From contig NZ_FNCW01000003.1 of NCBI RefSeq assembly GCF_900099815.1, positions 243,756-307,755 of the forward strand: 64,000 bases of DNA, written 5' to 3'. This stretch comes from Psychroflexus sediminis. Its GTDB lineage: Bacteria > Bacteroidota > Bacteroidia > Flavobacteriales > Flavobacteriaceae. This document shows positions 1-64,000 of this stretch, in pieces (positions within the stretch are counted from its first letter, which is position 1; each line of letters starts with the position of its first letter). The translations under genes were made by a program, and so were the position numbers. Below the pieces are notes generated by a model, which searched no databases, was not told the origin of the DNA, and was given only the letters and a program-made list of their open reading frames with translations.

Positions 1-2
1 CC

Positions 3-632
3 TTTGGCTTGAGCAAGAGCCGAAATCTGGCTATTGACAATGCCGTGGGGGATATCTTACTTTTTTCAGACGATGATGTTATATACTTACCAGATTTCCA
101 AAACCTCATTTTTAAAGCTTACAAAACTTATCCAGAAGCTACATTAATTTCTTTTCAGTTTTTGAATGATCATCGAGACTTAGCTAAAGTATATCCAAAA
201 CGAGAAGGCTACTTGAAATCTTCAAAACGCCCTTTGTCTTCAGTGGAAATAAGTTTTAAAAGAAGGCATGTATTGTCTTTTGGTATCAGGATGGATGAAC
301 GTTTTGGGCTTGGTTCCATATTTCCTTCCGGAGAGGAACAACTTTTTAAAAATGCTGTTCTGCAAAACCATCTTAAAACTGCTTACGTCGCTGCACCTCT
401 ATTGATTCATCCAGGGAAAACTTCGGCCTCTAGTCTTGAAAGTAAAAAGTCAATTGAAGCTACTACGGCTCAAAAATATATGCTTTACAATAACTGGACC
501 TATTTGTGGTTAGTAAAGTATGTGTTTTTTCTCTTCAGGCATAAGTATATTTCCTTTTACGATCAGGTAAAAGCCTATAAAACCGGAATGAAAGCTATTT
601 CTAAACTCAAAACATTAAGCGATGAAGATTAA
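3..632 (+). CDS. Family 2 glycosyltransferase, 5' end outside window
   Basis: This is the C-terminal part of an inverting GT-A glycosyltransferase that probably adds a sugar to lipopolysaccharide or another surface glycan. The frame is open to the left edge, so the true start is not visible; a TTG at 9 is only an internal codon. The first visible residues read GLSKSRNLAI, the usual motif before the nucleotide-sugar site, followed by LLFSDDDV, which supplies the metal-binding DxD. A GEEQLF stretch near residue 110 fits the catalytic acidic region. There is no membrane segment in the first half; a hydrophobic patch near the C-terminus (LWLVKYVFFLF) may lie on the membrane. Its stop overlaps the next gene by 11 bp, so both are probably co-transcribed. 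Confidence 0.8.
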   Translation, partial: FGLSKSRNLAIDNAVGDILLFSDDDVIYLPDFQNLIFKAYKTYPEATLISFQFLNDHRDLAKVYPKREGYLKSSKRPLSSVEISFKRRHVLSFGIRMDERFGLGSIFPSGEEQLFKNAVLQNHLKTAYVAAPLLIHPGKTSASSLESKKSIEATTAQKYMLYNNWTYLWLVKYVFFLFRHKYISFYDQVKAYKTGMKAISKLKTLSDED

Positions 633-2229
633 CCTGAAGTCACTTTTGTTTTGGATACTGCCGGTGCTTATCAGCTTTGTATTCGAATTTTTATTCACCG
701 ATTTCAGATGGTTTAACCTTCAAAATCTGATCGAAAATCTGGTTCTTCTTTTTTTGATCTGGTTACTGCTAAGCTTTGTACAATCCCCGAGATTAAAACG
801 GATACTCACCAAAATCCTGTATTCAGTCTTTATTCTCTTTTTGGCTTTTGAAACTTCGTTTTTCTACATGTTCAATACCTTTTTCTCTGCTTCATCCCTT
901 TTCATTTTTTTCGAAACCAACTCAGCAGAAACGAAAGAGTTTTTGAACCTGTATGTTGACCAAAAGCTGGTCCTGTACCTTCTATCCATGTTGTCTTTCA
1001 TCAGTTTATTTATAGTTAAACCAGAGCAGCCAGCCTTTTATTCAAAGCTCAACTTAAAGCCTGTCACCAGAGTAGCACTCTTGGTCCTGCTTGTTCTGGG
1101 ACTTAAAATCAGTGGTTTTATCATCGCCAGTTTTCCCTTTCAGCTCCTGAGAGGTAGTGTGAGTTACATCTATGAAACCTATAAGTTTTCCGATCTTAAG
1201 CTGGATCAGCCTCTCGGTCATTTTGAAAACGCAGAGTTTAAAGGAGACCCTACTTCGCATACCTTTGTCCTGATCATAGGAGAGTCCAGTGCCAGACGGC
1301 AAATGGGACTCTATGGTTATGAAAGAGAAACCACTCCAGGTCTTTCGCAGATAAAAGATGAACTGATGATTTATGAAGACGTGATCAGTTCCGAATCGTA
1401 TACCATTCCTTCTTTACAGGAGGCCCTGATTTTTGAAGACCTTGAATCCGGCACGGAATCTTCTGTCATCCAGCTCATGAACCAGGCAGGTTTCAAGACC
1501 TTCTGGTTGTCCAATCAAAGGCCGATTGGTATTTATGAAACCTTTCTGACCAAGCTTTCCAAAGCTTCCGACGAGTATGTCTATACCAATACGACACGCT
1601 GGGGCTCTGTCACCCCTTTAGATGAGGTACTACTTCCTCACCTGGACAAGGCTCTGGCAGATGAGGCACCAAAAAAATTCATCGTCTTAAACCTTTTGGC
1701 AACTCATGCCAATTATGAGCTGAGGTATCCTCAGGCTTTTGATCGGTTTAATTCTGAACCTGCTACGCCATTTCCTTCTGAAGAAAATTTCAGGATCATC
1801 AACCAGTATCATAATTCTATCAGTTACGTCGATTATATGGTGAGTACAATCATAGATAAAGTCAAGGCCAAGCAAGATAAAAGCTATGTGTTATACTTTT
1901 CAGACCACGGGGAGGAAGTGTTTTTTGACAGAGATTTCGTAGGTCATAATGCTTCCGATATTCCTACCCGTTCTATGTTTGAGATTCCGTTTTTCGTTTG
2001 GACTTCAACTGAGTTTGATTCCTCTTATACCATAGATTTTGAGGCTGAGAGATCCTATATTTTAAGTGATTTTATCCACTCGTTAAGCGATTTATCCCAG
2101 ATAAGCTTTTCTAAACTCGACAGGCAGAAGAGTATTTTTTCTGAAGAATACAAAGTGCCAAAGCGGATCATAAGCGGTAAACTCGACTTCGATGTTTATT
2201 TTGACAACCGAAATGACACTTTCAAATAA
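622..2229 (+). CDS. Phosphoethanolamine transferase-like inner-membrane sulfatase-fold enzyme (EptA/CptA type)
   Basis: Likely transfers phosphoethanolamine to lipid A or core sugars at the periplasmic face. Residues 1-190 contain about five hydrophobic membrane segments; the rest is a soluble alkaline-phosphatase-fold domain. The domain opens with VLIIGESSARRQMGLYGY and ends with the metal-ligand block YFSDHGEEVF plus a downstream FVGH. In EptA the nucleophile is the threonine of GET; here that place holds serine (GES), as I recall for CptA-type members. The length of 535 residues is normal for the family. Overlap with the preceding glycosyltransferase supports a role in surface glycan decoration. 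The acceptor is not known from sequence; a glycerol-phosphate transferase or sulfatase relative is the alternative. Confidence 0.75.
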   Translation: MKINLKSLLFWILPVLISFVFEFLFTDFRWFNLQNLIENLVLLFLIWLLLSFVQSPRLKRILTKILYSVFILFLAFETSFFYMFNTFFSASSLFIFFETNSAETKEFLNLYVDQKLVLYLLSMLSFISLFIVKPEQPAFYSKLNLKPVTRVALLVLLVLGLKISGFIIASFPFQLLRGSVSYIYETYKFSDLKLDQPLGHFENAEFKGDPTSHTFVLIIGESSARRQMGLYGYERETTPGLSQIKDELMIYEDVISSESYTIPSLQEALIFEDLESGTESSVIQLMNQAGFKTFWLSNQRPIGIYETFLTKLSKASDEYVYTNTTRWGSVTPLDEVLLPHLDKALADEAPKKFIVLNLLATHANYELRYPQAFDRFNSEPATPFPSEENFRIINQYHNSISYVDYMVSTIIDKVKAKQDKSYVLYFSDHGEEVFFDRDFVGHNASDIPTRSMFEIPFFVWTSTEFDSSYTIDFEAERSYILSDFIHSLSDLSQISFSKLDRQKSIFSEEYKVPKRIISGKLDFDVYFDNRNDTFK

Positions 2230-2230
2230 T

Positions 2231-3166
2231 TTATCTAAAAGCTGTTAGGTAAATACCTCTTGTAATAAAGAAGATCTGTATTTTTTTGAAAACGCTCAAC
2301 ATAGAAGCAGGAAAGCTGAGAAGAAATTGTTGTTTACTCGTTAAATGATCAAATTCTATTTCAGAAATCACTTTTTTCCAGATGGGGTCCCCTTCTAATT
2401 TACAGCGTATCACCAGGGCATATCTATTGATATCCAAGTATTTTTTTAATGAAGTATTTTCTTCTTCTTCAGCTTTATATTTTGAAATAAAACGAAGGCG
2501 ATCCCTATTAAATTTTGATTTTGCCAAATTATTTTCACTATCCTTATTGTATCTCATGCCCACTCTGGGATGAAATGCCACCGGAAACTTTAAAGCTCCT
2601 CTTATAAAAAAATCTAAATCCTGTGCGGTCCTCAAGTCTGGATCAAATTTTCCTATTTCATAAAACACCTCTTTTTTAAAAGCGCTAGCCGAAGTCCATA
2701 AGATTGGATCTGCTAAACTTTCAGCAAAATAATCCTGGATTAGTAAAGGTTCGTTTTTTGCATAGCCTGGTATTCTGGCCAAACGCGTAGTTTTATTCTG
2801 AAGTCTTATTTCATACCGATCTCCATATAAACCAGCACTGGGAAATAACTCAATAAGCTCTTTTAGAGATCTTAAATGATGAGGATACCAGTAGTCATCT
2901 GCATCCAAAAGAGCAATGTACATCCCATTAGCTTCAGAAATGCCTTTATTTCTTGCTAGGGGAACCCCGAGATTTTCCTGTGTTATGATTTTTAATCGAG
3001 AGTCTGTAATTGATTTTAATTTATTCGCACTTTCGTCTGTAGAACCATCATTTACTATAATGATTTCAAAATCTATGAAGTCTTGCTGCAGAACGCTATT
3101 CAGTGTGTTAAGAATATAATTTTCCTTATTGTAAAGCGGAATAACAACAGAAAAAAATAAATTCAT
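2231..3166 (-). CDS. Family 2 glycosyltransferase
   Basis: GT-A glycosyltransferase, 311 residues. The N-terminus reads FFSVVIPLYNKENYI and then IIIVNDGSTDES, the classic nucleotide-binding start of GT2 enzymes; ALLDADDYWYP carries the DxD-type metal site near residue 90, and AQDLDFFIR near residue 180 fits the catalytic acidic motif. No signal peptide; the C-terminal hydrophobic patch may be membrane-associated. It overlaps the upstream minus-strand glycosyltransferase by 4 bp (ATGA), so the two are translated together. Its end is one base from the stop of the phosphoethanolamine transferase gene on the other strand. The sugar donor and acceptor cannot be read from sequence. Confidence 0.85.
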   Translation of the reverse strand: MNLFFSVVIPLYNKENYILNTLNSVLQQDFIDFEIIIVNDGSTDESANKLKSITDSRLKIITQENLGVPLARNKGISEANGMYIALLDADDYWYPHHLRSLKELIELFPSAGLYGDRYEIRLQNKTTRLARIPGYAKNEPLLIQDYFAESLADPILWTSASAFKKEVFYEIGKFDPDLRTAQDLDFFIRGALKFPVAFHPRVGMRYNKDSENNLAKSKFNRDRLRFISKYKAEEEENTSLKKYLDINRYALVIRCKLEGDPIWKKVISEIEFDHLTSKQQFLLSFPASMLSVFKKIQIFFITRGIYLTAFR

Positions 3167-4047
3167 GATCGGCTGATTTTGATAAAGTAACCCAGCTTAT
3201 AGACGTCAAGGAGAAATAAATTACTTTTATTTTTAATCAAATGAAATTTCAAGGGTTTTTCAAGTAATCTAAATAAATTAAAAGCTATTGATTTTAATTT
3301 GAATCTTTCTATCGATTTATAAACTTTCAGGATTTTAATTTCATTCATCTGCAACTGATGTGTCTTATGGATTGCCATTAAATTTTTAAGAGCGGACTCT
3401 GTTTTGTCTATAAAAACATCGTTTTCATCAATATCTTGATGGATGACAGGGTTATAAATGTGAACACAATTACATTTTCTAGCTTTAAGTTGAATTGCTA
3501 AAAGTGTATCTTCATGACCATAGGTAGTCAAGGATTCTTCAAAATAAATACTTTTAAAAAGTGTCTTCCTGATAAGTAAATTGTTGGAAACTAAGGACAG
3601 GTATGGTTTTTTTTGACGCTGTTCTGGTGTCTTATCTTCTTTAAAATACCCATATTTCCACCTCAACTTATTTTGATGCCTTTCATCTGGCACGTGAATT
3701 CTTCCGCCATATATGACTTCGGTATCGGATTCAATTTCGTCTAGGTAGTTTTGGATGAATTTTTTAGATTTTGGTAGTATGTCACCGTCAAGAAAAAGCA
3801 AATAATCAGATGTTGCTTTATTGGCCATCATGTTCCTAATTTTACTCCTTCCAATATTATTGGCCAGATAGCTGTAATCAAAATTCAGCTTTTTTGCTGT
3901 AATCCTATTGACGTTTTCGAAGACGTTAGAGTGATCGTCATAAATAATAATCTCGACTTTGTCTTTTATTAATTTAGATTGTTCAAATAACTCTTGGAGT
4001 AGATTTGACGCATTAAAATTATAAATAGGAATCAAAATCGAGATCAT
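3163..4047 (-). CDS. Family 2 glycosyltransferase
   Basis: GT-A glycosyltransferase, 294 residues. MISILIPIYNFNASNL is the usual first strand; LLFLDGDILPKSKKF near residues 85-100 carries the metal-binding DGD, and TYGHEDTLLAI near residue 185 is the GxED motif typical of galactosyl or N-acetyl transferases in this group. It is first in a two-gene unit with the next glycosyltransferase, which overlaps its stop by 4 bp. The pair is visibly more AT-rich than the metabolic genes around it, as is common for polysaccharide genes that exchange between strains. Exact specificity is unknown. Confidence 0.85.
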   Translation of the reverse strand: MISILIPIYNFNASNLLQELFEQSKLIKDKVEIIIYDDHSNVFENVNRITAKKLNFDYSYLANNIGRSKIRNMMANKATSDYLLFLDGDILPKSKKFIQNYLDEIESDTEVIYGGRIHVPDERHQNKLRWKYGYFKEDKTPEQRQKKPYLSLVSNNLLIRKTLFKSIYFEESLTTYGHEDTLLAIQLKARKCNCVHIYNPVIHQDIDENDVFIDKTESALKNLMAIHKTHQLQMNEIKILKVYKSIERFKLKSIAFNLFRLLEKPLKFHLIKNKSNLFLLDVYKLGYFIKISRS

Positions 4048-4081
4048 AGATTTTAATGAGCTTGCTTATATACTATAAAAA

Positions 4082-6217
4082 TTATTCCGGAACCGGGAAA
4101 CCTCTGTCGCGCATTAAGGCATTGATTTCCGCATCTCTGCCTCTAAACTGTCTGTAAGCTTCAGCCGGATCTACTGCATTTCTGGGCGCAAATAAGAACT
4201 TAACCAGTCTTTCAGACAGGGTTTTATCATAGAATCCACCTTCGGCTTCAGCAAAAGCTTCAGCTGCATCGGAAGTTAATACATCAGCCCATAAATACCC
4301 GTAATAACCGGTAGCATAACCTTCACCCGAAAACACATGACCAAAATGCGGACTGCGATGACGCATGACCAGCTCTTCCGGCATGCCCAGTTCTTCCAGG
4401 GTTTCCTTCTCAAAGGTTTTTGGATCGATTTCACCTGGATCTGTAGTATGGTATTTCATATCCATGATGGCAGAGGCCAAAAATTCTGTAGTGGCAAAGC
4501 CTTGATTGAATTTGGATGCATTTTTAATTTTTGCGACCAGCTCCTCAGGCATTGGCTCACCCGTTTCGTAATGTTTCAGGTAATTGGTGATGACTTCGTC
4601 TGTATAAATCCAGCGTTCCAAAAGTTGAGATTGAAATTCGGTATAATCTCGAACTCCGCCGTTTAGCGTAGGATATTTTACATCGGCACTCAGGAAATGC
4701 AGCGCGTGCCCAAATTCGTGAAAAAAAGTTTCAGCATCATCCCAGGAGACCAGAATAGGTTCGTCTTTAGCGCCTTTCACAAAATTTGAATTGTTGGAGG
4801 CCAGCACATTGGTTTCACCATCAAAAGTTGTGTAAGACCGGTAAGTGGTTGCCCAGGCTCCGGAACGCTTGCCTTTTCTGGCATAAGGATCTAAATAGAA
4901 CACACCGACATGACTGCCATCTGTTTTTTGGGTGACTTCATATACCTTCACGTCTTCATGAAATACAGGAACACTGCCATCTGTAATTTCTGAAAATTCA
5001 AAATCAAATAATCTCCCTGCCACATAAAAAATAGCATCGGTGAGGTTCTCTAAGACCAGGTATTGTTTCACTTCTTCAGAATCCAGATCATATTTTTCCT
5101 GTCTTACTTTTTCAGCGTAAAATCGGTAGTCCCAGGGTTTGATTTCAATATTGGCTTTTTCTTCATCGGCGATTTGCTGCATATCCTGAACTTCTTCTTC
5201 AACTCTCGCTATGGCAGATGGCCAGACAGCCATCAATAAATTCATGGCATTTTCAGGATTTTTTGCCATTCTGTCTTGAAGCCTCCATTGCGCAAAGTTC
5301 TCATACCCCAGAAGTTCGACCCGTTCATCTCTCAGGCTTAAAATCTCCTTTATGAGTTTATTGTTATCATATTCGTCAGCATTATCTCCCCTGGAGTAGT
5401 AATTTTTCCAAACCTTTTCCCTTAAGTCTCTTTCTTCAGAATAGGTTAGAAAAGGATCCATCGACGATCTGGTGTTCACGATGGCATACTGATCCGGCTT
5501 GCCTTGTTGTTCGGCTTCTTTTTTGGCCGATTTGACAAAAGAATCGGATAATCCCTCCAGCTGATCTTCGTTTAAGAAAGTGACATAGTTCTCCTCATCA
5601 TGTAGAATATTGTTGGAGAAATCTGTATACAGTTTGGATAATTCTTTATTGATTTCGGCATAACGTTCTTTCCCTTCCTTATCCAAGTTGGCGCCATTCA
5701 TCTCAAACGACTTATAGACCAAATTGACCACGCGTTGCTCCTGTGGCTCAAGGTTCTCTTCCAAGGTACTGTCGTAAACTGCTTTAATTCTATTGAATAA
5801 TTTTTCGTTTTGACGGATTTTAGATTGATATTCGGATAGTTTTGGAGATAATTTCTGCTGAATTTCTCTAAATTCTTCAGAAGATAGATTGCTGCTCCAT
5901 ATACCATAATAAGTATAAACTCTGTCCATCAGTTTGCCAGCCCTTTCCATAGCTTCAATGGTATTCTCAAACGAAGCAGGCTCACTGGAATTAGCGATGT
6001 CTTCAATTTCCTGAAGGTGTTTCTTTATCGCATAATCCATGGCCGGCTCCAGGTCTTCAAGTTTCATAGAGTCGAAGTTAGGAACGCCTTCATAAGGACC
6101 ATCCCAGTCTTTTAGAAGCGTATTTTCTGTCATTATTTTATCTTTAGATTCTTCTTGTGTACAGGCGAGGTTTAAGGCTAGAAAGCTTAAAATAAGCAAT
6201 TTAAAATGTAATTTCAT
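4082..6217 (-). CDS. dcp: M3 family zinc metallopeptidase, Dcp-like lipoprotein
   Basis: Peptidyl-dipeptidase of the M3 (thimet/Dcp) family that trims oligopeptides, probably attached to a membrane facing the periplasm. A lipoprotein signal is present: a hydrophobic stretch ending LNLAC at residues 15-19 followed by TQE. The zinc site is FFHEFGHALHFL near residue 500, with the third ligand in the DYTEF segment about 25 residues later. The all-helical N-terminal half and the length of 711 residues fit the family. It lies 3 bp after the FtsE-like ABC ATPase, so the two are likely one transcript. E. coli Dcp is soluble, whereas Bacteroidetes members often carry a lipobox as here. Confidence 0.9.
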   Translation of the reverse strand: MKLHFKLLILSFLALNLACTQEESKDKIMTENTLLKDWDGPYEGVPNFDSMKLEDLEPAMDYAIKKHLQEIEDIANSSEPASFENTIEAMERAGKLMDRVYTYYGIWSSNLSSEEFREIQQKLSPKLSEYQSKIRQNEKLFNRIKAVYDSTLEENLEPQEQRVVNLVYKSFEMNGANLDKEGKERYAEINKELSKLYTDFSNNILHDEENYVTFLNEDQLEGLSDSFVKSAKKEAEQQGKPDQYAIVNTRSSMDPFLTYSEERDLREKVWKNYYSRGDNADEYDNNKLIKEILSLRDERVELLGYENFAQWRLQDRMAKNPENAMNLLMAVWPSAIARVEEEVQDMQQIADEEKANIEIKPWDYRFYAEKVRQEKYDLDSEEVKQYLVLENLTDAIFYVAGRLFDFEFSEITDGSVPVFHEDVKVYEVTQKTDGSHVGVFYLDPYARKGKRSGAWATTYRSYTTFDGETNVLASNNSNFVKGAKDEPILVSWDDAETFFHEFGHALHFLSADVKYPTLNGGVRDYTEFQSQLLERWIYTDEVITNYLKHYETGEPMPEELVAKIKNASKFNQGFATTEFLASAIMDMKYHTTDPGEIDPKTFEKETLEELGMPEELVMRHRSPHFGHVFSGEGYATGYYGYLWADVLTSDAAEAFAEAEGGFYDKTLSERLVKFLFAPRNAVDPAEAYRQFRGRDAEINALMRDRGFPVPE

Positions 6218-6220
6218 AGG

Positions 6221-6916
6221 TTATAATTTAGCTTGTTGTTGTTTTTGAACGACCTCAAAAAGACGTTGTCCGTCACATTTTAAGGTTTTAGAAGGGTATT
6301 TTAAGAGTAGAGCGTAATCGTGAGTGGCCATTAAGATGGTATTTCCCTGGGCATTTATATCCTGTAAAACCTGCATAACCTCTACAGAAGTCTGAGGATC
6401 TAAGTTGCCTGTGGGCTCATCTGCCAGGATAAGTTCAGGATCATTGAGCAGAGCCCGGGCAATGGCTACACGCTGTTGCTCACCCCCGGAAAGCTGGTAG
6501 GGAAATTTGAAACTTTTAGTTTTCATGCCAACTTTATCAAGCACCTCGTCTATTTTTTGTGCCATCTTAGATTTGTCTTTCCAGCCTGTAGCTTTTAGAA
6601 CAAAAATCAGGTTCTCCTTTACATTTCTATCATTCAACAATTTGAAATCTTGAAAGACGACGCCGAGTTTTCGCCTCAAAAATGGAATCTGTTTTTCTTT
6701 TAGATTCTGCAATTCTATTCCTACAATTTGTCCATAACCGCTTTGTAAGGGTAAATCTCCGTAAAGGGTTTTCATGAAGCTGCTTTTACCAGTCCCTGTT
6801 TTCCCTATGAGGTAAACAAATTCACCTTTTTGGATTTCGATATTGACTTGTGATAAAATAAGAGTTTCTCTTTGGAAAATACTGGCATCACTGAGTTCTA
6901 GAATGGTTTCTGGCAT
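6221..6916 (-). CDS. ftsE: FtsE-like ABC transporter ATPase
   Basis: ATP-binding protein of the FtsE/LolD class, 231 residues. In cell division FtsE works with the membrane protein FtsX to activate peptidoglycan hydrolases. Visible motifs are Walker [10 protein letters not shown] near residue 38, Q-loop [14 protein letters not shown], signature [14 protein letters not shown], Walker [13 protein letters not shown] and the H-loop ATHDYALL. The PDTG-to-NLD region matches FtsE better than LolD. No ftsX gene is adjacent; the downstream neighbour is the M3 peptidase 3 bp away. The gene is divergent from the TPR protein gene. A LolD-like role cannot be excluded. Confidence 0.8.
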
Positions 6917-7035
6917 ATGAGTAAATAGAAAAATTAGACGTTATAAATATAAGATTATTTAGTTGAGCATGAAAAATCATTTTGAGATTAGTCATAATTA
7001 AAAAAAAGCTTCAGCGTTATATGTATATATAATTT

Positions 7036-7043
7036 TATCTTTG
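7036..7043 (+). promoter_or_regulatory. Bacteroidetes -7 promoter element (TATCTTTG) for the TPR gene
   Basis: TATCTTTG matches the TAnnTTTG consensus of the Bacteroidetes primary sigma factor. With the final G at -7, transcription would begin near 7050. No good TTTG -33 box is present. This rules out the GTG at 7045 as start and supports the ATG at 7069. Confidence 0.55.
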
Positions 7044-7068
7044 AGTGTTACTAAAAAAACGTATATCC

Positions 7069-10000
7069 ATGTCAAAAATTTTCTTTGTACTCATTTTGTT
7101 TGCTCTTACTTCTGCCCAAGCTCAGCAGACAGAAAAGTTTGTGGACGTGTTAGGGGAATACCAAGAAGCACTTCATTTATATGAACAAAATCAATTTGAC
7201 GCTTCAAGCAGAGCTTTCCGTGAAATCTATTCTGAATTAAATAGCGATAAGCTTAAGTCTGATGCGGATTACTATCTGGCTAAATGTGCTATTGAACTCG
7301 GTCAACCCCAAGCCGATGAAATGATGGAAACTTTTATCGAGCGTCATCCTACCAGCTTAAAAACAAACAAAGCTTATCTTGAAGTTGGTAAGTATTACTT
7401 TCAAAATAGAAACTTTAATAAAGCTAACACCTGGTTGAGCAAAGTGAACACGAATTCATTGTCAAGAAGCGAACTGAAAACTTTTCATTTCAATTATGGG
7501 TATACCAATTTTAGATTAAAAAATTATAAAGAAGCTCGTCAGCTGTTTGAGAATGTAAGAAATGACCAGGACTATGGCGCTCAAGCTAAGTATTATATTG
7601 GTTTTATAGCATATGAAGAAAATGAATACGAATCTGCTTCAGCATTATTTGATGAAGCCAGGCGGGAAGGTATAAAGGGAAATAATATTTCTTATTTCCA
7701 AAGCGATATGAATTTTAAGTTAGGGAATTTTGAGAAAGCCATAGAACTGGGTCTGAAACAGCTTCCCAAGTCGAATGCGCGTGAGCGTTCTCAACTCAAT
7801 AAAATCATAGGGGAAAGTTATTTCAACCTGAAAGAATATGCAAAGGCAATTGAATATTTAAAAGATTACAGAGGGGACAGAGGAAAGTGGAATAATACAG
7901 ATTACTACCAACTTGGTTTCGCCTATTACGAAACTGGAGATTTTGAATCTGCTATAGATGAATTTTCTAAAATCATTGATGGACAAGACTTTGTTGCTCA
8001 AAATGCTTACTACCATTTAGCCAAAGCTTATTTAAAAACAGACAAAAAAACTCAGGCGCTCAATGCTTTCAAAAATGTTACTGAGATGCCCTATGATGAG
8101 CAATTGAAAAAGAACGCTTATTTGAATTATGCCAAACTGAGTTACGAGATAGGGAATAGTTATCAGCCTACACCTGAAGTTTTGCAAACCTACTTAGAAA
8201 AGTATCCGGATTCTGAAGAGGTGGATGTGATTGAGAATCTTTTAATCGACTCCTACCTGACCTCCAAAAATTATTTGAAAGCCATTTCAATGCTAGAAGG
8301 CAGTAGAGATTACACTAACAAATTAGCCTTACAAAAGGTAGCTTATTATTATGGCATTGAACTGTTTAAGGATAATCAGTTCCAGGAAGCTATAGCCTAC
8401 TTCAATAAATCTTTAGCTCAGCGTCTGGATCCGGAATACACTGCAAAAGCGACTTATTGGAAAGCAGAGGCGGATTACGCTTTGGGTAACTATGACATGG
8501 CTTTGATTGGTTACAAGGAATTTAAAGGGATGAATTCCGCGCAGAAATTGCCAGAATATTATTCAATTGATTATAACATAGCTTACTCCTATTTCAAGAC
8601 CAAAAATTACAGATTATCCGCTTCATTCTTCGAAGATTTTATAAAGATTGAGAGGCCTTCGCAACAACTTCATGATGCTTATGTGAGGCTGGGAGATGCT
8701 AGATTTGCTTTGGGACAATACTGGCCGGCGATGGAAGCTTATAACAAAGCCATCGCTATGAAAAATTACAAAAGCGATTATGCTTTCTTCCAAAAAGCCT
8801 ATAGCTATGGATTTGTAGATAGAAATGAACAGAAGATAGAAAGCTTAAATGCGTTTATAGATAAGTATTCAAATTCAATCTATAAAGACGATGCTTTATA
8901 TGAACTAGGAAATACTTATGTTGCTGAGAATAAAGATCAGGAAGCCATCAGTGCTTACCAAAATATCATCACCAACTACAAGCAAAGCAGGTATTATCCC
9001 AAGGCGTTTTCTAAGCAGGCTTTAATTTATTTCAACAACGAAAATTATAAGGCCGCCCTGTCTAAGTTTAAGCAGCTGGTGAGTGAATTCCCGAATTCAC
9101 AAGAAGCATTACAAGCTGTACAAACTGTTCGATTGATTTATATCGATATGGGTGAAATCGATCAGTACGCAAGTTGGGTCAATACCCTAGATTTTGTGGA
9201 AGTCGCAGATTCAGATATAGAAGAGGCTACTTACCAGGCTGCAGAAAATAAGTTTTTAGATAATGACACTCAAAAGGCAATTTCATTATTTAAAATTTAT
9301 CTGGAGGAGTTTCCAACAGGAAGAAACAGTTTAAAAGCAAATTTCTACTTGGCTCAGTTGCTTTACAATGAAGGTAACGTCCAGGAATCCCTTTCGTATT
9401 ATATCGAAGTAATCAACAGAAGTTCAAACGAGTTTACTGAGGAATCTTTAAGACGCCTGTCACAGATTTATCTTTCGAATGAGAATTATGAGGAAGCTAT
9501 AGAAACCTTATCCAGATTGGAAAATGAAGCGAGTTTCTCACAAAACATACTCTTTGCTCAATCCAACTTGATGAAAGCCTATTATGAAATTGAAAATTAT
9601 GATAAAGCGCTAGCTTATGCTGAGTTGATTTTATCCAAGGATATAAACGATGAAGAAGTTATGAGTGATGCCTTGGTATTTATTGCGCGTTCATCGCTCA
9701 AAACCGGAGATGAAGCGCGTGCAGAATCAGCTTATAAAGAGGTGCTGGAGATGGCAACCGGAAAATTGAAAGCAGAAGCCTTGTATTACGATGCTTATTT
9801 CAAAAATAAATCTGGAGAGTATGAAGCATCAACTGCGGTAGTCCAGGACCTGACCAAAAATTACTCCCGCTATAGAGAGTTTGGTGTCAAAGGTTTATTG
9901 CTGATGGCCAAAAACTTCAATGCCCTTGGAGATAATTATCAAGCGACTTATATTCTTGAAAACATCATCAAAAACTTTCAATCTTATCCTGAAGTTATTT

Positions 10001-10080
10001 CAGAAGCAGAAGAATTGCTGCAATCCATAAAGACCAATGCTGCGGAAACCAATTCTTCGGTAGAGGTGGACCAGAACTAA
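7069..10080 (+). CDS. Exported tetratricopeptide repeat protein
   Basis: Large periplasmic or surface-exposed scaffold of about 1003 residues made almost entirely of TPR helices. The chosen ATG gives a clean signal peptide (MSKIFFVLILFALTSAQAQ) with cleavage after AQA; a GTG 24 bp upstream lies on the predicted promoter. Repeats are recognisable through recurring patterns such as YYLGxAYYExGDFExAI and NYEEAIETLSRLE through the whole length. TPR arrays bind other proteins; no catalytic domain is seen. It is divergent from ftsE and convergent with rpoD, sharing a hairpin terminator. Large TPR proteins of this kind are common in Bacteroidetes and mostly unstudied, so a specific role is not claimed. 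Confidence 0.85.
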   Translation: MSKIFFVLILFALTSAQAQQTEKFVDVLGEYQEALHLYEQNQFDASSRAFREIYSELNSDKLKSDADYYLAKCAIELGQPQADEMMETFIERHPTSLKTNKAYLEVGKYYFQNRNFNKANTWLSKVNTNSLSRSELKTFHFNYGYTNFRLKNYKEARQLFENVRNDQDYGAQAKYYIGFIAYEENEYESASALFDEARREGIKGNNISYFQSDMNFKLGNFEKAIELGLKQLPKSNARERSQLNKIIGESYFNLKEYAKAIEYLKDYRGDRGKWNNTDYYQLGFAYYETGDFESAIDEFSKIIDGQDFVAQNAYYHLAKAYLKTDKKTQALNAFKNVTEMPYDEQLKKNAYLNYAKLSYEIGNSYQPTPEVLQTYLEKYPDSEEVDVIENLLIDSYLTSKNYLKAISMLEGSRDYTNKLALQKVAYYYGIELFKDNQFQEAIAYFNKSLAQRLDPEYTAKATYWKAEADYALGNYDMALIGYKEFKGMNSAQKLPEYYSIDYNIAYSYFKTKNYRLSASFFEDFIKIERPSQQLHDAYVRLGDARFALGQYWPAMEAYNKAIAMKNYKSDYAFFQKAYSYGFVDRNEQKIESLNAFIDKYSNSIYKDDALYELGNTYVAENKDQEAISAYQNIITNYKQSRYYPKAFSKQALIYFNNENYKAALSKFKQLVSEFPNSQEALQAVQTVRLIYIDMGEIDQYASWVNTLDFVEVADSDIEEATYQAAENKFLDNDTQKAISLFKIYLEEFPTGRNSLKANFYLAQLLYNEGNVQESLSYYIEVINRSSNEFTEESLRRLSQIYLSNENYEEAIETLSRLENEASFSQNILFAQSNLMKAYYEIENYDKALAYAELILSKDINDEEVMSDALVFIARSSLKTGDEARAESAYKEVLEMATGKLKAEALYYDAYFKNKSGEYEASTAVVQDLTKNYSRYREFGVKGLLLMAKNFNALGDNYQATYILENIIKNFQSYPEVISEAEELLQSIKTNAAETNSSVEVDQN

Positions 10081-10100
10081 TTCGAAATTTACAGCATAAA

Positions 10101-10123
10101 AAAAGCCCTCATTGAGGGCTTTT
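10101..10123. terminator. Bidirectional hairpin terminator between TPR gene and rpoD
   Basis: A perfect 10-bp stem (AAAAGCCCTC with GAGGGCTTTT) and a 3-nt loop lie between two convergent genes, with A and T runs on either side so it can stop transcription on both strands. Confidence 0.8.
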
Positions 10124-10143
10124 AAATTATTATATTCTGAAAA

Positions 10144-11007
10144 TTATCCCAAATAAGTTTTTAAGATAGTACTTCTGGAGGTGTGTTTTAAACGTCTAAC
10201 TCCCTTTTCTTTGATTTGGCGAACACGCTCTCTGGTCAGACCAAAAGTCTCACCAATTTCTTCAAGTGTCATCGGTTGCTGATTGCCTAAACCAAAATAA
10301 AGCCTGATGACATCTGCTTCACGTGTGGTTAAGGTTTCCAAAGCTCGTTCAATTTCAGTTTGGAGGGATTCGTGTAGCAAATCATTTTCTGGACTTGGAG
10401 ATTCCCCAAATTTTAAAACATCATACAGGTTGGAATCTTCACCTTCAATAAGTGGAGCATCCATAGATAGATGGCGACCAGAATTTTTTAAGGATTCTTT
10501 GACGTCGTTTATGGTCATTTCCAGTTCTTTAGCAATCTCATCCGGACTTGGAGGTCTTTGATGGCGCTGCTCCAGAATAGCAAAAGTTTTGTTGATTTTA
10601 TTAATAGACCCAATCTTGTTAAGCGGTAACCTTACCACACGAGACTGCTCAGCCAAAGCCGAAAGAATCGATTGTCTAATCCACCAAACTGCATAGGAAA
10701 TAAATTTGAAACCTCGTGTTTCATCAAAGCGTTTCGCTGCTTTAATCAAACCTAAGTTTCCTTCATTGATTAAATCGGGTAGGGTAAGACCCTGGTTTTG
10801 GTACTGTTTGGATACAGAAACCACGAATCTCAAGTTCGCTTTGGTCAATTTTTCCAGGGCAAGATCGTCTCCAGCTTTGATGCGTTGAGCTAATTCAACC
10901 TCTTCCTCGGCCGTAATTAAGTCTACTTTTCCAATTTCTTGAAGATACTTGTCTAAGGATGCAGTTTCTCTGTTGGTAACCTGCTTGGTAATTTTAAGTT
11001 GTCTCAT
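10144..11007 (-). CDS. rpoD: RNA polymerase primary sigma factor RpoD
   Basis: Housekeeping sigma-70 factor, 287 residues. Region 1.2 begins at [14 protein letters not shown]; region 2 contains [27 protein letters not shown] and the DNA-melting segment [16 protein letters not shown]; region 4.2 has the helix-turn-helix [19 protein letters not shown]. It lacks the long region 1.1 and the non-conserved insert of E. coli RpoD, which is normal for Bacteroidetes primary sigma factors. Several TAnnTTTG elements in this same window fit its expected specificity. It is a single-gene unit with terminators on both sides. Confidence 0.95.
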
Positions 11008-11114
11008 TTAGATATGTGCTCAATTATCGTTTATCTATATATTTTACGAACGAAGCTGATGAAATGTTACACAACCGATTCAAATAATTTAAATATTTAC
11101 AAAATGAGACTAAA

Positions 11115-11147
11115 AAAAGCCTGCTTAATAGTGATAAGCAGGCTTTT
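11115..11147 (-). terminator. Terminator after proA
   Basis: A 13-bp stem (AAAAGCCTGCTTA with TAAGCAGGCTTTT) and 7-nt loop stand 23 bases past the proA stop on the minus strand, followed by a run of T on that strand. It insulates the proline operon from rpoD transcription. Confidence 0.8.
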
Positions 11148-11169
11148 AAGACTTAAAATAATATTTAAA

Positions 11170-12369
11170 TTATTCTCTTATGTGACCATCACCCCACACA
11201 TAATATTTGTTGGTCACCAATTGCTTAAGTCCAAGTGGACCTCTGTGGTGCAATTTGTCAGTAGATATAGCTAATTCAGCTCCTACACCCATTTGTCCAC
11301 CATCGGTGAAACGGGTGGATGCATTTTGATAAACTGCAGCACAATCGATTTCTTGCATGAATTCAAGCGCTTTTTCATGGTCTTCAGTGATAATAACTGA
11401 AGAATGGCCGCCAGAATGTTTATTTATCATTTCAACTGCCTCATCGAAAGAGTCTACAGAGCCTAAAACAATTTTCAAGGCCAGAAACTCTTCTTTCCAC
11501 GTGTCTTCCGTTGGAAGAGTAGGGTAGTCTGTTATTTCTGCAGGTTTTCCATCGACAAGAATTTCAACTTTGTAATCATTTTCCAAAGTTTCAGCCAATT
11601 CTTTTATTTTGGAATCTAAATCTGGAAGATGAGAGTCAAATAAAACTTTATCCAAAGCATTACAACCAGAGATTTTATCGGTTTTAGCGTTGATGATTAC
11701 CTTTTTGGCAATATCCCAGTCAGCATCTGGGGCGACATATAGGAAATTATTACCCCGACCACTGACTAATACAGCGCAGTTCGCAGTTCTCTTGACGAAA
11801 TCGATCAATTTTTCACCGCCTCTTGGTACGATTAGGTCCATTTTTTCTGGTGGATTGCTTAAGAATTCTCTGGTTTCTTCTCGGTTGAGGTGAAGCAGGG
11901 TTATCCATTCTTTGGACAATCCGTTTTCCTCTAAGGCCTGATGCCAGCATTCTTCAAGAATTATATTACTATGATTGGCTTCTTTACCCCCTTTCAAAAA
12001 TATTTTATTATTTGCTTTAAAAGCAAGTACTGCAGCTTCAATAGTTACATCTGGTCTGGATTCATAAATAATCATGATGGTCCCGAACGGATCAGTTTTA
12101 TTTACAATTTTCAAACCTGTATCCAGTGTTCTTTCAGAAATCGTATTTCCTACAGGATCTTCTTGTTCTTTTACTTCTTTGATGGCTTGAATCATGCCAT
12201 CAACTTTATTCTGATCCACGACCAGCCGATCGTATAAAGCCTGATCATTCCTGTTGAAGGATTCAAGGTCTTTTTTATTGGCTTCTACAATTTCGTTTCT
12301 TCTTTTATCAATGATGGTCATCATTGACTGAAGAACATCATTTTTTTTGTTTGTATTTAATAATTTCAT
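11170..12369 (-). CDS. proA: Gamma-glutamyl phosphate reductase
   Basis: NADPH-dependent reduction of L-glutamyl 5-phosphate to glutamate 5-semialdehyde, the second step of proline synthesis in the cytosol. The protein has the aldehyde-dehydrogenase fold; DPFGTIMIIYESRPDVT and NKIFLKGGKEANHSN mark the cofactor domain, and the catalytic cysteine lies in KISGCNALDK near residue 240. The C-terminal GAELAISTDKLHHRGP motif is diagnostic for ProA. The 399-residue length is normal. It is last in the proC-proB-proA operon, 11 bp after proB, and is followed by a strong terminator. Confidence 0.95.
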   Translation of the reverse strand: MKLLNTNKKNDVLQSMMTIIDKRRNEIVEANKKDLESFNRNDQALYDRLVVDQNKVDGMIQAIKEVKEQEDPVGNTISERTLDTGLKIVNKTDPFGTIMIIYESRPDVTIEAAVLAFKANNKIFLKGGKEANHSNIILEECWHQALEENGLSKEWITLLHLNREETREFLSNPPEKMDLIVPRGGEKLIDFVKRTANCAVLVSGRGNNFLYVAPDADWDIAKKVIINAKTDKISGCNALDKVLFDSHLPDLDSKIKELAETLENDYKVEILVDGKPAEITDYPTLPTEDTWKEEFLALKIVLGSVDSFDEAVEMINKHSGGHSSVIITEDHEKALEFMQEIDCAAVYQNASTRFTDGGQMGVGAELAISTDKLHHRGPLGLKQLVTNKYYVWGDGHIRE

Positions 12370-12380
12370 TCTAATTGTTT

Positions 12381-13175
12381 TTAAACAGTAAATTTTGTTC
12401 CTACTTCTTTTCCTTCAAGAATATCTACAATAATATTCTCATCCTTTCCATTCGCGATGTAAGTGGGTATGTTTTTACTTGCTGTCATTTTTGCAATTTT
12501 CAGCTTGGATTCCATTCCACCACGACCTTCTCCTTCTCCTTTTTCATTTTCTTGAACGTATCTTTCAACATTATCATGTACACGAACATGTCTAAGCAAT
12601 TCTGAATCTTCGTGTTCTGGATGACCTGTATAAAGGCCTTCAATGTCGGTTAGCATGATCAGCATATCAGCGCCAACCAATTCAGAAACTAAACTTGCCA
12701 GTTCGTCGTTATCAGAAAACATCGACATAGAGAGGGATACAGCATCATCTTCATTTGCAATAGGCACGATACCTTCCTTCAATAAGCCTTCATAGCAGTT
12801 GATCATGTTTTCGCGGTATTTTCCCGGAGCAAAATCTCTCTTTGTTGCCAGAACCTGTCCACATCGCATTCCGAAATCATGAAACATAGTATAGTAATGT
12901 CTCATCATTCTTGGTTGTCCAACCGAAGAGTATACCTGCCGACGGGTAGATTTATCTTCCGATGAACACGAACCAAGCACTTCTTTACCAGCAATAGCTG
13001 AACCTGATGAAACAAGTATTGTAATGATATCGCGTTCATAGAGATAAGCTATTTGTCTGACCAAATTTTTAAGGATTGGGCCAACGATTCTATTGTTTCT
13101 GTTGGTCATTACATTGGTTCCAACTTTAACTACTATACGTTTTTTATGCATTCTATCTGAGTTTAAGTTATTCAT
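12381..13175 (-). CDS. proB: Glutamate 5-kinase, short form without PUA domain
   Basis: Phosphorylates L-glutamate to L-glutamyl 5-phosphate, the first and normally feedback-controlled step of proline synthesis. The amino-acid kinase fold is clear: VVKVGTNVMTNRN at the start, LVSSGSAIAGKEVLG, and the nucleotide region MLIMLTDIEGLYTGHP. The protein ends soon after this domain at about 264 residues, so the C-terminal PUA domain of the 367-residue E. coli enzyme is absent. The ATG at 13175 overlaps the proC stop by 8 bp; an ATG at 13151 (MHKKRIVV) aligns better with the family and may be the real start. Translational coupling to proC is likely either way. Confidence 0.92.
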   Translation of the reverse strand: MNNLNSDRMHKKRIVVKVGTNVMTNRNNRIVGPILKNLVRQIAYLYERDIITILVSSGSAIAGKEVLGSCSSEDKSTRRQVYSSVGQPRMMRHYYTMFHDFGMRCGQVLATKRDFAPGKYRENMINCYEGLLKEGIVPIANEDDAVSLSMSMFSDNDELASLVSELVGADMLIMLTDIEGLYTGHPEHEDSELLRHVRVHDNVERYVQENEKGEGEGRGGMESKLKIAKMTASKNIPTYIANGKDENIIVDILEGKEVGTKFTV

Positions 13176-13971
13176 CCCCTAATTCTACTGCTCTGTCAAA
13201 TGCGGCATAAGCGGCATCCTGAATGAGCTGTTTTACATTATTGTCATCCATAGAATCTAAAGCTGCTCTTGTTGTCCCTCCTTTAGAAGCGACTCTATCC
13301 ATCCATTTTTCAGGAGTTAAATCGGATTCATTGAACAATTGAACAGCACCTTCAAATGTATTGCTGACAAGGATTTTAGAATCGTTATCGGAGAATCCCA
13401 TTTTCTTTGCAGCATCCAGCATCGAAGCCATAAAATAAAAGATGTAGGCTGGTCCACTCCCGGAAATCCCTGTGGATTTATTGATGAAATCCTCGTTTTT
13501 TACACGAATAGATTCACCAGTCGTATCTAAAAGATTTCTGATCATAAGCAGCTCAACTCTTGAGACTTCTTTAGACTCTGTGTATGAAGTTACTCCTTTC
13601 CCTACTTTGGCAGGAAGGTTTGGCATTGTTCTTACCACTTTCTTAATGCCCAGGTTATTCTGAATATTCTCTATAGTGACCCCAGCCATCAGCGAAACTA
13701 TGATTTGCTGATCATTCAGCATGGGTTTCATTTTTTCGAATAATTCTTCGCTATGGTATGGTTTTACAGCTACAAAAACGACGTCTGCCTCTGGTAAGCA
13801 ATTTTCTAATTTTTCGTAGGTGTCATAATAAGAAACTTCACTTAGTTTATCCAATAAGACTTTTGAAACATCATAGATCATTAAGTTTTTTCTATTCAGT
13901 AAAGGGGATTTTGCCATTCCTTCAGAGTAGGTTAATCCCATATTACCTGCTCCTATTACTAATACTTTCAT
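13168..13971 (-). CDS. proC: Pyrroline-5-carboxylate reductase
   Basis: Reduces 1-pyrroline-5-carboxylate to proline with NAD(P)H, the last step of the pathway encoded here. The N-terminus has the Rossmann motif VIGAGNMG at residues 5-12; the C-terminal domain has the family signature GSGPAYIFYFMASM and a GATRAALD-like segment (GGTTRAALDSM). At 267 residues it is full length. As first gene of proC-proB-proA it sets expression of the operon; a 19-bp imperfect palindrome lies about 41 bases upstream of its start. All three proline enzymes are therefore under one control region. Confidence 0.94.
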   Translation of the reverse strand: MKVLVIGAGNMGLTYSEGMAKSPLLNRKNLMIYDVSKVLLDKLSEVSYYDTYEKLENCLPEADVVFVAVKPYHSEELFEKMKPMLNDQQIIVSLMAGVTIENIQNNLGIKKVVRTMPNLPAKVGKGVTSYTESKEVSRVELLMIRNLLDTTGESIRVKNEDFINKSTGISGSGPAYIFYFMASMLDAAKKMGFSDNDSKILVSNTFEGAVQLFNESDLTPEKWMDRVASKGGTTRAALDSMDDNNVKQLIQDAAYAAFDRAVELGDE

Positions 13972-14011
13972 TTTATTTTTTTAATGATTAATAAAAATGA
14001 TTGTTTAATAC

Positions 14012-14030
14012 TGTGCAAGCATGATGCACA
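14012..14030. promoter_or_regulatory. Palindrome upstream of proCBA, possible operator
   Basis: TGTGCA, seven bases, then TGCACA form an inverted repeat in the proC leader, next to a near-consensus -7 box (TAnnnTTTG on the minus strand, one base too long). The position would suit a repressor site. No regulator is known for it. Confidence 0.35.
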
Positions 14031-14174
14031 AATACTAAAATACCTATATTTTTTTGGCTTATTAGGTTATTAAACATGTTTTAAGAAAAAACAGCCATTA
14101 TTGCCAATAAGACTTCATTTTACTGAGGATTTACTCATGCAATTATGTCAGTTGCGCTAGTTTGTCAGTAAAAA

Positions 14175-14204
14175 AAAGCGGTTTAGAATGTTCTAAACCG
14201 CTTT
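14175..14204 (-). terminator. Terminator after pnp
   Basis: A perfect 14-bp stem (AAAGCGGTTTAGAA and its complement) with a 2-nt loop stands 18 bases beyond the pnp stop on the minus strand, with a T run following on that strand. Confidence 0.85.
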
Positions 14205-14221
14205 AGTAGATTAAATCAGAA

Positions 14222-16378
14222 TTAAGACTTTTTGTCTTCGTCTTCTTTTCTTGGACTTCTTTCCGGTTTTTCCATAAGCGCCTTTCTGGAAACTTTAGGT
14301 TTCTTGGTTCTAGGATCAACACCGAAGTATTTTACGTCTAATACGTCTCCGAGTTTTAATACATCGGAAACATTTTCTGTGCGTTCCCAGGCAAGTTCTG
14401 AAATGTGAAGCAGAACTTCATTTCCTGGTGCATCATTATATTCTACGACTACTCCAAAGTCAAGGACTTTTACAACAGTTACTTCATAAACACTGCCTTT
14501 TTCGGGCTTGAAGGTAACCGAGTCTATTTTTGCAAGAACTTTATCGATACCTTCTTGTTTAGTCCCAAGAATCTCTACGATGCCCTCTTCTGTAACGGGA
14601 TCTTCATTGATAACGATTTCTGTACCCGTTGTTTTTTGTAATTCTTGTATGACTTTTCCTCCGGGTCCAATTAAAGCACCAATAAATTCGTTTGGAATTC
14701 GTCTGGTGATGATTTTTGGAGCGTGAGCTTTCACAGATTCGTTTGGTTCTGAAATGGTTTCAGTCAGTTTTTCTAAAATATGAAGTCTTCCATTTCTGGC
14801 TTGTTTCAATGCTTTCACCAATATCTCATAGGGTAAACCTTTCACTTTGATGTCCATCTGGCAGGCTGTAATTCCATCTGCAGTTCCGGTTACTTTAAAA
14901 TCCATGTCCCCAAGGTGATCTTCGTCTCCAAGGATATCAGACAATACAGCATGACGCTCACCATCAGAAATCAATCCCATGGCAATACCAGAGACTGGTT
15001 TTTTCATTTTGATACCGGCGTCCATCATAGCCATAGTTCCGGCACAAACCGTTGCCATAGAAGAAGAACCATTGGATTCCAGGACTTCTGAAACGACTCT
15101 TACCGTATACGGGTTATTTTCTGGAAGCATTCCTTTAAGCGCACGCTGAGCTAGGTTTCCATGTCCTATTTCTCTTCGGGAAGTTCCACGTATAGGGTAA
15201 GCTTCTCCGGTACAAAAAGGAGGGAAGTTGTAATGCAGATAAAAGGTTTCCTCACCTTGATGCGTTGGCATATCAATGGTGTTGGCTTCTCTGGACGTAC
15301 CCAGTGTTACCGTTGCCAGTGCCTGAGTTTCACCTCTGGTAAAAATGGCAGAACCGTGAACTGATGGCAAATAATCGGTTTCACACCAGATAGGTCTAAT
15401 CTCATCTGTTTTCCTACCGTCTAATCGTATACCTTCAGCAAGTGTAAGTTCCCTTACGGCTTCTTTTTCTACTTTATTGAAATAGGTTTTGATCAGCTTT
15501 TCGTTTTCTTCCAGTTCTTCTTCAGAAAATAAAGCTAAAACTTCCTCTTTTACAGCAGAAAAGGCTTCTCCGCGATCTCTTTTGCTATGACCGCCTTTTG
15601 CGATATCATATATTTTTTGATAAGCAGCCTCGTGAACTTTTTTCTCGATAGCTTCATCCTCTTTGCCGGGATTGTATTCTCTTGTAGGCTTTTTACCAAA
15701 AGCTTCGGCTAATCTCAATTGAGCTTCCACCTGCTTTTTGATATGCTCGTGAGCAAACTGAATTGCTTCAGCCATTTCCTCTTCTGAAATTTCATCCATT
15801 TCACCTTCAACCATCATCACAGAATCTGCAGAAGCACCAATAATCATATCGATGTCTGATTCCAGAAGCTGACTGCGGCTTGGGTTAATCACAAATTCTC
15901 CATTGACTCTACCAACTCTGGCTTCAGAAATAGCAGTTTCAAAAGGAATATCAGATAACTGAATGGCTGTGGAAGCTGCAAGTCCGGCCAGAGCGTCCGG
16001 CATGACATCTTCATCATGAGACATCAACTGAATCATAACCTGAGTTTCTGTTCTATAATCTGATGGGAAAAGCGGACGCAATACACGGTCTACGATTCTC
16101 ATCGTGAGCACTTCGCCATCACTTGGTCTTGCTTCTCTTTTGAAGAAACCACCAGGATAACGGCCAGCTGCTGCAAATTTCTCTCTATAGTCTACGGTTA
16201 GTGGAAAGAAATCTAAACTGCTTTCTTTATAAGAAGAGACAACAGTACACAATAGCATAGCGTTACCCATTTGGACAACTACAGAGCCATGTGCTTGTTT
16301 TGCTAATTTACCGGTCTCAAGTTTGATTTCTCTTCCATCACCGAGATCGATAACTTCATTAAATGTTTTTGGAATCAT
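14222..16378 (-). CDS. pnp: Polynucleotide phosphorylase
   Basis: 3'-5' phosphorolytic exoribonuclease of mRNA decay; forms a trimeric ring in the cytosol. Two RNase PH-like domains are visible: the first around [24 protein letters not shown], the second with [16 protein letters not shown] and the catalytic-region [16 protein letters not shown]. They are followed by a KH domain ([19 protein letters not shown]) and a C-terminal S1 domain ([15 protein letters not shown]). The 718-residue length is normal. It follows rpsO on the same strand, as in most bacteria, but a terminator lies between them, so pnp likely also has its own promoter in the 110 bp before it. Confidence 0.96.
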
Positions 16379-16488
16379 AATAATGATTTTAAGGTTATAC
16401 TTTTTTCTTAATACGTGTTGTTGTGTTGTGGTTTAGAAAAAAATGTAAAACCATTGGAAGTCGTCCCTAGGAACGCTTTTAAATTAAA

Positions 16489-16509
16489 AAAGGGGCAAAT
16501 TGCCCCTTT
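16489..16509 (-). terminator. Terminator or attenuating hairpin between rpsO and pnp
   Basis: A 9-bp stem (AAAGGGGCA with TGCCCCTTT), 3-nt loop, then T-rich sequence on the minus strand, 4 bases past the rpsO stop. Read-through would deliver RNA to pnp. Confidence 0.75.
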
Positions 16510-16513
16510 AATT

Positions 16514-16783
16514 TTATTTTCTTAATCCTAATTCTTTTACTATTGCTCTGTATCTCATAATGTCTTTTTTCATAAGATAATCAAGAAGATTTCTTCTTTT
16601 ACCAACCAATTTTACCAAAGATCTTTCAGAATTAAAGTCTTTTCTGTTTGTTTTAAGGTGCTGAGAGATATGTTCAATTCTCTTCGTCATCAATGCGATT
16701 TGTCCTTCAGCAGAACCAGAATCTTTCTCGTCCTTACCGTGTTTAGCAAATAATTTGCCCTTTTCTTCTAATGTTAAGTACAT
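16514..16783 (-). CDS. rpsO: 30S ribosomal protein S15
   Basis: Binds the central domain of 16S rRNA early in small-subunit assembly. The 89 residues contain the family signature GSAEGQIALMTKRIEHISQHLK and the C-terminal LVGKRRNLLDYLMKKDIMRYRAIV. The start context is unambiguous. A TACTTTTG promoter element and a 5'-terminal hairpin lie upstream, which could allow S15 to control its own synthesis as it does in other bacteria by other RNA structures. Downstream is pnp, separated by a terminator hairpin. Confidence 0.97.
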   Translation of the reverse strand: MYLTLEEKGKLFAKHGKDEKDSGSAEGQIALMTKRIEHISQHLKTNRKDFNSERSLVKLVGKRRNLLDYLMKKDIMRYRAIVKELGLRK

Positions 16784-16813
16784 GCCAATATTATTTCAAT
16801 AATTTTTATGCTA

Positions 16814-16845
16814 GAATAGATTTTCTATTCAATCCTGCAAAAGTA
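16814..16845 (-). promoter_or_regulatory. rpsO promoter (TACTTTTG) and 5'-terminal leader hairpin
   Basis: On the minus strand TACTTTTG (16838-16845) fits TAnnTTTG and predicts a transcript start near 16831. The first leader bases would then form a perfect 7-bp hairpin, GAATAGA-AAA-TCTATTC (16814-16830). The start codon follows about 30 bases later. Confidence 0.5.
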
Positions 16846-16882
16846 AACTTTTAAAATGAAATGGAATATGAAATTTTAAAAA

Positions 16883-17746
16883 TTATGCTCGCACAGGTTG
16901 ATTCATAACAAGATCGATGTACAAATTAATCTTGTTTTTGAGTTCTTTTCTGTGAGAAATAAAATCTAAAAAGCCATGCTCCTTTAAAAACTCAGAAGAT
17001 TGAAAACCTTTTGGCAAATCTTTTCCTGTCGTGTCTTTGACGACTCTAGGGCCTGCAAAGCCGATTAAGGCACCGGGTTCTGCAATGTTAATATCTCCAA
17101 GCATGGCGAACGAAGCTGTTGTTCCGCCAGTTGTTGGGTCGGTACAGAGCGAAATATACGGTAACTTAGCTTTAGCTAATTGTGTGAGTTTGACCGATGT
17201 TTTTGCCAGCTGCATCAGCGATAAGGCCGCTTCCATCATCCTCGCACCTCCAGATTTGGAAATGATAATCAAGGGACAATTATGGGCTATAGCATGATCC
17301 ACGGCTCTGGCGATTTTTTCACCGACAACAGACCCCATGGAACCCCCTATAAATTTGAAATCCATAGCAGCAATCACAATTTGCTTTCCTTTTGACTTAC
17401 CGATAGCCGTTCTGATCGCATCATTAAGTTCTGTTTTTCCTTCGACTTCTTTTAACCGGTCTTTGTATTTTTTGGTGTCTTCAAACTTTAAAGGATCTTT
17501 CGATTTCAACTTAGCATCCAATTCTTCATATTTTCCACTATCAAAAAGGATATCAAAATACTCCGCACTTCCTATTCTAACATGATAATCATCTTCTGGA
17601 CTTACGAAAAAGTTTTTTGCAAGTTGTTCTGCATCGATAATTTTACCAGTAGGAGATTTATACCAAAGCCCTTTAGGGACATCTTTTTTATCCTCTGTAG
17701 CTGTTTGAATTCCTTTTTTCTTTCTTTTAAACCAAGCTGCCGCCAT
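16883..17746 (-). CDS. accD: Acetyl-CoA carboxylase carboxyltransferase beta subunit, no zinc ribbon
   Basis: With AccA it moves the carboxyl group from biotin to acetyl-CoA, the committed step of fatty acid synthesis. The crotonase-like core is clear: [41 protein letters not shown] and [17 protein letters not shown]. The N-terminal region [10 protein letters not shown]...[10 protein letters not shown] aligns with the zinc ribbon of E. coli AccD, but all four cysteines are replaced (no cysteine in residues 1-100). I recall the same loss in other Flavobacteria, so it is a lineage trait rather than damage. It is 17 bp downstream of fbaA on the same strand. Confidence 0.94.
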
Positions 17747-17763
17747 ATGTTGTAGGTACTATA

Positions 17764-18831
17764 TTATAATGTGTTGATATTATTGAGATCTTCAAAAGCT
17801 TTTTCCAATCTGGTGATAAATGTTTTTTCACCTTCTCTAAGCCATTTTCTTGGATCATAATGTTTTTTATTAGGGACATCATCTCCTTCAGGGTTGCCTA
17901 TCTGGGCAGAAATATAGTCTATTTTCGAAGTCATATAATCTCTAATGCCCTCTGTAAATGCGTATTGTAAATCTGTATCGATATTCATTTTGATAACCCC
18001 GTAACCGATGGCTTCTTTTATTTCTTCAACAGTTGAACCACTACCGCCATGAAATACAAAATCGATATGATTTTCTTTTACGTCATATTTATTGGAGATA
18101 TATTCCTGAGAATTTTTAAGAATTTTTGGAGTGAGTTTTACGTTTCCTGGCTTATAAACGCCATGTACATTTCCAAAGGCTGCTGCAATTGTAAATTGAT
18201 CTGAAACTTTGCTCAGTTCCTCATAAGCATAGGCTACCTCTTCAGGTTGGGTATATAATTTAGAGGAATCAATATCTGTATTATCAACACCATCTTCTTC
18301 ACCACCAGTAACACCGAGTTCAATTTCTAAAGTCATTCCCATCTTTTTCATTCTTTCCAGATAGGTTTTGCAAATCTCAATGTTTTCTTCTAAAGGTTCT
18401 TCAGAAAGGTCTATCATGTGAGAGCTGTAAAGTGGTTTGCCGTGAGTTTTGTAAAATTTCTCCCCCTCATCCAGCAATCCATCGATCCAGGGCAGCAATT
18501 TTTTAGCACAATGATCGGTATGTAAGATCACCGTTGCTCCATAAGCTTCTGCCAAGTCGTGAACGTGTTTTGCTCCAGAGGCAGCGCCTTTAATCGCAGC
18601 AATTTCATTTTCGTTGGATAAACCCTTACCAGCATTAAACTGAGCTCCTCCATTTGAAAATTGGAGAATTACCGGAGAATTTAATTTTGCAGCGGTTTCA
18701 AGAACGGCATTTATGGTATTGGACCCTACAACGTTTACTGCAGGAAGAGCGTAATTGTTGTCTTTCGCATGTTGAAAAATAGCTTGAACTTCTTTTCCAG
18801 TCGCTACGCCAGGCTTTATATTATGACTCAT
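17764..18831 (-). CDS. fbaA: Class II fructose-bisphosphate aldolase
   Basis: Zinc enzyme that cleaves fructose 1,6-bisphosphate to dihydroxyacetone phosphate and glyceraldehyde 3-phosphate in glycolysis and runs backward in gluconeogenesis. The zinc site HTDHCAKKLLPW is near residue 110, followed by LEIELGVTGGEEDGVDN; VFHGGSGSTVEEI and the NIDTDLQYAF phosphate loop are present. The 355-residue length and these motifs place it in the class IIA group, like E. coli FbaA. It lies 54 bp after tamL and 17 bp before accD. Confidence 0.95.
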   Translation of the reverse strand: MSHNIKPGVATGKEVQAIFQHAKDNNYALPAVNVVGSNTINAVLETAAKLNSPVILQFSNGGAQFNAGKGLSNENEIAAIKGAASGAKHVHDLAEAYGATVILHTDHCAKKLLPWIDGLLDEGEKFYKTHGKPLYSSHMIDLSEEPLEENIEICKTYLERMKKMGMTLEIELGVTGGEEDGVDNTDIDSSKLYTQPEEVAYAYEELSKVSDQFTIAAAFGNVHGVYKPGNVKLTPKILKNSQEYISNKYDVKENHIDFVFHGGSGSTVEEIKEAIGYGVIKMNIDTDLQYAFTEGIRDYMTSKIDYISAQIGNPEGDDVPNKKHYDPRKWLREGEKTFITRLEKAFEDLNNINTL

Positions 18832-18885
18832 AATGTATTGTTTTTATTAATATTCAGATTTGTAAAATTAATAAATATAAATCTA

Positions 18886-21441
18886 CTAGAACGGATAATT
18901 AATTCCAAAGTTGAAAACCGCATTGCTGAAATTGTAGTTTTTAAACCATTTAGACCCTTCATTCCCTGGATTGTAGGTTTTAAAACCCAGGTCCATCCGG
19001 ATCACAAAAAAATCAATATCATACCGCAAACCGAATCCGGAGGCGATAGAAAGTTCGCTGAGATCCTGTAAACCATCAAAGGTAGCCGCGGGGTCATCTA
19101 TATTATCGAACACGTTCCAGATATTTCCAGCATCAATAAATAAAGCGCTGTTTAAACTTCCAAATAAATTAAATCTATATTCAGCATTGAAAGTTAATTT
19201 GAAGTTAGCTTCGTTAAAATCGTTGACGGCATTGGTGCTTCCGGGACCGAGATCATAAGGTCTCCACCCTCTATTGTCATTGGGACCACCAGCAAAAAAA
19301 CTTCTGGGGAATGGAATTGAATTCGCATTGCCGTAAGGAATAGCAATCCCCCCGTAAGCACGAGCAGCAATCACTTGCTGACTTCCTAAATCCCAATACT
19401 TTATATAATTGAGTTCGGTTTTGACATACTGGGAAAACTGAACATCGAATAGCCTGTAATTGCCTTCCGGAGTTTGTTCCAGCTTTAAAGGACCTGCAAA
19501 AAGAGAGAGTAAATTTCCTGCCAGTTCTATTTTTCCCCGGAATTGAGAAAAATCCTGATCGTAAATGTCTCGTCTTGTACTAAAATCGTAACTAAAGTTG
19601 GAGGCGACAATCAAATTGTTTTCTGTTAAGCGTTCTCGGCGTTCGATGAGAGAACCGGCGGTTTGTTGGTCTTCATCGCTTAAGTCTATGTCTTGATTAT
19701 TAATTGCTTCAATAAATCCTTGAGTTCCTGTTGGTATGATTAAATCGAGTTCGCCTTCATTATTCTCACTAAGAAATTCAGGATTCACCTCGTCGATATT
19801 ATTCCTTGCGATCTGGTTTAATTCGGAATATGAATTCCTAAAAACGTTGAAGAAATTAGCTGCATTCAGATTGTTCACAAACTGGATATTCATAAGGTCA
19901 AACTGATAGGAGGTTCTATCCATGGGTTTCCATCTATAACCAAAGGTGGCGTTAAGATTTCTTCTGTCTAAGCCGATATTTTTCTGGGTGCTAAAACCAA
20001 TACCGGCAGAAGTGAAGGGAGACATGGTGTTTTTGATAATTTTCTGAGTAGAGAAGGGAAAAATAATTCTTGGAAAATTCAACCTTAAATCCACTCCATA
20101 TTCTATAATATCTAGAAATTGATCTTCAGAATTTGCGAGGTCTCTGGAAGAACCGAAATTTCCTCTTCCAGAAAGTTCTAAAGTTTCTGCGCCTCTAAAA
20201 ACATTTCTAGCTAAAATAGATGTGTTGAATCCAATGCCAAACTGCTGTATGTTACTTTGGCTTACATCCACGCTAAAATTGGTGGAAAATCTTTCCTTTG
20301 GGGTTAGGAAAATGTTAGCTATTAAACCAGTTCCCGTAGAGTCTCTGGGGTCGTCCTGATAAAGTATATTGGGGTATTTGAAAATTCGAGTTTCTGAAAT
20401 CCGGTTATTGGTTCTCGCCCTGTCAATATCTCTGTAAAGACTGTCTTTTTTAATAAAAATAAAATTGGACAAGACCTTTGGATTCAGCTTTAAATTTCCA
20501 AATGTATAGATATTGGTTTTTTTATATCTGACGGAATCCTCCACTTTTCTGGTAGTTCCATCATAGTCCGGAAAAACATTGACCTGACTTATTTTATGAA
20601 CCTTAAAGGGAATGGAAGCAACTGTATCCTGGAGGTTTACACTGCGGTTAGAAATATTAAGCTCAAGATTGATCTTTTGATTGTTACCTAAGGTATCTGC
20701 ATAAAAAGAAATAAACTCTTTCTCAAAATGATAGAGCCCGTGATTTCTAAAATAACGGCTAATGAAGTCTCTATCGCGATTAAAATCCTGTGTGCTATAA
20801 GCTTTTCCAACCTCTATGCTGTTGGTTTTTTTGATGCGCTGGTATAAAGAGTCTGCAGCCTCAGATTCTATGTTTTCTGATATGCTGTCTATGGTGTACA
20901 AAGCTCCAGGATCTATATTATAATCGATTTTAACCGTTTGGTTTAAGGAGTCTTTTTGGATTTTATAATTTACCTTAGCATTAAACCAGCCATGATTCCA
21001 GTACCAGGATTCCAGTTGCTGCAGTGAGATTTTAGTTTGTTCTTCATCAAATAAAGCAGGTGGTTCACCCGTGTTTTTAATAGTGTTATTTGCGTTAACC
21101 CAGAATTTCTTAAGCTGAATAACTTGTCTTTTAGATAATAAAGACACTAACCTGTTTGTACGTTTTTTTCGCTTCCCAACCCAGTTGATAAAACGCTCTT
21201 CAGGTTTGGTTTGCGCTAAATTATAAATCTGTAATTTAAGAGGGAAGCCCAGCAGCTTGGTGTTGGTTTGTTGAGAAAGCTGATTGTAGATTTCGTTCTT
21301 TGTTACCAAAGTGTCGCTACTCCTAATCGTTTGCTTAGTAATTAAAAATTCGTTTTCGCTTAATTTTCTTGTGACATCACAGGAGAAAAACAGGAAAGTA
21401 ATTAAAAGAATTAATGGTAGTTTTGTGAGTCCGTTGTTCAA
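18886..21441 (-). CDS. tamL: TamL-type Omp85 outer-membrane lipoprotein
   Basis: Outer-membrane beta-barrel of the Omp85 family that, with TamB, supports outer-membrane assembly. In Bacteroidetes the protein carries a lipid anchor: here a hydrophobic leader ends LFFSC at residue 21. Residues 30-400 contain POTRA-like modules (for example WNHGWFNAKVNYKI and RNHGLYHFEKEFIS); from about residue 405 comes a 16-strand-like barrel ending in phenylalanine (FNFGINYPF), the outer-membrane C-terminal signal. The lid motif RSFFAGGPNDNRGWRPYDLGPG is conserved. No tamB gene is next to it. The order tamL, trmH, porT, ubiE matches what I recall from Flavobacterium johnsoniae. Confidence 0.88.
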   Translation of the reverse strand: MNNGLTKLPLILLITFLFFSCDVTRKLSENEFLITKQTIRSSDTLVTKNEIYNQLSQQTNTKLLGFPLKLQIYNLAQTKPEERFINWVGKRKKRTNRLVSLLSKRQVIQLKKFWVNANNTIKNTGEPPALFDEEQTKISLQQLESWYWNHGWFNAKVNYKIQKDSLNQTVKIDYNIDPGALYTIDSISENIESEAADSLYQRIKKTNSIEVGKAYSTQDFNRDRDFISRYFRNHGLYHFEKEFISFYADTLGNNQKINLELNISNRSVNLQDTVASIPFKVHKISQVNVFPDYDGTTRKVEDSVRYKKTNIYTFGNLKLNPKVLSNFIFIKKDSLYRDIDRARTNNRISETRIFKYPNILYQDDPRDSTGTGLIANIFLTPKERFSTNFSVDVSQSNIQQFGIGFNTSILARNVFRGAETLELSGRGNFGSSRDLANSEDQFLDIIEYGVDLRLNFPRIIFPFSTQKIIKNTMSPFTSAGIGFSTQKNIGLDRRNLNATFGYRWKPMDRTSYQFDLMNIQFVNNLNAANFFNVFRNSYSELNQIARNNIDEVNPEFLSENNEGELDLIIPTGTQGFIEAINNQDIDLSDEDQQTAGSLIERRERLTENNLIVASNFSYDFSTRRDIYDQDFSQFRGKIELAGNLLSLFAGPLKLEQTPEGNYRLFDVQFSQYVKTELNYIKYWDLGSQQVIAARAYGGIAIPYGNANSIPFPRSFFAGGPNDNRGWRPYDLGPGSTNAVNDFNEANFKLTFNAEYRFNLFGSLNSALFIDAGNIWNVFDNIDDPAATFDGLQDLSELSIASGFGLRYDIDFFVIRMDLGFKTYNPGNEGSKWFKNYNFSNAVFNFGINYPF

Positions 21442-21472
21442 GTGTGTGATGTTTTCAAAAATATAATTTTCA

Positions 21473-22201
21473 ATGCTCAGTAAAAATCAAATTAAACTTA
21501 TCAATAGTTTAAACAAAAAAAAGCACCGTTTGGAACACGGTCTCTTCGTAACTGAAGGTGTAAAAGTAATCAAAGAATTTTTAAAAAGTTCGTTCACCTT
21601 AAGAGCTTTGTATTCTGTAGCGGATATTTTTCATATTGAAGAAGGCGAAAGCCACATTGTCTCTGAAAAAGAATTGGGCAAAATTTCAAATTTGAAAACC
21701 CCGCAAACCGCTCTGGCTGTCTTTGAAATTCCAAAACCCCTGAGTCTTCATGCAAATTCTCCATTAAGCCTGGCTCTGGATGGTATCAGGGATCCGGGAA
21801 ATCTGGGGACTATCATTCGCATGTGCGACTGGTTTGGCATCGAGCAGCTTATTTGCTCTCAGGATACGGTAGATTGCTTCAATCCCAAAGTAGTACAGGC
21901 CACTATGGGATCTCTTACCAGAGTAAAATTTACGTATACCGATTTGGATTCTTTTTTATCCGAATCTGCGGCATATACCTATGGTGCTTATATGACAGGG
22001 ACCAACGTCTACACCGCAGCTTTGGAAACCAAGAATGCAATTATAGTTTTAGGCAACGAAGCCAATGGCATTAGTACTGCTATTCAGCCTCATATAGATG
22101 AACGGATTTCCATTCCGAGTTACGGAAAATCTCAGGGAGCTGAAAGTCTCAATGTGGCCATGGCTGGAGCAATCCTTTTGAGTGAATTCAAAAGGCGATA
22201 G
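21473..22201 (+). CDS. SpoU/TrmH family RNA 2'-O-methyltransferase
   Basis: AdoMet-dependent methylation of a ribose 2'-hydroxyl in rRNA or tRNA. The N-terminal substrate-binding domain (LEHGLFVTEGVKVIKEFL) is followed by the SPOUT knot with its three motifs: LDGIRDPGNLGTIIRMCDWFG near residue 105, IIVLGNEANGIS near residue 190, and SIPSYGKSQGAESLNVAMAGAI at the end. The 242-residue length is normal for RlmB-like enzymes. It is divergent from tamL with only 31 bp between starts, and convergent with porT. The exact nucleotide target cannot be told from sequence. Confidence 0.88.
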   Translation: MLSKNQIKLINSLNKKKHRLEHGLFVTEGVKVIKEFLKSSFTLRALYSVADIFHIEEGESHIVSEKELGKISNLKTPQTALAVFEIPKPLSLHANSPLSLALDGIRDPGNLGTIIRMCDWFGIEQLICSQDTVDCFNPKVVQATMGSLTRVKFTYTDLDSFLSESAAYTYGAYMTGTNVYTAALETKNAIIVLGNEANGISTAIQPHIDERISIPSYGKSQGAESLNVAMAGAILLSEFKRR

Positions 22202-22222
22202 GCGATAGGCTATTAGGCTATT
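22193..22222. repeat. Short tandem repeat after the trmH-like stop
   Basis: GGCGATA occurs twice in tandem, then GGCTATT twice with one base between. The first copy supplies the stop codon of the methyltransferase gene. The tract lies between two convergent genes and probably arose by slippage. Confidence 0.5.
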
Positions 22223-22910
22223 GAAAAGTGAAATTGATAAAAATCCCCCTGGTTTTTAAGGATTCTATATTGGAGGTCCATGGACTATTGGGGTCTTCAT
22301 CTCTAACTAATTCATCTGTCATTCCAAAAACTCCTCGTATGGAGGGTGTGAATTTGAAATAATCGAAATAGAAATCTATCCCAAAACCGACTTCATAATA
22401 ATAATTTTGTGTTTTTAGCCGGAACTGACCTGCAGAATTGTCCTGAGGATTGTCTTCATTACTGGATAAATTGTGAGATATAGACGCGCCGCCAACCATA
22501 AAAGGCTTAAAGTTATTGATCCGCTTAGAGGAAAATTTCAGCAATAAGGGAATATGTATATAGGTCGAATTTACCTCTCTGATGCGATCGTTCTCATTGT
22601 CGAAATTTTGGAAAGCTAGGGTTCTATTGGAAAATACAACTCCAGGTTCCAGTCTTAGATCTAAATAATCATTGATTCTCAAATTACCGATTAAGCCGAC
22701 ATTAAAACTCGGACTTTTTTCGACTTCGATATCCTGCATCTCGTCTCTATACTTAATCTGAAAGTCATAAACATTACTCCCTAGAAAATATCCCCAGGAC
22801 CAGCGGGGTTTATCAAAATTTTCTTTATTCAAGACTTTTTCCTTACTGAAAAGCTGAGCGCTTGTACTATGGTATCCCAAAAGAAAAATCAAAACAATAA
22901 GAAACCTCAT
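22218..22910 (-). CDS. porT: PorT/SprT, type IX secretion system outer-membrane protein
   Basis: Outer-membrane beta-barrel needed for the type IX secretion system, which exports adhesins and polysaccharide-degrading enzymes and serves gliding in Flavobacteria. A signal peptide (MRFLIVLIFLLGYHSTSAQ) precedes the short FSKEKVLNKENFDKPRWSWG segment typical of PorT; the remainder is an eight-strand-type barrel with alternating aromatic strands ending in FINFTFQ. PorT-like barrels are numerous, but placement immediately after ubiE, with trmH and tamL nearby, is the order I recall for the true sprT locus. The GH16 enzyme at 61.6-63.3 kb carries a matching type IX sorting tail. Confidence 0.85.
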   Translation of the reverse strand: MRFLIVLIFLLGYHSTSAQLFSKEKVLNKENFDKPRWSWGYFLGSNVYDFQIKYRDEMQDIEVEKSPSFNVGLIGNLRINDYLDLRLEPGVVFSNRTLAFQNFDNENDRIREVNSTYIHIPLLLKFSSKRINNFKPFMVGGASISHNLSSNEDNPQDNSAGQFRLKTQNYYYEVGFGIDFYFDYFKFTPSIRGVFGMTDELVRDEDPNSPWTSNIESLKTRGIFINFTFQ

Positions 22911-22912
22911 AA

Positions 22913-23644
22913 TTATGTTTTAGATGCAGAATATATGGTAGAAACTCCAAATGTCTGTGGATGATTTTCTACATCTGTAAACCCGATTTTCCTTAAAATA
23001 TTGTTGAACTCTTCTCCATAGGGAAAAACAGAAGCGCTTTCGCTTAGGTATTGATAGGCGCTTTTATCTTTAGAAAAAAGCCTTCCTATGCCTGGTAATA
23101 TATAGTTGGAGTACAACCTGTAGCCTTGCTTGAAAGGGAATTGGGTAGGAACGGAAGTTTCCAGCACAACGAAAATGCCTCCCGGGGAGAGCACCCGGTA
23201 AATTTCTGAAAGTCCTTTTTCTAAATTTTCAAAATTCCTAACCCCAAAAGCCACAGTAATCGCATCGAAAGTATGATCGGGGTAAGGTAAGTTTTCGGAA
23301 TCTGCCTGGACCATTTCTATACGATCATCCAAGTTTTTAGCATTGATTTTATGTTTTCCCACCTGAAGCATACCTGCAGAAATGTCGAGTCCTATAATTT
23401 TCTCGGCATCAGAATCTGCCATGGCAATTGCCAGATCTCCTGTCCCCGTCGCTACATCCAAAATGTATTTAGGGTCGGTTTTCTTGACCATTCGTATGAG
23501 TTTTCTTCTCCATTTCTGGTCAATACCAAAGGAAATAACCCGATTCAGGTCATCATAATTTCCTGATATATTATCGAACATCTGTTCAACCTGCTTTTTC
23601 TTTTCCAGTTCAGAATCTTTATAGGGCTTTACATTCTTGCTCAT
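22913..23644 (-). CDS. ubiE: Demethylmenaquinone methyltransferase
   Basis: AdoMet-dependent C-methylation of demethylmenaquinone, the last step of menaquinone synthesis. The class I fold shows LDVATGTGDLAIAMA (motif I), GLDISAGMLQVGKHK and the UbiE/COQ5 signatures NYDDLNRVISFGIDQKWR near the start and DAITVAFGVRNFENLEKGL near residue 140. Length of 243 residues is normal. Only 2 bp separate it from porT downstream, so the two are one transcript. A TATCTTCG sequence at 23659-23666 on the minus strand, one base off the -7 consensus, could be its promoter. Confidence 0.93.
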   Translation of the reverse strand: MSKNVKPYKDSELEKKKQVEQMFDNISGNYDDLNRVISFGIDQKWRRKLIRMVKKTDPKYILDVATGTGDLAIAMADSDAEKIIGLDISAGMLQVGKHKINAKNLDDRIEMVQADSENLPYPDHTFDAITVAFGVRNFENLEKGLSEIYRVLSPGGIFVVLETSVPTQFPFKQGYRLYSNYILPGIGRLFSKDKSAYQYLSESASVFPYGEEFNNILRKIGFTDVENHPQTFGVSTIYSASKT

Positions 23645-23732
23645 GTAATTTTTTTTTGCGAAGATACATCTTCTGAAGAATACACTTGCTTAATAAGAAA
23701 TGACTTAAGCCTGCTTTTTTAAAATTTTACCT

Positions 23733-23740
23733 TAGTTTTG
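23733..23740 (+). promoter_or_regulatory. -7 promoter element (TAGTTTTG) for trkA
   Basis: TAGTTTTG matches TAnnTTTG and predicts a transcript start at about 23747, essentially on the trkA ATG at 23746. The message would have almost no leader. Confidence 0.45.
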
Positions 23741-23745
23741 CCTCT

Positions 23746-25095
23746 ATGAAAATAATCATTGCAGGTGCAGGTGAAGTGGGTTTTCATTTAGCACAGCTTT
23801 TTTCCTATGAATCTCACGAAATCACTTTGGTTGATATCGATGAGGAACGATTAGAGTATGCCAATAAACACCTGGATATCAAGATATCTGTTGGTGACGC
23901 TACTTTGCCAAGTATATTGAAAGAAGCGGATATTGCTCATACCGATATGCTTATTGCCGTCACTTCCAATCAGTCCATCAATATTTCTGTGTGCGTATTT
24001 GCCAAACAAATGGGAGCCGGCAGAACCGTTGCCCGGGTGTCTAACCAGGAGTTATTGGATTCTGAAGATGTCATCGATATGAAAGCTTTAGGCATCGACG
24101 AAATGATTTCACCGGAAGCCCTGGCTGCCAATGAAGTAAAAATGCTTCTGAACCAGTCGGCATTTACCGATACCTTTAAGTTTGATGATGGCGCCCTCAC
24201 CATGATGGGGCTTACCTTAAGATCCAAAGCACCATTTGTGGGGAACACAGTTCAGGAAGCCGCCGATATATTTCCGGGACTGCACTTTGTTCCTATAGCT
24301 TTACAACGCTATGGCACTCAGTTAACCATAATTCCCAGAGGGGATACAGAGTTTAAGAGAGGCGATAGAGTCTATTTTATTACCGATACGGAAGGCGTTG
24401 AGGAATTGTATAAATTGACTGGAGCCGTCAAGCGCTCTATTAAAAAAGTGATGATTCTTGGAGGAAGTAATATAGGAAGAACCCTGGCGAAAGACCTTTC
24501 CAATGATAATTTCTCTGTAAAACTGATCGAAAAGAACCATAAAAAAGCCATCGACCTGGCTAATATCCTTCCCGAAACACTCGTGATTAATGCCGACGGG
24601 AGAAATGTTGAAATTTTGAAAGAGGAAAACATCGGCAAGATGGATGCTTTTGTATCGGTCACCGAAGACTCTGAAACCAACATCATCAGTTGTCTGGTAG
24701 CTAATTCAAAAGGAGTTCGTAAAACCATAGCTTTAGTTGAAAATATGGATTATTTTCACTTGAGTCATACCATTGGAATTCATTCTCTGGTCAATAAGAA
24801 ATTACTCGCGGCTAACAGTATTTTCCGCTACTTACGAAAAGGGGAAGTCGTTGCCATGACCAAGCTTAATAATATGAACGCCGAACTCTTAGAGTTTGTC
24901 GTGAAGGCAGGTTCTAAAGCTACAAACAGTAGAATCGTAGATATAGATTTTCCCAGAACAGCCGTAGTAGGAGGGGTTATAAGAGACGGGAAAGGAATTA
25001 TCGCTCTTGGAGATTTCAAAATTCGGGAGGGGGATAGGGTAGTGGTCTGTACGCTCCCTAAATCAATAAAGAGTGTAGAAAATTTGTTTTGCTAG
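23746..25095 (+). CDS. trkA: Trk potassium uptake NAD-binding subunit
   Basis: Peripheral cytosolic regulator of the Trk potassium channel. It is built of two halves, each with an RCK-N Rossmann domain and an RCK-C domain: the first begins MKIIIAGAGEVGFHLAQL, the second KVMILGGSNIGRTLAKDL near residue 230. The double arrangement and 449-residue length are typical of TrkA in TrkAH systems. It overlaps trkH, which starts at its stop codon, so the subunits are made together. NAD(H) and ATP binding set channel gating in characterised relatives. Confidence 0.95.
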   Translation: MKIIIAGAGEVGFHLAQLFSYESHEITLVDIDEERLEYANKHLDIKISVGDATLPSILKEADIAHTDMLIAVTSNQSINISVCVFAKQMGAGRTVARVSNQELLDSEDVIDMKALGIDEMISPEALAANEVKMLLNQSAFTDTFKFDDGALTMMGLTLRSKAPFVGNTVQEAADIFPGLHFVPIALQRYGTQLTIIPRGDTEFKRGDRVYFITDTEGVEELYKLTGAVKRSIKKVMILGGSNIGRTLAKDLSNDNFSVKLIEKNHKKAIDLANILPETLVINADGRNVEILKEENIGKMDAFVSVTEDSETNIISCLVANSKGVRKTIALVENMDYFHLSHTIGIHSLVNKKLLAANSIFRYLRKGEVVAMTKLNNMNAELLEFVVKAGSKATNSRIVDIDFPRTAVVGGVIRDGKGIIALGDFKIREGDRVVVCTLPKSIKSVENLFC

Positions 25096-26591
25096 TGTCA
25101 AATTTAAATTTAAAAATCGTAGCTCACGTCATGGGTATTCTCCTTCTTTTCAATGGAGGCTTTATGCTCATCCCTTCAATCTATAGCTGGATTATTGGTG
25201 AATTAGTCGCACTGGATATCGCTGTTTCTGCCTTAATATCTATATCTGCAGGCCTTTCTGCCATGTTCTTTACAAGAAAACACGACAAAGACATTTCTCC
25301 AAAAGAGGGTTATCTTATTGTCAGTTTGGGTTGGCTATTCATGGTGCTAAGCGGCATGCTTCCTTATGTGATTTCCGGTGAAATCAGCGGTGTTGAAAAT
25401 AGTTTTTTTGAAACCATGTCTGGTTACACGACAACGGGGGCTTCGATAGTGAACGATATTGAAGCTTTACCTCAGGGGATTATGCTCTGGAGAAGCTTAA
25501 CCCACTGGATTGGTGGTATGGGTATTATCGTTTTAGCAGTGGCTATTTTGCCTTTCTTAGGCATAGGGGGAATGCAGTTATTTTCTGCAGAATCTCCCGG
25601 TCCGAGTGCAGATAAAGTCAAGCCTAAAATAGCAGATACAGCAAAGCGCCTGTGGTTTATTTATTTTGGTTATACCCTTTCTGAAACCATTTTGTTAAAA
25701 GTGGCGGGTATGAATTGGTTTGATGCGACAAACCATGCCTTAAGCACTCTTTCAACAGGAGGTTTTTCAACCAAAAATGCAAGTCTGGCCTATTGGAATG
25801 ATTCTCCGGTCATTCAGTATATAATCATTTTGTTCATGTTTCTGGCGGGAACCAATTTTGTGGTGAGTTACTATGCTTTCAAAGGAAGGATTAATAAAGT
25901 ATTGCATAATGAAGAATTCAAGTGGTACTTTTTCTTTATCGCAGGATTTACTGCAATCACGTCGCTTTCTATCTACTTTATGTCAGATCCAAGTATAGCA
26001 AGTATAGATTATCCCATGGTTCTGGGTAAAGCAGAAAGTGCAGTGAGACACGGATTGTTTCAGGTTTTAGCGGTGATAACCACGACGGGATTTGTCACGG
26101 CAGATTACACTTTATGGACGCCACTGATTACCCTTTTGTTTTTTGGACTTTTTTTCCTGGGAGGTTCAGCCGGTTCTACTTCTGGTGGCGTCAAGGTGGT
26201 CAGGCACGTTATTATGATTAAAAACGGTTTTCAGGAATTTAGAAGAATACTGCATCCCAATGCGGTATTACCAGTTCGGTATAAAGGTTCTTCCGTAGAT
26301 CAAAAAATTGTTTACAACATACTTGGCTTTTTTATCCTGTATGCCCTTTCCTTTATCATCGGTGCCGTTGTTTTTGCAGGAACAGGTTTAGACTTCGAAT
26401 CTGCATTGGGTGCTTCAGCGTCTTCGCTGGGCAATGTCGGTCCTGCCTTTGGGACTTTAAGCCCGGTAGACAATTATGCTTCGCTTACAGTGTTTGGAAA
26501 GTACTGGAGTTCATTTCTTATGCTGATTGGCCGACTAGAATTGTTTACAGTGCTTATCCTATTCACGCCTTATTTTTGGAAGAACACCTAA
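25089..26591 (+). CDS. trkH: Trk potassium uptake channel subunit
   Basis: Inner-membrane potassium channel with four M1-P-M2 units. The four selectivity-filter repeats are visible as TTTGASI, STGGFST, TTTGFVT and SLGNVGPAFG in order. The protein of about 500 residues is hydrophobic throughout. The start is TTG at 25089 or GTG at 25095, both overlapping the trkA stop; no ATG is available close by, so initiation probably depends on ribosomes ending trkA. A hairpin terminator follows. The pair lets the cell gather potassium, the first response to salt stress in marine bacteria. Confidence 0.95.
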   Translation: MLVSNLNLKIVAHVMGILLLFNGGFMLIPSIYSWIIGELVALDIAVSALISISAGLSAMFFTRKHDKDISPKEGYLIVSLGWLFMVLSGMLPYVISGEISGVENSFFETMSGYTTTGASIVNDIEALPQGIMLWRSLTHWIGGMGIIVLAVAILPFLGIGGMQLFSAESPGPSADKVKPKIADTAKRLWFIYFGYTLSETILLKVAGMNWFDATNHALSTLSTGGFSTKNASLAYWNDSPVIQYIIILFMFLAGTNFVVSYYAFKGRINKVLHNEEFKWYFFFIAGFTAITSLSIYFMSDPSIASIDYPMVLGKAESAVRHGLFQVLAVITTTGFVTADYTLWTPLITLLFFGLFFLGGSAGSTSGGVKVVRHVIMIKNGFQEFRRILHPNAVLPVRYKGSSVDQKIVYNILGFFILYALSFIIGAVVFAGTGLDFESALGASASSLGNVGPAFGTLSPVDNYASLTVFGKYWSSFLMLIGRLELFTVLILFTPYFWKNT

Positions 26592-26597
26592 AAAAAA

Positions 26598-26621
26598 AGC
26601 TGCCTCAGTAGTGAGACAGCT
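26598..26621. terminator. Shared terminator between trkH and the gene on the other strand
   Basis: AGCTGcCTCA and TGAGaCAGCT pair with one mismatch around a GTAG loop, with an A run before and a T-rich stretch after, between two convergent genes. Confidence 0.65.
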
Positions 26622-26648
26622 GTGTTTATCCAAGGTTTGAGTCAAAAT

Positions 26649-28109
26649 TTAATAACCTACTTTTTCAGCTATTTTTTTATAATCTCTCTGAAAAAGTTCC
26701 TGCTCCTCAATCATTTTGGCCGTTTTTTCAGGTACAGCTTTTTGCCAGCCATCTTCTCCACTGGATATTTTTTGTAAAAGCTCTCTTGAAAAATAACCTA
26801 ATAAGTCGTCATTATAGTCTTCAATGTCAACTACTCGGCCGTTATATTTGAAGAATTTGTAAAGCTCTTTCATTCTAGGATGAACCTTTAAGTTATCGCT
26901 GGTAGTTATTTTTCCTGTCTTAGGATCTTTATACGGATAGAGATAAACCCTCAAATCCTTAAAGAACAATTTACCGAAGGCTTCGAGAATTCCACCGCTA
27001 AGATGTCTGTAGTATTTTTCGTCAAAGACATCAATAAGGTTATTGACACCCATCGCAAGTGCCATTCTTTCCTTAGTATAATTTGAAAAATATTCAACAA
27101 GCTTATAATATTCTTGAAAATTAGAGATCATGACCGTATGCCCTAAAGCACAAAGCAGTTTTGCTCTGTCCATAAAATCTTCCTCGTTGATTTCTCCTTC
27201 AGATCTCAAATTGGATAATGTAATTTCAAAAACAGCCTGGATATTGTCTTTTTTAACTTTCTTTTCCTTTTCAAATAACTCCAAAGCGGTATCGTAAATA
27301 TCCATATTCACTTTGGTCACTGGTCTAAAACTCCCTCTCAAAGCAAGAATGTTTTTCTTGTAAAGCGCTTTGGCAGGTAGAATGTTATTTCCATCTGGTG
27401 CAAACATAACCGCTTCCGTCATGCCGTTTTTGACGAGCTGTAAGCTCATGAGTCGGTTATCCACCTCTTCAAACACAGGACCTGAAAAATTGATGGTATC
27501 AATTTCAATTTGATCTTTATGGAGATGATCGTAAAGTTCGTTTAGGATTTGTTTGGGATTGTTGTGGGCATAGTATGCCGCATAAATCAAATTTGTACCC
27601 AATATCCCCAGTGTATTTTGCTGTAATCGGGCATCGTTTTCTTTGAAACGAATGTGTAAAACAATTTTATTGTACTCTGATTTTGGTTTTAACTGGTATT
27701 TGATACCTACCCAGCCGTGACCTTTGTAACGCTTCGCAAAATCGATGGTTGCTACCGTATTGGCATAGGTAAAGAATAATTTATTGGGATGTTTATTTCT
27801 TGAAATCCGCTCTTCTATAAGTTTGGTCTCGTGGTCCAGCATTTTTTGAAGTCTGCTTTCGGTCACATAACGCCTGTCTTCTTCAATTCCATAAATGGCA
27901 TCACTAAAATCTTTATCGTAGGCACTCATGGTTTTGGCAATAGTTCCGGAAGAACCACCAGCCCTGAAGAAATTTCTTACTATTTCCTGGCCAGCTCCTA
28001 TTTCTGCAAAGGTGCCGTAAATATTTTCATTAAGGTTTATTCTAAGGGATTTGTCTTTGATGGAAGGTGCGCTTTCAAAATCTTTGTCACCCATTATTGT
28101 TATAGACAT
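26649..28109 (-). CDS. Conserved Bacteroidetes protein of unknown function
   Basis: 486-residue soluble protein that I recall as widely conserved in Flavobacteria, where it is sometimes labelled TonB-dependent receptor or nicotinate-nucleotide adenylyltransferase; nothing in the sequence supports either label. There is no signal peptide, no plug or barrel, and no HxGH nucleotidyltransferase motif. Conserved-looking patches are GTFAEIGAGQEIVRNFFRAG near residue 35, TYANTVATIDFAKRYKGHGW near residue 115, RGSFRPVTKVNMDIY near residue 255 and a C-terminal charged helical region. It stands alone, convergent with trkH and divergent from the MBL hydrolase. The strong conservation suggests a housekeeping role. 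Confidence 0.75.
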   Translation of the reverse strand: MSITIMGDKDFESAPSIKDKSLRINLNENIYGTFAEIGAGQEIVRNFFRAGGSSGTIAKTMSAYDKDFSDAIYGIEEDRRYVTESRLQKMLDHETKLIEERISRNKHPNKLFFTYANTVATIDFAKRYKGHGWVGIKYQLKPKSEYNKIVLHIRFKENDARLQQNTLGILGTNLIYAAYYAHNNPKQILNELYDHLHKDQIEIDTINFSGPVFEEVDNRLMSLQLVKNGMTEAVMFAPDGNNILPAKALYKKNILALRGSFRPVTKVNMDIYDTALELFEKEKKVKKDNIQAVFEITLSNLRSEGEINEEDFMDRAKLLCALGHTVMISNFQEYYKLVEYFSNYTKERMALAMGVNNLIDVFDEKYYRHLSGGILEAFGKLFFKDLRVYLYPYKDPKTGKITTSDNLKVHPRMKELYKFFKYNGRVVDIEDYNDDLLGYFSRELLQKISSGEDGWQKAVPEKTAKMIEEQELFQRDYKKIAEKVGY

Positions 28110-28193
28110 ATGCTGTGTTTTTGTAAAATCTTAAACTGTGATTAAACTCTAAACAAATGTAACTAATACTCCTAGCTTAAGGAAAAAAAACAA

Positions 28194-28201
28194 TAGTTTT
28201 G
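28194..28201 (+). promoter_or_regulatory. -7 promoter element (TAGTTTTG) for the MBL-fold gene
   Basis: TAGTTTTG fits TAnnTTTG and predicts a start near 28208, ten bases before the TTG start at 28218. No clear -33 box is seen. Confidence 0.45.
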
Positions 28202-28217
28202 TATCAAAAATAACGTT

Positions 28218-28979
28218 TTGAAGGTAACATTTTTAGGAACAGGAACATCTCAGGGGGTGCCTATTATAGGAAGCGAACATCCTGTATGTTTGAGTAAAGA
28301 CCCCAAAGACAAGAGATTGCGCGTATCTGTTTTGCTGGAATGGGAAGACTATTCGTATGTCATCGATTGTGGTCCGGACTTCAGACAGCAAATGCTGGCC
28401 AATAATGTTAAAAAAATTGACGGTATATTGTATACCCACGAGCACAATGACCACGTGGTAGGTCTGGATGATGTGCGTCCTTTTTATTTTAGACAGGGAA
28501 ATATTTCAACTTATAGCCATAAACGCGTTTTGGAAAGCTTAAAACACAGGTTTGAATATGTGTTTGAAACCGAAAATAAATACCCCGGAGCCCCGACGCT
28601 GGATACCAACATCATCGACGATTCACCCTTTATGCTGGGAAATAAAGAGGTGGTTCCCGTCAATGTCTACCATCCCGAGCTCCAGGTGTACGGATTTAGA
28701 TTTGGTGATTTTGCTTACGTCACAGATGCTAAAGTGATTCCCGATCAGGAACTCGATAAACTTAAAGGGGTGAAAACTTTAGTGCTTAATGCCTTGAGAA
28801 AAGAAGAGCACAGATCGCATCTCAGTCTCGAACAGGCCATCGATGTGGTTGATATTTTAAAACCTGAAAAAGCGTATTTTACCCACATAAGTCACCACAT
28901 GGGTTTTCATGAAGAGGTTCAGAAAGAACTCCCTGAAGGCATCTACCTGGCTTATGATAATCTCCAAATTGAAGTCTAA
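28218..28979 (+). CDS. PhnP-like MBL-fold metal-dependent hydrolase
   Basis: Metallo-beta-lactamase-fold phosphodiesterase, 253 residues, close in pattern to PhnP and RNase Z relatives. MKVTFLGTGTSQGVPIIG opens the fold; the dinuclear site THEHNDHVVGLDDVRPF is near residue 75; later ligands fit VTDAK near 170 and THISHHMGFHEE near the end. The start codon is TTG: the family consensus begins exactly here and no ATG is available. The stop overlaps the start of a 49-residue membrane peptide (TAATG). It is likely a cyclic phosphodiesterase, but the substrate is not known. Confidence 0.85.
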   Translation: MKVTFLGTGTSQGVPIIGSEHPVCLSKDPKDKRLRVSVLLEWEDYSYVIDCGPDFRQQMLANNVKKIDGILYTHEHNDHVVGLDDVRPFYFRQGNISTYSHKRVLESLKHRFEYVFETENKYPGAPTLDTNIIDDSPFMLGNKEVVPVNVYHPELQVYGFRFGDFAYVTDAKVIPDQELDKLKGVKTLVLNALRKEEHRSHLSLEQAIDVVDILKPEKAYFTHISHHMGFHEEVQKELPEGIYLAYDNLQIEV

Positions 28980-29128
28980 TGGCCAAAACGATTTACCTCT
29001 ACCTTTTTGTATTAAGTGCCTTGCTGGCCGTCTTCCTTTATTACAACAGTAAAAGAATTATCGATGATCAGGAAGAAACCATCAGGGAACTTCAGAATGA
29101 AATTGAATTATTAGAATCAAAAAAATAA
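28979..29128 (+). CDS. Small membrane-anchored coiled-coil protein, 49 residues
   Basis: Short frame starting at the TAATG overlap with the MBL hydrolase stop, hence translationally coupled. It reads as one N-terminal membrane helix (IYLYLFVLSALLAVFLYY, residues 5-22) followed by a charged heptad-like helix (RIIDDQEETIRELQNEIELL, residues 26-45), predicted with the coil in the cytosol or periplasm. The topology recalls FtsL/FtsB-type proteins but is much shorter and no homology is claimed. Codon use is like its neighbours. Tight coupling and the clean amphipathic pattern argue that it is real. Confidence 0.6.
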   Translation: MAKTIYLYLFVLSALLAVFLYYNSKRIIDDQEETIRELQNEIELLESKK

Positions 29129-29190
29129 ATTTTTCATAATTAGGTCCACGTTATAAAGCATTTTTCGAAATTAGTGCAAAATTTATAACG

Positions 29191-30303
29191 ATGAAGATTA
29201 AAGCAATTACCCTTTTTGTATGTTGTGCAGGCTTTCTTGCTTGTGCACAAGAAGATACAGGTATTCAAAGCCTGGAAAACGATTATGAGCACGAAGTCAT
29301 TATCGATGCTATCGATATAGCCTGGGGACTGGATTTTTTCAAGGATGGAAGCTTTTTAGCAACCTCCAAGGAAGGTCAGGTGTATTACCATAAAAACGGA
29401 GAGACCACCAAGGTGGCGGAAATTCCCAATGTTTACAACAGGGGACAGGGTGGTTTACTCGATTTAAAAATACACCCCGAATATCCCGAAAAGCCCTGGG
29501 TATATATGTCGCACGCCTCAACCCTCGGCGAAGAAGAAGGAGGCCATACCGCTTTGGTAAGAGCTCCTTTCACAGACGGGAAGATGGGTGAAATCGAGTT
29601 GCTTTACAAAGCCTCTCCCAATACGACCAAAGGTGTTCATTTTGGCAGCCGTTTACAATTCGACAGAGAAGGTTATCTCTATATGTCGATTGGTGAACGC
29701 GGAGCCAGAGAAGTGAATCCCCAGGATATCACCCGAGATGGCGGGAAGATTTATAGATTCAATGATGACGGGTCCATCCCGGAAGACAATCCGTTTTACA
29801 TTTTGGAAAACGCCAAAAAAGCCATTTATTCCTACGGTCACAGAAATCCACAAGGTATGGATATGCATCCCGAAACCGGTGAAATCTGGGTACACGAGCA
29901 TGGTCCAAGAGGTGGAGATGAAATCAATATTATAAAAAAGGCTGCCAACTACGGATGGCCTATTGTCAGTTATGGTATCAATTACGATGGTACTGAATTT
30001 ACGGATGAAACGTCCATGCCGGGTCTGAGAGAGCCATTTCATTACTGGGTGCCTTCCATCGCCCCTAGTGGAATGAGCTTTGTCACTTCAGATAAATACC
30101 CTGAACTCAAAGGCGATCTTTTAGTAGGATCACTCAAATTTCAGTACCTGGAACATCTGGATCTGGAAGAAAACACGGTTCAGAAAAGAGTTAAACTACT
30201 GGATAAAATCGGGCGTGTAAGAAGTGTCAAACAAAGCCCTGATGGATTTATTTATGTAGGTGTTGAAGGTGTAGGTATTATTAAAATGCTTCCAAAATCT
30301 TAA
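29191..30303 (+). CDS. PQQ-dependent aldose sugar dehydrogenase (Asd/YliI type) lipoprotein
   Basis: Soluble-type sugar dehydrogenase with a six-bladed propeller that uses pyrroloquinoline quinone to oxidise aldoses. A lipobox (GFLAC, cysteine 18) anchors it outside the cytosol. Family signatures: AWGLDFFKDGSFLATSKEG, the GRLxF-like FGSRLQFDREGYLYMSIGERG near residue 155, the catalytic-region YGHRNPQGMD and WVHEHGPRGGDEIN near residue 230, and NYGWPIVSYG. It is 2 bp upstream of a monohaem cytochrome c, which would take its electrons. No pqq synthesis genes are in the window, so the cofactor may be scavenged. Confidence 0.88.
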   Translation: MKIKAITLFVCCAGFLACAQEDTGIQSLENDYEHEVIIDAIDIAWGLDFFKDGSFLATSKEGQVYYHKNGETTKVAEIPNVYNRGQGGLLDLKIHPEYPEKPWVYMSHASTLGEEEGGHTALVRAPFTDGKMGEIELLYKASPNTTKGVHFGSRLQFDREGYLYMSIGERGAREVNPQDITRDGGKIYRFNDDGSIPEDNPFYILENAKKAIYSYGHRNPQGMDMHPETGEIWVHEHGPRGGDEINIIKKAANYGWPIVSYGINYDGTEFTDETSMPGLREPFHYWVPSIAPSGMSFVTSDKYPELKGDLLVGSLKFQYLEHLDLEENTVQKRVKLLDKIGRVRSVKQSPDGFIYVGVEGVGIIKMLPKS

Positions 30304-30305
30304 GT

Positions 30306-30752
30306 ATGAAATTCTATATAATACCGATTATAGTGGTTATGAGTTTCTTTCTCAAAGAGTATCAAACCGATTATTCATCCTCTCATTATGAGCCAATTGT
30401 TCAGGAAAAAGATATGGAGCAAAGCATAGCAGATGGAAAAGCAATCTATTCTGAATTTTGTATGCGTTGCCATTTACCCCAGGGAGAAGGAGTGGAAGGG
30501 GTTTATCCGCCTTTGGCAAACTCCAACTGGCTTTCAGAAAAAAGAACTGAAAGCATAAAGTCTGTAAAATATGGCTTAAAGGGAGAAATTGAAGTGAATG
30601 GTGTAACCTACAATAACAACATGACGTCGATGGGCTTGACAGACAGAGAAGTGGCCGATGTGATGAATTATATCCTGAACAGTTTCGGAAACGAAGATAT
30701 AGACAGCAAACAGGTGACTGTAAAAGAAGTAGCCGGTCTTACTGAAAAGTAA
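30306..30752 (+). CDS. Monohaem c-type cytochrome
   Basis: Class I cytochrome c of 148 residues. An N-terminal hydrophobic segment (MKFYIIPIIVVMSFFL) exports or anchors it; the haem-attachment motif is CMRCH near residue 51, and a methionine in NNMTSMGLTDREVADVMNYI near residue 100 is a suitable distal ligand. It follows the sugar dehydrogenase by 2 bp and is thus the probable electron acceptor of that enzyme, passing electrons to a terminal oxidase. The gene is followed 74 bp later by an alcohol dehydrogenase with its own start region. Confidence 0.9.
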   Translation: MKFYIIPIIVVMSFFLKEYQTDYSSSHYEPIVQEKDMEQSIADGKAIYSEFCMRCHLPQGEGVEGVYPPLANSNWLSEKRTESIKSVKYGLKGEIEVNGVTYNNNMTSMGLTDREVADVMNYILNSFGNEDIDSKQVTVKEVAGLTEK

Positions 30753-30826
30753 TTGATATAAGCTGTAAAGGCCAATGACATTTTCATCTTCAGAGCAAAT
30801 AATATTAATTATAAAATCAAACAAAC

Positions 30827-31831
30827 ATGAAAGCAGCACAAATTAAAGAAGCAGAAGGAGAGTTTCATATTGTAGATTTGGATAAACCAACTCCAAAAGC
30901 CAATGAAGTTTTAATCAAGGTTCAGGCTTGCGGTATTTGTCATTCAGATGCCTTTGTAAAAGATGGTACTTTTCCGGGTCTGGAATACCCAAGAGTTCCC
31001 GGTCATGAAGTGATAGGGACTATTGAAGCGGTTGGAGAACAGGTAACTATATGGAATACAGATCAGCGCGTTGGTGTTGGCTGGCATGGCGGACATTGTT
31101 TTGAATGTGAGCCCTGCCGAAGAGGGGATTTCATTTCCTGTGAAAATGCCAAAGTGAGTGGAATTTCTTACGATGGCGGTTATGCCGAGTATATGTGTGC
31201 CCCGCAGGAAGCTTTGGTGGCCGTCCCCGATGAACTAAAATCTGAAGAAGCAGCACCCTTGTTATGTGCCGGAATTACCGTTTTTAATGCGCTGAGAAAC
31301 TCTGGGATTACAGCAGGTGACTTAGTTGCTATTCAGGGTATTGGCGGACTTGGACATTTAGCCATTCAATATGCTCATAAAATGGGTATGAAAACGGTTG
31401 CTATTTCTACAAGTGACGATAAAAAAGAACTGGCTACCCAACTTGGGGCTCATCATTTCATCAATGCCAAGTCCGAAGATGCCGCAGAAAAACTTCAGGA
31501 ACTGGGGGGTGCCAAATTGATTTTAGGAACAGCGCCAAGTGGTGAAGCGATGACTTCGGTCATCGGCGGACTTGGTATCGACGGTAAATTATTGATGGTA
31601 GGCGCAACACCAGATCCCGTTGAAGTGTCTCCTATGGAGATGCTTATGGGCAGAAAATCTGTGGCGGGATGGCCAAGCGGAACGCCAACAGATTCTGAAG
31701 ACACTTTAAATTTTAGTGCCTTATTTGATACCAGGCCTATGATTGAAGAGTATAGCCTGGACGACGTCAAGGAAGCCTACGACAGAATGATCAACAACAA
31801 ATCAAGATTTCGTGTGGTTTTAAAACCTTAA
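30827..31831 (+). CDS. Zinc-dependent alcohol dehydrogenase
   Basis: Medium-chain NAD(P)-dependent alcohol dehydrogenase, 334 residues. The catalytic zinc site is CGICHSDAFVKDG near residue 38 with GHEVIGTIEAVG; the structural zinc is bound by the C-x2-C-x2-C-x7-C set in CFECEPCRRGDFISC near residue 95; the nucleotide fold is AIQGIGGLGHLAIQYA near residue 170. It resembles the AdhP/AdhA group that oxidises ethanol and other primary alcohols. It follows the sugar dehydrogenase and cytochrome genes and ends in a strong terminator, so it may be transcribed with them. Confidence 0.92.
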   Translation: MKAAQIKEAEGEFHIVDLDKPTPKANEVLIKVQACGICHSDAFVKDGTFPGLEYPRVPGHEVIGTIEAVGEQVTIWNTDQRVGVGWHGGHCFECEPCRRGDFISCENAKVSGISYDGGYAEYMCAPQEALVAVPDELKSEEAAPLLCAGITVFNALRNSGITAGDLVAIQGIGGLGHLAIQYAHKMGMKTVAISTSDDKKELATQLGAHHFINAKSEDAAEKLQELGGAKLILGTAPSGEAMTSVIGGLGIDGKLLMVGATPDPVEVSPMEMLMGRKSVAGWPSGTPTDSEDTLNFSALFDTRPMIEEYSLDDVKEAYDRMINNKSRFRVVLKP

Positions 31832-31856
31832 GCGTTCAGAATGATTTTCATTTCAG

Positions 31857-31890
31857 ACTCCTCTTTTATATATTTAAGAGGAGTTTTTTT
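31857..31890 (+). terminator. Terminator after the alcohol dehydrogenase
   Basis: ACTCCTCTT and AAGAGGAGT form a 9-bp stem with an AT-rich loop, followed by seven further T residues. It closes the 28.2-31.8 kb gene group ahead of the threonine operon. Confidence 0.85.
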
Positions 31891-32111
31891 ATGAATTTAA
31901 ATCCATCTGTGCAGTCCGTTAGAGATTGTTCAGTTTTCTTTTCTTTTAATGAATTTACGATACAATAAGAGCCTTTAAATTATTAAATAGTCAATTTTTG
32001 ATAATAAGTATGAATGGTCTTTTGTTTAAGAAGAAATATGCCGTCATTTGTAATATATTTTAACTGTTTTTAACTAAATATTCTCAAAGGGGTATTTTAA
32101 AATCAAAAGCG

Positions 32112-34553
32112 ATGGAGGTATTAAAGTTTGGCGGCTCTTCAGTAGGAAGTTCAAAGCGAATACATCAAGTGGTAGAAATACTTGATCGGTATTCAAAACA
32201 TGGAAAAGTGGTTTGTGTGGTTTCTGCAGTGGGAGGTATTACAGATAAACTTCTTAAAGCTGGCCAGCTGGCCTTAGAAAAAAATGAGTCTTTTGCTGCT
32301 GAATTTGATGAGATTAGAAAGATACATTTATCACTGGTTTCAGAGTTAATCCCAAACGCTAATGATTACGTTTTGGAGTACCTGGAAGAGGAATTAAGCT
32401 ATTTAAAAAACTTATTAGATGGCATCTATCTCATTAATGAGTTAACCCCAAAAACATCAGACAAACTTACGAGTTTTGGCGAATTGCTGTCGTCTTTCAT
32501 CATTACTGAAGTAGCTAAACACAGAGGTATTGATGCTGTTCGCAAGAACAGTCAGGAGCTTATTGTGACAAATTCTAACTTTACCAAAGCTGAAGTCAAC
32601 TATCTGGTCACCAATAAAAATATCAGGGACTATTTTAAAACCGCTCATCAACTTACGGTGTTGCCCGGCTTTGTAGCCAAATCCAATCTGGGGGAAATCA
32701 CGACCTTAGGTCGTGGCGGGTCAGATTTTACGGCGTCGATTGTAGCCGCTGCACTCCAAGTAAAAAAACTTGAAATCTGGACGGATGTCAGTGGAATGTA
32801 TACTGCTAATCCAAAGCTGGTTAAACAGGCTGTTCCTATTGAAGTTTTATCTTATCAGGAAGCTATGGAACTCTCCCATTTTGGAGCTAAGGTGTTATTT
32901 CCTCCAACCGTTCAGCCTGCACTGGACTTGGAAATACCAATTCTGATTAAAAATACCTTAAAGCCAGAAGATAAAGGGACATTAATCAAAACACACTCCA
33001 ATTCAACCTCTGGAAGTGTAAGCGGTATAACCAGTGTAGACCATATTGCTTTACTCACCTTACAGGGCAACGGAATGGTGGGTATTCCCGGTTTTTCTAA
33101 GCGCTTATTTGAGGTCTTAGCCTTAGAAAAAATCAACGTCATTTTTATAACTCAAGCCTCATCAGAGCATTCGATTTGTTTCGGAATATCGGAAGGGGAT
33201 GCCGATTTGGCAGTGACCTCCGTCAACGCATGTTTCGAATATGAAATTTCTACTCGTAAAATCCGTCCAGTAGAGGTCGAAAAAAACTTGTCCATTATCG
33301 CCCTGGTAGGTGATCGCATGAAAAATCACCAGGGCATTAGCGGCAAAATGTTTAGTGCTTTAGGCAAAAACAATGTCAATGTAAGAGCTATCGCTCAGGG
33401 TGCTTCAGAAAAAAATATTTCTGCTGTCATTCTGGAGAACGATGTAAAAAAAGCTTTAAACGCACTGCATGAATCCTTTTTTGAAGTCAAGACCAAGCAA
33501 CTCAACGTTTTTATAACCGGAGTTGGAAATGTGGGACATCGCTTACTTTCTCAAATTGAACAACAGCGCAAGTTTCTTAAAAACGAACTGAGAATCAATC
33601 TGAGAGTGATGGGAATTTCAAATTCCAGGAAAATGTATTTCGATGAAGAAGGCATAGACTTAGGAAACTGGAAAGATCATTTAGAACAGGGAGAGCAGGC
33701 TTCTCTGGACGGGTTTCTGGAGAAAGCCACTCAGCTCAACAAACGCAACAGCATTTTTGTAGACATTACGGCAAGTGAAGCCGTTTCTCAGATGTATTCC
33801 AGCTATCTTAAACGGAGTATCTCTGTTGTTGCCTGTAATAAAATTGCCTGTTCCAGTGAATTTCATAATTACAAAACACTTAAGAATTTATCCAAAAAAT
33901 ACAATGCTTCTTTCCTGTTTGAAACCAATGTGGGTGCAGGCTTACCAATAATAGATACCCTGAGTAACCTCGTTGCCTCAGGAGATAAGGTAACCTCGAT
34001 ACAGGCTGTGCTTTCTGGAAGTTTGAATTTTGTGTTCAATAATTTCGACAGTTCTACCAAATTTCATGACGTGGTGAAAGAAGCTCAGAAAGAAGGCTTT
34101 ACAGAACCAGACCCAAGAATAGACTTGAGCGGAGTAGATGTGGCTAGAAAAATTCTTATTCTTGCCAGAGAAAGCGGTTATGAGATGAATCTGGAAGACA
34201 TCGAAAACGACTCTTTTTTAACTAAAGCCAATTTGGAAAGTGATACAGTAGATGATTTCTATGAGAGTTTAAGCGAAGATGAAGAGCATTTTCAGAAGTT
34301 ATTCAGCGCTGCGATAGCCAATAATTCTCAGTTGAAGTATGTTGCTGAATTCGATAAGGGAAAGGCAAAAGTTGGTCTAAAAGAAATTCCACAGGGACAC
34401 CCGTTTTATAATTTGGAAGGGAAAGACAATATCGTGATGTTTTATTCTCACAGGTACCCGGAACAACCCATCATTGTAAAAGGGGCCGGTGCTGGAGCCG
34501 ATGTGACAGCTTCCGGATTATTTGCGGATATCATAAGAGTTAGCAATAAATAA
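32112..34553 (+). CDS. thrA: Bifunctional aspartokinase / homoserine dehydrogenase
   Basis: Catalyses the first and third steps from aspartate to threonine. The kinase domain (residues 1-290) begins MEVLKFGGSSVGS and contains TTLGRGGSDFTASIVAAAL; two ACT domains (about 310-455, with GNGMVGIPGFSKRLFEVLAL and GDRMKNHQGISGKMFSAL) bind the feedback effector; the dehydrogenase domain begins VFITGVGNVGHRLLSQI near residue 470 and has FETNVGAGLPIIDTL and the KGAGAGADVTASGLFADI end. The 813 residues match E. coli ThrA. It leads thrA-thrB-thrC. No threonine/isoleucine-rich leader peptide is evident upstream. Confidence 0.96.
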   Translation: MEVLKFGGSSVGSSKRIHQVVEILDRYSKHGKVVCVVSAVGGITDKLLKAGQLALEKNESFAAEFDEIRKIHLSLVSELIPNANDYVLEYLEEELSYLKNLLDGIYLINELTPKTSDKLTSFGELLSSFIITEVAKHRGIDAVRKNSQELIVTNSNFTKAEVNYLVTNKNIRDYFKTAHQLTVLPGFVAKSNLGEITTLGRGGSDFTASIVAAALQVKKLEIWTDVSGMYTANPKLVKQAVPIEVLSYQEAMELSHFGAKVLFPPTVQPALDLEIPILIKNTLKPEDKGTLIKTHSNSTSGSVSGITSVDHIALLTLQGNGMVGIPGFSKRLFEVLALEKINVIFITQASSEHSICFGISEGDADLAVTSVNACFEYEISTRKIRPVEVEKNLSIIALVGDRMKNHQGISGKMFSALGKNNVNVRAIAQGASEKNISAVILENDVKKALNALHESFFEVKTKQLNVFITGVGNVGHRLLSQIEQQRKFLKNELRINLRVMGISNSRKMYFDEEGIDLGNWKDHLEQGEQASLDGFLEKATQLNKRNSIFVDITASEAVSQMYSSYLKRSISVVACNKIACSSEFHNYKTLKNLSKKYNASFLFETNVGAGLPIIDTLSNLVASGDKVTSIQAVLSGSLNFVFNNFDSSTKFHDVVKEAQKEGFTEPDPRIDLSGVDVARKILILARESGYEMNLEDIENDSFLTKANLESDTVDDFYESLSEDEEHFQKLFSAAIANNSQLKYVAEFDKGKAKVGLKEIPQGHPFYNLEGKDNIVMFYSHRYPEQPIIVKGAGAGADVTASGLFADIIRVSNK

Positions 34554-34566
34554 AATCAAGTTTATT

Positions 34567-35496
34567 TTGAATAAAGAAATTCGAATTTTTTCTCCGGGAA
34601 CGGTCTCTAACGTCGCTTGTGGTTTCGATGTCTTAGGCTTTTGTCTGGACCATATTGGTGATGAGATGCTGGTGAGAACAACTCCACAACAAGGAATTTC
34701 CATCACTAAAATAGAAGGCTACGACTTGCCTTACGAGACAGAAAAAAATGTGGCCGGGGTTTCTGCGTTGGCACTGATCGAGGATTTCCAGCCAGGTTTT
34801 GGATTTGAGATTGAAATTTACAAACGTATAAAACCAGGAAGCGGTATTGGAAGCAGTGCTGCCAGTGCTGCAGGAAGTGTTTTTGCTATCAATGAACTCT
34901 TGGGCAAACCTTATAACAAAACCCAGCTTACAGCATTTGCGATGAAAGGCGAGGCTGTTTCCAGCCAAAGTGAACATGCAGATAATCTGGCCCCGGCTAT
35001 TTTTGGAGGTTTTGTCCTGGTGAAGAGTTTGAATCCATTAGAGATTCTGAATCTTCCCACGCCAGAAGAACTTTATGCTGTTATTATCCATCCTCAAATC
35101 GAAATCAAAACCTTAGAAGCCAGAGCTATTTTGCCAAAAGATATTCCCCTGCAGAAGGCCATCACGCAATGGGCAAATCTTGGCAGCCTGGTACATGCAC
35201 TTCATAGCGATGATTATTCGCTGTTACAGCGTTCACTTCAGGATGTAGTGATCGAACCTTATAGAAGTCAGCTCATTCCTCATTTTGATGAGGTAAAAAC
35301 AGCTGCCTTAAAGCAGGGGGCATTAGGTTTTGGAATTTCTGGCTCTGGACCGTCTATATTTGCGATTACGAAAGGTGAGGATTCAGCCAGAAGTGTAGAG
35401 GCTGCAATGCGAAAGGTTTACGAAAGTTCAAGCCTCCAATTTGAAACCTATTTGTCCAAAATCAATAAAGAAGGCATTAAAACCATAAGTAAATAA
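34567..35496 (+). CDS. thrB: Homoserine kinase
   Basis: GHMP-family kinase that phosphorylates homoserine. The start is TTG at 34567, giving MNKEIRIFSPGTVSNVACGFD, which aligns with the family from the first residue; no ATG is available. The phosphate-binding loop is KPGSGIGSSAASAAGSVFAI near residue 90 and a late glycine-rich motif GALGFGISGSGPSIFAI is near residue 250. The 309-residue length is normal. It sits 13 bp after thrA and 9 bp before thrC, so all three are co-transcribed. Confidence 0.95.
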   Translation: MNKEIRIFSPGTVSNVACGFDVLGFCLDHIGDEMLVRTTPQQGISITKIEGYDLPYETEKNVAGVSALALIEDFQPGFGFEIEIYKRIKPGSGIGSSAASAAGSVFAINELLGKPYNKTQLTAFAMKGEAVSSQSEHADNLAPAIFGGFVLVKSLNPLEILNLPTPEELYAVIIHPQIEIKTLEARAILPKDIPLQKAITQWANLGSLVHALHSDDYSLLQRSLQDVVIEPYRSQLIPHFDEVKTAALKQGALGFGISGSGPSIFAITKGEDSARSVEAAMRKVYESSSLQFETYLSKINKEGIKTISK

Positions 35497-35505
35497 GTCT
35501 AAGTC

Positions 35506-36804
35506 ATGGATTTTTACTCGCTCAATCACAAAGCACCTAATACGTCTTTTAAGGAAGCGGTCATCAAAGGCCTGGCACCCGATAAAGGACTGTATTTTCC
35601 AACGTCTATCCAAAAGCTGCCAGCCTCCTTCTACGATTCCCTCTCAGATTTATCAGACAATGCCATTGCTTTTGAAGTGATCAAACAGTTTGTGAGTCCT
35701 GAAATACCTGAAAATGAGCTCAAAAGAATTATTAAAGAGACCTTGTGCTTCGATTTTCCTGTTGTGAAAATCAAGGATAGCATATCTTCTTTAGAGTTAT
35801 TTCACGGTCCCACCATGGCGTTTAAGGATGTAGGTGCTCGATTTATGTCACGCTGTTTAAGATACTTCACCCGTGATCAGAAAAAAGAAACTACTGTTTT
35901 GGTTGCCACTTCTGGCGATACCGGCGGTGCAGTTGCGAACGGGTTTTTAGGTGTCGAGGGTATTAATGTGGTGATTTTGTATCCCAGTGGAAAAGTCAGT
36001 GAAGTCCAGGAAAAACAACTCACTACGCTGGGACAGAATATTACTGCGCTGGAAGTAGATGGTGTTTTCGACGACTGCCAGGACATGGTTAAGCAGGCGT
36101 TTTTAGACAGGTCCATCACCGACAAAGTTCAGATTACCTCTGCCAATTCCATCAATGTGGCGCGCTGGTTACCGCAAATGTTTTACTTCTTTTTTGCCTA
36201 TCAGCAACTTTATAAACATCATAAAAACATAGTGTTCTCCGTACCAAGTGGTAATTTCGGAAACATTTGTGCCGGTTTTATGGCTCAGCAACTCGGTTTG
36301 CCGGTTCATCACTTTATCGCAGCCAACAACAGCAATCAGGTCGTGACCGAATATCTGGAATCTGAAGATTACAGCCCAAAGCCAACGATCCAGACCCTCA
36401 GTAATGCTATGGATGTAGGAAATCCAAGCAACTTTGTTAGGATTCAGGAAATCTTTAAAAATGAATTTCAGGCCTTAAAATCAAACCTGACTTCCTTCAG
36501 TTTTTCAGATCAGGAAACTCTGGAAGCTATGAAAAGGCTTTACGATTCTTACAATTACACCGCAGACCCTCATGGGGCTATTGGCTTTTTGGCTGCAGAA
36601 GCTTATCAAAAAGACCATCCAGGGACACACTGCCTATTTTTGGAAACCGCTCATCCTGCCAAGTTTCTGGACGTTGTGAAACAAGTGATTCCAGAGCAAA
36701 TCGAATTACCAACTCAAATCAAAGCGGTGATGAATCAGGAGAAAAAGTCCATTCCTATATCCACTTACAAGGAGCTTAAAGCCATTCTTCTCGGTGATTT
36801 TTAA
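35506..36804 (+). CDS. thrC: Threonine synthase
   Basis: Pyridoxal-phosphate enzyme that converts O-phosphohomoserine to threonine. The cofactor lysine is in GPTMAFKDVGARF near residue 108; TSGDTGGAVANGF and FSVPSGNFGNICAGFMA form the phosphate and substrate sites. The N-terminal YSLNHKAPNTSFKEAVIKGL and 432-residue length are those of the fungal/enterobacterial-type family. Last gene of the threonine operon; the product feeds ilvA at 42.6 kb, linking this operon with the isoleucine pathway next door. Confidence 0.95.
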   Translation: MDFYSLNHKAPNTSFKEAVIKGLAPDKGLYFPTSIQKLPASFYDSLSDLSDNAIAFEVIKQFVSPEIPENELKRIIKETLCFDFPVVKIKDSISSLELFHGPTMAFKDVGARFMSRCLRYFTRDQKKETTVLVATSGDTGGAVANGFLGVEGINVVILYPSGKVSEVQEKQLTTLGQNITALEVDGVFDDCQDMVKQAFLDRSITDKVQITSANSINVARWLPQMFYFFFAYQQLYKHHKNIVFSVPSGNFGNICAGFMAQQLGLPVHHFIAANNSNQVVTEYLESEDYSPKPTIQTLSNAMDVGNPSNFVRIQEIFKNEFQALKSNLTSFSFSDQETLEAMKRLYDSYNYTADPHGAIGFLAAEAYQKDHPGTHCLFLETAHPAKFLDVVKQVIPEQIELPTQIKAVMNQEKKSIPISTYKELKAILLGDF

Positions 36805-37132
36805 AAGTTTTTATTTTGATTTTGCCACTGCAGGAATCTGAGTTTTTAGACATCCAGCTTGAGATAACAAGTTCATTTCAACAGCCGTCTTTACCTTTAG
36901 ATACAACTGAAGGAGAGAAGGCAGTCTTGTGCTTTAAGACAAACAAAAACCTCAAACTTAAAAATGTCAATTATTTTGAGGAATTGAGTATTCCAATCTT
37001 CAGTAGTTAACTTACTGTAATTAAGCTATTTACAAAGTAATAGCAGCTATTGAATTTAACAGAGGTTTTACAAATCACCACTACTAAACTCTATTGAACC
37101 TATAATTTCGTTCTTTAAATTAATTCAGTAGA
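36805..37132 (+). other. Gap between thrC and ilvD with a doubtful 64-codon frame
   Basis: The first 206 bases hold a frame (36816-37010) that could begin at TTG 36816 or 36822 and would make a 62-64-residue acidic peptide. Codon use looks plausible but there is no ATG, no recognisable domain, and no run of isoleucine, leucine or valine codons that would mark an attenuation leader. The remaining 120 bases are AT-rich and should contain the ilvD promoter; I could not find a convincing TTTG/TAnnTTTG pair. It may be a remnant gene or leader. Confidence 0.25.
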
Positions 37133-38809
37133 ATGGAATTGAACAAGTACAGTAAAACCCTTACTCAGGATCCTACCCAGCCTGCAGCGCAGGCGATGCT
37201 TCATGCTATAGGTTTAACCAAGGAAGATTTCAACAAGCCTATCATTGGTATCGCAAGTACCGGATACGAAGGCAATCCATGTAATATGCATCTTAATGAT
37301 CTGGCAAAACTTGTAAAAGAGGGCACCAAAAATGTAGAAGTTGTTGGGTTGATTTTCAATACGATTGGTGTAAGTGATGGCATTTCTATGGGAACGCCGG
37401 GCATGCGCTATTCACTACCGTCCAGAGACATCATAGCCGATTCTATGGAAACGGTTGTTCAAGCCATGAGTTATGACGGTCTGGTCACCGTTGTTGGTTG
37501 TGATAAAAATATGCCGGGCGCCTTAATGGCGATGATTCGTCTAGACAGACCCAGTATATTGGTTTACGGCGGTACGATAGATTCTGGATGTCATAATGGC
37601 AAAAAACTGGACGTGGTCTCTGCTTTTGAAGCCTGGGGAGCTAAAGTCGCCGGAACTCTGGAAGAAAGCGAATACCAAAGTATTATAGAAAAAGCCTGTC
37701 CTGGTGCGGGAGCCTGTGGAGGAATGTACACGGCCAACACCATGGCCTCTGCTATCGAAGCTTTAGGCATGGCCCTGCCTTATAATTCCTCAAATCCTGC
37801 TTTAAGCAGGGCGAAAAAACAGGAAAGCATACAGGCAGGAGAAGCCCTGCGGCTTTTGATTGAAAAAGATATTAAGCCTTCAGACATCATCACCAGAAAA
37901 TCTCTCGAAAATGCCATACGATTGATTACAATCCTGGGAGGCTCTACCAATGCAGTGCTTCATTTTTTAGCTATAGCACGCGCAGCTCAAATTGAATTTA
38001 GTTTGCATGATTTTCAAAAAATTAGCGATGCCACCCCATTTCTGGCAGACTTAAAACCCAGCGGTAAATATTTGATGGAAGATTTACACGAAGTTGGTGG
38101 AATTCCGGGAGTTATGAAATACCTGCTTAAAAAAGGGCTTTTGCATGGAGACTGTCTGACGGTCACAGGAAAAACTTTAGCTCAAAATCTAATGGAAGTC
38201 GATGATCTTAAAGAAAGTCAGGATGTGATTCATAGCATTGAAACCCCTATTAAAATATCAGGACACCTAAGAATGCTTTATGGAAACCTGGCCCAAGAGG
38301 GAAGCGTGGCAAAAATTACGGGTAAGGAAGGGCTTCAATTTCGAGGGAAAGCCAAAGTATTTGAAGGCGAGTATGCTGCCAACGCTGGAATTAAAAACGG
38401 TGAAGTTCAAAAGGGTGACGTGGTTGTCATCCGATATGAAGGACCTAAAGGCGGACCAGGGATGCCTGAAATGCTCAAGCCAACGGCTGCTATCATGGGA
38501 GCAGGTTTAGGTACAGAAGTAGCACTGATTACAGATGGACGTTTTTCCGGGGGTACCCATGGTTTTGTTGTAGGGCATATTACTCCCGAAGCTCAGGAAG
38601 GAGGGAGCATAGCTTTGGTTAAAGATGGTGATTTTATCAGTATAAACGCGGAAAGCAATACCATAAACCTGGAAGTAACCGAAGAGGAATTAGAAACAAG
38701 AAGACAAAACTGGAAGACACCAGCTTTAAAGTTTAAACGCGGAGTACTCTATAAATATGCCAGAAGCGTGAGTTCAGCTTCCAAAGGATGCGTCACTGAC
38801 GAGTTTTAA
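37133..38809 (+). CDS. ilvD: Dihydroxy-acid dehydratase
   Basis: Iron-sulfur enzyme that dehydrates 2,3-dihydroxy-3-methyl acids, the third common step of isoleucine and valine synthesis. Cluster cysteines are visible in [14 protein letters not shown] near residue 50, [15 protein letters not shown] near residue 122 and [17 protein letters not shown] near residue 190. [15 protein letters not shown] near the C-terminus is the family signature. 558 residues, normal. First gene of ilvD-ilvB-ilvN-ilvC-ilvA. Confidence 0.96.
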
Positions 38810-38877
38810 AACAAGTATTTAGTCGACAAGCCTGTATCTCATATACAGTTAAGCCCAAAGACCCATAAAAAACACAT

Positions 38878-40611
38878 ATGAAAGAGCATTTTACATTAGA
38901 AAACAAGGAGGATGTCGTAACAACCGAAAAAATATCGGGCAGCGAAGCTGTGCTCAAAAGTTTGCTTGCAGAGGGAGTCAAAACCTTGTATGGTTACCCT
39001 GGAGGAGCCATCATGCCGGTTTATGATCAGCTGCATCAGTATCAGGATAAAGTTCATCATGTGTTAGCCAGGCATGAGCAGGGTGCGGTACATGCTGCTC
39101 AGGGCTACGCAAGAATTTCTGGCAAAGTGGGCGTCGTTATAGCCACTTCAGGTCCCGGTGCCACCAATCTCATTACAGGAATAGCAGATGCACAAATTGA
39201 CTCTACACCTTTGGTGTGTATCACCGGGCAGGTGAATTCTCAGTTGTTGGGAAGTGATGCTTTTCAGGAAACCGATATTGTTGGGATATCTACTCCGGTT
39301 ACCAAATGGAATCATCAGATCACCAAAGCTTCAGACATTCCCAAGGTTTTAGCTAAAGCGTTTTATATCGCCAAAAGCGGAAGACCCGGTCCTGTTCTGA
39401 TTGATATCACCAAAGATGCTCAATTTGAAGAATTTGATTTTTCTTATCAAAAATGTGTGGGCATACGGAGTTATAAGCCTGTTCCTATGGTTGAGGAAAA
39501 GAAAGTTCAGGAAGCTGCGGCTCTGATCAATTCAGCTAAAAAGCCACTCATCGTCTGGGGACAGGGTGTTATTTTAAGCGAAGCGGAATCTATTTTTAAA
39601 GGGATTGTAGAAAAGTCCGGTATTCCAGCAGCCTGGACCATTCTGGGGGTTTCAGCCTTGCCAACTTCTCATCCTCTAAATGTGGGTATGGTGGGGATGC
39701 ACGGTAATTACGCTCCCAATGTGCTTACCAACGAATGTGATGTGCTTATCGCTATAGGCATGCGTTTCGATGACCGTGTGACCGGGAATTTGAATTTTTA
39801 TGCGAAACAAGCTAAGATCATTCATTTTGAAATTGATCCTGCTGAGGTAGATAAAAATGTAAAGGCAGATATTGCTGTCCTGGGTGATGCGAAAGAAAGC
39901 CTGACGCAACTGCTGCCTTACCTCAACGAAAAAGAGCATACTGAGTGGCATCAACGCTTTAAAGACCTCTATAAAATTGAATATGAGAAAGTCATAAAAA
40001 ACGATCTTCACCCTACTAAAGAAGGTTTGACGATGGGAGAAGTGCTGAAAGAAATCAATAAACGGAGTAAAGGCAATGCAGCTATCGTAAGCGATGTAGG
40101 TCAGCATCAGATGATTGCCTGCCGTTATGCGGATTTCAATTTAACCAAAAGCAATATCACGTCCGGGGGTCTGGGTACCATGGGTTTTGCCTTACCTGCT
40201 GCAATCGGAGCCAAAATGGCCGCCCCGGACCGGGATGTAGTGGCTGTTATTGGAGATGGGGGTTACCAGATGACCATTCAGGAACTCGGCACCGTTTTTC
40301 AGCAAAGAATTCCGTTGAAAATCGTAGTTCTCAACAATCAGTTTTTGGGAATGGTAAGGCAATGGCAACAGCTGTTCTTTGACAAGCGCTATGCTTCCAC
40401 TGAAATGACCAACCCCGATTTTGTGGCCATAGCCAAAGGCTATCAAATAGATGCTCAAAAGGTAACGGACCGGGAAAAGCTTTCTGATGCAGTCCGGGAA
40501 ATGATGACATCGGAGGGAGCTTATTTCTTGGAGGTTTGCGTAGAAAAAGAAGATAATGTGTTTCCCATGATTACGGCAGGAGCCAGTGTATCGGATATAA
40601 GATTAGAATAA
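38878..40611 (+). CDS. ilvB: Acetolactate synthase large subunit
   Basis: Thiamine diphosphate enzyme that condenses pyruvate with pyruvate or 2-oxobutanoate. The N-terminal domain has LYGYPGGAIMPVYDQL and the catalytic glutamate in HEQGAVHAAQGYAR; the FAD-related middle domain spans about residues 215-350; the cofactor motif GDGGYQMTIQELGTVFQQ is near residue 460. The 577-residue length is normal. A charged extension of about 20 residues precedes the conserved start. The regulatory subunit follows after one base, so a complete holoenzyme is encoded. Confidence 0.96.
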   Translation: MKEHFTLENKEDVVTTEKISGSEAVLKSLLAEGVKTLYGYPGGAIMPVYDQLHQYQDKVHHVLARHEQGAVHAAQGYARISGKVGVVIATSGPGATNLITGIADAQIDSTPLVCITGQVNSQLLGSDAFQETDIVGISTPVTKWNHQITKASDIPKVLAKAFYIAKSGRPGPVLIDITKDAQFEEFDFSYQKCVGIRSYKPVPMVEEKKVQEAAALINSAKKPLIVWGQGVILSEAESIFKGIVEKSGIPAAWTILGVSALPTSHPLNVGMVGMHGNYAPNVLTNECDVLIAIGMRFDDRVTGNLNFYAKQAKIIHFEIDPAEVDKNVKADIAVLGDAKESLTQLLPYLNEKEHTEWHQRFKDLYKIEYEKVIKNDLHPTKEGLTMGEVLKEINKRSKGNAAIVSDVGQHQMIACRYADFNLTKSNITSGGLGTMGFALPAAIGAKMAAPDRDVVAVIGDGGYQMTIQELGTVFQQRIPLKIVVLNNQFLGMVRQWQQLFFDKRYASTEMTNPDFVAIAKGYQIDAQKVTDREKLSDAVREMMTSEGAYFLEVCVEKEDNVFPMITAGASVSDIRLE

Positions 40612-40612
40612 T

Positions 40613-41140
40613 ATGGAAGAAAATAAAACCTATACGATTTCAATTTACACTGAAAATAATATTGGCTTACTCAACCGGATTTCGGCTATTTTTCAGCGTA
40701 GACATATCAATATTGAAAGTATAAATTCATCGGTTTCTGAAATTGAAAACATATCAAAATGGACCATTGTGGTACAACTGACAGAAGAGCGGATGAAAAA
40801 AATTATCGGCCAGATAGAAAAGCAGGTGGAAGTGATTAAAGCTTACTACCATAGAGAAGATGAAATCATCTATCAGGAATCATGTCTGTTTAAAATTAAA
40901 TCAGAATTGCTTTTTGAAGAACGTCAGATTCAAAACATAATCAAAGAAAGCAATGCCAATATTGTTACGGTCAACAAAGAGTTTTTTGTACTGGAGAAGT
41001 CAGGGAGAAGTGAAGAAATAGAACTGCTGCATCGAGAATTGAAAGTTTTTGGGATCATGCAACTCACGCGTTCCGGACGTATCGCCGTATCTAAAGAAGA
41101 AATGAAAATAAGTAAAATGCTGGAAGCATTTTCAAATTAA
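40613..41140 (+). CDS. ilvN: Acetolactate synthase small (regulatory) subunit
   Basis: Regulatory partner of IlvB that confers valine feedback. An ACT domain occupies residues 6-80 ([20 protein letters not shown]), and a second ACT-like half follows ([20 protein letters not shown]). The 175-residue length resembles IlvH/IlvN of the two-ACT type. The ATG lies one base after the ilvB stop. Spacing to ilvC is 11 bp. Confidence 0.93.
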
Positions 41141-41151
41141 ACCACATTAAC

Positions 41152-42648
41152 ATGTCAAATTATTTTAACAGACTTTCCTTAAGACAGCAATTAGAGCAAT
41201 TGGGTAAATGCAGATTTATGCATTCTTCAGAATTTGAGGATGGTGTAAAAGCTTTAGAAGGTAAAAAAATAGTCATTATTGGTTGTGGGGCTCAGGGGCT
41301 TAACCAGGGCTTAAATATGAGAGATTCGGGCCTGGATATTTCCTATGCTTTACGCCAGGCAGCGATTGATGAAAAAAGAGAGTCTTATAAAAACGCCAAA
41401 GAAAATCATTTTGAAGTTGCTACGTATCAGGAATTGGTTCCTAAGGCAGATTTAGTCTTGAATTTAACCCCCGATAAACAGCATTCCAGCGTGATCAATT
41501 CTGTGATGCCCCACATGAAAAAAGGATCAACACTAAGTTATTCCCATGGCTTTAATATTGTAGAAGAAGGCATGGAGATACGCAAAGATATCACGGTCAT
41601 TATGGTAGCTCCAAAATGTCCAGGCACGGAAGTTCGTGAAGAATATAAAAGAGGCTTTGGGGTGCCTACACTTATTGCGGTTCATCCGGAAAACGATCCG
41701 GAAGGCAAAGGTTTGGAGCAAGCTAAAGCCTATGCTGTGGCTACAGGCGGGCATAGAGCAGGAGTCTTGGAGTCTTCTTTTGTGGCTGAGGTAAAAAGTG
41801 ATTTGATGGGCGAGCAAACTATCCTTTGCGGCCTGTTACAAACCGGAGCTATTTTATCCTTTGATAAAATGGTAGAAGAGGATATCGAGCCAGCTTATGC
41901 GGCGAAATTGATACAGTACGGCTGGGAAACCATTACTGAAGCTCTTAAACACGGAGGGATCACCAATATGATGGATAGACTTTCTAACCCCTCAAAGATT
42001 AAAGCTTATGAGCTTTCCGAAGATTTGAAAAGCATTTTGCGACCTTTATTTGAAAAGCATATGGACGATATCATTTCAGGCCATTTTTCTGAAACCATGA
42101 TGAAAGACTGGGCAAATGATGACGCCGATTTGCATACATGGCGAGAACAAACCGGGGAAACCGCTTTTGAGAAGACCACATTAACCTCTGAAGAGATTGG
42201 TGAACAGGAGTATTTCGATCATGCGGTACTGCTGGTTGCTTTCGTTAAGTCTGGTGTCGAACTGGCTTTTGAAACCATGATAAGCGCCGGGATTATTGAA
42301 GATTCTGCGTATTATGAATCTTTGCATGAGCTACCCTTAATCGCGAATACTATTGCAAGAAAAAAATTATATGAAATGAACCGGGTTATTTCTGACACGG
42401 CAGAATACGGTTGTTATCTGTTTGACCATGCCGCCAAACCTTTACTTAAGGATTTTATGGCTACCCTGGATACCTCAGTCATAGGAAAGGCTTATTCGGA
42501 AGGAAATCAGGTGGATAATGTCAAACTCATCAGGGTAAATGCTCAGATAAGAAATCACCCCATTGAGCATGTGGGTAAACGTTTGAGAACGGCCATGATC
42601 GCCATGAAAGCAGTAAAATCTGTGAAGAATGAAAAGACATTAATATGA
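41152..42648 (+). CDS. ilvC: Ketol-acid reductoisomerase, class II
   Basis: NADPH-dependent isomerisation and reduction of acetolactate and acetohydroxybutyrate. The Rossmann motif [19 protein letters not shown] is near residue 40, with [21 protein letters not shown] and the metal-binding [16 protein letters not shown]. At 498 residues it is the long class II form with a duplicated knotted domain, as in E. coli and plants, in contrast to the about 330-residue class I form. Its stop overlaps ilvA by 4 bp. Confidence 0.96.
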
Positions 42649-43910
42649 AGCTAGAAACAGCATATGTTCCGGAGCTTGATCATGTCAAAACTGCTGCGGA
42701 GAAACTTAAAGGCATTTCTACAGTGACTCCGTTAAGTCTGAATTTGAGATATTCCAAGCAGTATGAGTCTAAAGTATATTTCAAAAGAGAAGATTTACAG
42801 CAGGTAAGGTCTTATAAAATTCGGGGAGCTTATAACAAAATGTCTTCGCTTACCCAAAAAGAAGCAAATCAGGGGATCGTTTGTGCCAGTGCGGGAAACC
42901 ATGCGCAGGGCGTTGCGATTTCGTGTAAACTATTAAAGATCAAGGGAATTATTTTTATGCCTTCGCCCACGCCAAACCAGAAGATTGAGCAGGTTAAAAT
43001 GTTTGGCGAGGAATATATAGATATTGTTTTGGTTGGCGATAGTTTCGATGATGCGTACTCCTCAGCTATGAAACAGTGTCTGGAGGAAAACAAGACCTTT
43101 ATTCATCCCTTCAATGATCCCAAAGTCATCGAAGGTCAGGCTACCGTCGGTTTGGAAATACTGGATCAAATCGAAAATAACCCGATCGATTATGTGTTTC
43201 TCCCTGTGGGAGGTGGAGGTCTGGCTTCCGGATTGTCTCAAATGTTTAAAATTCTTTCCCCTAAAACCAAAATCATAGGGGTAGAGCCAAAGGGTGCACC
43301 TTCCATGTCCAATTCTATCAAGAATGATAAAAATATTGAGCTGGGAAAGATTGAAAACTTTGTGGACGGCGCTGCTGTGAAACGCGTAGGGGACCTTACC
43401 TTCTCCATCGCTAAGGAGAATCTTCACGATATGATTACGGTGGATGAGGGACATATTTGTCAGACCATTTTAGATCTTTACAACAAAGAAGCTATTGTTG
43501 CTGAACCTGCAGCAGCACTGAGTATTGCTGCGCTAGAGCATTATGCTGAGGAAATCAAAGGGAAAACAGCGGTTTGTATCATCAGCGGGAGCAATAACGA
43601 TATCACCAGAACGGCAGAAATCAAAGAAAGAGCTATGCTTTATGCCGATTTGAAGCATTATTTTATCGTGAAGTTTCCTCAGCGCGCAGGTGCTCTGAGA
43701 CAATTCGTGGCTGAGATTTTAGGGCCTAAAGACGACATTACCTATTTTCAGTACACCAAAAAGACCAACAGAGAAAACGGTGCCGCGGTGGTTGGCCTGG
43801 AATTAAAATCCAAAGACGATTTCGAACCTCTGGTTCAACGGATGAAGGACAATAATTTTTACGGGGATTATTTAAATAACAAGCCGGATTTATTTCAATT
43901 TTTGGTTTAA
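42645..43910 (+). CDS. ilvA: Threonine ammonia-lyase (threonine dehydratase)
   Basis: Pyridoxal-phosphate enzyme turning threonine into 2-oxobutanoate, the entry to isoleucine. The cofactor lysine is in [13 protein letters not shown] near residue 57; [16 protein letters not shown] and [14 protein letters not shown]-type ([13 protein letters not shown]) motifs follow. A C-terminal ACT-like domain ([20 protein letters not shown]) from about residue 340 suggests isoleucine feedback; at 421 residues it has one such module, fewer than the 514-residue E. coli IlvA. Overlap with ilvC (ATGA) indicates coupled translation. Substrate comes from the thr operon upstream. Confidence 0.94.
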
Positions 43911-44128
43911 ACCCCAGATATAAAAGCTTAAAAAAATAATTACAGAATAGCATTGGCCTAAACTAAATCAGGTGAAAAGATGGATATGTATTGCAACGAA
44001 CAGCTTAAAAACCTAAGGCCAAACCTCGGTCGATTTTTTGACAGATTTTTTCCTGAAACGGGTTGACCAAAAATCATGCATTTAATTCAGGAACACCAAG
44101 AAAGACCAGAAACCGCTTTGCGCAAAAT

Positions 44129-44164
44129 AAAACACCAGACTTGAAGATTTCAAACTGGTGTTTT
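44129..44164. terminator. Terminator between convergent ilv and leu operons
   Basis: AAAACACCAG and CTGGTGTTTT form a 10-bp outer stem, with a further TTGAA/TTCAA pairing inside. It stands 218 bases after ilvA and 26 bases beyond the leuB stop on the other strand, and its symmetric A/T ends allow use in both directions. Confidence 0.75.
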
Positions 44165-44190
44165 AAGTGTTAATAAAAGTAAATCATGTT

Positions 44191-45306
44191 CTAAATAATG
44201 GTGGATTGCCCGATATGGATATTAGAAAAATTATGATTGGAGTCTGATGGATTACTTATAAAATCAGCGATAAAATCACCGACTTTGGAGGTGGTCATAC
44301 GTTCATGCCTGACCCCAAGGTCTGGCGTGGTGATACCGAGTTTTAGCGATTTTTCAACGGCGCCTTTAATCATTTCAGCTTCTTCAAATAATCCAAAATG
44401 TTCCATGAGCATTGCCGCTGAGAGTATAGCTGCAATAGGGTTGGCTATTCCTTTACCTGTAGCCTGGGGATAAGATCCATGGATGGGTTCAAACAAGGCG
44501 TGTTTTGCTCCAATAGACGCTGAAGGTAAAAGTCCAATAGAACCTCCAATCACACTGGCTTCATCGCTTATAATATCGCCAAACATGTTTTCGGTTAGAA
44601 TGACATCAAATTGCTTTGGATTTAGAATCATCTGCATGGCTGCATTATCCACATATAAAAAATCCAAGGTGACTTCCGGATAGGATTTAGCCAGTTCAGT
44701 GACCGTTTTTCTCCATAATCGAGACGTGTCCAATACATTGGCTTTATCGATCAAAGTGACTTTTTTACGTCTTTCCATCGCTGCTTTAAAAGCTAGATGG
44801 CTAATACGTTCAATTTCAGAAGTAGAATACTCACAAAGGTCAGAAGCATAACTGCCATCCTCAGCAGTTTCTTTTTTGCCAAAATAAACTCCCCCGGTCA
44901 GCTCCCTGTAAATGCTTATATCTACACCTTTGATAAGATGTCTTTTTAAGGGAGAAAAATCCAGTAAGGCTTCAAAAGCCTTTACAGGTCTAATGTTAGC
45001 AAACAAACCTAATTCTTTTCTTAGTTTTAACAAACCCTGCTCTGGACGTACATCCCCTTCTGCATTATCGTATTTGGGATCGCCAATAGCGCCAAATAAT
45101 ATCGCATCACTGCTTTTACAAAGTTCCAAAGTCACATCGGGTAGAGGAGCCCCTGTTTTGTCTATGGCAATAGCTCCTACATCTGCCTGCTTGAAAGAAA
45201 ATTGATGATTGAATTCCAAGGCTATGGCGTTCAACGCCTTTATAGCTTGTTCCGTGACTTCAGGTCCAATTCCGTCTCCGGGTAATACTGCAATTTTTAG
45301 TTTCAT
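44191..45306 (-). CDS. leuB: 3-isopropylmalate dehydrogenase
   Basis: NAD-dependent oxidative decarboxylation of 3-isopropylmalate in leucine synthesis. KIAVLPGDGIGPEVTEQAIKA is at the N-terminus; RELTGGVYFG carries the substrate arginine; VTLIDKANVLDTSRLWR and the metal-binding TENMFGDIISDEASVIGGSIG are in the centre; EPIHGSYPQATGKG is the cofactor motif. 371 residues, normal. It is last in leuA-leuC-leuD-leuB and is separated from leuD by 142 bp that contain an intergenic repeat element. Confidence 0.95.
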   Translation of the reverse strand: MKLKIAVLPGDGIGPEVTEQAIKALNAIALEFNHQFSFKQADVGAIAIDKTGAPLPDVTLELCKSSDAILFGAIGDPKYDNAEGDVRPEQGLLKLRKELGLFANIRPVKAFEALLDFSPLKRHLIKGVDISIYRELTGGVYFGKKETAEDGSYASDLCEYSTSEIERISHLAFKAAMERRKKVTLIDKANVLDTSRLWRKTVTELAKSYPEVTLDFLYVDNAAMQMILNPKQFDVILTENMFGDIISDEASVIGGSIGLLPSASIGAKHALFEPIHGSYPQATGKGIANPIAAILSAAMLMEHFGLFEEAEMIKGAVEKSLKLGITTPDLGVRHERMTTSKVGDFIADFISNPSDSNHNFSNIHIGQSTII

Positions 45307-45335
45307 GTGTAAAGATGTATAAAATCAATATTATG

Positions 45336-45463
45336 TTTTGGGCGTTGCCCCTCCCCCCCAAAAACTTTTTTTGGGGGGAGGAGGTCGCGCTTTCACTACT
45401 CGCTTTTTTTCTTCAGAACAAGAAGAAAAAAGAGCTCAAACAAACCGTTCAATCGCTAACGCG
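45336..45463. repeat. Hairpin-rich intergenic repeat element in the leu operon
   Basis: The stretch opens with TTTTGGGCGTTGCCC, contains an inverted repeat of CCTCCCCCCcAAAAA against TTTTTGGGGGGAGG (45349-45382), continues GGTCGCGCTTTCACTACTCG and ends CGCTAACGCG. The ends GCGTT and AACGC are inverted. I recall repeats beginning GGGCGTT and ending CCCTAACGC in many Flavobacteria; this copy fits that pattern. Its right end overlaps the last codons of leuD. It breaks the otherwise tight leu operon and could act as a processing or attenuation site. Confidence 0.6.
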
Positions 45464-46054
45464 AGCTAATTCTTGTTGTTTCTCGAACAGTTCAATTTCA
45501 GCTCTTTTACTCAATAAAAAATCGATATCATCGTATCCGTTGATAAGGCAGGTTTTCTTATAACTATCTATTTCAAAATGTTCTTTATCTTCTGAAGGCT
45601 TACCACTGATGTACTGGTCTTCCAAATTGACTTCAATTTTGGTTTGCGGGTGTTCTTGAACCGTCTTCAGTAAAACATCCAGAAATGCTGGACTCACCTG
45701 CACGGGCAAAACACCGATATTGAGAGCATTTCCTTTAAATATATCTGCAAAAAAACTGGAGACAATCACTTTAAAACCATAATCGCTTAGTGCCCAGGCG
45801 GCATGTTCACGGCTGGATCCACATCCAAAATTGTGGCCAGCAATCAAAATTTGTCCGCTATAGCGATTGTCATTTAAAACAAAGTCAGCATTCAAACTTC
45901 CGTCTTTCTGGTACCTCCAGTCTCTAAAGAGATTATCTCCAAAACCCTCACGACTGGTCGACTTCAAAAAACGCGCAGGAATAATCTGGTCTGTATCCAC
46001 ATTTTCATGGGGCAGAGGTACGGCCGTTGAACTTAGGCTTATATACTTTTCCAT
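45449..46054 (-). CDS. leuD: 3-isopropylmalate dehydratase small subunit
   Basis: Swivelling-domain partner of LeuC that isomerises isopropylmalate. Signatures: [20 protein letters not shown] near residue 12 and [18 protein letters not shown] near residue 72. The 201-residue length is near normal, but the last residues (ELARVSD) are read from the end of the adjacent repeat element, so the original C-terminus may have been replaced. It starts one base after the leuC stop. Confidence 0.94.
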
Positions 46055-46055
46055 C

Positions 46056-47438
46056 TTAGTTCAAAAATTTTGTAAGGTCTACTATTTTTCCTTCTATCGC
46101 TGTCGCCGCTGCCAAAAGCGGACTGGCCAGCAATGTTCTGGAACCCTGTCCCTGTCTTCCTTCAAAGTTTCTGTTGGAGGTCGATACACAGTATTCACCG
46201 GCTGGAATCTTATCCTCATTCATAGCCAGGCAGGCACTGCATCCGGGCTGGCGTAATTCAAAACCGGCTTCAGTAAAGATGGCTTTTAAGCCTTCGGCTT
46301 CAATCTGCTGTTCAACCTGCTTACTGCCCGGAACCAGCCAGGCTGTTACATGTTCAGCTTTCTGCCTGCCTTTTACAAATTCTGCAGCTACTCTAAAATC
46401 TTCAATTCTGGAATTGGTACAGCTTCCTATAAACACATAGTTTACGGGTTTGTGAATCAGGGATTCTCCTTTCTTAAAATCCATATACTTCAGAGATTTT
46501 TCAAATGAAGCATCATCCCGGCTGGGAATATTTTCACTGACTTTGATACCCATGCCCGGATTGGTGCCAAAGGTGATCATGGGTTCAATATCCTCCGCAT
46601 CAAAAGCGTATTCTTTATCAAATTCAGCCTGGTCATCGCTAGGCAGACTTTTCCAGTACGCAAGTTTAGATTCCCAGTCCTCGCCTTTAGGCGCAAACTT
46701 TCTTCCTTTTACATAAGCAAAGGTAGTTTGGTCGGGTGCGATCATTCCGCCACGGGCTCCCATTTCAATGCTCATGTTGCAGACAGTCATTCGTCCTTCC
46801 ATGGACATGTTTTCAAACACCTCTCCGGCATATTCGCAGAAGTAACCTGTTCCGGCATTGGTGCCAATTTTTGAAATGATGTACAAGATCACATCTTTTG
46901 GTAAAACTCCCTTTCTTAATTTTCCATTGACAGTAATTCTCATGCTTTTAGGTTTTGTAAGCAGTAAACACTGACTTGCAAAAACCTGTGCGACCTGACT
47001 GGTGCCTATTCCAAAAGCTATACTTCCGAAGGCCCCATGAGTGGACGTATGGGAATCTCCACAAACGATGGACATTCCAGGCTGGGTAATGCCAAGCTCC
47101 GGCGCCATGACATGAACAATACCATTGTATTTATGACCTAATTCATACAATCGAATCCCGTTCTTCTCACAATTTTCAGAAAGCTGTGTCAGTTGTTTTC
47201 TGGATAACTCATCTTTAACAGGAAGGTGCTGATCTTTGGTGGGCGTATTGTGATCTGCTGTGGCAACCACCTGCTGAGGTCTAAAGAGAGGAATCTCTCT
47301 AAGCTCCAGTTCTCTAAAAGCCTGAGGACTAGTGACCTCATGAATCAGGTGTTTATCTATATACAGAATTTGAGGGCCGTTTTCTATGGAGTGAACCCTA
47401 TGGGCATCCCAAACTTTATCGAATAAGGTTTTACTCAT
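46056..47438 (-). CDS. leuC: 3-isopropylmalate dehydratase large subunit
   Basis: Aconitase-fold iron-sulfur subunit; converts 2-isopropylmalate to 3-isopropylmalate with Leu[16 protein letters not shown] opens it; [19 protein letters not shown] is the catalytic loop; the cluster cysteines lie in [13 protein letters not shown] and [23 protein letters not shown] follows. The 460-residue length is that of the bacterial LeuC type. It lies 15 bp after leuA and 1 bp before leuD. Confidence 0.96.
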
Positions 47439-47453
47439 AAAACTCGTTTTGGC

Positions 47454-48629
47454 TTAAGCTGATTTTATCTCACGATAAACTCTGCTTGTTTCTATGATTT
47501 GATGAATGTCATTATCGTTTACTTCCTTGCGCTGATCTGCAAAATTTAAGAAGTTAAGATAGACCTCATCCAGTTGTAGTTTAGTCAGATTATAGCCAAC
47601 ATTCTTGGCTTTATAAGCCAGTGCGGCACGTCCGCTTCTGGCAGTTAGTACAATAGCCGATTCGGTAACACCAACATCTGCAGGGTCTATAATCTCGTAG
47701 GTGTCTCGTCTTTTTATGACGCCGTCCTGATGAATGCCTGAACTATGCGCAAAGGCATTGGCACCTACTATAGCTTTGTTGGGTTGAGGCGAAATTCCCA
47801 TGTGTTTGGAAATCAGCTGACTGATAGTAAAAAGGTGTTTTGTGTTGATACTGGTATCAAAATTCAGGTAAGGGTGTTGTTTTAAAATCATCACCACCTC
47901 TTCCAAGGCGGTATTTCCTGCACGTTCTCCGATGCCGTTGATGGTACATTCTACTTGTCTGGCACCATTGATAATGGCTTCAATAGAATTGGCAGTTGCC
48001 AGCCCCAGGTCATTGTGGCAATGACAGGAAATGATGGCCTTATCTATGTCTTTGACATGCTCTTTTAGGTATTTTATTTTAGCTCCGTATTCGTTTGGTA
48101 AGCAATAGCCTGTGGTATCGGGAATGTTTAAGACTGTTGCACCCGCTTTTATGGCAGCTTCACAAACCTTGGCCAGGTAGGCATTATCTGTTCTTCCAGC
48201 GTCTTCAGCATAAAATTCCACATCTTCTACAAATGATTTGGCATACTTTACAGCTGCATAAGCGCGTTCTATGATTTCTGCTCTGTTGGATTTGAATTTA
48301 TATTTGATGTGTGAGTCTGAGGTGCCTATCCCGGTATGTATTCTTGGCTTTTTGGCAAAGGCTAGGGCTTCAGCAGCAATTTTGATATCATTCTTTACAG
48401 CTCGACTCAAACCACAGACGGAGGCATTTTTCACAAGCTTAGAAATCTCAGCAACAGATTCGAAATCTCCCGGACTTGACATGGGAAACCCCGCTTCAAT
48501 AACATCAACACCCAGCTCATCGAGTTTTTTAGCGATGATCAGTTTCTGCTCTGTATTCAACTTGCAGCCAGGAACTTGCTCTCCATCTCTTAGCGAAGTG
48601 TCAAAAATTTCAACTTTATGAGGTGACAT
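47454..48629 (-). CDS. leuA: 2-isopropylmalate synthase, short form
   Basis: Condenses acetyl-CoA with 2-oxoisovalerate, the first committed leucine step. The TIM-barrel start [17 protein letters not shown], the [13 protein letters not shown] metal motif near residue 195 and [17 protein letters not shown] are clear. The ATG at 48629 is chosen because a TAGTTTTG promoter at 48657-48664 predicts a transcript start near 48650, downstream of the longer alternative ATG at 48686. The protein of about 391 residues ends after the linker region and has no C-terminal LeuA allosteric domain, so leucine feedback by the usual route is unlikely. Homocitrate synthase or citramalate synthase relatives are alternatives, but the leuCDB context favours LeuA. 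Confidence 0.92.
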
Positions 48630-48656
48630 ATCAAATTTATTTATAAGTTTCACTTT

Positions 48657-48664
48657 CAAAACTA
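48657..48664 (-). promoter_or_regulatory. -7 promoter element (TAGTTTTG) for leuACDB
   Basis: On the minus strand TAGTTTTG fits TAnnTTTG and predicts a start near 48650, giving a 21-base leader to the leuA ATG at 48629. Confidence 0.5.
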
Positions 48665-48695
48665 TAGATAGCTTAGGTTTATGCATAATCAGTTT

Positions 48696-48725
48696 TTTGA
48701 CATTTTACGATGTTCAATACTTTTT
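48696..48725 (+). promoter_or_regulatory. Promoter for the 515-residue protein (TTTG-N18-TACTTTTT)
   Basis: TTTG at 48696-48699 and TACTTTTT at 48718-48725 (one mismatch to TAnnTTTG) are separated by 18 bases, the expected spacing. Transcription would start near 48732, 40 bases before the ATG. Confidence 0.45.
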
Positions 48726-48771
48726 AATTAAATTAAATGCCTAATAATCAGTATTATAAGAAAATAATTCA

Positions 48772-50319
48772 GTGATGATAAGAGATCAAAAAGACAACTT
48801 ATTTTTACTGATTAAGTCGTTGACGAAGTCCGAAAAGCGTCAATTCAAGCTTTATGTAGGGCGAATAGAAGGAAATACAGATGCCAAATTTTTAAACTTA
48901 TTTAATTTTTTAGATAAATCTCCAAAATATAATGAGAAAGAAATTTTGGATACTGGCTTTGTTAAAAAACAACAATTAGCCAACGTAAAAGCACATTTGT
49001 ATAAGCAAATTTTAATCAGTTTAAAACTCAATCCATTACATCAAAACCTGCGTTCTCAGGTTCGGGAACAAACAGAATTTGCGACTATTCTCTATCATAA
49101 AGGGCTCTATAAGCAGAGTCTGAAGATTCTCGATAAAGCCAAAGAACTGGCATTTACCCATGAGGAAAAGACCTTGGTTTATGAGATTGTGGAATTGGAA
49201 AAACTTATCGAGTCGCAATATATTACCAGAAGTATTGAAAGCCGGGCAGATGACTTGATCGATCAGTCCAATTCGGTAAGCGAACTCAATATTATTGCAG
49301 GGCGGCTTTCCAATTTATCCCTAAAACTTTACAGCATCATACTCAAATCCGGTTACGTCAAAAGCGATGAGCAAAAAATTGAAATTCTCAATTATTTTAG
49401 ACAAAACTTACCGGAGTTTGATATTAAAGACATAGGATTTAGAGAAAAGTTATGGCTTTATAACTCCTATTTATGGCTGAGTTTCCTGGTACAGGATTTT
49501 TCAGCCTGTTATAAATATTCGAAAAAATGGGTAGAGCTGTTTCAAGATTTCCCAAAGATGATTTCACTTAATCCCGTATGGTATCTTAAGGGAAATCAAT
49601 ACCTTTTGGAGTCCTTGTTTTTTATTCAGGACCACAGACGGTTTGAACTGGTGATGGAGGAGCTTGAAGCTAATATCCAGGATAAATCCTTTCCCAAAGA
49701 TGATAATATAGAAGGGCTCGTATTTTTATACCTGAATACGGATAAACTGAATTTATGTTTTATGAAAGGTCTTTTTGATGAAGGGCTTGCTCTTGTGGAT
49801 AACATCCAAAAAGGGATCAAACGCTTCAAAAATAGAATTGATGAGCATCATATCATGGTGTTTTATTATAAAATAGCCAGTTTGCACTTTTGTGTGGGAA
49901 ATAATAAAGAATGCATTCGATTTCTGAATTATATCATCAACAACAAATCCTTGAGTATGAGGGAAGATTTGATGTGTTTTTCGAGAATTTTAAGCCTTTT
50001 TGCTCACTATGATGCAGGAATGGATTATCATCTGGAAATCCAATTGAGAAGTACCTACAAATTTTTAATGAAAATGAATGAACTCAACGAAGTTCAAACT
50101 GAAATCATTACATTTCTGAAAAAATTACCGGATATCTATCCGCATGATGTCAAAGCAGCTTTTGAATCCGTGCTTATAAAACTGAAAAAGTATGAACATG
50201 ATCCTTACGAACGCAGGGCTTTTTTATATTTAGATATCATTTCCTGGCTGGAAAGCAAAATCAATAATGTACCTGTAGATCAAATTATACGGAATAAATT
50301 TTTGGCAAGAAATGCTTAG
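48772..50319 (+). CDS. Conserved Bacteroidetes helical protein of unknown function
   Basis: 515-residue soluble protein without signal peptide or membrane segment. It begins DQKDNLFLLIKSLTKSEKRQFKLYV, a segment I recall at the start of many uncharacterised Bacteroidetes proteins; the remainder is predicted helical with TPR-like spacing, for example LYHKGLYKQSLKILDKAKELA near residue 110 and LHFCVGNNKECIRFLNYII near residue 380. No enzyme motif is visible. It is divergent from leuA with an 85-143 bp shared control region and overlaps the Lrp gene end by 4 bp. Role unknown. Confidence 0.7.
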   Translation: MMIRDQKDNLFLLIKSLTKSEKRQFKLYVGRIEGNTDAKFLNLFNFLDKSPKYNEKEILDTGFVKKQQLANVKAHLYKQILISLKLNPLHQNLRSQVREQTEFATILYHKGLYKQSLKILDKAKELAFTHEEKTLVYEIVELEKLIESQYITRSIESRADDLIDQSNSVSELNIIAGRLSNLSLKLYSIILKSGYVKSDEQKIEILNYFRQNLPEFDIKDIGFREKLWLYNSYLWLSFLVQDFSACYKYSKKWVELFQDFPKMISLNPVWYLKGNQYLLESLFFIQDHRRFELVMEELEANIQDKSFPKDDNIEGLVFLYLNTDKLNLCFMKGLFDEGLALVDNIQKGIKRFKNRIDEHHIMVFYYKIASLHFCVGNNKECIRFLNYIINNKSLSMREDLMCFSRILSLFAHYDAGMDYHLEIQLRSTYKFLMKMNELNEVQTEIITFLKKLPDIYPHDVKAAFESVLIKLKKYEHDPYERRAFLYLDIISWLESKINNVPVDQIIRNKFLARNA

Positions 50320-50762
50320 AATTCAATTTCTCTTGTAAAGGTTTGTTCCAGACAAATGAAGGTCTCCGTTCTGGCGACGCCATCTATCGTCTGGATTTTA
50401 TTACTCAAAACTTCGGTAAGATGCTTATTGTCTCTGCAGACCACTTTTATCAATAGCGAAAAATTACCCGTGGTATAATTGCATTCTACAACTTCATCAA
50501 TTTCAAGCAGGGCTTTGCTCACCGTTCTGTAAATATTGGCTTTGTTGAAATAGATCCCGATAAAACTCTGAGTCTGATATCCCAGCTGGTAAGTATCGAT
50601 CAAACTCTTGGATCCTGTGACAATTTTCTGGTCTTCAAGCTTTTTAAGACGCAGATGTACCGCTGTAGGACTCATATTACAGGCATTTCCAAGCTCTTTT
50701 AAGGAAGCTTTAGCGTCCTTACTTAATATATTTAAGATTTTCCTGTCAGTTTGGTCTATCAT
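50316..50762 (-). CDS. Lrp/AsnC family transcriptional regulator
   Basis: Feast/famine regulator, 148 residues. The N-terminal helix-turn-helix reads LKELGNACNMSPTAVHLRLKKL (residues 20-41); the C-terminal RAM ligand-binding domain spans about 65-140 (ECNYTTGNFSLLIKVVCRD). Such proteins form octamers and sense amino acids. It is divergent from asnB across a 118-bp AT-rich region containing an inverted repeat, the usual layout of AsnC-type local regulators, so control of asparagine synthase is the likely job. Ligand identity is inferred from context only. Confidence 0.9.
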   Translation of the reverse strand: MIDQTDRKILNILSKDAKASLKELGNACNMSPTAVHLRLKKLEDQKIVTGSKSLIDTYQLGYQTQSFIGIYFNKANIYRTVSKALLEIDEVVECNYTTGNFSLLIKVVCRDNKHLTEVLSNKIQTIDGVARTETFICLEQTFTREIEF

Positions 50763-50814
50763 CTTTATATTTTTTAGTTAAAAGCTAATTTAAAACTTAT
50801 TTTTAATATTTTAA

Positions 50815-50846
50815 GCATATGTATTGATTTATATTAAGTAATATGC
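50815..50846. promoter_or_regulatory. Inverted repeat between lrp-type gene and asnB, candidate operator
   Basis: TAAGCATAT at 50812-50820 and ATATGCCTTA at 50841-50850 mirror each other (GCATAT-N20-ATATGC). A weak promoter TTG-N20-CTTATTTG for asnB overlaps it, so a bound Lrp/AsnC protein could repress or activate. Confidence 0.4.
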
Positions 50847-50880
50847 CTTATTTGCTTTATATAATTTAAATTATTTTATT

Positions 50881-52455
50881 ATGTGTGGAATATTTGTTGC
50901 CATCGAAAGTCCTAAATCAAGTGAGTTTTTAATTGACGAGTTCATGAAAATAAAGCATCGTGGACCAGACGCTTCAGACTTTAGAAGTATCAGGGAAAAT
51001 ACCTATTTTGGCTTTCATCGTTTAGCCATCAATGGTTTGACCCCAAAAGGTAATCAGCCTATGTATAAAAATGGAGTCTGGCTGGTGGCAAATGCAGAAA
51101 TATTCAACTTTTTGGAATTAGCAGCAAAATACGATATCAGGTTAGAAACAGGTTCCGACTGCGAAATTCTTATCGATCTCTATAACTTGATAGGTGAGGA
51201 GCAAATGCTTCAGGAGATAGACGGTGAGTTTGCTTTTGTTCTTTATGATGAAGCTAAGGACTTTTACATCGCCGCCCGAGATCATCTTGGTGTGAGAGGC
51301 ATGTATATGGGATATCAAGATGCCGGGATTTATTTTGCTTCAGAAAGCAAGGCTATTGCTTTTACTAAACAGCTCAACCAATTTCCTCCGGGTCACTACT
51401 GGAACTCTTATACAGATAAAATTACCCCTTATTTTACTCATGACTATCAGGCTACAGCATTTACTGAAGAGGAATACTGCCTGCGGATCAATACACTCCT
51501 TACCGAATCTGTAGAAAAACGGATGATGAGCGAACGCCCTTTAGGCTGTTTGCTTAGCGGTGGATTGGATAGTAGTCTGGTAGCAGGAATTTTGGCCAGA
51601 AAACTCAAAGAAAAAGGAAAACAACTGGAAACCTTTTCGATTGGTCTGGAAGGAAGTCCAGATATCACAGCAGCCCAGAAAGTTGCAGATCATATTGGCA
51701 GCAAACATCACAGCATCGTGTGTACCGAACAAGATTTTTTGGATGAACTGGAACATACCGTTTATATGCTTGGAAGCTATGATGTAACAACGATTAGAGC
51801 TTCGGTTGGACACCAGTTGGTTTCCAGATACGTCAGGGATCACTCCGAGGTGAAGGTCCTGTTCTCTGGTGAAACGGCCGACGAATTTGGGTCTTACCTG
51901 TATTTCCAGAACGCCCCGGATTCAGTTAGCTTTCAGCAGGAATCCATCAGGTTGTTAAAAGATATCCAGTTTTTTGATATGAAACGAGGCGACAGATCGA
52001 TTTCCAGTGCAGGCCTGGAAGCCAGGGTTCCTTTTGCTGATAAAGCTTTTGTGAAATTCTTTATGTCAATCCCTCCGGAACATAGAATGTTCTCAGATCA
52101 GAAAATTGAAAAATACCTAATCAGAAAGGCTTTTGAAGGGGAGGACCTAATCCCTAGCGAAGTCTTATGGAGACGTAAAAACGGATTTTCGGATAGTGTG
52201 AGCAGCAGGCAGAAGTCGTGGAGCCAGGTGATCAAAGACCACATTGAAACTTTGGTGACCGATGAAGAGTTTCAATCTGAAAAGTTCAAGTATTCACCAG
52301 AGCCACCTTCCAAAGAAGCATTCTTTTACCTGAAAACTTTTGAAAAGACTTATGGCTCTCATTTTCAATTAACACCTTACCAGTGGTTGCCAAAATGGTG
52401 TGGGGACGTAAAAGATCCTTCTGCCAGAGTTTTAGAAATCTATCAAGCGGATTAA
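50881..52455 (+). CDS. asnB: Asparagine synthase, glutamine-hydrolysing
   Basis: ATP-dependent conversion of aspartate to asparagine with ammonia from glutamine. The mature N-terminal nucleophile is cysteine 2 (MCGIFVAIE); the glutaminase domain includes IKHRGPDASDFRS and YNLIGEEQMLQEIDGEFAFVLYD; the synthetase domain begins with the ATP pyrophosphatase loop LLSGGLDSSLVAG near residue 223 and has LFSGETADEFGSYL and VPFADKAFVKFFM. Length 524 residues, close to the 554 of E. coli AsnB. An Lrp/AsnC regulator is divergent upstream. The 3' end has a terminator that overlaps the end of the convergent neighbour. Confidence 0.95.
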   Translation: MCGIFVAIESPKSSEFLIDEFMKIKHRGPDASDFRSIRENTYFGFHRLAINGLTPKGNQPMYKNGVWLVANAEIFNFLELAAKYDIRLETGSDCEILIDLYNLIGEEQMLQEIDGEFAFVLYDEAKDFYIAARDHLGVRGMYMGYQDAGIYFASESKAIAFTKQLNQFPPGHYWNSYTDKITPYFTHDYQATAFTEEEYCLRINTLLTESVEKRMMSERPLGCLLSGGLDSSLVAGILARKLKEKGKQLETFSIGLEGSPDITAAQKVADHIGSKHHSIVCTEQDFLDELEHTVYMLGSYDVTTIRASVGHQLVSRYVRDHSEVKVLFSGETADEFGSYLYFQNAPDSVSFQQESIRLLKDIQFFDMKRGDRSISSAGLEARVPFADKAFVKFFMSIPPEHRMFSDQKIEKYLIRKAFEGEDLIPSEVLWRRKNGFSDSVSSRQKSWSQVIKDHIETLVTDEEFQSEKFKYSPEPPSKEAFFYLKTFEKTYGSHFQLTPYQWLPKWCGDVKDPSARVLEIYQAD

Positions 52456-52481
52456 TTAGCCAAAATTAGATTCTTAATAAG

Positions 52482-52510
52482 CGGCCTGTCTTTGGACGGG
52501 TCGTTTTTTT
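52482..52510 (+). terminator. Terminator after asnB
   Basis: CGGCCTGTC and GACGGGTCG pair over nine bases with two G-U pairs around a TTTG loop, followed by seven T residues. The last bases overlap the stop codon of the convergent FAD dehydrogenase gene. Confidence 0.7.
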
Positions 52511-54104
52511 ATAAGGATATACCAGGATTGGTTTTGGATAACAGTTTAGACACCGCTTCGGCGCAGCGTTCTCCATCAATGGCTGCAGAGATAATGCCCC
52601 CGGCATATCCAGCGCCTTCACCACAAGGAAATAAACCCTTCAGTTCAGGATGTTCCAAACTAGCTTCATCTCTTGGAATTCTTACCGGAGATGAGGTTCG
52701 GGACTCTGGTGCCAGAATTACGGCATCGGGATGATCAAATCCTTTCATCTTTTGGGCAAACTTCTTAAAGCCTTCACGAAGTCTTTTGGTCATGGCTTTG
52801 GGGAAAATCTGGTCCATTTCTACTGAAGTTGTTCCTGGCTGATAAGAGTTTTTGGGTATGGAAGCGGATTTTCGTCTGGAAATGAAATCCTGAAGCCGTT
52901 GTGCAGGAACCCGCTGAGTTTCACCAGCCAGCTGCCAGCATTTTTTTTCGATAGCTTCCTGAAATTTTAAGCCTTTTAATGCCCCGTAAATTTCAAAATC
53001 AGCTAATTCTTCATCATCGATAGTCACGACAATGCCAGAATTGGCGTAAGGGTTGTTTCGTTTGGAAGGCGACCAGCCGTTGGTTACTACTTCTCCCGGA
53101 GTTGTCGCGCAGGGAGCAATGATTCCACCCGGACACATGCAAAAGGAATACACGCCTTTGTTATCCACCTGTTCTACCAGGCTATACGCTGAGGGAGGTA
53201 AGTATACACCGCGCTCCGGTGTTTTGTACTGAATCTGGTCAATCAGGGATTGCGGGTGTTCTACCCGAACGCCCATGGCAAAAGTTTTAAATTCTAGTTG
53301 AATTTTTTTCTCATCCAAAAGATAAAAAATATCTCTTGCAGAATGACCCGTGGCCAGAATACAGGCTTCTGCATACATTTCACTTTCCCCGTTCACTTCA
53401 ATGCCAGCAAGGTGATTTTCTTTAATGATAAAGTCGGTAAGCTTGGTTTCAAAATGAATCTCACCCCCATAATCCAGGATGGTTTCTCGCATTTTGGTGA
53501 TGATGTCAGGCAGCTTATTGGTGCCAATATGCGGATGAGCATCTACCAGGATATCTTCACTGGCGCCGTGTTCTACAAAGGTCAGGAGTATTTTTTTGAT
53601 GGTTTTTTTATGACCTGAGCGGGTGTAAAGTTTCCCATCAGAATAGGTGCCTGCGCCTCCTTCTCCAAAACAGTAATTGGATTCTGAATTGACCAGATGT
53701 TCTTTATTGATTTTGGCCAGATCCCGTCGCCTGGCTCTTACATCTTTGCCGCGTTCTACAACAACAGGTTTCAGGTTTTGTTCCAAAAGCTTAAGCGCTG
53801 CAAAGAGACCGGCAGGACCACTGCCAATCACAAGAACTCTTGGCTGGGCTTCGGTCACCTGATGGTATTTTTTTTCTTCAAATTCAGGCCAGATCACAGA
53901 TTCATCCCTGAGGAAATAAGCAATTCGCAACTGGTATTTGATCTGTCTTGCCCGCGCATCGATTGAACGCTTTATAATTTTAAATTCTGCAAGGTTTTTT
54001 ACTGATGTACCAATCTGTCTGGCTAGAACTGTTTTTAATTCTTCAGGCTGGTGAGCAACTTCAGGAGTGACTCGTATATCGATGTAATGGGGTTGAGAGG
54101 ACAT
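52509..54104 (-). CDS. FAD-dependent dehydrogenase (COG2509 type)
   Basis: 531-residue flavoprotein of the group annotated as uncharacterised FAD-dependent dehydrogenases. An N-terminal alpha/beta domain (residues 1-85, with RSIDARARQIKYQLRIAYF) precedes the dinucleotide-binding motif VLVIGSGPAGLFAALKL near residue 90 and VVVERGKDVRARRRDLAKI; NYCFGEGGAGTYSDGKLYTR is the family signature. ILATGHSARDIF and the C-terminal LFPCGEGAGYAGGIISAAIDG bind FAD. The substrate is unknown. It stands alone with its control region in the 234-bp gap upstream, and its stop overlaps the asnB terminator. Confidence 0.88.
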   Translation of the reverse strand: MSSQPHYIDIRVTPEVAHQPEELKTVLARQIGTSVKNLAEFKIIKRSIDARARQIKYQLRIAYFLRDESVIWPEFEEKKYHQVTEAQPRVLVIGSGPAGLFAALKLLEQNLKPVVVERGKDVRARRRDLAKINKEHLVNSESNYCFGEGGAGTYSDGKLYTRSGHKKTIKKILLTFVEHGASEDILVDAHPHIGTNKLPDIITKMRETILDYGGEIHFETKLTDFIIKENHLAGIEVNGESEMYAEACILATGHSARDIFYLLDEKKIQLEFKTFAMGVRVEHPQSLIDQIQYKTPERGVYLPPSAYSLVEQVDNKGVYSFCMCPGGIIAPCATTPGEVVTNGWSPSKRNNPYANSGIVVTIDDEELADFEIYGALKGLKFQEAIEKKCWQLAGETQRVPAQRLQDFISRRKSASIPKNSYQPGTTSVEMDQIFPKAMTKRLREGFKKFAQKMKGFDHPDAVILAPESRTSSPVRIPRDEASLEHPELKGLFPCGEGAGYAGGIISAAIDGERCAEAVSKLLSKTNPGISL

Positions 54105-54293
54105 AGTTTAAAGTAAAATACAAAGGTAAGGATTTCAGTTTGGTAAAAACTTTAAAAATGCGTGTTGAAAATCTTTCCGCATTATAATTCAACAGTTATT
54201 TTTTAAAGCGTTGCCTGGTACTTTATCGAATTTTGATTTAAAAGTTTGAGCATATTTATCATGAAAATCAGTCTCTTTTGAGGAAAGCTTATT

Positions 54294-54301
54294 TACTTTT
54301 G
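54294..54301 (+). promoter_or_regulatory. -7 promoter element (TACTTTTG) for the DUF1456 gene
   Basis: TACTTTTG fits TAnnTTTG and predicts a start near 54308. An ATG at 54316 opens only an 8-codon frame that overlaps the real ATG at 54339. Confidence 0.45.
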
Positions 54302-54338
54302 AATTTATTTTAGCCATGCAATCAAATTCTGAATCAAG

Positions 54339-54800
54339 ATGACCAATAACGACGTATTACGCAGACTCCGCTATACTTTTGAATATACCGATTCCAAAAT
54401 GATGTCCTTTTTTAAACTGGCAGGGGTAGAGGTCAGCAGAGCCGAGGTAAGCGACTGGCTTAAAAGCGATGACGACGAAGCCTTTGCAGAGCTGGACGAT
54501 AAAAAACTGGCAGCTTTCCTCAACGGGCTTATCATCGCTCACCGTGGAAAAAAAGAGGGTAAAACTCCAGAAAATGAAACCTTTTTGAATAACAATGATG
54601 TGCTCAAAAAACTCAAAATCGCCTACGAACTGAAATCCGAAGACCTAATTGAATTATTCCAACTGGCTGGCAAAAAAGTAAGCAAACACGAATTGAGCTC
54701 TTTTATGCGACGACCAACTCAGCCTCAATACAGAGAACTGATGGATCAGTACTTAAGAAATTTTCTCTATGGGCTTCAGTTGAAACAGAAAGCGAAGTAA
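54339..54800 (+). CDS. DUF1456 family protein (YehS-like)
   Basis: 153-residue cytosolic protein with two copies of a short helical repeat. The first copy starts MTNNDVLRRLRYTFEYTDSKM, the second NNDVLKKLKIAYELKSEDL at residue 87, each followed by a segment ending in a WLK or FMR turn and a helix LAAFLNGLIIAHRGKKEG or LRNFLYGLQLKQK. This is the pattern of E. coli YehS. The biochemical role is not known. It is convergent with the broken dinB gene. Confidence 0.88.
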   Translation: MTNNDVLRRLRYTFEYTDSKMMSFFKLAGVEVSRAEVSDWLKSDDDEAFAELDDKKLAAFLNGLIIAHRGKKEGKTPENETFLNNNDVLKKLKIAYELKSEDLIELFQLAGKKVSKHELSSFMRRPTQPQYRELMDQYLRNFLYGLQLKQKAK

Positions 54801-54817
54801 GTGCTTTGGAATTTACT

Positions 54818-55329
54818 TTAGCTAAAAAAAACTGAAAGGGTCTGGTTTTTTAAGCCAATCACGGTAAGCAGTAATTGGCCTATATGCCGCTGACTGTGTT
54901 CAGCAGCATGAAATAAAAGCTGATCAGTTTAGAAGGTAACTCCTACTTCCGACAGGAAGAGACTGGGTCAAATCTGTATCTTTTAGCGTTTTAAAAAAAG
55001 AGCAGGCTTTCTTCAATCTTTGCATCCAGCTTGCTCAGTAAAACAGCTAAGTGATTTCATCATTTGCTTTCCCTTCATTTTTTAAGTAAACACACTGGCA
55101 TTCAGAACATTTTTTGTGTTGAGCATAAGTCATCATTCTGTCGATGACTACAGTAATGTGCTGCAGATGAAATCTTAAGCTGGCTCCTGCAAAGGCAGTG
55201 CCCCAGAGCATGGTTTCTTCAAAACCTTCAGGGTATCGATGCGCTTCAAGCTGAGTTTGTATAGGGGTTACAGCAGTGCTGGAATACCTTCTACAGGTCC
55301 TCTAAGTCAGTGCCCTGGAGCTGAATCAT
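54818..55329 (-). pseudogene. Broken DinB-family gene with about five frameshifts
   Basis: Read on the minus strand, pieces of a DinB/YfiT four-helix protein appear in order but in changing frames: [20 protein letters not shown], then TQLEAHRYPEGFEETMLWG with ASLRFHLQHITVVIDRMM, then AVLLSKLDAKIEESLLFF, FKTLKDTDLTQSLPVGS and DQLLFHAAEHSQRHIGQLL. The metal-binding histidine segments FHLQHI and FHAAEHSQRH are still readable. Only one break is in a homopolymer (seven T), so sequencing error does not explain all. Its ATG at 55329 overlaps the VF530 gene stop (ATGA), showing it was once translated as part of that operon. No function is expected now. Confidence 0.85.
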
Positions 55330-55553
55330 CCATTGATTTCTCTCTGAAATCTAAGGTACAACTGCTCTACTTTAGTTCTGGCCCAGGGGGTTTTCCGCAA
55401 AAATTTTAAGCTTGATTTTATGGATGGATTGTCTTTAAAGCAGCGAATGTTAATTTGCTCTCCAAGTCTTTTCCATCCATAAAAAGCTTCCAAATCTATA
55501 AGGATTTGTTCCAGTGTGATTCCGTGTAAAGGATTATTTTTTTGTGTTTCCAC
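55326..55553 (-). CDS. VF530 family (DUF2132) small protein
   Basis: 75-residue protein matching the VF530 family, named after a Vibrio protein and thought from structure to bind DNA. The signature [21 protein letters not shown] at residues 7-27, the [21 protein letters not shown] centre and [15 protein letters not shown] end are all present. It starts 11 bp after the DEAD-box helicase stop, so the two are co-transcribed, and its stop overlaps the start of the broken dinB gene. The cellular role is not established. Confidence 0.88.
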
Positions 55554-55564
55554 AGCCTTTGTGT

Positions 55565-56824
55565 TTAGCGTCTTGACTTGCTGGAATTTGTTCTTGTCGT
55601 TCTGGGTTTATTTCCGGAAGGTCTTGAATTTGAAGAACTTCGAGGTTTTTTACCTCTTTGTTGAGGGTTGAAAGGCTTTGTCGAAGCATTTGGGTCCGGC
55701 TCAAAGCCTTCCAAAATATCCATCGGAATTTTGGAACCAATCAATTTTTCAATATCTCTCAAAAACACAGTTTCATCCGCACTTACCAACGAAACCGCAA
55801 GTCCGCTGGCACCAGCTCTTCCTGTTCGTCCTATCCTATGCACATAATCCTCTGAAATATTTGGCAGTTCGAAATTGACCACATGCGGTAAGAGAGGAAT
55901 GTCCAGACCTCGGGAAGCGATATCTGTCGCTACCAAAACTTTCACAGATCCGCTTTTGAATCCTGCGAGTGCTTTGGTTCTTGCGCCCTGACTTTTATTA
56001 CCATGTATGGCTGCTGCACCAATCTTGGCAGCTTCCAGTTTTTTGGCCAGTTTATTGGCGCCGTGTTTGGTTCTTGAAAACACCAGCACCTGATCCCAGT
56101 TGCCTTCCGTAATAAGTTTGATGAGCAAATCTGTTTTTTTCTCCTTAGCCACACGGTAAACCTGCTGTTCGATAGCCTCTACAGTCGTGTTTTCAGGAGT
56201 GGATTCCACAGAAATTGGATTCTTTAAAAACTCATTGGCGAGTTTTCGGATTTCTCTTGAGAAGGTGGCCGAAAACAAAAGCGTTTGTCTTTGTTTTGGG
56301 ATAAGACCCATAATTTTTTTAATATCTCTCAAAAAGCCCATGTCCAGCATGCGGTCGGCTTCATCGAGGACTAAGATTTCAACTTTGCTTAGCGATAATA
56401 AGCCCTGATTGTTTAAATCGATAAGACGACCGGGCGTGGCAATCAACACATCCACTCCGTTTCTAAGTGTAGAGACCTGTGATTTTTGATTGACTCCACC
56501 AAAAATAACGGTGGATCTTAAATCGACGTATTTGCTGTAGTCTTTTACATTTTGATGAACCTGAGCAGCCAGTTCCCGCGTTGGGGTTAAAATCAATGCG
56601 CGTATCGGTCTATTGCGTTGTGGAGGCGTTTGAGATAAGGTGTGAAGCAAGGGCAAAGTAAAGCCTGCGGTCTTACCTGTTCCTGTTTGTGCTGAAGCAA
56701 GCACGTCCTTTCCTTCGAGGACGGGAGGTATTGCTTTAGACTGAATGGGTGTTGGGGTATCGTAACCTTGTTCGCTTACCGCTTTGACAAGAGATTCTGA
56801 GAGTCCTAATGACTTAAATGACAT
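55565..56824 (-). CDS. rhlE: DEAD-box RNA helicase, RhlE type
   Basis: ATP-dependent RNA unwinding in ribosome assembly or RNA decay. Motifs in order: Q motif [29 protein letters not shown], Ia [76 protein letters not shown]. The C-terminal 50 residues are basic, serine- and arginine-rich, a usual RNA-tethering tail. 419 residues, typical of RhlE. It heads an operon with the VF530 gene and the broken dinB gene. Confidence 0.94.
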
Positions 56825-56976
56825 AAAAAGTGTTTATGAAATGACACTAATTAAATTCAGGCCATTTCTTTATTATTTTGCAAAGGTACGCTTTTAAAGC
56901 TGCACGGTATTTTTGATTTTAAATTAGCCGTGCTATCTGCGAAAATATGCATGACTAGGGGCTGGTTTTGAAATTT

Positions 56977-57864
56977 TTACCAGTCTATAAACGATATGCC
57001 AATACCTAAAGTGGTCTGCTTGTGATTATAATCAATTAACGTCTCTCCATAACCTGTAAAGGCCTGAACGTGCAGCCTGAGGTTGGATTTTACAGAGTAC
57101 ATATAATTGATTTCCAGACTTCCTCTATTGAGTTCAGAATCCAGATTGTTTCTTCCAATCACTTGAATGCTGTGTTTATCCAGGTTGTATAGCATTTCAG
57201 CCTCCATTCTTCCTACATAGTCACTGATGAGAGGATTATCATCTTTGTCTGAACTTTCCACCCTTATCCAGGGTTTGAGATAGAGTTGAAAGTTATCTTT
57301 CTCGAAAGCCACATGAAAAATAAGTCTGTTCCAGCTCCTTGATCTGGGTAAATCTCTACCGTTAGATTTGTGGTTGAACGCCAGTCCTGCCATCTTTAAA
57401 TCTATACCGAATACATTCAGATTGATAGGAAAATTGACAATGATTTCCGGTTCGTAATTCAATTCACGGAAAGGTCTGGAGATGGGGTCATTGTAAACCT
57501 GCCAGTTGGCAAGTTGAGTGTAAGCCAGCCAAATATCACCGTGCCCAAATAGAAAAGATTGAATCAATTTGGTTTTCAGGCTTAATTGAAACTTGGCTTC
57601 CACCTGATCATAATTTAAGGGCTCTTTAAAACTGTTTTGTGGATTATTACTTTGTGGAAGTACATTGGGATCATTCGACCATCTTACGGGTAATACATAA
57701 ATAGGTTTGTAAAATGTGAGCTTAAAGGTCCCGTTTTTATCATCTTCATCGAGTTCCCAGCGTTGAGACATCGTCTTTTTGATGATTTGATCATCACCGA
57801 AGACCGATTGTGCATAGGAATTCAATGTAAAAAACAGGAACAGAACTAAATATTCAATTTTCAT
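56977..57864 (-). CDS. pldA: Outer-membrane phospholipase A
   Basis: Outer-membrane beta-barrel phospholipase (OMPLA) that hydrolyses misplaced phospholipids in the outer leaflet. The catalytic motif FNHKSNGRDLPRSRSWNR contains the histidine and serine in the H-x-S-N-G arrangement, near residue 180; QVIGRNNLDSELNRGSLEINY near residue 250 is also conserved. The start at 57864 (MKIEYLVLFLFFTLNSYAQ) gives a clean signal peptide; a longer frame to 57906 adds 14 residues that spoil it. Activity would need calcium and dimerisation, as in E. coli. Confidence 0.88.
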   Translation of the reverse strand: MKIEYLVLFLFFTLNSYAQSVFGDDQIIKKTMSQRWELDEDDKNGTFKLTFYKPIYVLPVRWSNDPNVLPQSNNPQNSFKEPLNYDQVEAKFQLSLKTKLIQSFLFGHGDIWLAYTQLANWQVYNDPISRPFRELNYEPEIIVNFPINLNVFGIDLKMAGLAFNHKSNGRDLPRSRSWNRLIFHVAFEKDNFQLYLKPWIRVESSDKDDNPLISDYVGRMEAEMLYNLDKHSIQVIGRNNLDSELNRGSLEINYMYSVKSNLRLHVQAFTGYGETLIDYNHKQTTLGIGISFIDW

Positions 57865-57978
57865 GAAAAACAGATATGCTGCAAAAATAGAATCTGTAAA
57901 AGTCAATCGGACTCATTTAGGTATATTTCTTTAATAAATGTTTTTAAAACGAAATGGATTCACTATAAATGGACAATA

Positions 57979-58062
57979 ATTCGATTCTTAAGTCGAATAC
58001 TTGAAAATTCGATACATAGATCGAATTGTAAAAAATTTGATATATTAGTCGAATATTATACT
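57979..58062. repeat. Three tandem 28-bp repeats, six alternating half-sites every 14 bp
   Basis: Half-sites begin at 57979 (ATTCGA), 57993 (TCGAAT), 58007 (ATTCGA), 58021 (TCGAAT), 58035 (ATTTGA) and 58049 (TCGAAT): exactly 14 bp apart and alternating in orientation, so each 28-bp unit contains one inverted repeat with an 8-bp spacer. Only the fifth half-site has a change. Units share further bases (a T after the first arm, AG or GA before the second). The array ends 10 bases before the ATG of the SatD-like gene. A near-copy of AAnTGGACnATnAT stands on both sides (57967-57980 and 58063-58076). It looks like a cooperative operator. Confidence 0.85.
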
Positions 58063-58071
58063 AAGTGGACT

Positions 58072-58671
58072 ATGATAGCAATCATTACAGGAGATATTGT
58101 CAATTCAAAACAAAATAAGAGTTCCGACTGGCTGGAAACCTTAAAGCTTGCTTTAAATCGATACGGCGAACAACCAAAGGACTGGGAGATTTACCGAGGG
58201 GACAGCTTTCAGCTTAAAACGACAGTCGCCAAGAGTTTAAAGGCCTGTTTTTATATAAAAGCCTGTATCAAAGTACATAAATCTCTGGATGTCAGAATGG
58301 CTGTCGGAATAGGGGAGACCAAAGGTTCTTCGGGAAAAATAACAGAGGAACAGGGGGAGGCCTTTTACAGATCAGGGCAATGTTTCGAAACCCTGAAAGC
58401 AAGTCATCTGGCAGTAGAAACCGGAAATAAACAGGACAATGCTACTTTAAATTTAATGTTAGAACTTGGAGCTCTAACCTTTGACAGGTGGACAAGCGTA
58501 GATGCTGCAACGCTAAAAATAGCCCTGGAGTATCCGGCTTATACGCAAAAAGAAATTGCTGAAAAATTAAATAAAGCGGCAAGTACCGTAAGTTTCACAC
58601 TTCAAAAGACGGGGTATAAGGAAATTTTAAAATTGCTGGAGTATTATAAACACTTAAGCCTGAGCGCATGA
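58072..58671 (+). CDS. SatD-like regulator: cyclase-like domain plus helix-turn-helix
   Basis: 199-residue cytosolic protein resembling the SatD family. Residues 1-110 read IITGDIVNS (aspartate 8), IYRGDSFQL (aspartate 44), RMAVGIGETKG (75-85) and GEAFYRSGQCFETLK (95-109), the same order and spacing as metal and nucleotide motifs of class III nucleotide cyclases, though the usual transition-state asparagine and arginine are absent. Residues 152-182 (YTQKEIAEKLNKAASTVSFTL) form a helix-turn-helix. The stop overlaps the DUF3307 gene by 4 bp. The repeat array immediately upstream suggests self-regulation. Family name is by recall; the cyclase link is inference. Confidence 0.75.
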   Translation: MIAIITGDIVNSKQNKSSDWLETLKLALNRYGEQPKDWEIYRGDSFQLKTTVAKSLKACFYIKACIKVHKSLDVRMAVGIGETKGSSGKITEEQGEAFYRSGQCFETLKASHLAVETGNKQDNATLNLMLELGALTFDRWTSVDAATLKIALEYPAYTQKEIAEKLNKAASTVSFTLQKTGYKEILKLLEYYKHLSLSA

Positions 58672-59384
58672 CCACTCTACTTCTAAAGCTTTTACTCGCT
58701 CACTTTTTGGGTGATTTTGTATTTCAGCCCTACAAGTGGGTGAAGAGTAAAGAACGAAAAGCGGTGAAATCAAAATTCTTCTGGTTTCACATAGGGGTTC
58801 ATTTTTTGCTCATGTTTTTATTTACAGGTTTTGAAACAAGTTTTATTCCAGTGGTTATAGGTATTGGAATCAGTCATTTTGTAATTGATTTACTGAAAAT
58901 AAAGCTTCAAAACCGATGTTCGGAGATTCCTCTCTTTTTTGGAGATCAGGCTTTGCATCTGCTTGCTATACTAACTGCTGTCGGACTATACTTCACCTGG
59001 GACTGGTCAGACCTACTGCAGCTCCAGGACAAATGGCTGGTTCTCATTTTAGCTTTCGTGCTCCTCACCTCTGTCTCCGGAATGATGATGAAAGTCCTGC
59101 TCTCGAAATGGGATCTCAATCATTTTGAAGGGGAAGCCCTGGAGAAGGCCGGCTGGTATATAGGGGTTTTAGAGCGATTATTTATCTTCGGGTTTGTTTT
59201 TTCGGGGCATTGGGCCGGGATTGGTTTTTTGATTGCGGCTAAATCCATTTTTCGATTTAATGATCTGTCCAAATCAAAAGACAGGAAACTTACCGAATAT
59301 GTTCTTATCGGTACCTTATTGAGTTATGGTCTGGCCATGCTCATTGCATTCACCTGTCTTCAGTTGTGGTATTACGTTCAGTAA
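58668..59384 (+). CDS. DUF3307 membrane protein
   Basis: 238-residue integral membrane protein with about seven hydrophobic segments. Polar residues are spaced within or beside them: histidine 12, aspartate 16 and glutamine 20 (HFLGDFVFQ), histidines 41 and 45 (HIGVH), histidine 70 and aspartate 74 (SHFVID), and DQALH at 93-97. This pattern resembles membrane metal-dependent hydrolases, and a buried metal site is plausible. It overlaps the SatD-like regulator by 4 bp (ATGA). SatD-like and DUF3307 genes occur together in other bacteria as far as I recall, so they probably work as a pair. Substrate unknown. Confidence 0.8.
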   Translation: MTTLLLKLLLAHFLGDFVFQPYKWVKSKERKAVKSKFFWFHIGVHFLLMFLFTGFETSFIPVVIGIGISHFVIDLLKIKLQNRCSEIPLFFGDQALHLLAILTAVGLYFTWDWSDLLQLQDKWLVLILAFVLLTSVSGMMMKVLLSKWDLNHFEGEALEKAGWYIGVLERLFIFGFVFSGHWAGIGFLIAAKSIFRFNDLSKSKDRKLTEYVLIGTLLSYGLAMLIAFTCLQLWYYVQ

Positions 59385-59437
59385 AATTTTCAATTTAAAA
59401 AAATAGAATACCTTAGTATAACCCAAATCCAATTCTG

Positions 59438-60226
59438 ATGAAATTACTATTCACTATCCTAAGCCTGGTATGTTCGATGCTTGCTTTTTCTCAAACCGAC
59501 CTTGATGTTTTGGAACAGTCTCGCAGACATCAGGAGTGGGTGGAATTAGAAAGCAATGGCAGAACCCTGTATAATTTTGTAGCCTATCCTGAGGTACCAG
59601 ATAAAGCTAAAGTATTTATCGTCATACATGAAAACCGAGGGCTTAATGATTGGGCAAGACGTTTTGCAGACGAGCTGGCAGAAAAAGGATTTATAGCTAT
59701 TGCTCCGGATTTATTGTCAAATACTTCTGAAGGTATTTCAAAAACAAGTGATTTTAAAAATTCTGATGCTGCAAGGACAGCGATTTATAATCTGGATCAA
59801 GACCAGGTCATTTCAGATTTGGACAGGGTTTTTGACTATGCCCAGTCTATAGCTGCCGGAACTGGAGAGGTGTCTGTCATAGGTTTTTGCTGGGGAGGTT
59901 CTCAAAGTTTTAAGTATGCGACCCACAACCCCAATCTTGAAGAGGCTTTCGTGTTTTATGGAACAGCTCCTGTAGCGATGGAGGATTTGGTTAAAATAGA
60001 AGTCCCGGTCTATGGGTTTTATGGCGGTAGTGATGCCAGAGTCAATTCTACAATTCCCGACACCGAACAGAAAATGAATAGGCTAGGAAAATTTTATACA
60101 TACCATATTTACGAAAACGGGGGGCATGGGTTTATGAGAAGTGGCGCTCAGCCCAATGCTTCTCCGGAAAATAAAATGGCCAGAGAAAAGGCCTGGGAGG
60201 ATTTGCTTGGCCTGATTCAATTTTAA
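59438..60226 (+). CDS. Exported dienelactone hydrolase family protein
   Basis: Alpha/beta hydrolase of the dienelactone hydrolase family, 262 residues. A signal peptide (MKLLFTILSLVCSMLAFSQ) places it outside the cytosol. The nucleophile is the cysteine of IGFCWGGSQ near residue 151; YGGSDARV near 208 and ENGGHGFMR near 233 supply the aspartate and histidine; HENRGLNDW near 63 holds the conserved glutamate. It probably hydrolyses an ester or lactone; the natural substrate is unknown. It follows the DUF3307 gene by 53 bp and may be a separate unit. Confidence 0.88.
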   Translation: MKLLFTILSLVCSMLAFSQTDLDVLEQSRRHQEWVELESNGRTLYNFVAYPEVPDKAKVFIVIHENRGLNDWARRFADELAEKGFIAIAPDLLSNTSEGISKTSDFKNSDAARTAIYNLDQDQVISDLDRVFDYAQSIAAGTGEVSVIGFCWGGSQSFKYATHNPNLEEAFVFYGTAPVAMEDLVKIEVPVYGFYGGSDARVNSTIPDTEQKMNRLGKFYTYHIYENGGHGFMRSGAQPNASPENKMAREKAWEDLLGLIQF

Positions 60227-60566
60227 GTACAGGTTATCAGTACTTACCAAAGAGGAATTGCATTAAATTGACTTTCGGTCTCCTAAGTAGCTGAATATAC
60301 CATTTCTGATCGGGAGCACGCTGATATATACAGGTTGTTTATCGAAAAAGATACCACGCCTTAAGTTGAATATTCCTCTGATTAAATAAAAGTGAAAGCA
60401 GGTATTCTCTTATTCTCATTTAGTTTTTTCTGAAAAATTTTGGAGCAGGATTTCAGTATCGAATGTGGGAATCTCAGTTCGGGGGCTAGACCTAAATTTA
60501 AATAGGCTCTCATTCAAAACAGAGGTGAGATCATAAAAGGCGTTTTAAAATTTAAGCTTTTGAGAA
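60227..60566. other. 340-bp stretch without a recognised gene
   Basis: No frame with a start codon and family resemblance is found on either strand. The minus strand has an open run of about 45 codons (roughly 60275-60405) without recognisable similarity. No terminator or tRNA structure is seen. It may be a remnant of a lost gene between two convergent genes. Confidence 0.4.
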
Positions 60567-60965
60567 CTACAGGTCTGCAGTTTTTTTTGTTTTGAAAAAA
60601 TTGAGATACAGGGATATACTCAAAGCGAGCAGTGAAAAGCTTAAAGTGAGTCCGTTGACCACATCTCCGGGTATATGTAAATTGAAAAGCCTTTGTAAAA
60701 GATAACTGATATAGGATGGAGGAAGATCAGTCTCCCCCAGCTTTTTTAAAATATCAAAATGCCAGTCTGTAAGGGGACAATAGCCAAATCCATACCATAG
60801 GCCTAAAACACCCCAGGAAGCAAATGTCAAAGCTATCACGATAAGATGCCATTTGAGAAAGGCTTTATACAACCAGCCAAAAAGATTGAAAAAAATCAGA
60901 ACTGTATGGAAAACCATAAAGAAAGAATCTCCCAGTCTCAATAAAAATTCATTTTCACCTATCAT
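60567..60965 (-). CDS. DUF2784-like small membrane protein
   Basis: 132-residue membrane protein with three to four hydrophobic segments. The segment LWYGFGYCPLTDWHFDIL near residue 60, with cysteine, aspartate and histidine close together, is the pattern I associate with DUF2784-type proteins of Bacteroidetes. The end FKTKKTADL is basic and likely cytosolic. No function is known. It is convergent with the dienelactone hydrolase and divergent from the small exported protein at 61.1 kb. Confidence 0.65.
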   Translation of the reverse strand: MIGENEFLLRLGDSFFMVFHTVLIFFNLFGWLYKAFLKWHLIVIALTFASWGVLGLWYGFGYCPLTDWHFDILKKLGETDLPPSYISYLLQRLFNLHIPGDVVNGLTLSFSLLALSISLYLNFFKTKKTADL

Positions 60966-61127
60966 GACTTAGAATTTGATCGTAAAACGTAAAGCTTGTC
61001 TTTTAAAGCCAACTATAAAAATATATTTTCTCAGTTGAATTTAAATAATTGAAAATCATATTTATTATGATTTGGCAATATAATATCTTAGCTGACGCTT
61101 ATTTAATTACTAATTAAAACAAATGTT

Positions 61128-61559
61128 ATGAAAAAAGCCATAAGTATAGCTGTCCTTCTATTTTTCTCATCATGGCAAATCCATGCTCAAACAGCAGATG
61201 AAGTTGTAGACAGCTTTTTTGAGGCTTTAAATTCTAAAGATCATCAAACCTTAGGAGCCCTATGTCTGGACGATATGCAATTGCATACCCTGTCTCTAAG
61301 CGATGAGATTGTGCTGAACTCTCAAAGCAAACAGGGTTTTATTGAAGGTGTAAAATCCATTCCCGAGGAAACCGAAATCTTTGAAAAAATAATTTCAAAA
61401 GAATCCATTGTTACCGAACACTTAGCTCAATATACCTTGCCCTATTCATTTTATGTCAATGACAAACGTTCACATACAGGAATCAATGTGATAAGCCTAT
61501 TGAAAACCAAACAGGGTTGGAAAATAAGCTATATTGCAGATACACGGAAGAAATCATAA
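61128..61559 (+). CDS. Exported NTF2-like (SnoaL/DUF4440 type) protein
   Basis: 143-residue protein with a signal peptide cut after IHAQ (residue 21). The mature part fits the NTF2 cone fold: a long first helix ADEVVDSFFEALNSKDHQTLGAL, then strands such as MQLHTLSLS and a final GWKISYIADTRK. Members bind small hydrophobic ligands or act as isomerases; no catalytic set can be named here. It is a single gene with a strong terminator after it. Confidence 0.75.
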   Translation: MKKAISIAVLLFFSSWQIHAQTADEVVDSFFEALNSKDHQTLGALCLDDMQLHTLSLSDEIVLNSQSKQGFIEGVKSIPEETEIFEKIISKESIVTEHLAQYTLPYSFYVNDKRSHTGINVISLLKTKQGWKISYIADTRKKS

Positions 61560-61573
61560 ACTGCTATAACTGC

Positions 61574-61610
61574 AAAAAGAGTTGAAATATAAATATCAAC
61601 TCTTTTTTTA
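61574..61610. terminator. Terminator between the NTF2-like gene and the GH16 gene
   Basis: AAAAAGAGTTGA and TCAACTCTTTTT form a perfect 12-bp stem with a 10-nt AT loop and extra T residues. It serves the plus-strand gene and, by its symmetric ends, probably the convergent GH16 gene. Confidence 0.85.
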
Positions 61611-61630
61611 TAGGTTATTAATTTCAAAAA

Positions 61631-63253
61631 TTACTGCTTCAAAACTTTATAGGTACGAAGGCCTTCAGTTCCGCTTTGCTTAAAGAAATAAATTCCCGGC
61701 GACCAGTCTGACATGTCGATTTTCGTTTCTTTTTGATTTAAATCGTATGCATTAATCCGACGTCCCTGAATGGTATACACTTCAAGTGTCTGATCAAGAC
61801 TTGTACTGGGTTTGTATACAGTGGTAAAGTTTTGGACGGGATTCGGAGCTATCGTTAACCTGGACTCCCTTAAAACTTCTTCGGTTCCCAGGGAACTTTC
61901 CTGATATACTCTTACGTAATCTATTTCCATGGCGCTTTGGGTGAAATTCGGATCGATAGTAGGCTGTATAGCTATATTCAGTAAAATATACTGATTCTCG
62001 GTAAAGGGCCAGGTTGAAGAATTTCTCAAATCGGGTTGATAGGTATAATGTACAGTCCCATCTACTGCAAAAACCATACGATCTTCGTACCAGTCGAGTG
62101 TGTAAACGTGAAATTCAGAAGAAGCTGTGGGGATAATTTGTCCCCCGTGATTTATGGTTCCACCATAACTGGATGGGGTATGCATGGCACTTTGAACAAA
62201 GTTTTGATCATCTCCCCAGTGTTCCATGATATCAATTTCGCCACATTCAGGCCAGGATGTAGTTCCGAAGCCCTGATTATCCCAGTACGCCCCGTTTTCA
62301 TTGATGTTCTGTCCCAGCATCCAGATGGCAGGCCAGGTGCCAACGCCGGTTGGTAATTTGGCTCTTACTTCCACACGACCATAAGTGAAAGCATATTTTG
62401 AATTCAGTCGTGCTGAGGTATGGGTTTTAGTTGTGCCCTGGCTCGTGTAGGTTTCTTTTTTGGCCACCAGATGCATGATACCATCCTGCACGAAGGTATT
62501 TTCAAGACGATCTGTATAATGCTGTATTTCGTCGTTAAACCAAGAACTTCCGTTGGGGAGCAAGGTTTGGTGAAACCACTTGCTGGAATCTAATGCCCCG
62601 TCGGTGTTAAATTCATCCGACCAGACCAGCTTATCATAAACGGGATCATTTGGATTTTGAGGTTCGGAAGGGGCTTCACCACCATTAAAATAAAAATTAT
62701 CGATAAAGGCCGTCACAACATCCGTATTATTTTCCCCATTCACCTGAAGCACAACCCGGTTAAAGTCGGTTCTGGATAAGGGATCCGGGGAGGCAGGATC
62801 CAAATTGACGTAATTATCTGTCGCAAAATTGAAGGTCACGGTTTGCCACTGGTCTAAAACTATGGGTTTTATAATCTCAGTCTGATCTGACCATGGCTCG
62901 GCCTGATCCTTATTTTGAAGTTTTAAGGAGATCTGATTGGGCTGAGTTCCTGATATACTTGAAGAAGGAACATATATATCTACGTTGAAAGGCGAATTTT
63001 GCTCCAAAATGATCTTAGCTGAACTAGTAAAACGAATATTTGCATATACCCCTCCATTATCTACATATCTCAAAACTGTTGATGAAGGATTCTGCGTACC
63101 CGGATAAGGATTGCTAAACCCGGTATTCATTTCAACGTCATCGGCAGCCCAGGTGGTTATGGTCGTGTTTCCTTCGAAATCATCTTTGAGAAGTTGTGAG
63201 AACGAATTATAGCTCTTCAGTACCACTAGAGCTATAAGTAAATATCTTAACAT
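61631..63253 (-). CDS. GH16 beta-glucanase with type IX secretion sorting domain
   Basis: Secreted glycoside hydrolase family 16 enzyme, probably a laminarinase (beta-1,3-glucanase) acting on algal polysaccharide. Domains: signal peptide (1-20), a beta-sandwich carbohydrate-binding-like domain (about 22-195), the GH16 jelly roll from KLVWSDEFNTDGALDSSKWF (about 208-455) with catalytic glutamates in ECGEIDIMEHWG near residue 340, and a C-terminal type A sorting domain from IAPNPVQNF (464) through the usual NxQG-like TIQGRRI to the end YKVLKQ. The tail targets it to the type IX system, of which PorT is encoded at 22.2 kb. Exact glucan specificity is inference. Confidence 0.92.
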   Translation of the reverse strand: MLRYLLIALVVLKSYNSFSQLLKDDFEGNTTITTWAADDVEMNTGFSNPYPGTQNPSSTVLRYVDNGGVYANIRFTSSAKIILEQNSPFNVDIYVPSSSISGTQPNQISLKLQNKDQAEPWSDQTEIIKPIVLDQWQTVTFNFATDNYVNLDPASPDPLSRTDFNRVVLQVNGENNTDVVTAFIDNFYFNGGEAPSEPQNPNDPVYDKLVWSDEFNTDGALDSSKWFHQTLLPNGSSWFNDEIQHYTDRLENTFVQDGIMHLVAKKETYTSQGTTKTHTSARLNSKYAFTYGRVEVRAKLPTGVGTWPAIWMLGQNINENGAYWDNQGFGTTSWPECGEIDIMEHWGDDQNFVQSAMHTPSSYGGTINHGGQIIPTASSEFHVYTLDWYEDRMVFAVDGTVHYTYQPDLRNSSTWPFTENQYILLNIAIQPTIDPNFTQSAMEIDYVRVYQESSLGTEEVLRESRLTIAPNPVQNFTTVYKPSTSLDQTLEVYTIQGRRINAYDLNQKETKIDMSDWSPGIYFFKQSGTEGLRTYKVLKQ

Positions 63254-63395
63254 GATTTTTTTTTCTGCAAGATAAAGATACCTAGAGATTTATAAGTCAA
63301 GTGATTTGTTAAAAATTTGAAGGTCAGTTAGCTAAATTAAATGTGGACTATTCATCAAATTTGATTAATTTTAGGAATAACTTAAAAAATAGTAT

Positions 63396-64000
63396 ATGAA
63401 AAATTTTATTGTCTTATTACTGACTTTTTTACCATTTCTGGGATTCTCACAGCTGGATTTAAAGTACCAGATGCCTCATGAAGACATTCTAGAACTAGCG
63501 GATGTTCCTCTGCCCCCATCTATGAGTATAAATCCCGATGCCAGCAGGGCGTTATTAATCTATAGAAATCAATACAAGTCTATTGAAGATCTGGCTGAAG
63601 ATGAACTCAGACTGGCGGGCTTGCGAATTAATCCTAAAACCAATATTTCAAGCCGAACGCGATTTTATATAAACTTAAAATTATTTGATCCCCAAAAAAA
63701 GAAGGAGTCTGAAATCCAAAACCTGCCGGACAACCCAAAGATTTCAAATATAAACTGGTCTCCGGAGTATAATTATATCGCTTTTACCCATACGACCGAG
63801 ACAGGTAACGAATTGTGGGTCATCGACTACAGCAAAAAAATGGCCAGTCGACTCACTCCGGCTATTGTGAATGGCAATATAGGAACAACTTTAACCTGGC
63901 TTCCGGATGAATCCGGATTAATGGTTAAAACATTACCGGAAAACAGACCGGAGCTTATAAACACCGATAATAAAGTTCCTTCTGGACCAACCGTGTCTGT
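63396..64000 (+). CDS. S9 family prolyl oligopeptidase, 3' end outside window
   Basis: Start of an exported serine peptidase; the frame is open to the right edge, so only about 201 residues are visible. The ATG gives a signal peptide (MKNFIVLLLTFLPFLGFSQ). What follows, PHEDILELADVPLPPSMSINP and SWSPEYNYIAFT-like segments (NWSPEYNYIAFTHTTETGN, LWVIDYSKK), is the N-terminal beta-propeller of the S9 family. The catalytic alpha/beta-hydrolase domain lies beyond the window. The gene is divergent from the GH16 glucanase with 142 bp between starts. Confidence 0.82.
   Translation, partial: MKNFIVLLLTFLPFLGFSQLDLKYQMPHEDILELADVPLPPSMSINPDASRALLIYRNQYKSIEDLAEDELRLAGLRINPKTNISSRTRFYINLKLFDPQKKKESEIQNLPDNPKISNINWSPEYNYIAFTHTTETGNELWVIDYSKKMASRLTPAIVNGNIGTTLTWLPDESGLMVKTLPENRPELINTDNKVPSGPTVS

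Follow-up and report, generated by a model that had tools for sequence, protein, structure and literature searches.

Autoregulation by cooperative dimers at tandem operators is known from lambda CI and from the C proteins of restriction-modification systems. These proteins usually occupy two or three dyads, with unequal spacing within and between the dyads, and are not known to have a cyclase-fold domain. In phage and restriction-modification autorepressors, the operator and the recognition helix diversify together. A different kind of array is bound by Omega/ParB of plasmid pSM19035, a plasmid partition protein. According to the available part of the report on it (PMC9499535), it has low affinity for a single repeat, and its 7-bp non-palindromic repeats, present in mixed orientations, form arrays of 7-10 contiguous heptads that overlap promoters, that of its own gene included. 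SatD of the Streptococcus sat operon shares its family name with PF16264 and is likened to it here by name; the available parts of PMC11323703 and PMC10326533 mention no operator, regulator role or DUF3307 link for it. In S. pyogenes, satD is reported to be accessory, being present in 178 of 249 genomes, and nevertheless to be essential in transposon screens (PMC11323703, available part). Such a pattern, dispensable in evolution but needed wherever the gene is there, would be expected of a gene that represses a harmful neighbour. Apart from that report, SatD and DUF3307 appear as labels in the literature searched, as far as the accessible text of these papers goes.

The satD locus described here is from Psychroflexus sediminis and lies in the window, the whole stretch of 64,000 nucleotides that was analysed (Table 1). 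Six half-sites precede the gene, starting at 57979, 57993, 58007, 58021, 58035 and 58049. They follow each other in exact 14-bp steps, with ATTCGA and TCGAAT alternating in orientation, and the sole one-base deviation is ATTTGA at 58035. Both starts and letters agree with what a sequence-only reading had described, and none of 1000 shuffles scores as high. That reading had placed the end of the array 10 bp before the ATG; the array spans 57979-58054 and its last half-site ends 17 bp ahead of the ATG (58054 versus 58072). It had also described a conserved 14-base flank on both sides, which turns out to be at chance level, matching at 11 of 14 positions and equalled by 188 of 1000 shuffles; by eye, the 14-base flanks are not kept upstream of satD in loci L005-L010.

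Table 1. Features of the satD locus, in window coordinates.
Feature	Position	Strand	Remarks
Dyad 1	57979-57998	.	ATTCGA-N8-TCGAAT
Dyad 2	58007-58026	.	ATTCGA-N8-TCGAAT; 28 bp past dyad 1
Dyad 3	58035-58054	.	ATTTGA-N8-TCGAAT; one-base variant, holds TTTG
TTTG, possible core of a -7 element	58036-58039	+	overlaps half-site; TA part absent; tentative, suggested by the family-wide pattern
satD	58072-58671	+	N-terminal cyclase/palm-fold domain, about 1-135; C-terminal HTH, recognition helix 170-179
DUF3307 membrane protein gene	58668-59384	+	4-bp overlap with satD (ATGA); PF11750, 89.6 bits (cut-off 23)

Arrays were scored by folding the sequence on reflection centres at half-period spacing (a dihedral lattice), with the period left free between 18 and 44. 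The 180 bp before the ATG of satD score 27.3 with period 28; the highest score among 1000 dinucleotide shuffles is 14.9. When 1064 overlapping segments covering the 64 kb are scored, the two on the array reach 26.5 and 26.1, and the runner-up reaches 14.2.

The satD product belongs to the SatD family PF16264 (32.4 bits, cut-off 29), with residues 2-185 aligned to positions 2-200 of the 211 of the model. Its closest named relatives are from Psychroflexus species, with 90% identity to that of P. aurantiacus. The AlphaFold (AF2) model has a pLDDT of 91.5 and places the recognition helix at residues 170-179. Fold searches with the predicted structure show that the N-terminal domain shares the fold of class III nucleotidyl cyclases, GGDEF domains and the Cas10 palm, with PDB entries 1ybu, 2qv6, 3ung and 4zve as fold relatives; unlike in these, the fold is joined to an HTH in SatD. 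A Pfam scan of five SatD proteins matched no cyclase family. Asp8 and Asp44 are invariant among the SatD proteins of alignment A1, and by motif similarity they may correspond to the metal-binding aspartates of cyclases. The N-terminal domain is probably a nucleotide sensor (or acts on a nucleotide). In Pfam, the HTH is weakly similar to sigma-70 region 4. Among the models of known anti-phage systems in PADLOC (2023 library), weak matches cover the HTH alone (E 0.0096 and 0.025) and, at E 0.1, there is no match for the DUF3307 protein; a defence role is still possible.

The gene after satD encodes a member of the DUF3307 family (PF11750). Among the matches listed, a co-oriented DUF3307-like frame lies downstream, in the flanking DNA retrieved, in 195 of 198 satD loci; the search used our own profile at E 1e-4, and misses L097, L098 and L107. 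The satD and DUF3307 genes are therefore a conserved pair, and probably an operon. The DUF3307 protein of the window (58668-59384) matches PHROG family 2470 ("moron, auxiliary metabolic gene and host takeover") with an E value of 4e-14, so relatives exist in phages, despite the absence of any match to it in a tblastn search of a phage collection. The same collection gave no match for two SatD queries, and two IMG/VR contigs contain a SatD relative. A DUF3307 protein is also mentioned in a jumbo phage in the available part of PMC8504454. The predicted model of the DUF3307 protein has a pLDDT of 75.8, and a fold search with it gave no meaningful PDB match. Elsewhere in the window, 54339-54800 encode a protein with a strong DUF1456 match (PF07308, 175 bits, in two stretches).

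The repeat is also found upstream of orthologues. Among the matches listed, 178 of 198 Bacteroidota satD loci fit best, with the period left free, at 28 or 29 bp, and 171 of these 178 also beat 25 shuffles. The first set contains 114 Bacteroidota loci (25 of 26 matches, 25 new loci, 4 of 10 loci and the best 60 of 72 further places; the partial L026 and L038 and five Psychroflexus loci apparently from genomes already included were left out). Here the period is 28 in 73 loci and 29 in 25, making 98 of 114, and 94 beat all 25 shuffles, 93 of them with one of these periods. The second set, from the family of the window itself, contains 84 loci (60 fetched places plus 24 new loci, from a list limited to the stronger matches); the period is 28 in 78 and 29 in 2. 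Of these 84, 80 score above all shuffles, and 78 of the 80 have one of these two periods. Controls taken from gene bodies, which are imperfect in being coding and less A+T-rich than upstream regions, have period 28 once and period 29 never in the first set, where 4 of 114 beat shuffles, and neither period in the second, where 6 of 84 do. The sets contain near-duplicate rows (L034-L036; L037 and L040; L044 and L045), and L149, with its start wrongly placed, is counted as a miss.

Outside Bacteroidota, a clear array precedes satD on a Vibrio lentus plasmid (30.6 versus 11.0 in shuffles), and two viral contigs have strong ones (31.4 versus 7.6 and 47.2 versus 6.9), the array scoring 47.2 lying more than 100 bp upstream of satD. 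The viral contig at L132 has a strong period-29 array of G+C-rich words of the CTGGCC/GGCCAG type, about 90-330 bp upstream of satD. Two near-identical Pseudoalteromonas plasmids have at most a weak array: scored past the upstream ATG, they reach 12.8 versus 8.9 and 11.8 versus 11.0, and when the scored stretch stops at this ATG, 5.3 and 6.8, below shuffles. The Salinivibrio loci were rejected as arrays, their period being 28 and their scores in the shuffle range (L217, 10.0 versus 11.7; L218, 9.2 versus 9.3). No array was found in the 180 bp scored on the Segatella plasmid (L127), nor in the 180 bp of seven loci of family f32 (L116, L117, L120-L122, L124 and L125), where the gene pair is present. 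The SatD proteins of the f32 group have an insertion directly before the recognition helix, and regulation of the gene pair may be rewired in this group.

Half-site words can be read in 166 loci, 94 of the first set and 72 of the second (among the matches listed). Read from the outside inward, most consist of TAT and a variable triplet (TATCGG, TATCTG, TATTAG, TATTAC, TATTCC, TATAAG, TATCGT); they vary by lineage, ATTCGA being the word of the window. Words of period-28 arrays were given the orientation that best resembles the outer TAT columns in arrays of period 29, so the conservation of TAT in period-28 arrays is partly by construction, while the inner triplet is free of this effect; some words look misregistered and were retained (e.g., L150, L156, L161 and L180). 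Upstream of satD in L021, dyads of TATTCC and then TGATA/TATCA-like ones stand side by side, and it seems as if one operator were replacing another.

Runs of half-sites number six in 92 of the 166 loci (among the matches listed), seven in 17 and eight in 28. Copy number is not satellite-like, with six to eight half-sites in 137 of 166 loci, the peak at six being due in part to the 84-bp scoring window, which favours this count. In period-29 arrays, the centres are of two kinds, one located between two bases and the other coinciding with a base. With a gap of 8 bp within the dyad and 9 bp between dyads, the outer TAT is in register in 20 of 23 of these loci (all except L025, L106 and L118), making the dyad look like a rigid unit, as expected of a bound dimer. 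The contact between neighbouring dimers seems to tolerate one base pair.

The reading we favour, to which we give a probability of roughly 0.7, is that the array is an operator lattice on which SatD would bind its own promoter as cooperating dimers, repressing the satD-DUF3307 unit until relieved by a nucleotide. SatD most likely controls its own two-gene unit through the lattice, because its relatives keep the 14-base spacing while the letters change with the DNA-reading helix of SatD. A SatD dimer would bind a 20-bp dyad (word, 8-bp gap, inverted word) through its C-terminal HTH. Adjacent dimers would be 28 or 29 bp apart, and at least three dyads would give cooperative occupancy. The lattice would overlie the promoter from which satD and the DUF3307 gene are transcribed together, some loci having the -7 box incorporated in a half-site, and bound SatD would block RNA polymerase. 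Nucleotide sensing (or processing) by the N-terminal domain would then free the operator, and more DUF3307 membrane protein would be made. Binding, cooperativity, repression rather than activation, the nucleotide ligand and the role of DUF3307 are what we infer from the locus and its relatives; the ligand and the function of the DUF3307 partner are guesses. Points against this reading are the f32 loci, which have the gene pair and no array, the lack of a complete -7 element in the window, and the correlations of regions other than the recognition helix given below.

Of 166 loci (among the matches listed), 86 have the Bacteroidota -7 element, whose consensus we take to be TAnnTTTG, within the final 70 bp, with 12.5 expected from shuffles. 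It lies directly outside a half-site on the strand of the gene in 42 of the 166 loci and on the opposite strand in 2; at that position of the lattice, the outer TA of the word supplies the TA of the element. The window contains no full TAnnTTTG within the last 70 bp before satD. By eye, TTTG is present in the start-proximal dyad of six of the eight ATTCGA-type loci, a tentative hint that the one deviating base in the array of the window reflects a compromise with promoter function. The intergenic region of the array is common to satD and a divergent phospholipase A1 gene (56980-57864; PF02253, 318 bits); by eye, a -7-like CAAAAATA is located directly upstream of the latter.

Because the lattice overlaps the promoter, the mode of action would be repression. 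We regard it as unlikely that SatD instead binds the array as an activator, or in both modes, recruiting polymerase from upstream dyads. Much of what is seen would also result from activation by SatD, many loci have dyads far ahead of the start codon, and the likeness of the HTH to sigma-70 region 4 would suit such a role, but the fusion of the -7 element to a half-site on the strand of the gene (42 loci versus 2) fits occlusion better. The essential but accessory nature of satD in S. pyogenes, as given in the available part of PMC11323703, fits a repressor of a harmful neighbour, and other roles too. Together with the gene pair (195 of 198 loci among the matches listed), it made a toxin-antitoxin module worth considering, in which DUF3307 would be a putative toxic partner.

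The identity of the binding protein was approached through covariation of the words with SatD, using 69 proteins of less than 80% identity for a column scan and Mantel tests, and 161 distinct proteins for a test on 80 pairs. In the column scan, which was unbiased and used the 69 dereplicated proteins, the first five places go to residues 172, 171 and 175, followed by residue 184 and some columns of the N-terminal domain, in permutations that ignore relatedness. Partial Mantel correlations with the triplet are 0.16 for the recognition helix (p=0.001), 0.03 for the N-terminal domain (p=0.24), 0.04 for the helices before the recognition helix (p=0.07) and 0.10 for the C-terminal tail (p=0.005). 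In the 80 phylogenetically independent pairs, the partial rho between four key residues and the word is 0.58 (p=0.0001). The 12-residue helix reaches 0.33 (p=0.002), the preceding helices do just as well (0.34, p=0.0013), non-word columns against the helix give 0.22 (p=0.024), and the distance between N-terminal domains weakly tracks the distance between words (partial 0.20, p=0.032). The key residues were picked on the first set, a choice from which a further test on 36 held-out independent pairs is free and the 80-pair test is not. The held-out pairs come from new genes, though of a family to which many loci of the first set also belong; in them, the four key residues reach a partial rho of 0.63 (p=0.0001), the 12-residue helix 0.50 (p=0.0013) and the preceding helices 0.11 (p=0.26).

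Individual helix codes go with individual words, in counts of related sequences rather than of events: SS..E with TATCGG in 15 of 16, SN..E with TATCTG in 10 of 16, GN..Q with TATTAG in 18 of 22, AA..R with TATTAC in 10 of 12 (the other two having TGTTAC), SA..Q with TATAAG or TATTAG in 13 of 15, and ST..F with ATTCGA in 8 of 8, all of one lineage. Prediction of the word from the nearest helix is a draw with prediction from the nearest N-terminal domain (25 versus 27 wins in 54 discordant cases), and the exact triplet is predicted in 16 and 11, respectively, of 72 second-set loci among the matches listed; the filter used here, training proteins of less than 70% N-domain identity, excluded the proteins with the closest helices in many rows, for example in most GN..Q rows. 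The sequence-only reading had suggested the HTH of the gene product itself as the binder of the array. The covariation of words with the recognition helix (0.63 in the 36 held-out pairs) argues for such binding by SatD and is the behaviour expected of an autorepressor, with the nearest-helix draw counting against it.

In the 2.97-Mb genome, exact ATTCGA-N8-TCGAAT occurs in two places, both in this array (one in a backwards control). With one mismatch there are 10 sites, 3 of them in the array, against 17 in the backwards control; since such sites are no commoner than in the control, the exact and one-mismatch scans give no sign of further targets across this genome. For TATCGG-N8-CCGATA, 12 of 13 exact sites in eight genomes are at satD, with 2 matches in the backwards control, and two of the eight genomes are without any exact site. 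The lone exact dyad away from satD in these genomes, at G137:C1:418038-418057, could be a second target.

That some other cellular regulator binds the array, its tie to the SatD helix reflecting shared ancestry alone, appears highly improbable. The covariation is correlational, and both the weak tracking of word distance by N-domain distance and the draw in nearest-neighbour prediction would be in keeping with shared ancestry; against this, the association of helix and word persists on independent pairs after control for N-domain distance, the held-out association is specific to the recognition helix, and exact sites are nearly confined to satD. Least credible of all is a neutral tandem satellite, or an RNA structure in the leader, for although near-identical linkers in some arrays (e.g., L103 and L106) look as after recent duplication, in most of the listed arrays the half-sites are kept and the linkers differ (by eye), the words vary together with the helix at a spacing that stays constant throughout the phylum and outside it, and roughly half of the loci have a promoter-like element within the array or following it.

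A bolder version of the favoured reading, autorepression by SatD, is possible, if rather doubtful. The satD-DUF3307 pair would be a widespread module of two genes, so far undescribed and in some cases located on a plasmid or a viral contig, in which a nucleotide-sensing repressor of cyclase/palm fold coats a phased lattice of at least three dyads as an oligomer, restraining a potentially harmful or protective membrane effector. Operator word and helix would have changed again and again, following a residue-to-base code that can be read; this would be expected if cross-regulation between modules of the same population has to be avoided.

The SatD family, in the literature searched an acid-tolerance label and an essential accessory gene, gains a likely role as a family of transcription regulators whose sensor would be of cyclase fold, and for each of which a candidate operator is at hand. 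With their matched helices and words, the 161 pairs are a natural data set for the DNA-recognition code of the SatD HTH and lead to a single-residue prediction, namely that a change of residue 172 from Ser to Asn shifts TATCGG to TATCTG. The near-equal spacing within and between dyads predicts an oligomer geometry. The link to DUF3307 bears on the puzzle of satD as an essential accessory gene and makes it testable.

Autorepression on an operator array is of a known kind; the role of the SatD family, the geometry of the lattice and the helix-to-word code appear undescribed in the literature searched. Omega/ParB is like SatD a small DNA-binding protein (in the case of SatD, predicted) with a repeat array at its own promoter (PMC9499535, available part). 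An Omega-type heptad array was considered for satD and rejected, given the predicted HTH and the 14-bp half-site steps. Omega/ParB has a ribbon-helix-helix fold, as described in the accessible text, whereas SatD has a predicted HTH, half-sites that alternate strictly at 14-bp steps, a domain of cyclase fold and a neighbouring gene for a membrane protein. The heptad array of Omega/ParB, as far as that text goes, is the closest operator found in the literature searched, and differs from the satD array in the fold of the protein and in geometry. With lambda CI and the C proteins, the satD array has the proposed autoregulation in common, but the near-equal spacing within and between dyads and the cyclase-fold domain set SatD apart from what is usual in them.
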